In this document: in pieces, positions 1 through 41,225 of the stretch
How the letters are laid out: the number at the start of each line of letters is the position of its first letter
Position numbering within the stretch: the stretch's first letter is position 1
Made by a program: the position numbers and the translations under genes
NCBI GenBank assembly: GCA_017481265.1
Contig: JAFUPK010000092.1
Coordinates: 1-41,225, forward strand
Source: Clostridia bacterium
Lineage (GTDB): Bacteria > Bacillota > Clostridia > Oscillospirales > CAG-272
Reading direction: 5' to 3'
DNA length: 41,225 nt
The notes under the pieces: model-generated
Seen by the model: the letters and a program-made list of their open reading frames with translations, nothing else
Databases searched by the model: none
What the model was told of the DNA's origin: nothing

Positions 1-120
1 GAGGGAGCTCCCGCGAAGCGGGTGAAGGAGAGTGCGTAAGCAGTAAAATAAACTAAGCTTTTAGTTGCGCAGGCTCCTTCCACCACTTACGTGGTCCCCC
101 TCCCTCTCGGAGGGAGGCTT
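1..120. repeat. MITE-like inverted repeat, cut by window edge
   Basis: This non-coding element has imperfect inverted arms. The left arm reads GAGGGAG, a small hairpin (CCCGC-gaa-GCGGG), then TGAAGGAG and TGCG. The right arm mirrors it with CGCA, CTCCTTC, a different small hairpin (CCAC-ttac-GTGG) and CCCTCCCTC. The centre also pairs (AACTAA with TTAGTT). No transposase is present. The right arm continues into a CCCTC/GAGGG hairpin whose partner on the left would lie outside the window, so the left end is probably missing. A non-autonomous repeat is the best reading; mobility is not shown. Confidence 0.55.
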
Positions 121-227
121 TGTTATTTTGCCTTTTTGTTTAATTTGCCAACTGTATTTCAAATTAATTACTTTGTCAGCGGCCTGAGGTTCGGCAAGAC
201 CGATCCTTTGATTTTAATTTAATTCTT
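121..227. other. AT-rich spacer with a short shared block
   Basis: No gene is visible here. The 15-bp block TTTGTCAGCGGCCTG at 172-186 recurs exactly at 11430-11444, in the other repeat-rich spacer. This suggests both spacers were built from the same repeat modules. Confidence 0.4.
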
Positions 228-375
228 TTCCGCCCACCGGAAATGTACCTTAATATATTCTTTTCCAAAGAAAAGAATATATTTCACATTCGGCAGAGCC
301 GAATATTTCACACGCGGAAGCGTATTTCACATTTGCCGAAGGCAAATATTTCATTCGCTGACACCGGTCAGCGAA
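228..375 (-). repeat. Hairpin array with TGTGAAATA boxes, left copy
   Basis: On the minus strand (the direction of argF transcription) five hairpins are separated by the box TGAAATA or TGTGAAATA. In plus coordinates the hairpins are 354-375 (9-bp stem), 332-346 (6 bp, loop gaa), 312-323 (4 bp), 289-303 (6 bp, loop aga) and 254-281 (12 bp). Stem sequences are unrelated to one another, while the boxes are constant. The first hairpin includes the argF stop codon. The array ends in CCGGTGGGCGGAA (minus strand, 240-228), nearly the same end as the copy at 37261-37389. There is no uridine tract, so it is not a simple terminator. Confidence 0.75.
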
Positions 376-1366
376 GCGTCGCCGCCATTACAGCCTTGAT
401 GGTGTGCATACGGTTCTCAGCTTCGTCAAATACGATGGAGCGGTCGCTTTCGAATACCTCGTCTGTGACCTCCATGCAGTCGATGCCGAACTTCTTGTAT
501 ACGTTATATCCCGTAGTGGTACGGAGATCGTGGAAAGCGGGCAGGCAGTGCATAAAGCGGCAAGCCTCTCCTGCGTTATTCATAATATCCATAGTCACTC
601 TGTAGGGAGTGAGGTCACGGATCCTCTCCTGCCATACGCTGTCGGGCTCACCCATAGATACCCACACGTCGGTGTAGATAACGTCGGCACCCTTTGTGGC
701 AGTCATGGGATCCTCGATGAACTCAAGTGTTGCGCCTGTTTCCTTTGCGATCTCACGGCAGGTCTCAACAAGCTCAGCATTTGGGAAATACTTTGCGGGA
801 GCGCAGGCTACGAAATGCATACCCATCTTGGCACAGCCCACCATAAGTGAGTTGCCCATGTTGTATCTCGCATCTCCCATATAAACGAGCTTCTTGCCTT
901 CAATTCCGCCGCAGTGCTCTCTTATGGTAAGGAAGTCTGCAAGGATCTGTGTGGGATGGAACTCGTTTGTAAGTCCGTTCCATACGGGAACGCCTGCAAA
1001 GCGTGCGAGATCCTCAACGATCTGCTGGCCGAATCCGCGGTACTCGATGCCGTCAAACATACGTCCGAGAACTCGCGCTGTGTCAGCAATGCTCTCCTTC
1101 TTACCGATCTGGGATCCCGAGGGATCAAGATATACGGGGTGCATACCGAGATCAGCCGCCGCTACCTCAAAGGCACAGCGTGTACGGGTGCTTGTCTTTT
1201 CAAAAATCAGTGCGATGCTCTTGCCTTCGCAATATCTGTGGGGTACTCCCGCCTTTTTGAGCGCTTTAAGCTCAGCAGCGTAATGGATAAGATCCCCTAT
1301 ATCGTCGGGGGTATAGTCAAGAAGCTTCAAAAAGCTTCTGCCCTTGAATTCAGACATATCTACCAT
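368..1366 (-). CDS. argF: Ornithine carbamoyltransferase
   Basis: This cytoplasmic enzyme transfers the carbamoyl group from carbamoyl phosphate to ornithine, giving citrulline. The 332-residue protein has the normal family length. The carbamoyl-phosphate loop STRTR lies at residues 59-63, an HPTQ motif follows near residue 137, and the ornithine-side motif HCLPAFHD lies near residue 273. HCLP rather than HPLP separates it from aspartate carbamoyltransferase, which is present separately as pyrB. The start ATG follows AAGGAG (plus 1380-1385) at 10 nt. It is the last gene of the arg operon, cut off from argD by a duplicated leader and a hairpin repeat. Its stop codon lies inside the first hairpin of the downstream array. 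Confidence 0.96.
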
Positions 1367-1396
1367 GGTTTCAGTTCTCCTTATGGATTTAATTAG

Positions 1397-1560
1397 AATG
1401 AAAGCTTTCGCGCCTTGAGAGGCGCGACCAAGGGACTTCGCCCCTTTGGATACCCCTTTTGACGCATTGGGGGACTTTCGCCGACTGCGGTCGGCGACCG
1501 GAGACTCTGTCTCCGGACTCTGCGCCCTTTTGAAAAAGGTCGATCAAAACTTTTATAAAC
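1397..1560. repeat. Variable-hairpin repeat with 34-bp anchor, copy 1
   Basis: This non-coding repeat lies between argD and argF. It holds hairpins at 1408-1427 (7 bp), 1478-1497 (8 bp, loop TGCG) and 1498-1516 (8 bp, loop TCT), then a 34-bp anchor at 1521-1554 containing GGTCGATCAAAACTTTT. The anchor matches 11373-11406 with one difference, in the same orientation. The TGCG and TCT loops are conserved in the second copy, whereas much of the stem sequence differs. Confidence 0.75.
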
Positions 1561-1578
1561 GGGTGCTTCAGATATGTT

Positions 1579-1725
1579 AATCTCCATTCATCCTACGGCT
1601 GCACAAAAAAATATGAAACAAACACGTGTCTGCGTAGCAGACAAAAATCGGACTATTGATTTTTAGTGTTTGTTTGCGCGTGAAATCGCTGTAGTTTCGG
1701 TTAAAACTATTTGAACTTTCACGCT
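1579..1725 (-). repeat. Duplicated arg leader with 108-bp structured core, copy 1
   Basis: This segment aligns without gaps to 2910-3056 (constant offset 1331). The core 1616-1723 is 99/108 identical by hand count. In plus coordinates its outer stem joins 1616-1625 to 1666-1675 and encloses two hairpins, 1628-1642 and 1643-1664. A second stem joins 1679-1685 to 1717-1723. It begins 4 nt after the argD stop codon. The shared part includes the GGAGATT sequence that serves argD as a ribosome binding site in the other copy, so this copy once resembled a gene leader. The hairpin repeat at 1397-1560 now separates it from argF. Confidence 0.75.
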
Positions 1726-1727
1726 GG

Positions 1728-2906
1728 TTAGCTTGGAATTTGCGCTTTTGCGGCTTCAAGAATGACACCAAGTGCCTCAAGAAGCACGTCCTCGGGGATG
1801 TTCAGTGCAGGAAGAAGTCTTACCTTATCCTTGGCGGTAAGGCAGAGAACGCCCTTTGCCATGCACTCGGCAACGACATCCTTTGCGGGACGGGTGGTCT
1901 TGATGCCAATCATAAGTCCTGCGCCCGTTACGCCCTCGATGCCCTCTTTACCCTCAAGAGTGTGGAAAACGAGGCGGCTCTTTGCCTTTACCGAAGCAAG
2001 GAACACTTCGTCAAGCCTCGAAATAACGCTGACAGCACCTGCACAGCAAACGGGGTTTCCGCCGTAGGTTGAGCCATGGTCGCCGGGCTTCAAGGTATCA
2101 CAAACCCTCTCGCCGAGAAGGCAGGCGCCTATGGGAAGTCCTCCGCCAAGTCCCTTTGCGGTTGATACCACGTCGGGAGTGATGCCGTAATTCATGTAAG
2201 CGTAAAGCTCACCTGTGCGTCCGTTACCGGTCTGCACCTCATCAACGATGAGGAGGATGCCGTGCTTCTTTGCAAGGGCATCAAGTCCGCGGACGAAATC
2301 TGCGGAAAGGGGAATTACTCCGCCCTCTCCCTGTATGCACTCGAACATAACGGCGCACGCCTTATGCTCCACAATAAGCTTCTCAACGCCGTCAAGGTCC
2401 TCGATATCCCCATGAACGAAGCCTTCGGTCATAGGTCCGAAATGCTCATGATAGTGATCCTGTCCGGTTGCCGCAAGAGTTGTAACGGTTCTGCCGTGGA
2501 AGCTGTTCTTCATCGTGACGATAGTGTAGTGATCGGCACCGAGATTCTCTTCTCCCCATTTGCGGGCAACCTTGATGGCGCACTCATTAGCCTCAGCTCC
2601 CGAGTTTCCGAAAAACACCTTTCTCATCCCCGTTTTCTCGCAGAGAAGCTCAGCAAGCTCCGCACAGGGATCGGTGAAGTAAAGATTTGAGGTATGCTGA
2701 ACGCGGGTAAGCTGGGATGTGACCGCAGATACCCATTCGTCGTCGGCAATACCGAATGCAGTAACACCGATTCCGCTGCCCATGTCGATGTAGCGCTTGC
2801 CGTCGGTATCGTAAAGGATGCTTCCCTTACCGTTTTTTATCTCAACGGGGAATCTTGCGTATGTCCCCGCTACGTATTTTGCGTCTTTTTCTTTTAAGTT
2901 AGTCAT
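1728..2906 (-). CDS. argD: Acetylornithine aminotransferase
   Basis: This PLP-dependent class III aminotransferase converts N-acetylglutamate semialdehyde and glutamate to N-acetylornithine. The 392-residue protein shows the PLP site: FGNSGAEANE in the N-terminal third, the Asp of LLIVDEVQTGNGRTGE, and the Schiff-base lysine in TAKGLGGGLPIGA. An in-frame ATG at 2918 is possible, but it overlaps the ribosome binding site GGAG (plus 2913-2916). The ATG at 2906 sits 6 nt after that site and was chosen. Structured repeats lie both upstream (towards argB) and downstream (towards argF). A succinyl-substrate or 4-aminobutyrate enzyme is unlikely in this operon. Confidence 0.94.
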   Translation of the reverse strand: MTNLKEKDAKYVAGTYARFPVEIKNGKGSILYDTDGKRYIDMGSGIGVTAFGIADDEWVSAVTSQLTRVQHTSNLYFTDPCAELAELLCEKTGMRKVFFGNSGAEANECAIKVARKWGEENLGADHYTIVTMKNSFHGRTVTTLAATGQDHYHEHFGPMTEGFVHGDIEDLDGVEKLIVEHKACAVMFECIQGEGGVIPLSADFVRGLDALAKKHGILLIVDEVQTGNGRTGELYAYMNYGITPDVVSTAKGLGGGLPIGACLLGERVCDTLKPGDHGSTYGGNPVCCAGAVSVISRLDEVFLASVKAKSRLVFHTLEGKEGIEGVTGAGLMIGIKTTRPAKDVVAECMAKGVLCLTAKDKVRLLPALNIPEDVLLEALGVILEAAKAQIPS

Positions 2907-2909
2907 GTG

Positions 2910-3056
2910 AATCTCCATTCAGCCTTTGTCTACACCAAATGATATGAAACAAACGCGTGTCTGCGAAGCAGACAAAAATCGGACTTTTGATTTTTAGTGT
3001 TTGTTTGCGCGTGAAACAGCTGCAGCTTCGGTTAAAACTGTTTGCACTTTCACGCT
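2910..3056 (-). repeat. Duplicated arg leader with 108-bp structured core, copy 2
   Basis: The core at 2947-3054 starts 11 nt after the argB stop codon and is followed by the argD ribosome binding site. The outer stem joins 2947-2956 to 2997-3006 and uses a G-T wobble where copy 1 has A-T. Its hairpin loop is GAA against GTA in copy 1. In the second stem (3010-3016 with 3048-3054), an inner T-A pair of copy 1 is replaced by C-G, one compensatory change; a neighbouring position becomes a mismatch. A conserved RNA or DNA structure is therefore plausible but not proven. Confidence 0.75.
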
Positions 3057-3064
3057 ATCCACCT

Positions 3065-3946
3065 TTAATGCTCTCTCTTGCCCGAGACCATAGTACCTGC
3101 GCCCTCGTCGGTAAGAATCTCCATAAGGATGGAGTGAGGAACGCGTCCGTCCATAATGGTGACGTTTTTAACACCCTTGTTGATTGCATCAACACAGCAG
3201 TTGATCTTTGGGATCATGCCGCCCGAGATGATCTCGCTTTCCGCAAGCATCTCTGCCTCGTCGACGGTGAGCTCCGTGATAAGCGTTGACGGATCGTCCT
3301 TATCGCGGAGGATTCCCGCGATGTCAGTCATCATGATAAGTCTCTCAGCACCGATGGCACCTGCGATGTAAGCTGCCGCCGTGTCGCCGTTGATATTGTA
3401 GCTGTTTCCGTGACGGTCGCAGGCAACGGTGGAGATCACGGGAATGTATCCCTTTTCAAGAAGATCTGTTACGGTAGCGATGTTGACCTTTGTGATCTTT
3501 CCAACGTATCCGAGAGCTTCATCCTTGGGCACAGCCTCGATAAGACGTCCGTCCATACCGGAGATGCCCATAGCCTTACCGCCGTTCATCTCAATGAGAT
3601 TTACAAGTGTCTTGTTCACCTTACCCGCAAGAACCATCTGCACAATGTCCATAGTCTCGCGGTCGGTTACGCGGAGTCCGCCCACGAACTCGGGCTTTTT
3701 GCCGAAGCGGTCCATGACCTCATTGATCTCGGGACCGCCGCCGTGAACGAGAACGACCTTAACGCCGACAAGCCACAGAAGGACGATGTCCTCCATGACC
3801 TGTGCTTTAAGATGCTCGTCTATCATGGCGTTTCCGCCGTACTTGACAACGACAACCTTGCCGTTGAAGCGCTGTATATAGGGGAGAGCCTGAGTCAGCA
3901 CCTCAGCTCTCTGCATATTAGAAAAATGATTATCTTCGTGCATCAT
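3065..3946 (-). CDS. argB: Acetylglutamate kinase
   Basis: This enzyme phosphorylates N-acetylglutamate with ATP, the second step of arginine synthesis, and is the usual target of arginine feedback. The 293-residue protein belongs to the amino acid kinase family. It shows the N-terminal VVKYGGNAM lysine-glycine motif, VLVHGGGPEI for the substrate, and YNINGDTAAA towards the C-terminal half. The N-terminal extension of about 25 residues before the kinase core is of the kind linked to arginine-sensitive hexameric forms, but sensitivity cannot be judged here. The start ATG is 7 nt after AGAGG. argJ ends 20 nt upstream, and the 108-bp element follows downstream. Confidence 0.95.
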   Translation of the reverse strand: MMHEDNHFSNMQRAEVLTQALPYIQRFNGKVVVVKYGGNAMIDEHLKAQVMEDIVLLWLVGVKVVLVHGGGPEINEVMDRFGKKPEFVGGLRVTDRETMDIVQMVLAGKVNKTLVNLIEMNGGKAMGISGMDGRLIEAVPKDEALGYVGKITKVNIATVTDLLEKGYIPVISTVACDRHGNSYNINGDTAAAYIAGAIGAERLIMMTDIAGILRDKDDPSTLITELTVDEAEMLAESEIISGGMIPKINCCVDAINKGVKNVTIMDGRVPHSILMEILTDEGAGTMVSGKREH

Positions 3947-3966
3947 ACTTCTGCCTCTTTTACCTA

Positions 3967-5190
3967 TCAGGTGCGGTAATCTCCGTTGATCTTTACGTAA
4001 TCGTAGGTAAGATCACATCCCCAAGCTGTAGCGCTCATGTGACCTTCGCCGAGATCAACGAGGATCTCGATCTCATCGCGGAGAAGGATCTCCTTCGCCT
4101 TTTCCTCGGAGAAGTCAACGCCCGCGCCGTTCTTACACACAAGGATCTCTCCCGCCTCGGAACGGAATGATACGTCGATAGCATCCGTGTCAACAGGAGC
4201 GCCGCTGTAGCCGATGGCACAGAGGACCCGTCCCCAGTTAGCATCAGCACCGAACATAGCCGCCTTGAGAAGGCTTGAGCAGATAACGCTCTTTGCCACG
4301 GTCTTTGCAACAGACTCGGAGACAGCTCCGCTTACACGGCACTCAAGAAGCTTGGTAGCACCCTCGCCGTCTCCTGCGATCATACGGCAAAGCTGAACGG
4401 TAACTGTGTTGAGAGCCTTCATAAAGACCGCAAAGTCATCATTTGCCTCAGTGATCTCGCAGTTTCCGGCAGCACCGTTTGCAAGTACAGTCACCATATC
4501 GTTTGTTGATGTGTCGCCGTCCACAGATACCATGTTGAAGGTGTCGGCAACGTCACTCTTCAGCGCACGGCGGAGCATTTCGGGAGAAACAGCACAGTCC
4601 GTGGTGATGAATACGAGCATTGTCGCCATGTTGGGATGGATCATTCCGCTTCCCTTTGCGATACCGCCGAGACGGCAGGTCTTGCCGCCTACGGTAAACT
4701 CAACGGCAACCTCCTTCTTTCTTGTATCGGTGGTCATGATCGCCTCAGCCGCATCTGCGCCTCCGTTTTCGCTAAGCGAGGAAACGAGACGCGCCATGCC
4801 GTTTGCGATTGGCTCTGTGGAAAGTCTCTGACCGATAACTCCCGTTGAAGCAACGATAACGTCTCTCGCGCTGATTCCTGTCGCCTCTGCCACAAGGTCT
4901 GACATCTTTTCTGCGATCTCGATACCGTCGGCGTTGCAGGTGTTGGCGTTACCGCTGTTGCAGATAACGGACTGAGCGTATCCGTCGGAAATGTGATCCT
5001 TTGTTACCGTAAGGGGCGCGCCCTTAACGAGGTTTGTTGTATAAACCGCCGCGGCTGCTGCCTTTCTGTCGCTGACGATAAGTGCAAGGTCATTCTTGGT
5101 GCGGTTCTTGCGTATACCGCAATGGATACCGCTTGCCTTGAAGCCTGCAGCGGCACAAACACCGCCTGTGATAAGCTTTATTTCATTCAT
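3967..5190 (-). CDS. argJ: Bifunctional ornithine acetyltransferase / N-acetylglutamate synthase
   Basis: ArgJ moves the acetyl group from N-acetylornithine back to glutamate, recycling it; some members also use acetyl-CoA. The 407-residue precursor has the self-cleavage site KGSGMIHPNMATML. The Thr after Ala is expected to become the new N-terminus of the beta chain and the catalytic residue. ATG at 5196 lies only 1 nt after GGAG (plus 5198-5201), while ATG at 5190 lies 7 nt after it, so 5190 was chosen. With argJ present and no argA or argE in the operon, the cyclic acetyl pathway is inferred. Whether this protein is bifunctional cannot be told from sequence. Confidence 0.94.
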   Translation of the reverse strand: MNEIKLITGGVCAAAGFKASGIHCGIRKNRTKNDLALIVSDRKAAAAAVYTTNLVKGAPLTVTKDHISDGYAQSVICNSGNANTCNADGIEIAEKMSDLVAEATGISARDVIVASTGVIGQRLSTEPIANGMARLVSSLSENGGADAAEAIMTTDTRKKEVAVEFTVGGKTCRLGGIAKGSGMIHPNMATMLVFITTDCAVSPEMLRRALKSDVADTFNMVSVDGDTSTNDMVTVLANGAAGNCEITEANDDFAVFMKALNTVTVQLCRMIAGDGEGATKLLECRVSGAVSESVAKTVAKSVICSSLLKAAMFGADANWGRVLCAIGYSGAPVDTDAIDVSFRSEAGEILVCKNGAGVDFSEEKAKEILLRDEIEILVDLGEGHMSATAWGCDLTYDYVKINGDYRT

Positions 5191-5213
5191 ATTCATACTC
5201 CGTTTTTATTCGT

Positions 5214-6131
5214 TCAGAGGACAAGTCCGAGCTCTTCGTCTGTCCCCATGGAAATGTTCATGTTCTGTATTGCGGCTCCCGATGCGCCCTTACCGAGGTT
5301 GTCAAAAAGAGCCGTAACCGTAGTCTGGGTCTCATGTCCGCAGACTATAAGCCTCATGCTGTCGCGTCCTGCATAGGTGGAAGCATAGATTATACTCTCG
5401 TCGCCTCCGAGGGGAGCCACGGTCACAAGCTTGCTTTCTGCGTAGTGAGCTGCAAGGCACTCTTGGATTTCCTTTGCCGTATATCCCGTAAGCATGACCG
5501 TAGTTGCCATGCCTGCGTAGAAGTCTCCGAGAATGGGAGAGAAAAGCGGAGCCTTTTCAAGTCCGCACACAGCCTTCATCTCGGGAAGATGCTTGTGAGT
5601 AAGTGTCGTGCCGTAGATACGGTGGCTTTCGTGGCGAATGTCGCGGTCTGCATCCTCATATTCCGCAATAAGGCTCTTTCCGCCGCCGCTGTAGCCTGTG
5701 AGAGAGTAGGCAGTCAAGGGAAAGTCACTTGGAATGATGCCCGCACTGACGAGAGGATACACGCCTGCAATAAATCCGCTTGCGTGGCAACCGGGATTTG
5801 CGATACACTTTGCAGTTTTCAGCGCCTCTCTGTGACCGCACGACAGCTCCGCAAAGCCATACGCCCAGCCGTCAGCGGTACGGTGAGCCGTGGATGTGTC
5901 TATCACCACGGTGCTGTCATTTTCGATCATGGAAACAGCTTCGATCGCCGCCGCATCGGGAAGGCAAAGGAATGCAATATCCGCAGAGTTAAGAGCTTCG
6001 CGCCTTGCCTCCGGATCCTTTCGTCTGTCGCCTGTCAGAGTGAATACCTCGATATCGCGTCTGTCTGCAAGACGTTCGTGGATGCGAAGTCCCGTTGTAC
6101 CGGCGGAACCGTCGATAAATACCTTAGTCAT
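5214..6131 (-). CDS. argC: N-acetyl-gamma-glutamyl-phosphate reductase, type 2
   Basis: This enzyme reduces N-acetylglutamyl phosphate with NADPH to the semialdehyde, the step between argB and argD. The protein is 305 residues, shorter than the roughly 345 of the Bacillus subtilis type. Its opening (KVFIDGSAGTTGLRIHERL) and the CLPD segment match the short type 2 family known from alphaproteobacteria. The catalytic Cys lies in CIANPGCHASG. A TTG at 6137 is possible but only 3 nt from the GGGAGG site (plus 6141-6146). ATG at 6131 has 9 nt spacing and was preferred. It overlaps the argH end by 8 nt, implying coupled translation. Confidence 0.93.
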   Translation of the reverse strand: MTKVFIDGSAGTTGLRIHERLADRRDIEVFTLTGDRRKDPEARREALNSADIAFLCLPDAAAIEAVSMIENDSTVVIDTSTAHRTADGWAYGFAELSCGHREALKTAKCIANPGCHASGFIAGVYPLVSAGIIPSDFPLTAYSLTGYSGGGKSLIAEYEDADRDIRHESHRIYGTTLTHKHLPEMKAVCGLEKAPLFSPILGDFYAGMATTVMLTGYTAKEIQECLAAHYAESKLVTVAPLGGDESIIYASTYAGRDSMRLIVCGHETQTTVTALFDNLGKGASGAAIQNMNISMGTDEELGLVL

Positions 6132-7503
6132 TTGCAAGAACCTCCCGAACGTACGCGATCTGCTTTTCCACGGAAGCGACAGAGGTGCCGCCTTCGCTTA
6201 TTCTCTTCTCAACGCAGGTAAGAAGGTCGATCTCATTGTAAAGATCCTCTTCAAAGAGCTCGGACATTTCCTTATACTCTTCAAGAGTAAGCTCTTCAAG
6301 GACTCGATCCTCGGCAATGCACTTGGCAACGAGCTGACCTGATATCTTGTATGCACTTCTGAAAGGAAGACCGTGCTTTACAAGGTAATCGGCAAGGTCG
6401 GTGGCATTGATAAAGCCCTTCTGAGCCGCGCGGAGCATATTCTCGCGCATAGCGGTCATGGTGTCAATCATGGGAATAAAGACCCTCAGGCACATTTCCG
6501 CAGTTTCAAGTGCATCGAAAATGCTCTCCTTATCCTCCTGCATATCCTTGTTGTATGCCAGAGGAAGTCCCTTGAGTGCGGTAAGGAGCGCCATGAGGTC
6601 TCCGTACACACGTCCCGTCTTACCGCGGACGAGCTCTGCCATATCGGGGTTCTTTTTCTGGGGCATGATGGACGAGCCTGTTGTGTAGGAGTCGGAAAGC
6701 TTCACAAAGCGGAACTCCCAGCTTGACCAAAGGATAATTTCCTCGGAGAAGCGCGAAAGATGCATCATGAGGATAGAAAGTGCACTCGCAAGCTCAAGGC
6801 AGAAGTCGCGGTCGGAAACGCCGTCGATGCTGTTCATCGCAATGGAATCAAAGCCGAGCTTTTCTGCTTCGAAATATCTGTCTGTGTCATATGTGGTACC
6901 CGCAAGCGCACAGCATCCGATAGGGGAAACGTTCATTCTCGCTCTGCAGTCGGAAAGTCTGCCGAGGTCGCGAAGGAGCATCATAGCGTACGCCATAAGA
7001 TGATGTCCGAAGGTAATGGGCTGTGCACGCTGGAGATGTGTGTATCCGGGCATGATGGCATCGCGGTACTCCTCTGCCTTATCGGTGACAACGGAAACAA
7101 GCTCGCGCACAAGAGAGGTGATGCCGTCGATGCCGTCACGCAGATACATACGGAGGTCGAGAGCAACCTGATCGTTACGGCTTCTTGCTGTGTGAAGCTT
7201 CTTGCCAAGGTCTCCGAGACGTTCCGTAAGGACCTGCTCCACGAACATATGGATATCCTCTGCCTTCATATCGAACTGAAGTGCTCCGCTGTCGATGTCA
7301 CGAAGTATTCCTTCAAGACCGTCGATAAGCTTATCGGCTTCGTCCTTTGTGATTATGCCTCTCTCACCGAGCATGGCGGCGTGTGCCATACTTCCCGTGA
7401 TGTCCTGTCTGTACATTTTCGAATCAAAGCGGATAGATGAGTTGAAATCGTCCGCTATACTGTCCGTAATTCCGGCGGTAACTCCCGCCCACATCTTTGC
7501 CAT
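6124..7503 (-). CDS. argH: Argininosuccinate lyase
   Basis: This enzyme splits argininosuccinate into arginine and fumarate, the last step of the pathway. The 459-residue protein has the normal length and is a member of the fumarase/aspartase superfamily. The family signature GSSIMPQKKNPD carries the catalytic serine loop, and HTARSRNDQVALD lies near residue 105. GYTHLQRAQP carries another conserved active-site histidine. The start ATG follows AAAGGT at about 11 nt. argH lies directly after argG with a 116-nt gap that contains an ARG-box-like palindrome and two hairpins, so it may be separately controlled. Confidence 0.96.
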   Translation of the reverse strand: MAKMWAGVTAGITDSIADDFNSSIRFDSKMYRQDITGSMAHAAMLGERGIITKDEADKLIDGLEGILRDIDSGALQFDMKAEDIHMFVEQVLTERLGDLGKKLHTARSRNDQVALDLRMYLRDGIDGITSLVRELVSVVTDKAEEYRDAIMPGYTHLQRAQPITFGHHLMAYAMMLLRDLGRLSDCRARMNVSPIGCCALAGTTYDTDRYFEAEKLGFDSIAMNSIDGVSDRDFCLELASALSILMMHLSRFSEEIILWSSWEFRFVKLSDSYTTGSSIMPQKKNPDMAELVRGKTGRVYGDLMALLTALKGLPLAYNKDMQEDKESIFDALETAEMCLRVFIPMIDTMTAMRENMLRAAQKGFINATDLADYLVKHGLPFRSAYKISGQLVAKCIAEDRVLEELTLEEYKEMSELFEEDLYNEIDLLTCVEKRISEGGTSVASVEKQIAYVREVLAND

Positions 7504-7519
7504 TTATATAGGTACCTTT

Positions 7520-7533
7520 CGAATATTTATTCA
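7520..7533. promoter_or_regulatory. Predicted ArgR binding site between argG and argH
   Basis: CGAATATTTATTCA matches the ARG-box pattern TGAATWWWWATTCA (as known from E. coli) at 13 of 14 positions. It lies in the argH leader, 17 nt before the argH start codon. Its reverse complement, TGAATAAATATTCG, pairs with the promoter-distal site at 8935-8948 as the same palindrome. Function is inferred from the motif; no ArgR gene is in the window. Confidence 0.55.
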
Positions 7534-7535
7534 TT

Positions 7536-7605
7536 TTTCCGCTTTCATAAAAAGCGGAAATGAGTGCTCACGGGGAAGGCGCAGAATACGTCTCCCCCGT
7601 AACGG
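7536..7605 (-). other. Two hairpins in the argG-argH spacer
   Basis: The first hairpin pairs TTCCGCTTT with AAAGCGGAA at about 7537-7559. The second pairs ACGGGG with CCCCGT at about 7569-7603. Neither is followed by a uridine tract on the minus strand, so they are not clear terminators. They could tune the argG:argH ratio by pausing or RNA processing; this is inference. Confidence 0.45.
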
Positions 7606-7619
7606 TCATTACCATATTA

Positions 7620-8843
7620 TTACTTGCCGCAGTTCTTGTCTACCTGAGCCTGAACCTTGATGGGAAGTCCGAAGAGGTTAATAAATCCTGCGGAATCCTT
7701 CTGATCGTAGTCACTCTCGCCGAAGGTTGCGATCTCCTCGCTGTAGAGGGAGTTCTCGCTCCAGATACCTGCGGGAATCATGTTACCCTTGTAGAGCTTC
7801 AGTCTGATCTTACCGTTTACTCTCTCCTGAGTCTTGTCAACGAATGCGGAAAGCGCCTCTCTGAGAGGTGTGAACCACTGACCATTGTAAACGAGCTCAG
7901 CGAAGGTAATGGAAAGTCTCTGCTTCTCGTGCATTGTGTACTTGTCAAGGCAAACGGACTCAAGAAGGCTGTGAGCCTTGTAAAGGATAGTTCCGCCGGG
8001 AGTCTCGTAAACGCCGCGGCACTTCATACCTACAAGACGGTTCTCAACGATGTCGATGATACCGATTCCGTTTGCGCCGCCGATCTCGTTAAGCTTGAGG
8101 ATTATCTCCTTTGCGGTCATCTTCTCGCCGTTGAGAGCTACGGGAGTACCCTCAACGAAATCAAGCTCGATATAGGTGGGAACGTCGGGAGCCTGTATGG
8201 GAGAAACGCCCATTTCAAGGAAGCCGGGCTTCTCATACATAGGCTCATTACCTGTGTCCTCAAGGTCCATGCCCTCGTGGGACAGGTGCCAGAGGTTCTT
8301 ATCCTTGGAATAGTTGGTCTCGCGGTTTATCTTGAGGGGGATGTTATGCGCCTCGGCGTACTCGATCTCCTCTTCTCTTGACTTGATGTCCCACTCTCTC
8401 CAGGGAGCAATGATCGGAATATCGGGGCAGAAATGCTTGAGAGCAAGCTCAAAGCGGACCTGGTCGTTACCCTTACCTGTGCAGCCGTGAACGATGGCGT
8501 CAGCGCCTTCCTTGATGGCTACCTCTGCAAGACCCTTTGCGATGCAGGGACGCGCGTGGCTTGTACCGAGGAGGTATTCCTCATAGACTGCGCCTGCCTT
8601 CATTGTGGGGATGATGTACTCGTCAACGTACTCCTCTGTGAGGTCGAGAACGTAAAGCTTGGATGCACCTGTGGCGATAGCCTTTTCCTCAAGGCCCTCA
8701 AGCTCGTCAGCCTGTCCGACGTTACCGGAAACGGCAACTACCTCGCAGTTGTTGTAGTTTTCCTTGAGCCACGGAATGATGATGGAGGTATCAAGACCGC
8801 CTGAGTACGCAAGAACTACCTTTTTTATGTTTTCTTTATTCAT
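7620..8843 (-). CDS. argG: Argininosuccinate synthase
   Basis: This enzyme joins citrulline and aspartate using ATP to give argininosuccinate. The 407-residue protein has the normal length. The ATP pyrophosphatase P-loop AYSGGLDTS lies near residues 13-21, and the citrulline/aspartate site [11 protein letters not shown] and the SHEGMDLED region are both present. It is the first gene of the arg operon, behind a consensus promoter. The start ATG follows AGAGGTG at 7 nt. Placing argG and argH first, ahead of the early acetylated-intermediate steps, means they are made even if transcription falls off along the operon. Confidence 0.97.
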
Positions 8844-8858
8844 TTTTATGCACCTCTG

Positions 8859-8872
8859 TGTATATTTATTCT
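8859..8872. promoter_or_regulatory. Possible ArgR site in the argG leader
   Basis: Read on the minus strand, AGAATAAATATACA matches the ARG-box pattern at 12 of 14 positions. It lies just downstream of the predicted transcription start. Its centre is 76 bp from the site at 8935-8948, about seven helical turns, a layout compatible with a looping or double-operator arrangement. Confidence 0.4.
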
Positions 8873-8895
8873 GTCATTTGACTAAGTATGCACCT

Positions 8896-8924
8896 ATTAT
8901 ACATACTTCGTCTCGGTTTGTCAA
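8896..8924 (-). promoter_or_regulatory. Promoter of the arg operon
   Basis: On the minus strand, TTGACA (8924-8919) and TATAAT (8901-8896) are separated by exactly 17 nt, a full sigma-A consensus. The -10 box lies inside a larger palindrome, GTATG-N11-CATAC at 8886-8906, a candidate operator. Confidence 0.88.
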
Positions 8925-8934
8925 GAAGTTTTTG

Positions 8935-8948
8935 CGAATAAATATTCA
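8935..8948. promoter_or_regulatory. Predicted ArgR binding site upstream of the arg promoter
   Basis: CGAATAAATATTCA matches TGAATWWWWATTCA at 13 of 14 positions and is palindromic in its core (GAATA-AA-TATTC). It lies about 10 bp upstream of the arg -35 box. With the sites at 8859-8872 and 7520-7533, it suggests arginine-dependent control by an ArgR-type regulator encoded elsewhere. Confidence 0.6.
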
Positions 8949-9038
8949 GTTTACATTTTGTTCACACCTATCCTTCTCTTCTTGGCAAAACATCATATAA
9001 AAGTGGATTTTTTCGTCCTTTTCACAGCAAAAACCATA

Positions 9039-9067
9039 TTGACACGGAAGCTTATCGAGGGTATAAT
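9039..9067 (+). promoter_or_regulatory. Promoter of the GH36 alpha-galactosidase gene
   Basis: TTGACA at 9039-9044 and TATAAT at 9062-9067 are separated by 17 nt, a perfect consensus. The leader that follows carries a hairpin pairing GGCGTT (9076-9081) with AACGCC (9095-9100), then the AAGGAG site at 9127-9132. The arg promoter faces the other way about 115 bp upstream. No carbohydrate-type operator was recognised. Confidence 0.88.
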
Positions 9068-9140
9068 TAAAAAAAGGCGTTCTTTCTGCCGAAAAACGCC
9101 CAAAATCAAACAAATATCACCGTCCGGAAGGAGACACACC

Positions 9141-11171
9141 ATGCTGCTTACAGTAAAAAACGGATACCTCATCATTACAGACCGTGAGGGGAAAACGATC
9201 ATTGATAATATCACCTGCGGAGTCCGCGGCGACAGCGGAGCCTTCCTTTTGAAAAACGCATGGGTCATAGGAGAGGACAGCTACGGCACCTATGCCGAAA
9301 ACGGGGCATCCCGCCTCCGCTTTGACAGCAAAGACGGCGAGCTGAAGCTGAGCCTTCGATATGTTCATGAGGACGAGGACATCGCCTTCTCCGACGAGCT
9401 TCTCATCCTGTCAGGCAAGCTCACCGAAACTGATATAAGCGTATACGGAAGTGCCGTGGGAAACTACGAGGGAGTCCGCGTAAACGAGATGCTCACAGAC
9501 CTTGACACCCACGTGCTGAGTGAGAGGGGGAAGGCAGAGTGCGGCGACTATGCCATAGTAAACGGACCTGATGGATCATTCTTCGCAGGATGCGTGACCT
9601 CAAATGAGTATTTCGGAGGCTTCTTCGTTTCCGAGGACGGGACATTTGAGGCTCGTCAGTACACAGAGGGACGAGAGATAAAGCGTGGAGACGTGCTGAC
9701 AAGCGACGTTGTCATGCTGATGCCCTCCGCAGACCCCGAAGACTCTCTCATACACTACTGCGACACTGTAGCCGCCCTTTCCGATACACCTCCGAGAAAG
9801 AAATTCGACGTACCCAGCGGATACTGCACATGGTATTACTATTTCAACGGAATAAACGATACCATAATCGACCGAACCATAACAGAGATCGCCGAGGAAA
9901 AGGAACGCCTTCCGGTAAGATACGTACAGATCGACGACGGCTGGCAGGTATGCTACGGTCAGTGGGAGGAAAACGAAAAGTTTGCCAAAGGCATGAAGGC
10001 TCACGCAGAGCGCATCAAAGCTGAGGGCTTCACTCCCGGACTTTGGTTTGCTCCCCTGTGGGCGAAGCTTGCAAAGATCAGGACTGAGCACCCCGAATAC
10101 TTTGCTGTTGACAGAAGAAACGGAGAGGTCACAAAAACTCTCGATCTGTCCGTCCCCGAGGTTAAAGCCTTTATAAGCGAAATATTCCGCCGTGCCACAT
10201 ACGATTGGGGTTACCGCTATCTGAAGCTCGACCTCATCACTGCCTGCTTCGGCGCGTACCGCTTCCGCGATCCCTCCTTTAACTCAATGAAGAACTACAA
10301 GGAATGTCTGCACACCATTATCGCGTCCATTCCCGAGGATACCTTTATTCTCGGCTGCACAAGTCCCTTTGCCCCCGTGGTCGGTCTCGTGGACGGTATC
10401 AGAACGAGCTGTGATATCGGCGGAGACTGGGACTCTGTAAGGCAGGTATTCAACCGCGTGCTGAACAGACTTTTCTATCACAAGAGACTGTTCATATGCG
10501 ATGCCGACTGCCTCATTATCAGAAAGCCGGAAAACGAGGACAGCGAATGCCGCAGGAACTGCACGAGAACGGACGAGGAGATCAAGTCTTACATCTCAGC
10601 CACAGCGGCGTCGGGCGGAATACTCATGCTTTCGGACAAGCTTTCCCTTCTCAATGACGAGCAGAAAAAAATGATATCCTATGTTTTCCCGCAAAACAAG
10701 GATGCCGCAAAGCCCCTCGACTTCACCGAGGATTATATCCCCGGAGTTCTCGACTGCGGAAAGAGAGGCTCTGTGCGCACGGTAATGCTCATAAACTGGA
10801 ACGACGAAGAAAGAGTCATGGGCGTTGACACCGAAGCTGCCCATGTGTTTGAGTTCTGGAGCCGCAGCTACAGGGGACGCGTCTCGGGCAGATACGAAAG
10901 CGTCATCAAGCCCCATTCGGTCGAGGTGCTTTTCCTAACGGAATGCGAAGAACCCGCAGTTATCGGAACGGACAGCGTGCTGATACCCAAAATAGACCAA
11001 AGCTTTGCAGACGGCAAGCTCAAGGTAAGCTTCGCCAAGAACGGCGAGAGCCTATATGTCATCGCCGATGAGCTTTCCGCAGACGGTTGTTCTGTGGAGA
11101 AGCTTGAAAACGGACTTTACAAGGTCACAAACACAGAAAACGTCAAAACAGTTACACTTAATACAAAATGA
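9141..11171 (+). CDS. Alpha-galactosidase, glycoside hydrolase family 36 type
   Basis: The 676-residue protein has no signal peptide and should be cytoplasmic, acting on imported alpha-galactosides such as melibiose or raffinose. After an N-terminal beta-rich region of about 230 residues comes a (beta/alpha)8 barrel with YVQIDDGWQ and GLWFAPLWAK. The predicted nucleophile is Asp364 in YLKLD, and the acid/base is Asp425 in RTSCDIGGDW. A beta-sandwich closes the protein. The ATG at 9141 lies 8 nt after AAGGAG. An upstream in-frame start at 8958 would precede the promoter and is rejected. It stands alone between the arg and pyr operons. The exact sugar is inferred; other clan GH-D activities are possible. 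Confidence 0.85.
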   Translation: MLLTVKNGYLIITDREGKTIIDNITCGVRGDSGAFLLKNAWVIGEDSYGTYAENGASRLRFDSKDGELKLSLRYVHEDEDIAFSDELLILSGKLTETDISVYGSAVGNYEGVRVNEMLTDLDTHVLSERGKAECGDYAIVNGPDGSFFAGCVTSNEYFGGFFVSEDGTFEARQYTEGREIKRGDVLTSDVVMLMPSADPEDSLIHYCDTVAALSDTPPRKKFDVPSGYCTWYYYFNGINDTIIDRTITEIAEEKERLPVRYVQIDDGWQVCYGQWEENEKFAKGMKAHAERIKAEGFTPGLWFAPLWAKLAKIRTEHPEYFAVDRRNGEVTKTLDLSVPEVKAFISEIFRRATYDWGYRYLKLDLITACFGAYRFRDPSFNSMKNYKECLHTIIASIPEDTFILGCTSPFAPVVGLVDGIRTSCDIGGDWDSVRQVFNRVLNRLFYHKRLFICDADCLIIRKPENEDSECRRNCTRTDEEIKSYISATAASGGILMLSDKLSLLNDEQKKMISYVFPQNKDAAKPLDFTEDYIPGVLDCGKRGSVRTVMLINWNDEERVMGVDTEAAHVFEFWSRSYRGRVSGRYESVIKPHSVEVLFLTECEEPAVIGTDSVLIPKIDQSFADGKLKVSFAKNGESLYVIADELSADGCSVEKLENGLYKVTNTENVKTVTLNTK

Positions 11172-11184
11172 TATACACCTTACC

Positions 11185-11253
11185 ATCCCCGTGCCGCGGC
11201 ACGGGGATCGTTCAGCTTGCTGACAAACCCTGTGCCAAAGCACAGGGTTTGTC
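11185..11253 (+). other. Two strong hairpins after the alpha-galactosidase gene
   Basis: A 24-bp perfect palindrome occupies 11185-11208 (core CCCCGTGCCGCGGCACGGGG). It is followed by a 14-bp stem with loop CAAA at 11222-11253. Neither has a uridine tract after it. They probably stabilise or end the upstream mRNA. The same 20-bp core recurs at 11451-11470. Confidence 0.6.
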
Positions 11254-11290
11254 AAATTAAAAAAGAATAAATCAAAAGTTAAAGGAATGC

Positions 11291-11406
11291 GCGACCTGCG
11301 GGTCGCTTTTTGGACGAATAAGGGGGATTTCGCACTCTGCGGAGTGCGACTCGGGACTCTGTCCCAAGACCCTGCGCCCTTTTAAAAAAGGTCGATCAAA
11401 ACTTTT
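11291..11406. repeat. Variable-hairpin repeat with 34-bp anchor, copy 2
   Basis: Hairpins lie at 11291-11306 (6 bp, loop TGCG, then five T's), 11330-11349 (8 bp, loop TGCG) and 11353-11365 (5 bp, loop TCT). They are followed by the anchor at 11373-11406, which differs from 1521-1554 at one base. The loops match copy 1, while the stems differ in sequence but still pair perfectly. Together with the palindromes it fills the 460-bp gap between the alpha-galactosidase and pyrC; no gene is visible there. Confidence 0.75.
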
Positions 11407-11448
11407 GTGCATTTTGTCAGCGCAAGACCTTTGTCAGCGGCCTGTACG

Positions 11449-11480
11449 CTCCCCGTGCCGCGGCACGGGGAGGGTTTTAA
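11449..11480 (+). terminator. Possible intrinsic terminator before the pyr promoter
   Basis: A 24-bp perfect palindrome at 11449-11472 (same 20-bp core as 11187-11206) is followed by GGTTTTAATT. It could stop read-through into the pyr operon. The uridine tract is short, so confidence is moderate. Confidence 0.45.
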
Positions 11481-11561
11481 TTGTGTCAAGAACGAATATT
11501 TTCATGTCAATTTGCCCATTATTTCTTCGTAAGTCAAAGTTATTTTATATTATCTTCTATG

Positions 11562-11590
11562 TTGACAAAAATGCGTCCGTGTGATAAAAT
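11562..11590 (+). promoter_or_regulatory. Promoter of the pyr operon
   Basis: TTGACA at 11562-11567 and TAAAAT at 11585-11590 have a 17-nt spacer. Only about 35 nt separate the predicted start site from the pyrC ATG. There is no room for a PyrR-type antiterminator/terminator leader, so that common Bacillota control appears absent here. Confidence 0.85.
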
Positions 11591-11631
11591 ATAGGGTAAG
11601 ATATAAGCAGAAACGTATAAGGAGACAGGCA

Positions 11632-12861
11632 ATGACGAAACAGATTCTTACAAATATAATTAAGACCCCCGAACTCTGCGAGATAGATACCGTTTTTTCA
11701 GCCCTTCTGTCCGGCTCCGCTATGACAGATCTTCTTGGCGTTTGCAATTCTGCGGAATATACTGTTTTTCCCGGTTTTTGCGATGTGCATGTGCATTTTC
11801 GTGAGCCGGGCTTTTCTTATAAAGAGACCATTAAAACAGGCTCTCTTTCTGCGGCAAGAGGCGGCTACACCGATGTGTGTACAATGCCGAATCTCTCCCC
11901 TGTCCCCGACAGCGCGGAGAACATCAAGGCTCAGCTTGACATAATTGAGCGCGACGCTGTCATCGGCGTGCATCCTTACGCTTCCATCACAAAGGCCGAA
12001 CACGGACGGGAGCTTTCAGACATGGATGATCTTGCCCCTCTCGCCATCGCATTCTCCGACGACGGACGGGGAGTTCAGGACGAAGGCATGATGAGAGCCG
12101 CCATGGAAAAGGCAAAATCTCTCGGAAAGATGATCGTAGCGCACTGCGAGGTCAACGATCTGCTTTTCAAGGGCTACATCCACGACGGAGAGTACGCAAA
12201 GGTCCACGGACATCGCGGCATCTGCTCCGAAAGCGAATGGAGACAGATCGAGCGCGACATCCGTCTTGCTGACGAAACGGGTTGTCCTTACCATGTGTGC
12301 CACATCTCTGCTAAAGAAAGTGTTGAGCTCATACGCGATGCCAAAAAAAGCGGCGTAGACATCACATGCGAGACAGGTCCCCATTACCTTGTCATGGATG
12401 ACAGCAACCTCCTTGAGCACGGACGCTTTAAGATGAATCCCCCTCTCAGAAGCCGTGCAGACCGCGAGGCTTTGGTGGAAGGGATCCTTGACGGCACCAT
12501 CGACATGATCGCAACGGATCATGCGCCTCATTCAGCCGATGAAAAATCCCGCGGACTTGAGAAAAGCGCCTTCGGCATCGTCGGACTTGAAACTGCGATC
12601 CCCGTTATGTACACGCATCTCGTAAAAACAGGCATTCTAAGCCTCGAAAAGCTGGCTATCCTTCTTTCGGACAATCCCAGAAGAAGATTCGCCCTGCCCG
12701 CTTCCCGCGACTTTTCGGTATGGCGTCTTGACGAGGAGTTCACCGTTGACCCCGATGAGTTTCTATCAATGGGACGTGCTACTCCCTTTGAGGGAGACAG
12801 ATTATTCGGCAGATGCTATCTGACCGTGAAAGACGGCAAGGTCGTGTACAGCGCTCTTTGA
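11632..12861 (+). CDS. pyrC: Dihydroorotase
   Basis: This enzyme cyclises carbamoyl aspartate to dihydroorotate, the third pyrimidine step. The 409-residue protein is a class I-type dihydroorotase of the amidohydrolase superfamily. The metal-binding HVHFREPG opens the barrel, further histidines follow in AHCEVND and CHISAKESVE, and the metal-binding Asp lies in ATDHAPHS. ATG at 11632 is 7 nt after AAGGAG (11619-11624). A longer in-frame start at 11581 would overlap the -10 box and is rejected. The first residues are short compared with relatives, so some N-terminal strands are minimal. It is the first gene of the pyr operon. Confidence 0.94.
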   Translation: MTKQILTNIIKTPELCEIDTVFSALLSGSAMTDLLGVCNSAEYTVFPGFCDVHVHFREPGFSYKETIKTGSLSAARGGYTDVCTMPNLSPVPDSAENIKAQLDIIERDAVIGVHPYASITKAEHGRELSDMDDLAPLAIAFSDDGRGVQDEGMMRAAMEKAKSLGKMIVAHCEVNDLLFKGYIHDGEYAKVHGHRGICSESEWRQIERDIRLADETGCPYHVCHISAKESVELIRDAKKSGVDITCETGPHYLVMDDSNLLEHGRFKMNPPLRSRADREALVEGILDGTIDMIATDHAPHSADEKSRGLEKSAFGIVGLETAIPVMYTHLVKTGILSLEKLAILLSDNPRRRFALPASRDFSVWRLDEEFTVDPDEFLSMGRATPFEGDRLFGRCYLTVKDGKVVYSAL

Positions 12862-12912
12862 GAGCATAAAGTTAGTTAATTTTAAGATATAGATATACAG
12901 AGGAGGCCAAGT

Positions 12913-15900
12913 ATGGCAAAGAGAACAGATTTAAAGAAGATACTGATCATCGGTTCAGGTCCTATCGTCATCGGTCAGGCGGCAGAGTTTGACTATGCGG
13001 GAACCCAGGCGTGTCTTGCACTCAAGGAGGAGGGCTATGAGGTAGTCCTCTGCAACTCCAACCCCGCTACCATCATGACCGACACCACCATTGCGGACAA
13101 GGTCTACATGGAGCCCTTGACACTTGAATATATCGCAAAGATCCTCCGCTACGAGCGTCCCGACGCTATCGTTCCCGGTATCGGCGGACAGACAGGACTT
13201 AACCTTGCCATGCAGCTTGAGAAGAAGGGCGTGCTCAAGGAGTGCGGCGTAGAGCTTCTCGGTACAAGCAGCGAAAGCATTGAGAGAGCCGAAGACCGCG
13301 AGCTCTTCAAGGAGCTTTGCCAGTCCATCGGCGAGCCCGTTATCCCCTCTGAGATCACCTACTCCATCGAGGAAGCAAAGAAGGCTGCCGCAGAGATCGG
13401 CTATCCTGTAGTTCTCCGCCCCGCATTCACTCTCGGCGGCACAGGCGGCGGCTTTGCAAACAACGAGGAGGAGCTTGTTGAGATCGGTCTCAACGCCTTC
13501 AAGCTCTCCCCCGTTCATCAGGTTCTTGTTGAGAAGAGCGTAAAGGGATATAAGGAGATCGAATTTGAGGTAATGCGTGACTCCAATGACCACGCCATCA
13601 CCATCTGCGGAATGGAGAACATCGACCCCGTCGGCGTTCACACAGGCGACTCTATCGTCGTAGCTCCCATCCTCACCCTCAGTGACCATGACATGAAGAT
13701 GCTCAACGACAGCGCCATCAAGATCATCCGTGAGCTGAAGATCGAGGGCGGCTGTAACGTACAGTTCGCACTGAACCCCACCACAAGCGAGTACTACCTC
13801 ATCGAGGTAAACCCCCGCGTTTCCCGTTCCTCCGCACTTGCATCCAAGGCATCCGGCTACCCCATTGCAAAGGTAACCGCAAAGATCGCCGTAGGCATGG
13901 CGCTTGAGGATATTGCAATTGCCAACACCAACGCCGCATTCGAGCCTCAGCTTGACTACGTTATCGCAAAGCTCCCCCGTTTCCCCTTCGACAAATTCAC
14001 AAGTGCATCCAACTCCCTCGGTACACAGATGAAGGCTACGGGCGAGGTAATGGGCATCGGCTCCAATCTCGAAGAAGCACTTCTCAAAGGCTTCCGTTCA
14101 CTTGAGATCGGCGTAAACCATATTTATCACGCTAAGTTTGACAATATGTCAAATGAAGCTATCCTTGACTATATCAAGGAGTTCCGCGATGACAACATCT
14201 TCGCTATCGCAGAGCTTCTTGCCCGCGGCGTGACCGTTGAGGAGATCCACAGTATTACAATGATCACCTCCTACTTCCTTGAAGCCATCAAGAAGATCGT
14301 TGAAATGGAGGAAACTCTCAAGGCACATCCCTTTGACCTCGACACCCTCCGCGATGCAAAGAAGATGGGCTTCTCTGACAAGTACGTTGCAAGAATGTGG
14401 CGCTGCACCGAGATCGAAGTGTTCAACTACAGAAAAGAGAAGAATCTCTTCCCCGTGTTCCGTATGGTAGATACCTGCCACACAGGTGCATACATCCCCT
14501 ACTTCTACTCCTCCTACACCGGAGAAAATACCTCAATTCTCACCGATAAGAAGAAGCTCGTGGTTCTCGGAGCAGGTCCTATCCGTATCGGTCAGGGCGT
14601 TGAGTTCGACTACTCCACAGTTCACGCAGTACAGACCATCAAAAATGCAGGCTACGAAGCAATAATCATAAACAACAACCCCGAGACCGTCTCCACAGAC
14701 TACACCACAGCGGACAAGCTCTACTTTGAGCCTCTCACTCCCGAGGATGTTATGAACATCATTGAGTTTGAGCGTCCCGAGGGCGTTATCGCCTCTCTCG
14801 GAGGTCAGACTGCCATCAATCTTGCTCAGCCTCTCACCGACCGCGGTGTAGAGATCATCGGTACCGACTGTGCCGCTATTGACAGAGCTGAAAACCGCGA
14901 CGCATTTGAAAAGCTTCTCTCTGAGCTTGGTATTCCTCAGCCCAAGGGACGTGCCGTTACAAAGATCGAGGACGGTATCGCAGCGGCTTCCTCCATTGGA
15001 TACCCCGTGCTCGTCCGCCCCAGCTTCGTTCTCGGCGGACGTGCCATGCAGATCGTTGCCAACGAGGAACAGCTCCGCCACTACCTCAAGACTGCCGTTG
15101 AGATCGACGAGGACAAGCCCGTTCTCGTTGACAAGTATATCGAAGGAAAGGAAGTTGAGGTTGACGCTATCTGCGACGGCCGCAACGTATTCGTTCCCGG
15201 TATTATGGAGCTCGTTGAGCGTACAGGAGTACACAGCGGTGACTCTATCAGTGTTTATCCCGCATTCAGCATCTCCGATAAGGTAAAGGGCACCATCCTT
15301 ACCTATGCCAAGAAGCTCGGTCTCGGTATCGGCATCGTGGGTCTTTACAATATCCAGTTCATCGTCGACAAAAACGAAAACGTATTCATCATCGAAGTAA
15401 ATCCCCGTTCTTCAAGAACAGTTCCCTTCCTCTCAAAGGCTACAGGCTACAGCCTCGCAGACATCGCAACAGAGGTCATCATGGGCAAGAGCCTGAAGGA
15501 GCAGGGCATATTCGACATCTACCCCGAGGAGAAGGATCGCTGGTACGTAAAGGTTCCCGTGTTCTCCTTCAACAAGCTCCGCGGACTCGATGCTTACCTC
15601 TCTCCCGAGATGAAGTCTACCGGTGAAGCTATCGGATACGATGACAAGATGAACCGCGCCTTCTACAAGGCTCTTCAGGCGTCGGGAACACACCTCCAGA
15701 ACTACGGCACGGTATTTGCTACCATCGCTGACCGCGATAAGGAGGAAGCGCTTCCCCTTATCCGCCGCTTCTATAACCTCGGATTCAACATTCAGGCTAC
15801 CGAGGGAACAGGAAGCTTCCTGAAGGCAAACGGAATCCGTACCCACGTTCTTGACAAGATCAGCGCAGGCAGTGATGAGATTCCCGACGCTCTCCGTCAG

Positions 15901-16086
15901 GGACACATCGCTTACGTTATCAACACCCGTGACATCAACTCTGCCGATCCCATCGCCGACGGTTATGAGATCCGCCGCCTTGCTACGGAAAACAACGTAA
16001 CTATGTTCACATCTCTCGATACAGTCCGCGTTCTCCTCGACGTGCTTGAGGAAACCACGCTTACAATCTCCACGATTGACGCTTAA
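12913..16086 (+). CDS. carB: Carbamoyl-phosphate synthase large subunit
   Basis: The enzyme makes carbamoyl phosphate from bicarbonate, ammonia and two ATP, feeding both pyrB and argF. The 1057-residue protein is full length. Two homologous ATP-grasp halves are visible, each opening with a Gly-rich motif (IIGSGPIVIGQAAEFDYAG and VLGAGPIRIGQGVEFDYS), followed by a C-terminal MGS-like allosteric domain from about residue 930. A strong AGGAGG lies at 12901-12906. The small subunit gene carA, which supplies ammonia from glutamine, is not in this operon, the arg operon or elsewhere in the window. It may lie elsewhere in the genome, or the enzyme may use free ammonia. Confidence 0.97.
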   Translation: MAKRTDLKKILIIGSGPIVIGQAAEFDYAGTQACLALKEEGYEVVLCNSNPATIMTDTTIADKVYMEPLTLEYIAKILRYERPDAIVPGIGGQTGLNLAMQLEKKGVLKECGVELLGTSSESIERAEDRELFKELCQSIGEPVIPSEITYSIEEAKKAAAEIGYPVVLRPAFTLGGTGGGFANNEEELVEIGLNAFKLSPVHQVLVEKSVKGYKEIEFEVMRDSNDHAITICGMENIDPVGVHTGDSIVVAPILTLSDHDMKMLNDSAIKIIRELKIEGGCNVQFALNPTTSEYYLIEVNPRVSRSSALASKASGYPIAKVTAKIAVGMALEDIAIANTNAAFEPQLDYVIAKLPRFPFDKFTSASNSLGTQMKATGEVMGIGSNLEEALLKGFRSLEIGVNHIYHAKFDNMSNEAILDYIKEFRDDNIFAIAELLARGVTVEEIHSITMITSYFLEAIKKIVEMEETLKAHPFDLDTLRDAKKMGFSDKYVARMWRCTEIEVFNYRKEKNLFPVFRMVDTCHTGAYIPYFYSSYTGENTSILTDKKKLVVLGAGPIRIGQGVEFDYSTVHAVQTIKNAGYEAIIINNNPETVSTDYTTADKLYFEPLTPEDVMNIIEFERPEGVIASLGGQTAINLAQPLTDRGVEIIGTDCAAIDRAENRDAFEKLLSELGIPQPKGRAVTKIEDGIAAASSIGYPVLVRPSFVLGGRAMQIVANEEQLRHYLKTAVEIDEDKPVLVDKYIEGKEVEVDAICDGRNVFVPGIMELVERTGVHSGDSISVYPAFSISDKVKGTILTYAKKLGLGIGIVGLYNIQFIVDKNENVFIIEVNPRSSRTVPFLSKATGYSLADIATEVIMGKSLKEQGIFDIYPEEKDRWYVKVPVFSFNKLRGLDAYLSPEMKSTGEAIGYDDKMNRAFYKALQASGTHLQNYGTVFATIADRDKEEALPLIRRFYNLGFNIQATEGTGSFLKANGIRTHVLDKISAGSDEIPDALRQGHIAYVINTRDINSADPIADGYEIRRLATENNVTMFTSLDTVRVLLDVLEETTLTISTIDA

Positions 16087-16101
16087 CCTATAGGTGCTGA
16101 T

Positions 16102-16836
16102 ATGAAGCAGAGCTTATTTGAAATAATCGAAAACATCCCCCTCACGGCTGACGTCATGAAGATGCGCCTGAAGGGAGACACCTCCGAGATCACAGCCCCC
16201 GGTACATTTGTCAATGTAAAGCTTGACGGTCTCTTTCTCCGCCGCCCCATCTCCGTATGCGATGTTGAGGGTGATGTGCTGACTATCATCTACAAGGTAG
16301 TCGGACGCGGCACCGAGCAGATGCGCGAGATGCAAAACGGCACTCTCGACGTGCTCACGGGACTCGGAAACGGATATGACACGTCAAAATCAGGCGCAAG
16401 CCCGCTCCTTCTCGGAGGAGGAGTGGGAGTTCCGCCTATGTATATGCTTGCAAAGCGGCTTATTGCAGAGGGCAAAAAGGTCTCCGTGATCCTCGGCTTC
16501 AACAAGGAAAGCGAGATCTTCTGCGAGGATGACTTCAAGGCTCTCGGCTGCGATGTCACCGTAACCACCGTTGACGGAAGCTATGGTGTAAAAGGATTCG
16601 TCACCGACGCTATGAAGAATATCGACTATACATACTTCTACACCTGCGGTCCCGAGCCTATGCTGAAGGCTATCTACAAGGCATCGGCAACAAGCGGTCA
16701 GTTCAGCTTTGAAGAGCGCATGGGATGCGGCTTCGGTGCTTGTATGGGTTGCTCCTGCAAGACAGTTACAGGCTACAAGAGAATCTGCAAGGACGGTCCC
16801 GTTCTTGAAAAGGAGGAGATACTGTGGGAAAATTAA
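16102..16836 (+). CDS. pyrK: Dihydroorotate dehydrogenase electron-transfer subunit
   Basis: PyrK carries FAD and a 2Fe-2S cluster and passes electrons from PyrD to NAD+. The 244-residue protein has the ferredoxin-reductase fold: the FAD motif RRPISV lies near residues 47-52, and LLGGGVGVPPMYMLAK covers the NAD domain. A C-terminal Cys cluster (CGFGACMGCSCKT plus a later Cys) fits C-x4-C-x2-C-x(11-12)-C for the 2Fe-2S centre. Its end overlaps the pyrD start by 13 nt, so the two subunits are probably translationally coupled. Its presence shows the NAD-linked class 1B enzyme, suited to anaerobes. Confidence 0.95.
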   Translation: MKQSLFEIIENIPLTADVMKMRLKGDTSEITAPGTFVNVKLDGLFLRRPISVCDVEGDVLTIIYKVVGRGTEQMREMQNGTLDVLTGLGNGYDTSKSGASPLLLGGGVGVPPMYMLAKRLIAEGKKVSVILGFNKESEIFCEDDFKALGCDVTVTTVDGSYGVKGFVTDAMKNIDYTYFYTCGPEPMLKAIYKASATSGQFSFEERMGCGFGACMGCSCKTVTGYKRICKDGPVLEKEEILWEN

Positions 16837-17732
16837 GCGTTGATCTCTGCGGTATAGAGCTTGATAATCCGATCATCCCCGCAAGCGGTACCTTCGGATA
16901 CGGTTATGAATTCGCAGAGCTCTATGATATAAACGTGCTCGGCACGTTCTCCTTCAAGGGAACCACAAAGGATCCCCGCTTCGGAAACCCCACTCCCCGT
17001 ATCGCCGAATGCTATGCGGGAATGATCAACGCCGTCGGACTTCAGAATCCCGGAGTTGAAAAGGTTATCTCCGAAGAGCTTCCGAAAATGAGAAAATGCT
17101 TTAATAAAAAGGTTATGGCAAACGTCAGCGGCTTTGCAGTCGAGGATTACGCCTACACCTGTGAAAAGCTTGATAAATGCGAAGAGGTGGGCTGGCTTGA
17201 GGTAAACGTAAGCTGTCCCAATGTCCACGGCGGCGGTATGAGCTTCGGAACTTCTCCTGAGGCTGCCGCAGAGGTAACAAAAGCAGTAAAAAAGGTGACG
17301 ACGAAGCCCGTCATTATCAAGCTTTCGCCTAACGTAACGGATATCGTCTCCATTGCCAAAGCCTGTGAAGAAGCAGGTGCCGACGGCATCAGCCTTATAA
17401 ACACTATGCTCGGTATGAGAATTGACCTCAAAACAAAGAAGCCCGTTATTGCAAACAAGATGGGCGGCTTCTCCGGACCCGCCATCTTCCCTGTAGCGGT
17501 AAGAATGGTATATCAGGTCTCCCACGCGGTAAGCATCCCCGTTGTGGGTATGGGTGGAGTATCAAGTGCTGAGGATGTTATCGAAATGATGCTTGCAGGA
17601 GCTACCGCAGTTGAGGTGGGTGCAGCTAACCTTATTGATCCCTTCGCCTGCCGCGACATCATAGCAAAGCTACCCGAGGTAATGGCTAAATACGGAATAG
17701 ATAATTTAAAAGATATAATAGGAGTAGCATAA
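16824..17732 (+). CDS. pyrD: Dihydroorotate dehydrogenase, class 1B catalytic subunit
   Basis: This FMN enzyme oxidises dihydroorotate to orotate. The 302-residue protein is soluble, with no membrane anchor, as expected of class 1. The catalytic base is the Cys in [12 protein letters not shown], which is typical of class 1 in place of the Ser of class 2. [10 protein letters not shown] and the FMN-phosphate [10 protein letters not shown] motif follow. It starts with GTG at 16824, 7 nt after AGGAGG that lies within pyrK. Its stop codon overlaps the pyrF start (TAATG). Confidence 0.96.
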
Positions 17733-18430
17733 TGGGAAAAGACGTAATCGTAGCTTGCGACTTTGCAAGCGCAGAAGCAGTATTTGAATTTCTTGATAAG
17801 TTCGAGGGCAAAAAGCCCTTCGTTAAGATCGGCATGGAGCTCTTTTATGCCGCAGGTCCCGAGATCGTCCGCGAGATAAAGAGACGCGGTCACAAGATCT
17901 TCCTTGACCTGAAGCTCCACGACATCCCCAACACAGTAAAAAAGTCCATGGCAGTCCTCTCGGGACTTGACGTGGATATGACAAACCTTCACGCAAGCGG
18001 TACTGTCCGCATGATGGAAGCGGCTCTCGAGGGTCTCACACGTCCCGACGGAACACGCCCCATTCTTATCGCAGTAACACAGCTCACCTCTACCGATCAG
18101 GAAAGTATGGAAAATGACCTTCTCATAAAGGAGCCCATCGACAAGGTGGTCATGCACTACGCGGCTAATGCTAAGCGTGCAGGTCTTGACGGTGTGGTTT
18201 GCTCTCCCCTTGAGGCAGGCACGGTACACGACACCTGCGGAGCGGATTTCGTTACCGTAACTCCCGGTGTACGCTTTGCAGACGGTGACATCGGCGACCA
18301 AAAGCGTGTTATGACTCCCGCAGAGGCAAAAAAGATCGGATCCGACTACATCGTTGTCGGACGTCCCATCACAGCAGCCGCAGATCCCGTAGCCGCTTAC
18401 GAGCGTTGCGTTGCGGAATTCGTGGGCTGA
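17732..18430 (+). CDS. pyrF: Orotidine 5'-phosphate decarboxylase
   Basis: This enzyme decarboxylates OMP to UMP, the last step of the pathway. The 232-residue protein is of the short bacterial type. It has the catalytic lysine/aspartate tetrad in [13 protein letters not shown], the N-terminal VACDFAS strand, [10 protein letters not shown] for the phosphate side, and VVGRPITAA near the end. It shares one base with the pyrD stop codon. The next gene, a glycyl radical enzyme, follows after 33 nt with its own strong ribosome binding site, and pyrE comes only after that. Confidence 0.96.
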
Positions 18431-18463
18431 TAAAAGCGTATTTTAAACAGAGGAGGTGTCCGC

Positions 18464-20779
18464 TTGAAGTATTCGTATATCGACAAAAAATTGGAGTTTT
18501 CCGCGGAAAGCGCGAAGCTTCACGAAGCACTGAATCGCAGAATGCACGGCTGGGATGACCGAGAAGAGACTTGGACAGGTCCCATGTTTGACGGAAAGAC
18601 ACCTTTCCTTGACGTTTTCGAGGAGATGCCCGATTCTCCCTACGTCATCACTCTCGCACACGCAATCGTCAGAAGCTGGCTCACGTCCGAGATCACCATA
18701 CTCCCCTATGAGGTCGTCGTTGGAAATAACCGTCCCGTAAGACGTCTCATGGAGCACTTTTCCTGGGGGATCACCGATTATGAGGATCCGCTGGTTTACG
18801 GAGACCACGATTACAGCGCTGAAGCTCTTGAATCGGCAAACCGTCGCATTGAAGCTCTCCGCGACAGGCTTTGGCCTGCTACCCGTCAGCTCATCTACGA
18901 TGAAGCCGACAGACTTCTCGGCAAGGACGTGTATAAAAAAGGCTGGTGTGCGGGACTTGGCGACGCAGGCGGTTATCAGGGACATACGGTTCCAAGCTAC
19001 CCTTCTCTTCTGAAGCTCGGCTTTGACAAGACCATCGAAAAGATAGACCTTTACGATGCAAACACAAACGACAGCGAGAAGCACGAGCTCTACGAGGCAA
19101 TGCGCGTCATCGTACGCGGACTTTCCGCCTTTGCCGAGCTTCACGCCGACAAGGCAGCCTCTCTCGCCGAAAGCGAAACGGACGAGGTGCTGAAATCACG
19201 CTACCTTCTTGTGTCAAAGACCTGCCGAAAGATCGCCCATGAAAAGCCCGAAAGCTTCATTGAAGCTGTACAGCTCATGTGGTTCTACAGCCTTTGGGAC
19301 TGGGTCGACTGTCTCGGACGTATCGACCAGACGCTTCATCCCTTCTATTCCCGTTCAGATGACTCAGAGGTCAGCCGCGAGGACGTCGCAGTAGGGCTTC
19401 TTCTGAAGCTCCGCGAGCACGGAAGCCACAACATCACCCTTGGCGGAGTTCTTCCCGAAAACGGAAAGGATGCCGCAAACGAGCTGACTTACCTCTTTTT
19501 ACAGATACTCCGCACCTTCCACGGCGTCCATCCGAGATGCTCACTGAGGCTCCACAAGGACACTCCCGACGAGCTTATGGACCTTCTTGTGAAGATGTGG
19601 TCCGAGGGAATGAGCGACCCCACCATTGTCAGCGACACCCTTGCTATTGACGCACTACGTGCTTACGGAGTCACTACCGAGGATGCGCGTGACTACTCAA
19701 TGCTCGGCTGTCAGGAGATCGAGATCCCCGGAAAAAGCAACTTCGGCTGTGAGGACGGCGTTATCAACCTGGCAAAAATACTTGAATATACCTTAAACGA
19801 CGGATATGACAAAAAGCTCGGTATCCGCGTGGGTCTTCCAAACGGCAAGCTTACCGATTACAAATCCATTGAGGAAATTTGGGAAGCTTTCGAAAAGCAG
19901 ACCAAGGAAATAAACAAAAGCTTCGTCAAGATCTGCGATGCAGGTCAGACCATACGTGCGAAAAATTTTGCAAAGCTCGTCAAGAGTGTCTACACTGACG
20001 ACTGTATTATGAAGGGCAAAAGCCTTGATGACGGCGGTGCAGTATACAACTACGGTGTAGTTGAAACCGCAGGACTTGCCGTTACCGCAGACGCTTTTGC
20101 GGCTCTTGAAACTGTTGTGTTCGGCGAAGGAAAAGTAACTCTTCAAGAACTCTCCGATGCCCTTGACGCAAACTTTGAGGGGTACGACGAGATCCGCGCT
20201 GTAATGCTGTCAGCTCCAAAGTTCGGAAACGACGATGACAGAGTTGACAAATGGGCAGCGCGTATCCTTGAGATGTTCTGGGGAGACCTCGGAAACTACC
20301 GCTCCATCCGCGGAGGCGCTTATATGGGTGCTTGCTCACTGCAGGGCGGAGGACGCGGCTTCGGTTACGAAACATGGGCGCTTCCCGACGGTCACAGACG
20401 CGGAGACCCTATGGGTAACACTATAGGTCCACGTCCCGGAGCCGACAAAAAGGGACTTACCGCAATGCTTAAGTCCGTAATGAAGCTTCCTCTCCGCCTC
20501 GGCGTTGGAGGAACCACGGTCAACACCTGCATCCCCGTAAACACAAACTCCTCCGACGAGCAGAGAGATAAAATAAAGAGCATCATCCGCGCATATGTCG
20601 CAGGCGGTGGACTTCAGGCTCAGATCACCACCGCAACTCTTGAGGATCTCCTTGATGCAAAGGTAAATCCCGAAGCACACCGGGATCTTATCGTCAGAGT
20701 CGGCGGCTTCAGCCAGCAGTTTATCTACCTTGTCCCCGAATCTCAGGATGAGATGATAAGCCGTTATTACAATACTTGA
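18464..20779 (+). CDS. Glycyl radical enzyme of unknown substrate in the pyr operon
   Basis: The 771-residue protein has the two defining glycyl radical enzyme motifs. Cys416 lies in MLGCQEIE, the thiyl loop. Gly748 lies in RVGGFS, 23 residues from the C-terminus, where the radical is stored. A Cys-x-Glu pair (Cys416, Glu418) resembles dehydratases, choline lyase and aryl decarboxylases. Pyruvate formate-lyase has two adjacent cysteines instead, so a PFL label is not supported. It starts with TTG at 18464, 6 nt after AGGAGGT. It lies tightly between pyrF and pyrE in the same direction. The radical SAM activase such enzymes need was not seen in the window. The substrate is unknown; the operon hints at nucleotide or carbamoyl metabolism, but co-location is the only evidence. 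Confidence 0.85.
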   Translation: MKYSYIDKKLEFSAESAKLHEALNRRMHGWDDREETWTGPMFDGKTPFLDVFEEMPDSPYVITLAHAIVRSWLTSEITILPYEVVVGNNRPVRRLMEHFSWGITDYEDPLVYGDHDYSAEALESANRRIEALRDRLWPATRQLIYDEADRLLGKDVYKKGWCAGLGDAGGYQGHTVPSYPSLLKLGFDKTIEKIDLYDANTNDSEKHELYEAMRVIVRGLSAFAELHADKAASLAESETDEVLKSRYLLVSKTCRKIAHEKPESFIEAVQLMWFYSLWDWVDCLGRIDQTLHPFYSRSDDSEVSREDVAVGLLLKLREHGSHNITLGGVLPENGKDAANELTYLFLQILRTFHGVHPRCSLRLHKDTPDELMDLLVKMWSEGMSDPTIVSDTLAIDALRAYGVTTEDARDYSMLGCQEIEIPGKSNFGCEDGVINLAKILEYTLNDGYDKKLGIRVGLPNGKLTDYKSIEEIWEAFEKQTKEINKSFVKICDAGQTIRAKNFAKLVKSVYTDDCIMKGKSLDDGGAVYNYGVVETAGLAVTADAFAALETVVFGEGKVTLQELSDALDANFEGYDEIRAVMLSAPKFGNDDDRVDKWAARILEMFWGDLGNYRSIRGGAYMGACSLQGGGRGFGYETWALPDGHRRGDPMGNTIGPRPGADKKGLTAMLKSVMKLPLRLGVGGTTVNTCIPVNTNSSDEQRDKIKSIIRAYVAGGGLQAQITTATLEDLLDAKVNPEAHRDLIVRVGGFSQQFIYLVPESQDEMISRYYNT

Positions 20780-20803
20780 TTTCAAAGAAAAGGATATAAG
20801 GAT

Positions 20804-21460
20804 ATGGAAAGCTACAAGAGAGAATTTATACAATTTCTTGAAGGTGCCGGCGTTTTGAAGTTCGGCGATTTTACCGCAAAAAGCGGCAGAAAGATCCCCT
20901 ACTTCATCAATGCGGGCGACATCAAAACAGGCGATCAGATAGCAAAGCTCGGAGAGTTCTACGCAAAGAGCTACCTTGAGAAGGTAGGCAACAAGAGATG
21001 CGTTCTCTACGGCCCCGCTTACAAGGGTATCTCCATCGCAGTTGCCGCTTCCATCGGACTTTCAAAGTGCGGGCTCGACGTTCCCTTCTTCTTCAACAGA
21101 AAGGAAGAAATGGACCACGGCGAGGGCGGTGTTTTCGTAGGATATTTGCCCAATGAGGGCGAAGAGATCGTCATAGTCGAGGACGTTATCACCGCAGGAA
21201 CCGCTATCCGAGAAAGTATGGCTACACTTTCTTCACTTAAGGGAACAAAAGTTGCCGCTACATTTGTAATGGTAGACCGCAAGGAAAAGGGCAAGACAGA
21301 CAAGTCCGCTATGGCTGAGGTAGGCGAGGAATTCGGCTTCCCCGTATATTCCGTAGTTGACGTTTATGACATCATAGAATATCTTGAGGAAGACCCCAAA
21401 AATGCCGAGAACGTAGAACGTATCAAGAAGTATCTTGAAGTAAACGGCGCAAAGGCTTAA
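20804..21460 (+). CDS. pyrE: Orotate phosphoribosyltransferase
   Basis: This enzyme joins orotate and PRPP to give OMP, the substrate of pyrF. The 218-residue protein has the type I phosphoribosyltransferase fold. The PRPP signature IVIVEDVITAGTA lies near residues 123-135. VLYGPAYKGI is the loop before the pyrophosphate-binding strand, and the flexible loop FFFNRKEEMDHGEGG carries the catalytic Lys. It lies 24 nt after the glycyl radical enzyme gene and 34 nt before pyrB. Confidence 0.95.
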   Translation: MESYKREFIQFLEGAGVLKFGDFTAKSGRKIPYFINAGDIKTGDQIAKLGEFYAKSYLEKVGNKRCVLYGPAYKGISIAVAASIGLSKCGLDVPFFFNRKEEMDHGEGGVFVGYLPNEGEEIVIVEDVITAGTAIRESMATLSSLKGTKVAATFVMVDRKEKGKTDKSAMAEVGEEFGFPVYSVVDVYDIIEYLEEDPKNAENVERIKKYLEVNGAKA

Positions 21461-21494
21461 CCCAAACAAATCAACGAAAGGTATGTTCATATAA

Positions 21495-22418
21495 ATGAGA
21501 AGTCTCATTGATATACTTGATCTCACCACAGAGGAAATAGACGAGCTTATAGCTACAGCCGAGGACATTATTGCAAATCCCGCTGACTATGCGGACTGTT
21601 GCCGCGGCAAAAAGCTTGCAACTCTCTTTTATGAGCCCTCAACCCGTACCCGTCTCAGCTTTGAGGCGGCTATGATAGAGCTTGGCGGAAGTGTCATCGG
21701 CTTCTCCGAAGCGCAGAGCTCATCCGCCGCTAAGGGCGAAAGTATCGCTGACACTGCACGCACAATAAGCTGCTATGCAGACATCATCGCCATGCGCCAC
21801 CCCAAGGAGGGCGCCCCCTATGTCGCTTCGCTCAATGCATCTATCCCCGTTATCAACGCAGGCGACGGCGGTCACAATCATCCAACCCAGACACTCACCG
21901 ACCTTCTCACCATCAAGCGCGAAAAAGGTGCATTCGGCGGTATCACCGTAGGTCTCTGCGGAGACCTGAAGTTCGGACGTACCGTTCATTCCCTTATCTC
22001 CGCTATGTCCCGCTACGACGGCGTAAGATTCGTGCTCATCTCTCCCGAGGAGCTCGCCCTCCCAAGCTACATCAAGCGCGATGTTCTTGAGAAAAAGGGT
22101 ATCCCCTATAAGCAGACCTCAAGTCTTGAAGAGGCTATGCCCGAGCTTGACATCCTCTACATGACCCGTGTACAGAGAGAACGTTTCTTCAACGAGGAGG
22201 ATTATCTCCGCCTTAAGGACAGCTACATTCTCGACACCAAAAAGCTTGAGGGAGCTAAGGCAGATCTTTGCATCATGCATCCCCTGCCAAGAGTAAACGA
22301 GATCGCTGTATCCGTAGACCGTGATCCCAGAGCCTGCTATTTCAAGCAGGTGCTCAACGGAAAGTACATCAGAATGGCACTTATCCGCAAGCTCTTAAAG
22401 GAGGCAGGCACCATATGA
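21495..22418 (+). CDS. pyrB: Aspartate carbamoyltransferase catalytic subunit
   Basis: The enzyme transfers carbamoyl from carbamoyl phosphate to aspartate, the committed pyrimidine step. The 307-residue protein shows [13 protein letters not shown] for carbamoyl phosphate, SSAAKGES (the 80s loop reaching into the neighbouring subunit), [11 protein letters not shown], and HPLPRVNEI for aspartate. HPLP rather than HCLP separates it from argF. Its stop codon overlaps the pyrI start (ATGA), so the catalytic and regulatory chains are coupled. The holoenzyme is expected to be the E. coli-like 2(c3):3(r2) complex. Confidence 0.96.
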
Positions 22419-22831
22419 ACATAGATTCCATCAGAAACGGTATCGTTATCGACCACATCACCAAGGGACGCGGCATGGAGCTTTACTACCTTCTCGGTCT
22501 TGATGCTCTTGAGTGCTCCGTAGCTCTTATCAGAAACGTGGGAAGCTCTAAAATGGGCAAGAAGGACATCATCAAAATTGATGCCGATATTCCCGTAAGC
22601 TTCGACGTCATCGGCTACGTTGATCCCGGAATCACAGTAAACATTATCAAAGACGGAGTGATAGCTGATAAAAAAACCATCGCTCCTCCCGAAACTCTCA
22701 CAAACGTTATCAAATGTAAGAATCCCCGCTGTATTACCTCTGTGGAGCAGGAGCTTGACCACGTGTTCAAGCTCGTAGACCGCGAAAACACCGTCTACCG
22801 CTGCATCTACTGCGAAGCCAAAGCAAAATAA
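22415..22831 (+). CDS. pyrI: Aspartate carbamoyltransferase regulatory subunit
   Basis: PyrI binds nucleotides (CTP/ATP in known cases) and links the catalytic trimers. The 138-residue protein has an N-terminal allosteric domain of about 90 residues and a C-terminal zinc domain. The four zinc cysteines are visible as C-x4-C (CKNPRC) and C-x2-C (CIYC). This is slightly shorter than the 153 residues of E. coli, mainly at the N-terminus. A strong AAAGGAGG (22397-22404) lies inside the pyrB end. With no PyrR leader at the promoter, allosteric control through PyrI may carry more of the regulation. Confidence 0.95.
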
Positions 22832-22853
22832 TCAAGGAAAGGAAATAAATCAA

Positions 22854-24359
22854 ATGGCAATTTTTATTAACGAGCCTTCTCATACCTTTAACGAATACCT
22901 TCTTATCCCCGGATACTCCTCCAGCGAGTGTGTCCCTGCAAACGTAAGCCTCAAAACTCCCCTCGTCAAGTACAAAAAGGGTGAAGAACCGGCTATTTCC
23001 ATGAACATCCCCATGGTATCCGCCATCATGCAGTCCGTTTCCGGTGACAGACTCGCAGTAGCTCTCGCAACAGAGGGCGGCGTTTCCTTCATCTACGGTT
23101 CACAGACCATCGAGGATGAGGCGGCTATGGTCAAGCGTGCAAAGACCTACAAGGCAGGCTTTGTAAAAAGCGGCTCTAACGTAACTCCCGATGCAACTCT
23201 TGCCGATATCGTTGCACTCAAAGAACAGAACGGTTACTCAACCGTTGCAGTTACCTCCGACGGAAGCGCTAACGGCAAGCTTCTCGGTATCGTAACGGGA
23301 CGCGACTACAGAGTAAGCCGTATGGATCCTGCAACAAAGGTTGCTGATTTCATGACTCCCCTTGAAAAGCTTGTTACAGCTCCCGAAGGCACGACTCTCA
23401 AGATTGCCAACGATATCATCTGGGACAATAAGCTCAATTCCCTTCCTATAGTAGATAAGGACGGCAATCTCTGCTACTTCGTATTCCGTAAGGACTACGA
23501 CACTCACAAGCAGAACCCGAACGAGCTCCTTGATGCAAACAAGAGATACGTTGTAGGCGCAGGTATCAATACACGTGACTACGCAGAGCGTGTTCCCGCT
23601 CTCGTTGAAGCAGGCGCTGACGTGCTTTGCATCGACTCCTCCGAGGGATTTTCTGAATGGCAGAAGCTTACAATTGATTGGATCCGCGCACACTACGGTG
23701 ACAGTGTTAAGGTTGGAGCCGGTAACGTAGTTGATGCTGACGGCTTCCGTTTCCTTGCTGACTGCGGTGCTGACTTCATCAAGGTCGGTATCGGCGGCGG
23801 CTCAATCTGTATCACACGTGAGACAAAGGGTATCGGACGCGGACAGGCTACAGCTCTCATAGAGGTATGCAAGGCTCGCGACGAATACTTCGAGGAAACA
23901 GGCGTATACGTTCCCGTATGCTCCGACGGCGGTATCGTTTACGACCACCACATCACTCTCGCTCTCGCTATGGGTGCTGACTTCGTAATGCTTGGCAGAT
24001 ACTTTGCAAGATTCGACGAAAGCCCCACAAACAAGGTCAACATCGGCGGCACTTACTACAAGGAATACTGGGGCGAGGGCTCCAGCCGTGCCCGCAACTG
24101 GATGAGATATGACCTTGGCGGCGACAAGAAGCTCTCCTTTGAGGAAGGCGTTGATTCTTACGTTCCTTACGCCGGAACTCTCAAGGTAAATGTAGCACTT
24201 TCTTTAAGCAAGGTAAAGTCCACCATGTGCAACTGCGGCGCTCTTACTATCCCTGAGCTCCAGAAGAAAGCAAAGCTGACTCTCGTTTCCGCTACAAGTA
24301 TCGTTGAGGGCGGTGCTCACGACGTTATCCAGAAGGAAAAGACTGCAGCTATTAAGTAA
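22854..24359 (+). CDS. guaB: IMP dehydrogenase, Tritrichomonas-like type
   Basis: This enzyme oxidises IMP to XMP with NAD+, the entry to guanine nucleotides. The 501-residue protein has a barrel broken by two CBS domains (about residues 100-215). The catalytic Cys319 lies in [12 protein letters not shown], and the mobile flap carries Arg418-Tyr419 in WMRYDLGG. The usual bacterial loop has GPGSICTTR and a different flap. From memory, the signature GSICITRE, the [13 protein letters not shown] flap and the residue numbers 319/418/419 match Tritrichomonas foetus IMP dehydrogenase closely. It is placed at the end of the pyr operon, 22 nt after pyrI, which would balance GMP with pyrimidines. Gene symbol by function; the subfamily is divergent. 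Confidence 0.93.
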
Positions 24360-24365
24360 GATATA

Positions 24366-24374
24366 TGCTATAAT
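24366..24374 (+). promoter_or_regulatory. Possible extended -10 promoter for the GH27 pair
   Basis: TGC directly followed by TATAAT (24369-24374) forms an extended -10 element in the AT-rich gap after guaB. No good -35 box lies 17 nt upstream. No terminator is visible after guaB, so the glycosidases could also be reached by read-through from the pyr operon. Confidence 0.4.
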
Positions 24375-24430
24375 ATTTACAATTAACGTTACGTATATTT
24401 ATGTACAGCACTATACAAAGGAGAACGAAA

Positions 24431-26671
24431 ATGAAAAGATTTTTAAGCATCTCCCTTGTTCTCGCTATGCTTATGAGCACGTTTATGCTCACAGCTACGG
24501 CAAATGCTGAGGGATCTGCACTTCCCTTCACAGACGTGAAGGCTTCAAAATGGTATTACGATGCTGTGAAGACAGTTTGGGAAGAAGGCGTTATGGAGGG
24601 TAAAGCTGATGGTGTGTTCGCACCTAACGAGCCTATGACCCGCGCGCAGATCGTTACGATATTCTACCGTCTTGCAGACCGCTTTGAGACGGGTCTCGGC
24701 AAAAGTCTAAACTTTACTGACACAAAGAAGAATGCCTGGTACGCCGATTATCTCGGCTGGGCAGTAACTGAAGAGCTTGTAGGCGGTTATCCCGAGGGCG
24801 ACTTCCGTCCCAACAACGCTATCACCCGCCAGGAACTTGCAAAGCTCATTGTTGAGTTTCTGAAGTACGTCATCGCGAAGGTCGAGTCCGAGTCTCTCGT
24901 TGAAAGTTTCGCTGATGAGAAGAAGTTCCCCGCTTGGTCTAAGGAATACATCGAAGCTCTCCGCGAAACGGGACTTATGGGTGGAGACGACAGCGGTAAC
25001 TTTAACCCCAAGAAGACCGCTACCCGCGCAGAGGTAGCAACCGTTATCGTAAGAATGCTTCCCTTCGTTAAGGAAGCCATAACCCCCAAGGCTCCCCCTA
25101 TGGGTTGGCAGTCATATATGGCTTACCATTGGGCAGTCAACGAAGAGGCAGTGCTATCTCAGATGGACGCTATGATCGATACGGGTCTTTACGACGCAGG
25201 ATATGAATACATCAATATCGATGACTGGTGGTACACCACACGTAATGAGGAGACAGGCAGAGTCGATACTTGGGAGGATCACTTCCCCAACGGAATGAAG
25301 TACATTGCAGACGAGGCTCACAAGAGAGGACTCAAGGCAGGTATCTATACCGACCTCGGGTATAACAGCTGCGGATCGGGAAACGCCGACCTTCCTTTAG
25401 CTTCCGGAATTAACGTAGGTCTTCAGGCAGGAAACTACGCAGATGACCTTTGGAGGTATCTCGGCACGGGTACCTATACGGACGATTATGCGAAGCAGAC
25501 CGGCACAGACCCTATCGAGTGCTGGGGCTTTGACTATCTCAAGGTAGACTCCAACGGAACCAAAGAAGGAGTTGAAGCGCAAAGCGTTCTTCAGCAGTAT
25601 GCTGATGTCATCGACGATATTGAACGTGAAACAGGCAGATACGTCCACTTTAATATGTGCCGCTGGTATTACGAAGGTCCCTACCAGCTTGTAAGCGGTG
25701 ATTCATGGAGAGTAGGAACCGACAGCTATGCATCCTTTGAATACACCAAAGCTACAATCGACAAAATGAAGCGTGCATCAAGCTACACTGTTCCGGGGCA
25801 CTATGCAGATCTCGATATGTTCGTGTTCACGGGCAACTACATTGAGGACAGAACAAATTTCGCTATGTGGTGTATGTTCTCATCTCCCCTTATGATCAGT
25901 CAGGATATCCGAACTCTTACCGAGGAGTATCTCAGCTTCCTTAAGGATACAGAGCTTATCGCTCTTGATCAGGATCCCCTTGCCTATGCCGCGGCATACA
26001 TTGAAAAGCTCGGTGACACAACAGAGCTTTGGTTCAAAAAGACAGGCTCCTACGAAAGCGGTACAGGTGCTATAGCTATCTACAATCCCGGTGATGCGGC
26101 CGAGACCGTTACTTTAAAGCTTTCCGACATCTGCAAGAGCGGCAAGGCTGAAGTTCGCGACGTATTCGCAAAAAGCGACCTCGGTGAGCTCTCAGAGATC
26201 ACGGTGACAGTAGAGCCTCACGGTGTTTATATCTACACGATCGATACTGATGAAGGTTACACCAGCGACGATATCGGCGACTACAGAGTATATGGTGTTG
26301 TAAATACTGAATATGACGAAGCCTTTACAAACGGAACAGTAGATACATTTCCCATCGTTACCTTGGACGAGCTACCTAATTTGCTGAAAATGCCGGAGAA
26401 ATTCAGACCGATCGTTATCGACGTAAGAAGTCCTGAGGAATACGAAAAAGGGCATCTTGACGGAGCATTAAATATTCCGTATATGGACGTTCGCAACGCC
26501 ATTACTCAGCTAAAGCTACCTTTGGGTGTAAAGGCAGTAGAGGGTAACGGATCGACCAGAGATCTTATACTCTATGCAGGGGATGAAGAAACGTTATATA
26601 ACGCCTGCCGTGAATTTGAAAAATTCAGATACACCGTAAAATCTCTTGGAGTATTGACCGAATTTGAATAA
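24431..26671 (+). CDS. Secreted SLH-domain GH27 alpha-galactosidase with C-terminal rhodanese-like domain, copy 1
   Basis: The 746-residue protein has a signal peptide (MKRF, hydrophobic core, NAEG near residue 27). Three SLH repeats follow at about residues 31-210, which anchor proteins to the cell wall polymer. Next is a GH27 barrel opening with APPMGWQSY. The predicted nucleophile is Asp373 (YLKVDSN) and the acid/base Asp431 (WRVGTDSY), with PGHYADLDM also present. A beta-sandwich follows. Residues about 635-746 form a rhodanese-like domain (VIDVRSPEEYEKGHLDGA), but the catalytic Cys is replaced by Ala716 (ILYAGDEE). It should act outside the cell on alpha-galactosides. The RBS AAAGGAG is at 24417-24423. 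The role of the dead rhodanese is unknown. Confidence 0.88.
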   Translation: MKRFLSISLVLAMLMSTFMLTATANAEGSALPFTDVKASKWYYDAVKTVWEEGVMEGKADGVFAPNEPMTRAQIVTIFYRLADRFETGLGKSLNFTDTKKNAWYADYLGWAVTEELVGGYPEGDFRPNNAITRQELAKLIVEFLKYVIAKVESESLVESFADEKKFPAWSKEYIEALRETGLMGGDDSGNFNPKKTATRAEVATVIVRMLPFVKEAITPKAPPMGWQSYMAYHWAVNEEAVLSQMDAMIDTGLYDAGYEYINIDDWWYTTRNEETGRVDTWEDHFPNGMKYIADEAHKRGLKAGIYTDLGYNSCGSGNADLPLASGINVGLQAGNYADDLWRYLGTGTYTDDYAKQTGTDPIECWGFDYLKVDSNGTKEGVEAQSVLQQYADVIDDIERETGRYVHFNMCRWYYEGPYQLVSGDSWRVGTDSYASFEYTKATIDKMKRASSYTVPGHYADLDMFVFTGNYIEDRTNFAMWCMFSSPLMISQDIRTLTEEYLSFLKDTELIALDQDPLAYAAAYIEKLGDTTELWFKKTGSYESGTGAIAIYNPGDAAETVTLKLSDICKSGKAEVRDVFAKSDLGELSEITVTVEPHGVYIYTIDTDEGYTSDDIGDYRVYGVVNTEYDEAFTNGTVDTFPIVTLDELPNLLKMPEKFRPIVIDVRSPEEYEKGHLDGALNIPYMDVRNAITQLKLPLGVKAVEGNGSTRDLILYAGDEETLYNACREFEKFRYTVKSLGVLTEFE

Positions 26672-26703
26672 TGGCTGATAATATAGTAAAAGGAGAACCG
26701 ACA

Positions 26704-28944
26704 ATGAAAAAATTTTTAAGCATCCTCCTTGCAGCTGTAATGCTTATGGGTACTTTTGTGTTCACGGGCTCGGTAAATGCAGAGGAAACGGGACTTCCCT
26801 TTTCGGATGTCAAAGCATCAAAATGGTATTACGATGCTGTGAAGACAGTTTGGGAAGAAGGCGTTATGGAGGGTAAAGCTGATGGTGTGTTCGCACCTAA
26901 CGAGCCTATGACCCGCGCGCAGATCGTAACGATCTTCTACCGTCTTGCAGACCGCTTTGAGACGGGTCTCGGCTCGACTCTCAAGTTCACGGATACAAAG
27001 AAGAACGCCTGGTACGCCGATTATCTCGGCTGGGCTGTTACGGAAGAGCTCGTTGGCGGTTATCCCGAGGGCGACTTCCGTCCCAACAACGCTATCACCC
27101 GTCAGGAACTTGCAAAGCTCATTGTTGAGTTTCTTAAGTACATCATCGCAAAGGTTGAGTCCGAATCTCTCGTCGAGAGCTTTACGGATGAAAAGAAGTT
27201 CCCCGGCTGGTCACGTGAGTACATAGAGGCTCTACGCGAAACGGGACTTATGGGCGGTGACGAGAGCGGTAATTTTAACCCTAAGAAGACCGCTACACGT
27301 GCTGAAGTAGCCACAGTTATCGTGAGAATGCTTCCCTTCGTCAAGGAGGCTATCGCCCCCAAGGCTCCCCCCATGGGTTGGAACTCATATATGGCACAGG
27401 CTTGGTTCGTTGACGAGGCGCAGCTCATCGAGCAGATGGATGCTATGATCGACACGGGTCTTTACGATGCAGGCTATGAGTACATCAACATTGATGACTG
27501 GTGGTACACAGACCGAGATGAAGAAACAAAGCGCGTAAACGTGTGGGAAGAAAAATTCCCGAACGGAATGAAGTACATAGCCGACGAGGCTCACAAGCGC
27601 GGCCTCAAGGCAGGAATCTATACCGATCTCGGCTACGACAGCTGCGGTTCAGGCGAATCAGATCTTCCCCGTCCGTCCGGAATAAACGTCGGGCTTAAGG
27701 GAGGAAACTACGTTGACGACCTCTGGAGATATCTCGGTACGGGCACCTATATGGATGACTATGCAAAGAAGACCGGTACAGATCCCATTGAGTGCTGGGG
27801 ATTTGATTATATCAAGGTAGACTCCAACGGAACCAAGGATGGTGTAGCAGCGCAGGATGTTCATCCTCTGTATGCCGGCGTTATCGATGATATCGAGCGC
27901 GAAACAGGCAGATACGTTCACTTCAATATGTGCCGTTGGTTCTATGAGGGACCCTACCAGCTTGTCTACGGTGACTCATGGAGAAACGGAACAGACAGCA
28001 ACGACACGTTTGAGTATACACAGATGGTCGTTGACAAGATGAAGCGTGGATCCAGCTACACGGTTCCGGGTCACTATGCGGATCTTGATATGCTCGCCTT
28101 CAACGGAAATCTTACAGAGGACAGAACGAAGTTCGCTATGTGGTGTATGTTCTCATCCCCTCTTATGCTCAGTCTTAATATGAAAGCCCTCACTGAAGAA
28201 CAGCTCGCCTTCCTTACCGATTCAGAGCTTATTGCACTTGATCAGGATCCCCTCGCGTATTCCGCGGCTTATATCAAAGATCTCGGCGAGACAACCGAGC
28301 TTTGGTTCAAAAAGACCGAGTCCTACGAAAACGGCGCAGGTGCCATTGCAGTTTATAATCCCGGTGATACTGCTGAAACCGTTACTGTAAAGCTTTCCGA
28401 CATCTGCAAGAGCGGAAAGGCTGACGTACGCGATGTATTTGCAAAGAGTGACATCGGAGAGCTTTCCGAGATCACAGTAACGGTGGAGCCGCACGGTGTG
28501 TACATCTACACCATTGATACCGACAGCGGTTACACCAGCGACGATATCGGAGACTACAGAGTATACGGCGTTGTTAATACTGAATATGATCAGACCTTTA
28601 TTGAAAACAGTGTCTCAAAAGAACTCCGTACCGTTTCTATGGACGAGATGTCTACCCTTATGAAGTACCCCGAAAAGCTTCGCCCGGTGCTTGTAGATGT
28701 AAGAAGTGCGGAGGAATATGCCGCAGGACATCTTGACGGTGCAATCAATGTACCGTATATGGAAGTCAGAGAGGCAATTACAACCTTGAAGCTCCCATTG
28801 AATGTAAAGCAGTGGGATATAGATCCTATGAATTTCTTAATCGTCTATGCAAGCGACGAAAAGACCTTAGAGCTTGCATACCGAGAATTTGAAAAATTCT
28901 GCTTCACTGTTAAAACCATCGGCGTGATCACAGAATTCGATTAA
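26704..28944 (+). CDS. Secreted SLH-domain GH27 alpha-galactosidase with C-terminal rhodanese-like domain, copy 2
   Basis: This is a tandem paralog of the gene upstream, also 746 residues with the same layout: signal peptide, three SLH repeats, GH27 barrel, beta-sandwich and rhodanese-like end. The catalytic residues fall at the same numbers, Asp373 (YIKVDSN) and Asp431 (WRNGTDSN). The rhodanese loop again has Ala716 (IVYASDEK). The SLH region shares a 110-bp block identical at DNA level with copy 1 (26818-26927 and 24545-24654). The rhodanese part is clearly more divergent, as is the start of the barrel. AGGAG at 26691-26695 serves the ATG at 26704. The gap to copy 1 is 32 nt, so they form one operon ending at the terminator at 28954-28986. 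Substrate preferences may differ. Confidence 0.88.
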   Translation: MKKFLSILLAAVMLMGTFVFTGSVNAEETGLPFSDVKASKWYYDAVKTVWEEGVMEGKADGVFAPNEPMTRAQIVTIFYRLADRFETGLGSTLKFTDTKKNAWYADYLGWAVTEELVGGYPEGDFRPNNAITRQELAKLIVEFLKYIIAKVESESLVESFTDEKKFPGWSREYIEALRETGLMGGDESGNFNPKKTATRAEVATVIVRMLPFVKEAIAPKAPPMGWNSYMAQAWFVDEAQLIEQMDAMIDTGLYDAGYEYINIDDWWYTDRDEETKRVNVWEEKFPNGMKYIADEAHKRGLKAGIYTDLGYDSCGSGESDLPRPSGINVGLKGGNYVDDLWRYLGTGTYMDDYAKKTGTDPIECWGFDYIKVDSNGTKDGVAAQDVHPLYAGVIDDIERETGRYVHFNMCRWFYEGPYQLVYGDSWRNGTDSNDTFEYTQMVVDKMKRGSSYTVPGHYADLDMLAFNGNLTEDRTKFAMWCMFSSPLMLSLNMKALTEEQLAFLTDSELIALDQDPLAYSAAYIKDLGETTELWFKKTESYENGAGAIAVYNPGDTAETVTVKLSDICKSGKADVRDVFAKSDIGELSEITVTVEPHGVYIYTIDTDSGYTSDDIGDYRVYGVVNTEYDQTFIENSVSKELRTVSMDEMSTLMKYPEKLRPVLVDVRSAEEYAAGHLDGAINVPYMEVREAITTLKLPLNVKQWDIDPMNFLIVYASDEKTLELAYREFEKFCFTVKTIGVITEFD

Positions 28945-28953
28945 ACTTTAAAT

Positions 28954-28986
28954 ATACCGCTTATCCCTTCGATAAGCGGTATTTTT
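28954..28986 (+). terminator. Intrinsic terminator after the GH27 pair
   Basis: A 12-bp perfect stem (28954-28965 with 28971-28982, loop CCTTC) is followed by four T's. It lies only about 22 nt before the GH3 start codon, so that gene depends on read-through or an unseen promoter. Confidence 0.9.
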
Positions 28987-29008
28987 AGCCGTGCCTCAGG
29001 AGGACTAT

Positions 29009-31198
29009 ATGCCCACACAGAATCACCTTATAAAAGCTCCCTTTGACCCGTCGCCCTATGCGGACATGGTTGAAGAATTACTTAATAAAATGACCGTTGC
29101 CGAAAAGGTAGGTCAGATAAACCTTGAGTGTGTCGACGATTTCGAAGGTTTGACCGAGTGGAATCTCGGCTCTCCCGCCGAAGAAGGCTCCATCATGGAC
29201 AAATTACGCCGCGGATGCGTCGGTGCCGTGATCTGCCGCGGTTTCGAAAAGAACACGAAGCTCCAGCAGATAGCCGTCAAGGAGTCCCGCCTCGGCATTC
29301 CTCTTCTCTTCGGCTACGACGTGATCCACGGACACCGCACCATATTCCCGATACCTCTCGGCACTGCGTCAACGTGGGACCCTTCCATTCTTGAGAAAAC
29401 AGAAGAATTCGCCGCCAAGGAGGCGTATTCCGATGGTATCAACTGGGTATTCGCTCCCATGATAGACCTTTGCCGCGATCCCCGCTGGGGCAGAGTTGCA
29501 GAGGGTGCAGGAGAGGATCCCCTTCTCGCTTCCCTTATAGCTCAGGCAAAGGTAAAGGGCTTCCAAACGGTAAACCCCGACACGGGATACCCGTACGTCG
29601 CCGCAGGATTCAAGCATTACTGCGGTTACGGTCTGTCGGAGGGCGGCAGAGACTACGATGCGTGCAGCATCAACGAGCAAACTCTTATGATGGACTACAT
29701 GAAGCCTTACGCCGCCGCTGTGGACGCAGGCGCCATGAACGCCATGAGCTCCTTCAACGTGCTGAACGGCGAGGTCGTCACCGCAAGCAGGTACTATCTG
29801 ACGGAAATTCTCAGAGAAAAATTTGGATTCGGCGGATTCGTGGTGTCGGATTACGGCTCCGTCGCCGAGCTCATTGAGCACAGAGTTGCCGGTGACCTGA
29901 AGGACGCCGCATCCATTGCGATAACGGCAGGTGTTGATATGGACATGGCTTCAGGTACCTATCTCGACCACTGCGAAGCACTCTATAAGGATGACAGCCG
30001 CTTTGCCGAAGCCATCGACGAGGCAGTACGCAGAATACTCAGCGTGAAATTCGCCCTCGGTCTGTTTGAGCATCCGTACAATGAGGAGCATCCCGAATTT
30101 ACGGCTTCCTCCGAGAGTATTGAGCTTGCACGTGAGGTCGCAAGAAAGAGCGCCGTGCTTCTCGAAAACAAAAACGGCACCCTTCCCCTTGACAAAAGCA
30201 AAAAATACCTCCTTCTCGGTCAACTTGCCGACAGTCTTCGTAATATGATCGGCACTTGGGCACTCTGCTCACCCGAGCTTCCCCACCATACGGTCAAGGG
30301 TGCCATGGAGGAAGGAAATTATAGCTTCGTTTACCACGTCGGATACCCCATGGATGAAAGCGAATGGGATGCTGACCTGCGTGCATCTCAATTTGACGAA
30401 GTGCTAAGCCTTGCCGATGAATGCGACGGCGTTATTTTCGTCTGCGGCGAGCCTGAGAGCTGGTCGGGAGAGTGCTCGGGCAGTGCTACTCTTGAGATCC
30501 CAGGTATCCAGACGGAGCTTCTCCGAAAGCTGAAGGAAAAGGGACACAGGGTAACATCCGTCCTCATGTGCGGACGTGCTGTAGCCTGCCGTGAGATATC
30601 CGAGCTGTCCGACGCTCTTCTCCTTGCTTGGCACAACGGAAGTGAGGGAGGTGCGGCTGTCTGCGACTGCATATTCGGTGACTGCAACCCTTCGGGACGT
30701 CTGCCCATAACCTTCCCCTACCACGTTGGTCAGATACCGATCCATCACGCGCTGTTGTCAAGCGGCAGACCGCGCGAGAGATACGGCAGATACCGCAACT
30801 GTACTGCTGAGCCTCTATACCCATTCGGATATGGGCTTTCGTATTCGGAGATCCGATACAACGGTGCAGTTATCGATAATCCCACACTTTCCGCAGATGA
30901 CACCCTCCGCGTCCGCGTAGAGATAGAAAATCTCTCGGACATTCCCGTTTGTGAGACCGTGCAGGCGTATTTTAAAGATAATGTAAGCTCTGTGCCCACT
31001 CCGGAGAGAAAGCTTTGCGGATTTGCAAAGGCTGAGCTTGCGCCTCACTCAAAAGTTGAGGTGGCACTGCTAATTCCCGCTTCACGCTTTGCTCTCATGA
31101 CAAGAGACCTTCGTGAGATCGTTGAAAGCGGAGAGTTCACATTATTCATAGGTCACGACAGCACTTGCAAGTTGTCACTCCCATTCACTATCGAATAA
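29009..31198 (+). CDS. Beta-glucosidase / beta-xylosidase, glycoside hydrolase family 3
   Basis: The 729-residue protein has no signal peptide, so it should hydrolyse imported beta-glycosides in the cytoplasm. Domain order is the GH3 barrel (to about residue 320), the alpha/beta sandwich domain and a C-terminal fibronectin III-like domain. The predicted nucleophile is Asp281 in GFVVSDYGS. DPRWGRVAEGAGEDP and FKHYCGYG are typical of substrate binding. A likely acid/base Glu lies in SWSGECSGS. ATG at 29009 follows AGGAGG (28998-29003) at 5 nt. A GTG at 28991 lies upstream of that site and is rejected. It overlaps no neighbour and is isolated by the terminator upstream. Exact sugar specificity cannot be read. 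Confidence 0.88.
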   Translation: MPTQNHLIKAPFDPSPYADMVEELLNKMTVAEKVGQINLECVDDFEGLTEWNLGSPAEEGSIMDKLRRGCVGAVICRGFEKNTKLQQIAVKESRLGIPLLFGYDVIHGHRTIFPIPLGTASTWDPSILEKTEEFAAKEAYSDGINWVFAPMIDLCRDPRWGRVAEGAGEDPLLASLIAQAKVKGFQTVNPDTGYPYVAAGFKHYCGYGLSEGGRDYDACSINEQTLMMDYMKPYAAAVDAGAMNAMSSFNVLNGEVVTASRYYLTEILREKFGFGGFVVSDYGSVAELIEHRVAGDLKDAASIAITAGVDMDMASGTYLDHCEALYKDDSRFAEAIDEAVRRILSVKFALGLFEHPYNEEHPEFTASSESIELAREVARKSAVLLENKNGTLPLDKSKKYLLLGQLADSLRNMIGTWALCSPELPHHTVKGAMEEGNYSFVYHVGYPMDESEWDADLRASQFDEVLSLADECDGVIFVCGEPESWSGECSGSATLEIPGIQTELLRKLKEKGHRVTSVLMCGRAVACREISELSDALLLAWHNGSEGGAAVCDCIFGDCNPSGRLPITFPYHVGQIPIHHALLSSGRPRERYGRYRNCTAEPLYPFGYGLSYSEIRYNGAVIDNPTLSADDTLRVRVEIENLSDIPVCETVQAYFKDNVSSVPTPERKLCGFAKAELAPHSKVEVALLIPASRFALMTRDLREIVESGEFTLFIGHDSTCKLSLPFTIE

Positions 31199-31300
31199 AG
31201 CAAAAACAGGATGCAATGGCCATGGTCAAAGTGCTGTGTACAAGAGCTCAAATCCCTCTTCAAATAGGCATTTGACCGAAGAAAAAATCCCCCCAAATCC

Positions 31301-31329
31301 TTGACACAAAGGGCGCTTTATGGTATACT
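31301..31329 (+). promoter_or_regulatory. Promoter of the pur operon
   Basis: TTGACA at 31301-31306 and TATACT at 31324-31329 have a 17-nt spacer. Transcription would start just before the ZTP aptamer. The stretch from 31199 to 31300 holds no gene, and no terminator for the GH3 gene was found in it. Confidence 0.88.
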
Positions 31330-31346
31330 TAATACGATAGTTTTTT

Positions 31347-31471
31347 ACATTCTTTGCGACTGACGGATATGTGGAGCACCACAGCGGAACAAAGAATGTG
31401 CCGGGATAATTTCCGGCTTTTGCCGACCGTCTGGGCACATTTACTCCCAAGTGGAGCGAGTGTGCCTTTTT
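31347..31471 (+). promoter_or_regulatory. ZTP riboswitch (pfl motif) with terminator platform
   Basis: ZTP/ZMP builds up when 10-formyl-tetrahydrofolate is short, and this riboswitch class then turns purine and folate genes on. The P1 stem pairs 31347-31356 with 31390-31399, and P2 pairs 31370-31374 with 31379-31383. P3 is TGCC (31421-31424) with GGCA (31434-31437) around the loop GACCGTCTG. The class pseudoknot pairs GACGG (31362-31366) with CCGTC (31427-31431). A terminator hairpin at 31434-31466, followed by five T's, reuses the 3' strand of P3, so ligand binding and termination exclude each other. purE starts at 31514. Confidence 0.9.
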
Positions 31472-31513
31472 GTATTTTCTAAAGCAATTCTACCGAAAGG
31501 AAAAATATAAACC

Positions 31514-32008
31514 ATGAAAAAAGTTGGGATCGTCATGGGCAGTGACAGCGATCTGCCTATTCTCCAAAAGTCAATTGAGACCTTGAAGGGGCTCGGTATC
31601 CCCTGTGAGGTACACGTGTATTCGGCTCATCGCACCCCCGATGAGGCACGTGACTTCGCACGAAACGCAAGAGCAAACGGCTTCGGTGTTATCATAGCCG
31701 CCGCAGGCATGGCAGCTCACCTTGCGGGAGCTGTTGCCGCAAACACCACGCTCCCCGTCATCGGAATCCCATGCAAGAGCACAAACCTCGACGGTCTCGA
31801 CGCCCTCCTGTCCACCGTGCAGATGCCCTCGGGCATTCCCGTGGCAACCGTGGCAATTAACGGTGGAGCGAATGCGGCACTTCTTGCAGCTCAGATGCTC
31901 GCTATAGAAGACGCAGAGCTTGCCGCAAAGCTTGATGCAAAGAGGAGCTCCGATGCCGAGGCGGTTCTCAAAAAGGATGCCGCTATCAGCGCACAGTTCA
32001 ACGACTGA
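31514..32008 (+). CDS. purE: 5-(carboxyamino)imidazole ribonucleotide mutase
   Basis: Class I PurE moves the carboxyl of N5-CAIR to C4, giving CAIR. The 164-residue protein has the expected length. It shows the GSDSDLPIL phosphate loop near residues 9-17, the SAHRTPDEA motif with the catalytic His, and [10 protein letters not shown]. No purK (which makes N5-CAIR) and no purC or purB is in the visible part of the operon; they may lie elsewhere. First gene after the ZTP riboswitch. Confidence 0.95.
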
Positions 32009-32030
32009 TTTTTAGGAAAGGAGAACTACT

Positions 32031-33455
32031 ATGGGAGGTTTTTTCGGAGCAGCTTGTAATCACGATGCCATTGAGGATGTATTTTTCGGAACAGACTATC
32101 ATTCTCACCTCGGAACACGCAGAGGCGGTATGGCTTCATTTGATCCCGTACGCGGTCTGCAAAGAGATATTCACAACATCGAAAACTCACCGTTCAGAAC
32201 GAAGTTTTCAAATATATTCGACGAGATGACCGGCACATCCGCTATCGGATGTATCAGCGACAACGATCCACAGCCCCTGATAATTCGTTCTGCTCTTGGA
32301 AGATTTGCAATATGTACCGTCGGTGCTATCAATAATGCAGATGAGCTTATTGACAGATACTTTTCTGCAAGCAGCGGTCACTTCAATGCTATGACAGGCG
32401 GTGCGGTCAATGCTACCGATCTTACAGCGGCGCTGATCAGCCGCAAGCCAAGCTTTGTTGAAGGAATCAAATTTGTTCAGGATCTTATAGTCGGAAGTCT
32501 TTCGCTTCTTATCCTTTGCGACGATGGGTCTATCATCGCCGCAAGAGACAAATTCGGTAGAACTCCCGTCCTTGTGGGAAAGAATGAAAACGGATACTGT
32601 GTTTCATTTGAGTCCTTTGCTTATCAGAAGCTTGATTATCTTGACGAGCACGAGCTCGGTCCCGGAGAGATCGTCCGTATTACCAAGGATTCTATGGAAA
32701 TCCTCGCAGAACCCGGCGAAAAAATGTGTATATGCGCTTTCCTCTGGACTTATTACGGTTATTCCTCATCCAAGTATGAGGGAGTAAACGTCGAAGCAAT
32801 GCGTTATCGCGACGGCGGTATTCTTGCTGAAACCGATAAGAAAAACGGATTTATCCAAAATATCGACTACGTAGGAGGCTTCCCCGATTCGGGAACGCCT
32901 CACGCTATCGGATATGCCAACGCAAGCGGAATCCCCTTTGCAAGACCTTATATTAAATATACACCTACCTGGTCCAGAAGCTTCACTCCTGCAAAGCAGG
33001 TTGACAGAAACCGGGTTGCAAAGATGAAGCAGATCCCCATTAAGGAGTTTATCAAGGGAAAGAGACTTCTCTTCGTCGATGACTCCATTGTCCGCGGCAC
33101 ACAGCTTAAGGAGACCGTGGAGTTTCTCTATGAGAACGGTGCAAAGGAAGTCCACATGAGAAGCGCCTGCCCTCCGATCATGTACAGCTGTAAGTACCTT
33201 AACTTTTCACGAAGCAACAGTGACATGGATCTTATAACACGACGCGTTATCATGGAGCTTGAGGGCAAGGAAGGCTTCAATCATATTGATGAGTACAGCG
33301 ACGGTACCACAGAACGCGGTAAAAGAATGCGCGAGGCTCTCTGCCATAAGTTCCGCTTTGATTCTCTTGAGTTTCAGACTCTTGACGGCATAATCAATGC
33401 TATCGGCGTAGACCGAGACAAGCTTTGCACCTACTGCTGGACGGGAAAAGAATAA
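32031..33455 (+). CDS. purF: Amidophosphoribosyltransferase-like protein lacking the glutaminase nucleophile
   Basis: PurF normally makes phosphoribosylamine from PRPP using ammonia released from glutamine by an N-terminal Cys. Here the protein (474 residues) begins MGGFFGAACN, so Gly replaces the Cys of the usual CGVFG start. The oxyanion motif HNGNL appears as TVGAI. The in-frame TAG at 32013 and the RBS at 32017-32023 rule out a missed upstream Cys. In contrast, the PRPP site LLFVDDSIVRGTQ is intact, and the four expected Fe-S ligands are present (Cys233, Cys387, Cys466, Cys469). It therefore looks like an ammonia-dependent or partner-fed enzyme. The operon position supports the PurF role. 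Confidence 0.85.
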   Translation: MGGFFGAACNHDAIEDVFFGTDYHSHLGTRRGGMASFDPVRGLQRDIHNIENSPFRTKFSNIFDEMTGTSAIGCISDNDPQPLIIRSALGRFAICTVGAINNADELIDRYFSASSGHFNAMTGGAVNATDLTAALISRKPSFVEGIKFVQDLIVGSLSLLILCDDGSIIAARDKFGRTPVLVGKNENGYCVSFESFAYQKLDYLDEHELGPGEIVRITKDSMEILAEPGEKMCICAFLWTYYGYSSSKYEGVNVEAMRYRDGGILAETDKKNGFIQNIDYVGGFPDSGTPHAIGYANASGIPFARPYIKYTPTWSRSFTPAKQVDRNRVAKMKQIPIKEFIKGKRLLFVDDSIVRGTQLKETVEFLYENGAKEVHMRSACPPIMYSCKYLNFSRSNSDMDLITRRVIMELEGKEGFNHIDEYSDGTTERGKRMREALCHKFRFDSLEFQTLDGIINAIGVDRDKLCTYCWTGKE

Positions 33456-33485
33456 ACCGCAAATTATTTGAAGGAGTATATAGAT

Positions 33486-34535
33486 ATGCATAACAATTCA
33501 AGAAGTGAAAGCTACGCTGCAGCCGGCGTTGATATTACCGCAGGCTACAAGGCAGTTGAGCTTATGAAGAAGCACATCGCAAGAACTAAAAACGAGGGTT
33601 GTCTCGATGACGTCGGAGGATTTGGCGGTTGCTTCGGTCTTCCTGTTGCGGGAATGGAAGAGCCCGTTCTCGTTTCCGGTACCGACGGTTGCGGAACCAA
33701 GGTCAAAATGGCGATCCTCATGGACAAGCATGACACCATCGGCATTGACGCCGTTGCAATGTGTGTGAACGACATTATCTGTTGCGGCGCACGTCCCCTT
33801 TTCTTCCTTGACTACATCGCTTGCGGCAAGAACATCCCCGAGAAGATCGCCGCTATCGTCGGCGGCGTTGCTGAGGGATGCGTTCAGTCAGGCGCGGCTC
33901 TTATCGGCGGTGAGACTGCTGAGCACCCCGGCATGATGCCCACAGAGGAATATGACCTTGCAGGCTTCGCTGTAGGTATCGTTGATAAGAAGAAGATCCT
34001 TGACAACACCAGAATGGCTGAAGGTGACGTTGTTATCGCTCTCGCATCTACAGGCGTTCACTCCAACGGCTTCTCTCTCTGCCGTAAGGTATTCGACATC
34101 GACAACAATCCCGATACACTTTACGTTCCCTGCGAGAAGCTCGGCGGAAAGAGCATTGCCGAGACACTTCTTACTCCCACAAAGATCTACGTGAAGAGCA
34201 TACTTGCTCTTCTTGAGAAGGTCGACGTTAAGGGCATCTCCCACATCACAGGCGGCGGCTTCTACGAGAACATTCCGAGAAGCATCCCCGACGGACTCTG
34301 TGCCGAGATCGACAAGGCAGCCGTTAAGGTTCTCCCCATTTTCGATCTCATTATGGAAACGGGCAACATCCCCGAGCGCGATATGTACAACACCTACAAC
34401 ATGGGCGTGGGTATGAGCGTGGTCGTTCCTGCAGGAGAGGTTGAGACAGCACTTGAGATCCTCCGTGCAAACGGTGAGGATGCTTATGTTATCGGTAAGA
34501 TCACAAAGGGCGACGAGAAGATCATCCTTGAGTGA
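33486..34535 (+). CDS. purM: Phosphoribosylformylglycinamidine cyclo-ligase
   Basis: This enzyme closes the imidazole ring, turning FGAM and ATP into AIR. The 349-residue protein has the PurM/PurL ATP-binding fold. VSGTDGCGTKVKMA is the nucleotide motif near residues 64-77, and GGETAEHPGM follows. The N-terminus (RSESYAAAGVDITAGYKAVEL) is typical of the family. ATG at 33486 lies 9 nt after AAGGAG (33471-33476). A TTG at 33468 lies before that site and is rejected. Confidence 0.96.
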   Translation: MHNNSRSESYAAAGVDITAGYKAVELMKKHIARTKNEGCLDDVGGFGGCFGLPVAGMEEPVLVSGTDGCGTKVKMAILMDKHDTIGIDAVAMCVNDIICCGARPLFFLDYIACGKNIPEKIAAIVGGVAEGCVQSGAALIGGETAEHPGMMPTEEYDLAGFAVGIVDKKKILDNTRMAEGDVVIALASTGVHSNGFSLCRKVFDIDNNPDTLYVPCEKLGGKSIAETLLTPTKIYVKSILALLEKVDVKGISHITGGGFYENIPRSIPDGLCAEIDKAAVKVLPIFDLIMETGNIPERDMYNTYNMGVGMSVVVPAGEVETALEILRANGEDAYVIGKITKGDEKIILE

Positions 34536-34549
34536 TTTTGGGTGGCAAG

Positions 34550-35194
34550 ATGAGTAACGTGAAAAAGATAGCCGTCCTCGTTTCGGGCGGCGGAACGAAT
34601 TTGCAGGCTCTCATTGATGCTGAAAAGCGCGGAGAGCTGGGACAGGGCAAAATATCCCTCGTCATCGCTTCAAAGCCCGGAGTCTTTGCCCTTGAAAGAG
34701 CGGCAAACGCAGGGATAGAGTCAAAGGTCCTCGCGCGTAAGGATTACGAAAGCATCGCGGATTATTCAAAGGCACTTGCCGATACACTTGAAGCGGCAGG
34801 CGTTGACCTTGTAGTCCTCGCAGGCTTCCTTACAATCATCGACGAGCAGGTATACGAAAAATTCCCGAACAGGATCCTCAACGTACATCCTGCGCTTATC
34901 CCATCCTTCTGCGGAAAGGGCTTCTACGGACTTTATGTCCACGAGGCGGCTCTTGAAAAGGGAGTAAAGGTGTCGGGTGCCACGGTACACATCGTAACTC
35001 CCGAGTGTGATGCGGGCCCCATCGTTCTTCAAAAGGCTGTTGAAGTAAAGGAAGACGATACACCGGAAACTCTACAAAGAAGGATCATGGAGGAGGCTGA
35101 GTGGAAGATACTTCCCGAAGCCGTAAAGCTGTTCTGCGACGGCAGGATCACTGTTGAAAACAATAAGGTTTACGTAAAAGGAGAAAAAGTTTGA
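34550..35194 (+). CDS. purN: Phosphoribosylglycinamide formyltransferase
   Basis: This enzyme formylates GAR using 10-formyl-tetrahydrofolate, the cofactor whose shortage the upstream ZTP riboswitch senses. The 214-residue protein has the GAR-binding start VLVSGGGTNLQAL, the catalytic Asn/His in LNVHPALIPSF, and the Asp in ECDAGPIVLQ. ATG at 34550 follows GGGTGG at about 4 nt. A GTG at 34532 overlaps the purM end and is less likely. Its stop codon lies in the left arm of a hairpin that begins the structured purN-purO spacer. Confidence 0.94.
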   Translation: MSNVKKIAVLVSGGGTNLQALIDAEKRGELGQGKISLVIASKPGVFALERAANAGIESKVLARKDYESIADYSKALADTLEAAGVDLVVLAGFLTIIDEQVYEKFPNRILNVHPALIPSFCGKGFYGLYVHEAALEKGVKVSGATVHIVTPECDAGPIVLQKAVEVKEDDTPETLQRRIMEEAEWKILPEAVKLFCDGRITVENNKVYVKGEKV

Positions 35195-35307
35195 AAATAA
35201 AGCACGCGTAAAGCGTACGTCAGCTTTTTCAAACCCATTTGTGTCTTGCCGCCAAAAGGCGGGCGGCATTTTTCTCAGCCTCAAGGCTGAGAAAAAACGT
35301 CACAAAT
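35189..35307 (+). other. Highly structured purN-purO spacer, possible attenuator
   Basis: Hairpin I pairs 35189-35195 with 35228-35234 and has an inner stem ACGC (35204-35207)/GCGT (35213-35216). A three-way junction follows: outer stem 35237-35243 with 35301-35307 (7 bp), hairpin A 35247-35253 with 35262-35268 (7 bp, GC-rich), and hairpin B 35269-35280 with 35285-35296 (12 bp). Hairpin A followed by TTTTT (35269-35273) looks like a terminator, but hairpin B would pair with those T's. A switch between termination and read-through is possible; no ligand class was recognised. Confidence 0.6.
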
Positions 35308-35330
35308 CAAAGAAAGGAATGGTCATAATT

Positions 35331-36047
35331 ATGAAAATAAATACCATTGCTACTGAGCTTAACTCCCTCGCTTATCACGGCAGAGGTATCATCATTGGAA
35401 AGTCACAGGACGGCAAGAAGGCAGTAACTGCATATTTCATCATGGGCAGAAGCGTTAACAGCCGCAACAGAGTATTCGTCGCTGAGGGTGACGCAATGCG
35501 CACCAAGGCATTTGACGAATCCAAGATGGTAGACCCCCATCTTATTATCTACTACCCTGTAAGAGTCCTCGGAAACAAGACCATCGTTACAAACGGCGAC
35601 CAGACTGATACAATTTACGAGCTCATGGACCGTCAGATGACCTTTGAACAGGCTCTCCGTACACGTGAGTTTGAGGACGACAAGCCCAACTTCACTCCCC
35701 GCATCTCCGGTATCATTCACCGCGAAAACGGCGACATGAACTTTGCAATGTCCATCCTCAAGAGCGCTGAAGGCGACGACAGCTCCTGCGAGAGATTCAC
35801 ATACGCTTATTCAAACCCCATCGCAGGAAGAGCAAAGTTTATCCACACCTACGCCTGCGACGGCAATCCCCTTCCTTCATTTGAGGGCGAGCCTAAGACC
35901 CTTGAGCTTCCCGATGCTTCCATCGACGAGCTTACCAATCTTATCTGGACTAACCTCAATGAGGACAACAAGGTGTCTCTCTTTGTACGTTACATCGACA
36001 TCGAGAGCGGCGAGACCGAAACAAGAATCGTAAACAAAAATGTGTGA
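35331..36047 (+). CDS. purO: IMP cyclohydrolase, PurO type
   Basis: This protein of 238 residues matches the archaeal-type IMP cyclohydrolase family (PurO), which closes FAICAR to IMP, the final step of purine synthesis. The family start is visible as YHGRGIIIGKSQDGK followed by YFIMGRSVNSRNRVF. It is not related to the N-terminal half of bacterial PurH. It is paired with a stand-alone AICAR transformylase downstream (17-nt gap), so the pair replaces bifunctional PurH. ATG at 35331 is 12 nt after AAAGGA (35313-35318). ATG at 35319 would touch that site, so 35331 was preferred. Activity is inferred from family and context. Confidence 0.85.
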   Translation: MKINTIATELNSLAYHGRGIIIGKSQDGKKAVTAYFIMGRSVNSRNRVFVAEGDAMRTKAFDESKMVDPHLIIYYPVRVLGNKTIVTNGDQTDTIYELMDRQMTFEQALRTREFEDDKPNFTPRISGIIHRENGDMNFAMSILKSAEGDDSSCERFTYAYSNPIAGRAKFIHTYACDGNPLPSFEGEPKTLELPDASIDELTNLIWTNLNEDNKVSLFVRYIDIESGETETRIVNKNV

Positions 36048-36064
36048 AATATAGGAGATAGAAA

Positions 36065-37249
36065 ATGAAAGAATTCGAACTGAAATACGGCTGTAACCCC
36101 AACCAGAAGCCCTCCAAGATCTACATGAACGACGGCAGCGAGCTTCCCATCAAGATCCTCTGCGGCAGACCCGGCTATATCAACTTCCTCGACGCATTCA
36201 ACTCATGGCAGCTCGTCCGTGAGCTCAAGGCGGCTCTCGGTCTTCCCGCAGTTACTTCCTTCAAGCACGTAAGCCCCACAAGCGCGGCTGTAGGTATTCC
36301 CCTTCCCGAGAAGCTCAAGAAGGCTTGCTTTGTTGATGATATCGAGGGACTTGATGAGTCTCCCCTTGCCTGCGCTTATGCAAGAGCAAGAGGAACTGAC
36401 AGAATGTGTTCCTTCGGTGACTGGGTCGCACTCTCCGACGTTTGCGACGTTACCACAGCTCTCATGATCAAGCGTGAGGTCTCCGACGGTGTTATCGCTC
36501 CCGGATATGAGCCCGAGGCACTTGAGATCCTCAAGTCAAAGAGAAAGGGTAACTACAATATCGTTGAGATCGACCCCGACTACGTTCCCGAACTCAAGGA
36601 GACAAAGCAGGTATTCGGCATCACCTTTGAGCAGGGAAGAAACAACTTCGAGATCAACCGTGAGCTTCTTCAGAATGTCGTTACCGCTAACAAGGATATG
36701 CCCGAGAGCGCTGTACGCGATCTTATCATTTCTCTCATCACCCTCAAGTACACACAGTCCAACTCCGTTTGCTTCGCAGTTGACGGTCAGGCTATCGGTG
36801 TAGGTGCAGGTCAGCAGTCAAGAGTACACTGCACAAGACTTGCAGGCGGTAAGGCTGACACATGGTTCCTCCGTCAGCATGACAAGGTACTTAACCTTCC
36901 CTTCCTCCCTACAATCGGCAGACCCGACCGTGACAACGTTATCGACGGCTACATCAATCAGAACGAAGAGGATGTTTGCGCTGACGGTAACTGGCAGAAG
37001 TATTTCACCGAGCAGCCCGAGCACTTCACCCGTGAGGAGCAGAGAGCATATCTCGACACTATCGACGGCGTTGCCCTCGGTTCTGATGCATTCTTCCCCT
37101 TCAGCGATAACATTGAGCGTGCTAAGAAATCCGGCGTAAAGTACATCGCAGAGCCCGGCGGATCTATCAGAGACGACATCGTTATCGAGTGCGCTGACAA
37201 GTACGGCATGGCTATGGCATTCACAGGAATGCGCCTCTTCCACCATTAA
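36065..37249 (+). CDS. Stand-alone AICAR transformylase (PurH C-terminal domain homolog)
   Basis: This enzyme formylates AICAR with 10-formyl-tetrahydrofolate. The 394-residue protein corresponds only to the transformylase part of PurH; the N-terminal cyclohydrolase (MGS-like) domain is absent. The catalytic Lys67-His68 pair lies in SFKHVSPTSAAVG, and TQSNSVCFAVDGQAIGVGAGQQSR is the shared AICAR/folate region near residue 225. The cyclohydrolase function is supplied by the upstream purO. The name purV has been used for such split forms. It ends before a hairpin array that separates it from purD. Confidence 0.9.
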   Translation: MKEFELKYGCNPNQKPSKIYMNDGSELPIKILCGRPGYINFLDAFNSWQLVRELKAALGLPAVTSFKHVSPTSAAVGIPLPEKLKKACFVDDIEGLDESPLACAYARARGTDRMCSFGDWVALSDVCDVTTALMIKREVSDGVIAPGYEPEALEILKSKRKGNYNIVEIDPDYVPELKETKQVFGITFEQGRNNFEINRELLQNVVTANKDMPESAVRDLIISLITLKYTQSNSVCFAVDGQAIGVGAGQQSRVHCTRLAGGKADTWFLRQHDKVLNLPFLPTIGRPDRDNVIDGYINQNEEDVCADGNWQKYFTEQPEHFTREEQRAYLDTIDGVALGSDAFFPFSDNIERAKKSGVKYIAEPGGSIRDDIVIECADKYGMAMAFTGMRLFHH

Positions 37250-37260
37250 GATTTTCCATT

Positions 37261-37389
37261 CTGAGTCTGCTTCGGCAGACTCAGACCGGAAAGTGAAATA
37301 TTTCGCTTTGCGAAATGTGAAATACCGCTTCGCGGTGTGAAATCCATCCGAAGGATGGATGAAATATTCACCGGGGGCGGAATGTGAAT
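37261..37389 (+). repeat. Hairpin array with TGTGAAATA boxes, right copy
   Basis: A 10-bp stem with a C(UUCG)G tetraloop (37261-37284) opens the array. Hairpins follow at 37301-37315 (6 bp), 37324-37336 (5 bp), 37343-37359 (7 bp) and 37366-37389, separated by TGAAATA or TGTGAAATA boxes at 37294-37300, 37316-37324, 37336-37343 and 37360-37366. The closing CCGGGGGCGGAA (37371-37382) parallels CCGGTGGGCGGAA of the array after argF. As there, it is in the transcribed orientation, directly after a stop codon. It lies inside the pur operon, so it does not simply end transcription. Confidence 0.75.
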
Positions 37390-37412
37390 AAAACTGTATG
37401 GAGTATAACCAC

Positions 37413-38684
37413 ATGAAAATAATGGTTGTAGGTGGTGGCGGACGTGAGCACGCCATCATCAAAAAAATAAAGGAAAACAAAGACGTCACCGAGGTATTTG
37501 CCCTCCCCGGCAACGGCGGTATTGCCGCTGATGCGACCTGTGTGCCTATCAAGGCAGTTGACGTAGACAGTATCGTAGATTTTGCCCGCGATAACGCCAT
37601 TGACTATGCGGTAGTCGCTCCCGACGATCCGCTGGTTCTCGGTTGCGTAGATGCTCTTGAGGAGGCTGGCGTCCCCTGCTTCGGTCCGAGAGCAAATGCC
37701 GCTATCATCGAGGGAAGCAAGGTATTCTCCAAGCACCTTATGAAAAAATACGGTATTCCCACAGCGGCTTGCGAGATCTTTGACGATATGGACGCGGCGC
37801 TCAAGTATCTTGAGACAGCTCCCATCCCCACAGTTATCAAGGCTGACGGACTTGCTCTCGGCAAGGGAGTTATCATTGCTCAGACGAGAGATGAGGCGCG
37901 TGACGCGGTTCTCGCAATGATGCGCGACAAGACCTTCGGCAAGAGCGGTGAGCGAATCGTTATCGAGGAGTTCCTCACAGGGCCTGAGGTATCCGTTCTT
38001 TCCTTCACAGATGGTAAGACCGTGGTTCCCATGGTGTCCTCTATGGATCACAAGCGCGTAGGAGATAACGACACAGGACTCAATACCGGCGGTATGGGTA
38101 CCGTTGCTCCCAACCCCTACTACACCGAAGCTGTTGCCGCAGAGTGTATGGAGAAGATCTTCCTTCCCACCGTAAATGCTATGAACGCTGAAGGACGCAC
38201 CTTCAAGGGATGTCTCTACTTCGGGCTTATGCTTACCGCTGACGGCCCCAAGGTCATCGAGTACAACTGCCGTTTCGGAGATCCCGAGACTCAGGTAGTG
38301 CTTCCTCTCCTTGAAAGCGATCTTCTCACAGTAATGAAAGCTACGACAAACGGCACTCTTGCTGAGACAGAGGTAAAGTTTGCTGACAAGAACGCTTGTT
38401 GTGTCATTATGGCATCAGGCGGTTATCCCTCATCCTACCCCAAGGGATTTGAGATCACGATCCCTGCGGATATAGAGGATAAAGTATACGTTGCAGGAGC
38501 AGAGCTGAAGGACGGAAAGCTTGTTACAAGCGGCGGACGCGTTCTCGGCGCTGTTGACATTGCCGATACTCTCGGCGAGGCTATCGACAACGCATACGCT
38601 CTCGTAGACAAGATCAGCTTTGAAGGCGCATACTTCCGTCACGACATCGGCCGCAGAGCTATGGCGGCTTTGGAGGAAAACTGA
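37413..38684 (+). CDS. purD: Phosphoribosylamine-glycine ligase
   Basis: This ATP-grasp enzyme joins phosphoribosylamine and glycine to give GAR. The 423-residue protein opens with the MVVGGGGREHAI motif and has the ATP-grasp lysine/Gly-rich region KADGLALGKGV near residue 142 and the metal-binding YNCRFGDPETQ. ATG at 37413 lies 9 nt after GGAG (37400-37403). The ATG at 37398 overlaps that site and is less likely. Its stop codon overlaps the purL start (TGATG), so the two are coupled. Confidence 0.96.
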   Translation: MKIMVVGGGGREHAIIKKIKENKDVTEVFALPGNGGIAADATCVPIKAVDVDSIVDFARDNAIDYAVVAPDDPLVLGCVDALEEAGVPCFGPRANAAIIEGSKVFSKHLMKKYGIPTAACEIFDDMDAALKYLETAPIPTVIKADGLALGKGVIIAQTRDEARDAVLAMMRDKTFGKSGERIVIEEFLTGPEVSVLSFTDGKTVVPMVSSMDHKRVGDNDTGLNTGGMGTVAPNPYYTEAVAAECMEKIFLPTVNAMNAEGRTFKGCLYFGLMLTADGPKVIEYNCRFGDPETQVVLPLLESDLLTVMKATTNGTLAETEVKFADKNACCVIMASGGYPSSYPKGFEITIPADIEDKVYVAGAELKDGKLVTSGGRVLGAVDIADTLGEAIDNAYALVDKISFEGAYFRHDIGRRAMAALEEN

Positions 38685-41225
38685 TGGTATACAGAATATT
38701 TGTTGAAAAGAAAAAAGAGCTTGCAGGCGAGGCAAGAGGTCTCCTTTCCGATGCTACGGGTCTTCTCGGCATCACATCTCTCACCGATGTGCGCATTATC
38801 AACCGCTACGATGCCGATAATATTACATCCGAGCTCTTCGATTATGCGGTGAACACCGTATTTTCCGAGCCTCAGCTCGATATAGCTACCAAAGAGGTAG
38901 ATCTCGAAGGTGCTGTAGTGTTCGCAGTCGAGTTCCTTCCCGGTCAGTACGATCAGAGAGCCGATTCTGCTGCTCAGTGTATCCAGATCATCTCTCAGGG
39001 CGAGCGTCCCACCATCCGTACAGCTAAGGTGTACGCTCTCTACGGCGACCTTTCCGAAAAGGACGTCGCTGAGATCAAAAAGTACGTTATCAACCCCGTT
39101 GAGTCCCGTGAGGCGGCTCTTGAGAAGCCCGAGACTCTTGCGGTAAATTATGATATTCCCACAGAGGTCAAGACTCTTGACGGATTTATCTCCCTCGACC
39201 GCGCCGGTCTTGAGAAATTCGTGAAGGATTACGGTCTTGCAATGGATGCGGACGATATCGCCTTCTGCCAGGAGTATTTCAAGACTGAACAGCGCGACCC
39301 CACCATCACCGAGATCAGAATGATCGATACATACTGGTCCGACCATTGCCGTCACACCACCTTCCTTACGGTTATCGACGACGTGAAGTTCGAGGATGCC
39401 CTTCTCCAGAAGACATACGACGAGTACATCGAGACCCGCCGTGAGCTCGGCAGAACAAAGCCCGTTTGCCTTATGGATATCGCAACTCTCGCAGTTCGTT
39501 ATCTTAAGAAGAACGGAAAGCTTGATAAGCTTGACGAATCCGAGGAGATCAACGCTTGTACTGTTAAGATCGACATTGAGACCGAGGAAGGAAAAGAGAA
39601 GTGGCTTCTGCTCTTTAAGAACGAGACCCACAATCACCCCACCGAGATCGAACCCTTCGGCGGTGCCGCTACCTGTATCGGCGGTGCTATCCGTGACCCG
39701 CTTTCGGGAAGATCCTACGTATACGGCGCTATGCGCGTAACAGGTGCGGCTGATCCCACTGTTCCCGTTTCCGAGACTATCCCCGGTAAGCTTCCTCAGC
39801 GTAAGATCGTCACAACTGCCGCTGCAGGATATTCCTCCTACGGTAACCAGATCGGTCTTGCTACCGGTATCGTAGATGAAATCTACCATCCCGGCTACGC
39901 CGCAAAGCGTATGGAGATCGGTGCTGTCGTTGCCGCAGCTCCCGCAGAAAACGTAAGGCGTGAGAGACCTGAGGCAGGGGACGTTGTTATCCTTCTCGGC
40001 GGTGCTACCGGACGTGACGGATGCGGCGGCGCTACAGGATCCTCCAAGTCCCACACTGCACAGTCTCTTGAGACCTGCGGTGCTGAGGTACAGAAGGGTA
40101 ACGCTCCCGAGGAAAGAAAGCTCCAGCGTCTCTTCAGAAATCGCGAGGCTTGCCGTATGATCAAGCGCTGTAACGACTTCGGCGCAGGCGGTGTTTCCGT
40201 TGCTATCGGTGAGCTTGCAGACGGTCTTACCATCGATCTCAACGCAGTTCCGAAGAAGTACGACGGACTTGACGGAACTGAGCTTGCTATCAGTGAGTCT
40301 CAGGAGAGAATGGCTGTCGTTATCGAAAAGGAAAATATTGATCGTTTCCTTGCTCTGGCAGACAGTGAAAACCTTATGGCAACTCCCGTTGCTACAGTTA
40401 CCGATGAAGCTCGCCTCGTAATGCACTGGAACGGCAAGAAGATCGTCGATCTCAGCCGCGAGTTCCTTAACTCCAACGGTGCAGACAAGCACATCACTGC
40501 AGCCTGCGCGGCTCCCGCTCTCGTAAAGAAGGAGATCACAGGTACGTTTACAGATAATATTAAGTCTCTTGCTTCCGACCTTAACGTCTGCTCCAAGAGA
40601 GGACTTTCCGAAAGATTCGACTCCACCATCGGTGCAGGCACAGTCCTTATGCCCTTCGGCGGTAAGAATCAGCTCACTCCCATTCAGGCGATGGTTCAGA
40701 AGGTATCCGTTGAGAAGAAGCATACCAATGACTGCTCCTTCATGTCCTTTGGATATAACCCCTTCATCACCGAGCAGAGCCCCTACCACGGTGCTTACCT
40801 TGCAGTAATCGAGTCCGTTTGTAAGCTTATTGCAACGGGCGCAGATTTCAAGGATGTTTACCTTACATTCCAGGAGTATTTCGAAAAGCTCGGACAGGAT
40901 CCGGCTCGCTGGGGCAAGCCTCTCTCCGCTCTTCTCGGTGCATTCAAGGCACAGATGGAGCTTGAGATCGGCTCTATCGGCGGTAAGGACTCTATGAGTG
41001 GCTCATTTGAGTCTCTCGACGTTCCTCCTACACTTGTTTCCTTCGCCGTAACCACAGGAAAGACCGACGACGTCGTATCTCCCGAGTTCAAGGCGACAGG
41101 TCATAAGGTTTACGTTCTCGCACCGAAGTATGACGAGAACGGTCTGCCGAACACCAAGTCCCTCCTTGAGGTATTTGACCGTGTAACAGCTCTCCAGAGA
41201 AGCGGCAAGGTAGTCGCAATCTATA
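38684..41225 (+). CDS. purL: Phosphoribosylformylglycinamidine synthase, large single-chain type (3' end cut)
   Basis: This enzyme converts FGAR, glutamine and ATP to FGAM. The first 847 residues are present and the gene runs off the window. The N-terminal PurS-like region is followed by the PurM-like ATP domain with SDHCRHTTF and ETHNHPTEIEPFGGAA, then a second PurM-like repeat with IGSIGGKDSMSGSFE. The whole protein is expected at about 1200-1250 residues with a C-terminal glutaminase, which cannot be seen. Whether that glutaminase keeps its Cys matters, given the altered purF. The start overlaps the purD stop codon. Confidence 0.95.
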   Translation, partial: MVYRIFVEKKKELAGEARGLLSDATGLLGITSLTDVRIINRYDADNITSELFDYAVNTVFSEPQLDIATKEVDLEGAVVFAVEFLPGQYDQRADSAAQCIQIISQGERPTIRTAKVYALYGDLSEKDVAEIKKYVINPVESREAALEKPETLAVNYDIPTEVKTLDGFISLDRAGLEKFVKDYGLAMDADDIAFCQEYFKTEQRDPTITEIRMIDTYWSDHCRHTTFLTVIDDVKFEDALLQKTYDEYIETRRELGRTKPVCLMDIATLAVRYLKKNGKLDKLDESEEINACTVKIDIETEEGKEKWLLLFKNETHNHPTEIEPFGGAATCIGGAIRDPLSGRSYVYGAMRVTGAADPTVPVSETIPGKLPQRKIVTTAAAGYSSYGNQIGLATGIVDEIYHPGYAAKRMEIGAVVAAAPAENVRRERPEAGDVVILLGGATGRDGCGGATGSSKSHTAQSLETCGAEVQKGNAPEERKLQRLFRNREACRMIKRCNDFGAGGVSVAIGELADGLTIDLNAVPKKYDGLDGTELAISESQERMAVVIEKENIDRFLALADSENLMATPVATVTDEARLVMHWNGKKIVDLSREFLNSNGADKHITAACAAPALVKKEITGTFTDNIKSLASDLNVCSKRGLSERFDSTIGAGTVLMPFGGKNQLTPIQAMVQKVSVEKKHTNDCSFMSFGYNPFITEQSPYHGAYLAVIESVCKLIATGADFKDVYLTFQEYFEKLGQDPARWGKPLSALLGAFKAQMELEIGSIGGKDSMSGSFESLDVPPTLVSFAVTTGKTDDVVSPEFKATGHKVYVLAPKYDENGLPNTKSLLEVFDRVTALQRSGKVVAIY

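Follow-up and report, generated by a model that had tools for sequence, protein, structure and literature searches.

A PurF homologue without glutaminase residues in a clostridial purine operon, widespread among bacteria and probably dependent on ammonia

The purine operon of the window and the variant gene

The window, which is the whole analysed stretch of 41,225 nucleotides, carries on its forward strand a purine operon with the order purE-[variant PurF]-purM-purN-purO-AICARFT-purD-purL. The second gene (32031..33455, ATG start) encodes a PurF homologue of 474 amino acids that lacks the glutaminase residues and is called the variant PurF here. Directly 5' of it lies purE for the N5-CAIR mutase (31514..32008; TIGR01162, 202.5 bits against a cut-off of 149.6), and downstream follow purM (33486..34535; TIGR00878, 424.3 bits), purN (34550..35194; TIGR00639, 204.5 bits), a purO-type IMP cyclohydrolase (35331..36047; PF07826, 232.1 bits), a stand-alone AICAR formyltransferase or AICARFT (36065..37249; NF005492, 679.9 bits), purD (37413..38684; TIGR00877, 510.6 bits), and a single-chain purL truncated by the contig end (38684..41225; an open frame of 867 codons with a PF18072 match at C39:39209-39355). 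The starts of purM, purN, purO and purD were placed by eye.

The pair of purO and stand-alone AICAR formyltransferase (PF07826 and NF005492) is used in many operons with the variant, and elsewhere the bifunctional PurH does the job of both. This swap concerns the last two steps of the purine pathway, whereas the variant PurF concerns the first. Two operon types alternate within the genus, having either the variant or a canonical PurF between purE and purM, as seen when positions 31514-38684 of the window are compared with the congeners G001, G002, G004, G007 and G008. Outside the operon, three S-layer homology stretches, an alpha-galactosidase (Melibiase_2) and a rhodanese domain at the C terminus are oddly combined in a single open reading frame (26671-28944).

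The start of the variant gene is fixed by an in-frame TAG (32013-32015) overlapping a ribosome-binding stretch, AGGAAAGGAG (32014-32023), as read from the sequence and its in-frame codons; the two features (32013..32023, forward strand) stand directly 5' of the ATG and exclude an upstream start with a Cys. The earlier note had held that an upstream stop rules out a missed start, and the TAG is indeed real and in frame. The protein scores 156.7 bits with TIGR01134, short of the curated cut-off of 350 bits, and it matches the solved PurF structures, a comparison that the earlier note had asked for (1ao0, E 9.3e-35; 1ao0/1gph, E about 1e-34). The family profile matches the same structures with E 6.3e-62. 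All 80 proteins of the set A2, defined below, match TIGR01134 (best E 4.5e-60), and the variant matches of the genome searches score 139-196 bits with it.

Residues lost, retained and newly invariant

A profile built from 15 sequences, run against public genomes, found at least 596 matching stretches, the best 80 of which were fetched. The alignment discussed here compares 94 variant with 8 canonical PurF proteins. The 94, which include two pairs more than 95% identical, comprise set A2 (the window protein and those from 79 of the best 80 loci) and 14 proteins from other genomes and plasmid records; left out were L094 from A2, whose match starts inside the gene, L046, whose gene is cut by the contig end, and L052. 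The roles of the glutamine-site, PRPP and Fe-S positions were assigned from work on the E. coli and B. subtilis enzymes.

The remodelled Ntn half, formerly the glutaminase half (about residues 1-230; 32031..32720, border by eye), lacks the equivalents of Cys1, Arg26, Arg73, Asn101 and Asp127 in all 94 members, and all 8 canonical proteins have the glutamine-site residues. The nucleophile position (residue 2) is Gly in 91 of the 94, the window protein included, Ser in 3 and Cys in none; a Cys there is likewise absent among the best 80 of the at least 596 matches. The Arg of HRGQE (Arg26) is Leu in 94/94, the segment Arg73-Tyr74-Thr76 is deleted in 94/94, and the oxyanion Asn has become Val, Ile or Thr throughout, with the adjoining Gly retained in 92/94; where the canonical motif is HNGN, the window protein reads TVGA. 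Asp127, from the motif (S/I)D(S/T)E, is retained by 0/94 members and is Ala in the window protein. Since the same residues are absent from 94/94 members and present in 8/8 canonical proteins, the loss is due neither to chance nor to a frameshift. A missed start or frameshift in the window is likewise ruled out by the TAG at 32013 together with the agreement of the 94/94 relatives. Cys9, found in 5/94 members only, is no nucleophile of the family. Some Cys occurs within the first 15 residues of 65/94 members, none of them general, and within the first 6 residues in Evtepia gabavorous alone (residue 5).

The synthase half is retained. In the PRPP-binding motif LLFVDDSIVRGTQ (33066..33104), which reads DDSIVRGTQ at its core in the window, the D, D, S, V, R, G and T of the signature D-D-S-I-V-R-G-T, that is 7 of its 8 positions, are identical in 94/94, and the Ile is kept in 92/94. 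The Arg of GRTF and the equivalent of Lys349 are identical in 94/94 as well; the Tyr of KNRYxGRTF, a canonical motif of the PRPP half, is replaced by Thr in 93/94 and by Ala in 1/94. The Fe-S ligands Cys235 (32733..32735; also in 8/8 canonical proteins), Cys387 (33189..33191), and Cys466 and Cys469 (33426..33437) are present in 94/94. The canonical enzyme (TIGR01134; PDB 1ao0, 1gph, 1ecb) and the variant have in common their domain order, the PRPP signature, the four Fe-S cysteines of the B. subtilis type and the place in the purine operon; the variant differs in lacking the glutamine-site residues, in an 8-residue gap at Arg73-Thr76 and in about 28 additional residues close to the C terminus. 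The earlier note had described, for the window protein, a nucleophile Cys turned to Gly, a lost HNGN motif, an intact PRPP loop and four retained Fe-S cysteines. All of this is borne out, and its suggestion of a systematic departure, with the glutaminase site lost and the synthase site intact, extends on both counts to all 94 members compared.

That note had also called the glutaminase half dead. The loss of residues stands, but the half is not merely dead, as it has invariant residues of its own. Asp22, Tyr23, Ser25, Thr29, His48, Arg56, Asp77 and Ser87 are invariant in 94/94 and His24 occurs in 92/94, whereas these variant-specific residues are found in 0/8 canonical proteins, except Arg56 and Ser87 in 1/8 each. 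Other positions are common to both forms (His26, Gln81, Asn102, Arg172, Asp173, Glu194). Such variant-specific invariance means that the former glutaminase half is not drifting, and the new residues would seem to call for some function of their own.

Spread of the variant and genomes without a canonical PurF

In a quick tree of the 102 proteins, on which the program warned of long branches, the 94 variant and 8 canonical proteins are split by one long branch with an SH-aLRT of 100. The best 80 of the at least 596 matches are labelled Bacillota or unclassified, apart from three Coriobacteriia (an Adlercreutzia, a Thermophilibacter and an Atopobiaceae MAG). The Coriobacteriia are nested within a clade of operon members, which suggests that they acquired the variant by transfer. 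Bacteroidales members were found in the plasmid collection. The variant gene adjoins purE or purM in 54 of these best 80 loci. Among the other 26, purB adjoins it in L123, L125, L131 and L132, and for 21 of the 80 the fetched flank contains none of the purine genes in the reference set, L069 having been covered by the first of two comparisons only. In the Bacteroidales and Peptoclostridium loci (L036, L037, L038, L052), the variant stands outside any purine operon; pepT adjoins it in 4/4 of them, and gcvT is also present in 3/4.

The replacement of the canonical enzyme was followed in 392 evenly drawn genomes of the class, all at least 95% complete except the window's own (82.5%). The variant was found in 109 of them, canonical PurF (E <= 1e-70) in 312 and purD in 336. 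Among genomes with purD, the variant is present in 26 of the 27 without canonical PurF (25/26 when the window's genome is excluded) and in 82 of the 309 with it, a pattern with a Fisher p of about 9e-13 that ignores relatedness and therefore overstates its strength, the genomes of one class being related. The sole exception, with purD and neither form of PurF, is G393. The 25 variant-only genomes span 15 families. In a separate search, canonical PurF exceeds the cut-off in 26 of 46 genomes from the best 80 loci, which were chosen for long flanks and named strains. A PurL domain is present in 18 of the 20 genomes searched for it, being absent from G014 and G060.

The strongest single case of the variant as the only PurF found is G273, a genome in one contig of 1,671,491 bases and 99% complete. 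It has the variant, and a search at E <= 1e-70 found no canonical PurF. Its genes stand in the row purE, purC, variant PurF, purM, PurN-PurO fusion, purB, AICARFT, purD and purL, with purL identified by tblastn only. The PurN-PurO fusion of this operon is one protein of 477 amino acids (L177, 11715-13148). Likewise, the variant occurs together with purD and a PurL domain in named strains of Evtepia gabavorous (KLE1738), Levyella massiliensis and Adlercreutzia equolifaciens (DFI.6.87), none of which has a match for canonical PurF that exceeds the cut-off.

Some of these absences must be read with caution, as canonical purF adjoins the CTP synthase gene (pyrG) in G005, G006 and G087, and a missing canonical PurF could in some genomes reflect one missing contig or a joint deletion. 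At E <= 1e-20, pyrG is missing from 11 of the 25 variant-only class genomes (G097, G098, G124, G125, G132, G148, G175, G193, G209, G280, G320) and from 0 of 35 examined among the 82 with both forms. It is likewise missing from the window's genome and from the named strain Evtepia gabavorous (L088). Joint loss of pyrG with canonical purF and a shared assembly gap are both possible. The other 14 of the 25 keep pyrG and span 11 families. For G038, a further genome with the variant form only, pyrG is cut by the contig end, and the absence of canonical PurF is hence unsafe.

The window's own genome (G000; 82.5% complete, without pyrG) gave no PurF over the cut-off. Its other matches in the PurF search are GlmS-like and AsnB-like, and its contig C127, with carAB and arginine genes by eye, has no purF match. 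The congeners G003, G009 and G010 show the variant form only, yet they are 55-80% complete and lack pyrG. On the other hand, the two congeners of at least 94% completeness that have the same operon, G005 and G006, each carry a PurF with Cys1, its gene adjoining pyrG. As this enzyme adjoins pyrG there, and pyrG is missing from the incomplete assembly, the species of the window may also have a second, normal PurF. A side observation concerns the 14 control genomes: all have a PurF match at E <= 1e-70 except Bacteroides ihuae, and the Bacteroides PurF therefore looks divergent too.

Ammonia as the probable nitrogen source

In textbooks, PurF figures as the regulated first step of purine synthesis and as a model of how ammonia is channelled from one active site to another. 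The variant would be a PRPP-dependent phosphoribosylamine synthase that no longer hydrolyses glutamine and instead draws directly on ammonia, a reading held with a probability of about 0.7 on comparative grounds. The glutamine residues are lost, the other site is kept, and the variant is the sole PurF found in the full-looking pathway of G273, which together make direct use of ammonia probable. PRPP would bind to the intact synthase site and be aminated there by ammonia (PRPP + NH3 -> phosphoribosylamine + PPi), and the product would pass to PurD, encoded in the same operon. Both the choice of ammonia as donor and its arrival from solution, not via a partner, are presumed. Brown et al. (2011; PMC3261824) report that PurF with Cys1 replaced loses the use of glutamine and keeps that of ammonia.

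Where both forms coexist, the work may be split by nitrogen status. In G005, purC (by eye) and pyrG flank the canonical gene, and an ANTAR regulator, a glutamine synthetase and a GXGXG protein of the glutamate-synthase type stand nearby; in G006, the canonical gene is found with pyrG, asnB, an AmtB-PII fusion and the type III glutamine synthetase GSIII. This placement of the canonical gene beside nitrogen genes, with the variant in the purine operon, may point to a glutamine-using enzyme that serves when nitrogen is short and an ammonia-using one within the operon. The earlier note had seen the departure as fitting an ammonia-rich gut, a reason that is not borne out: Peptoclostridium acidaminophilum, which comes from black mud, has the variant too, and the window's genome retains a glutamine-type AsnB with its Cys and CarA (both by eye), the GlmS-like match and purL.

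Among the alternatives, it is possible, though unlikely, that the remodelled Ntn half has become a catalytic or sensing domain of a new kind, which would use another nitrogen donor or bind a ligand and thereby control the PRPP site. The invariance of Asp22, Tyr23, Ser25, Thr29, His48, Arg56, Asp77 and Ser87 in 94/94 and of His24 in 92/94 across three phyla, with each such residue shared by at most 1/8 canonical proteins, speaks for a domain of this kind, but residue 2, with Gly in 91 of the 94 members and Ser in the other 3, offers no candidate for an N-terminal nucleophile. A wider proposal, which taken as a whole is tentative and stands below even odds, has three joint parts: that the variant gives Bacillota, Actinomycetota and Bacteroidota a second stable way of carrying out the first committed step of purine synthesis; that a new site in the refitted Ntn fold, formed by Asp22-Tyr23-His24-Ser25, Thr29, His48, Arg56 and Asp77, serves to capture ammonia or a different donor, or to sense nitrogen; and that several lineages gave up the glutamine enzyme entirely.

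It is improbable that the variant makes phosphoribosylamine with ammonia received in a transient complex from another protein, a glutaminase or amidotransferase, a role that canonical PurF itself could play in tandem operons. A second PurF homologue (25-34% identical) does stand beside the variant in 7 of the 54 operon loci, and in 6 of these 7, where the genome was searched, the neighbour exceeds the PurF cut-off; canonical purF is also close by in four further loci of the best 80 (L123, L125, L126, L132). However, when the 1053 open reading frames of 86 loci were clustered and the 45 most recurrent families labelled by eye, purL was the only amidotransferase seen, and the operons have no recurring partner amidotransferase but purL and, in those 7/54, canonical PurF. 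For the stand-alone loci, the 25 most recurrent families were listed and labelled by eye in the same way. A conserved ammonia-donating neighbour was rejected as a candidate, none being seen among the listed recurrent families. Variant-only genomes, the single-contig G273 included, also speak against delivery by a partner. As no other amidotransferase recurs, a supply of free ammonia is more probable than a donor protein dedicated to the task.

A regulatory or moonlighting pseudoenzyme, with canonical PurF or some other chemistry as the source of phosphoribosylamine, would account for the 82/309 purD-bearing genomes that carry the variant along with canonical PurF, for the pepT/gcvT neighbourhood of some members and for the variant without purD in G014 (98% complete) and G267, but it is hardly probable given that the tested PRPP and Fe-S residues are invariant and that 25 of 26 genomes with purD and without canonical PurF have the variant. 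Phosphoribosylamine may have other routes, as purF mutants grow under some conditions according to PMC3485032. This tells against the ammonia reading as well, and so do the two genomes with the variant and no purD, the loci with pepT as neighbour, the 21 of 80 loci whose flank shows no purine gene, the 11 variant-only genomes without pyrG and the replaced Tyr of KNRYxGRTF.

Direct amination by free ammonia stays the preferred reading. The archaeal PurF' is a published precedent for a PurF homologue without the Cys, and the bacterial form is widespread. Brown et al. (2011; PMC3261824) describe the crenarchaeal PurF' as lacking the Cys, lying near purine genes and perhaps depending on ammonia, with a normal Cys PurF also present in every genome that has it. 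Compared by this description, the variant PurF likewise lacks the N-terminal Cys and is linked to purine genes, whereas some bacterial genomes show the variant only. A search by title, terms and the start of abstracts, with subscription papers outside its scope, found no paper on a bacterial variant PurF, and a term search of the main texts of PMC9758874, PMC11535334 and PMC11300592 found nothing on the Bacteroides member. The variant makes the archaeal hypothesis of 2011 testable in cultivable bacteria. If the reading is true, channelling would be dispensable in bacteria that have the widespread glutaminase-less PurF alone, and their purine synthesis would be tied to ammonia, not to glutamine. 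Such bacteria should also be insensitive to glutamine analogues at the PurF step. Automatic annotations as amidophosphoribosyltransferase would then need correcting; in public records, the Peptoclostridium and B. finegoldii members bear this name, and the Parabacteroides member is given as hypothetical.
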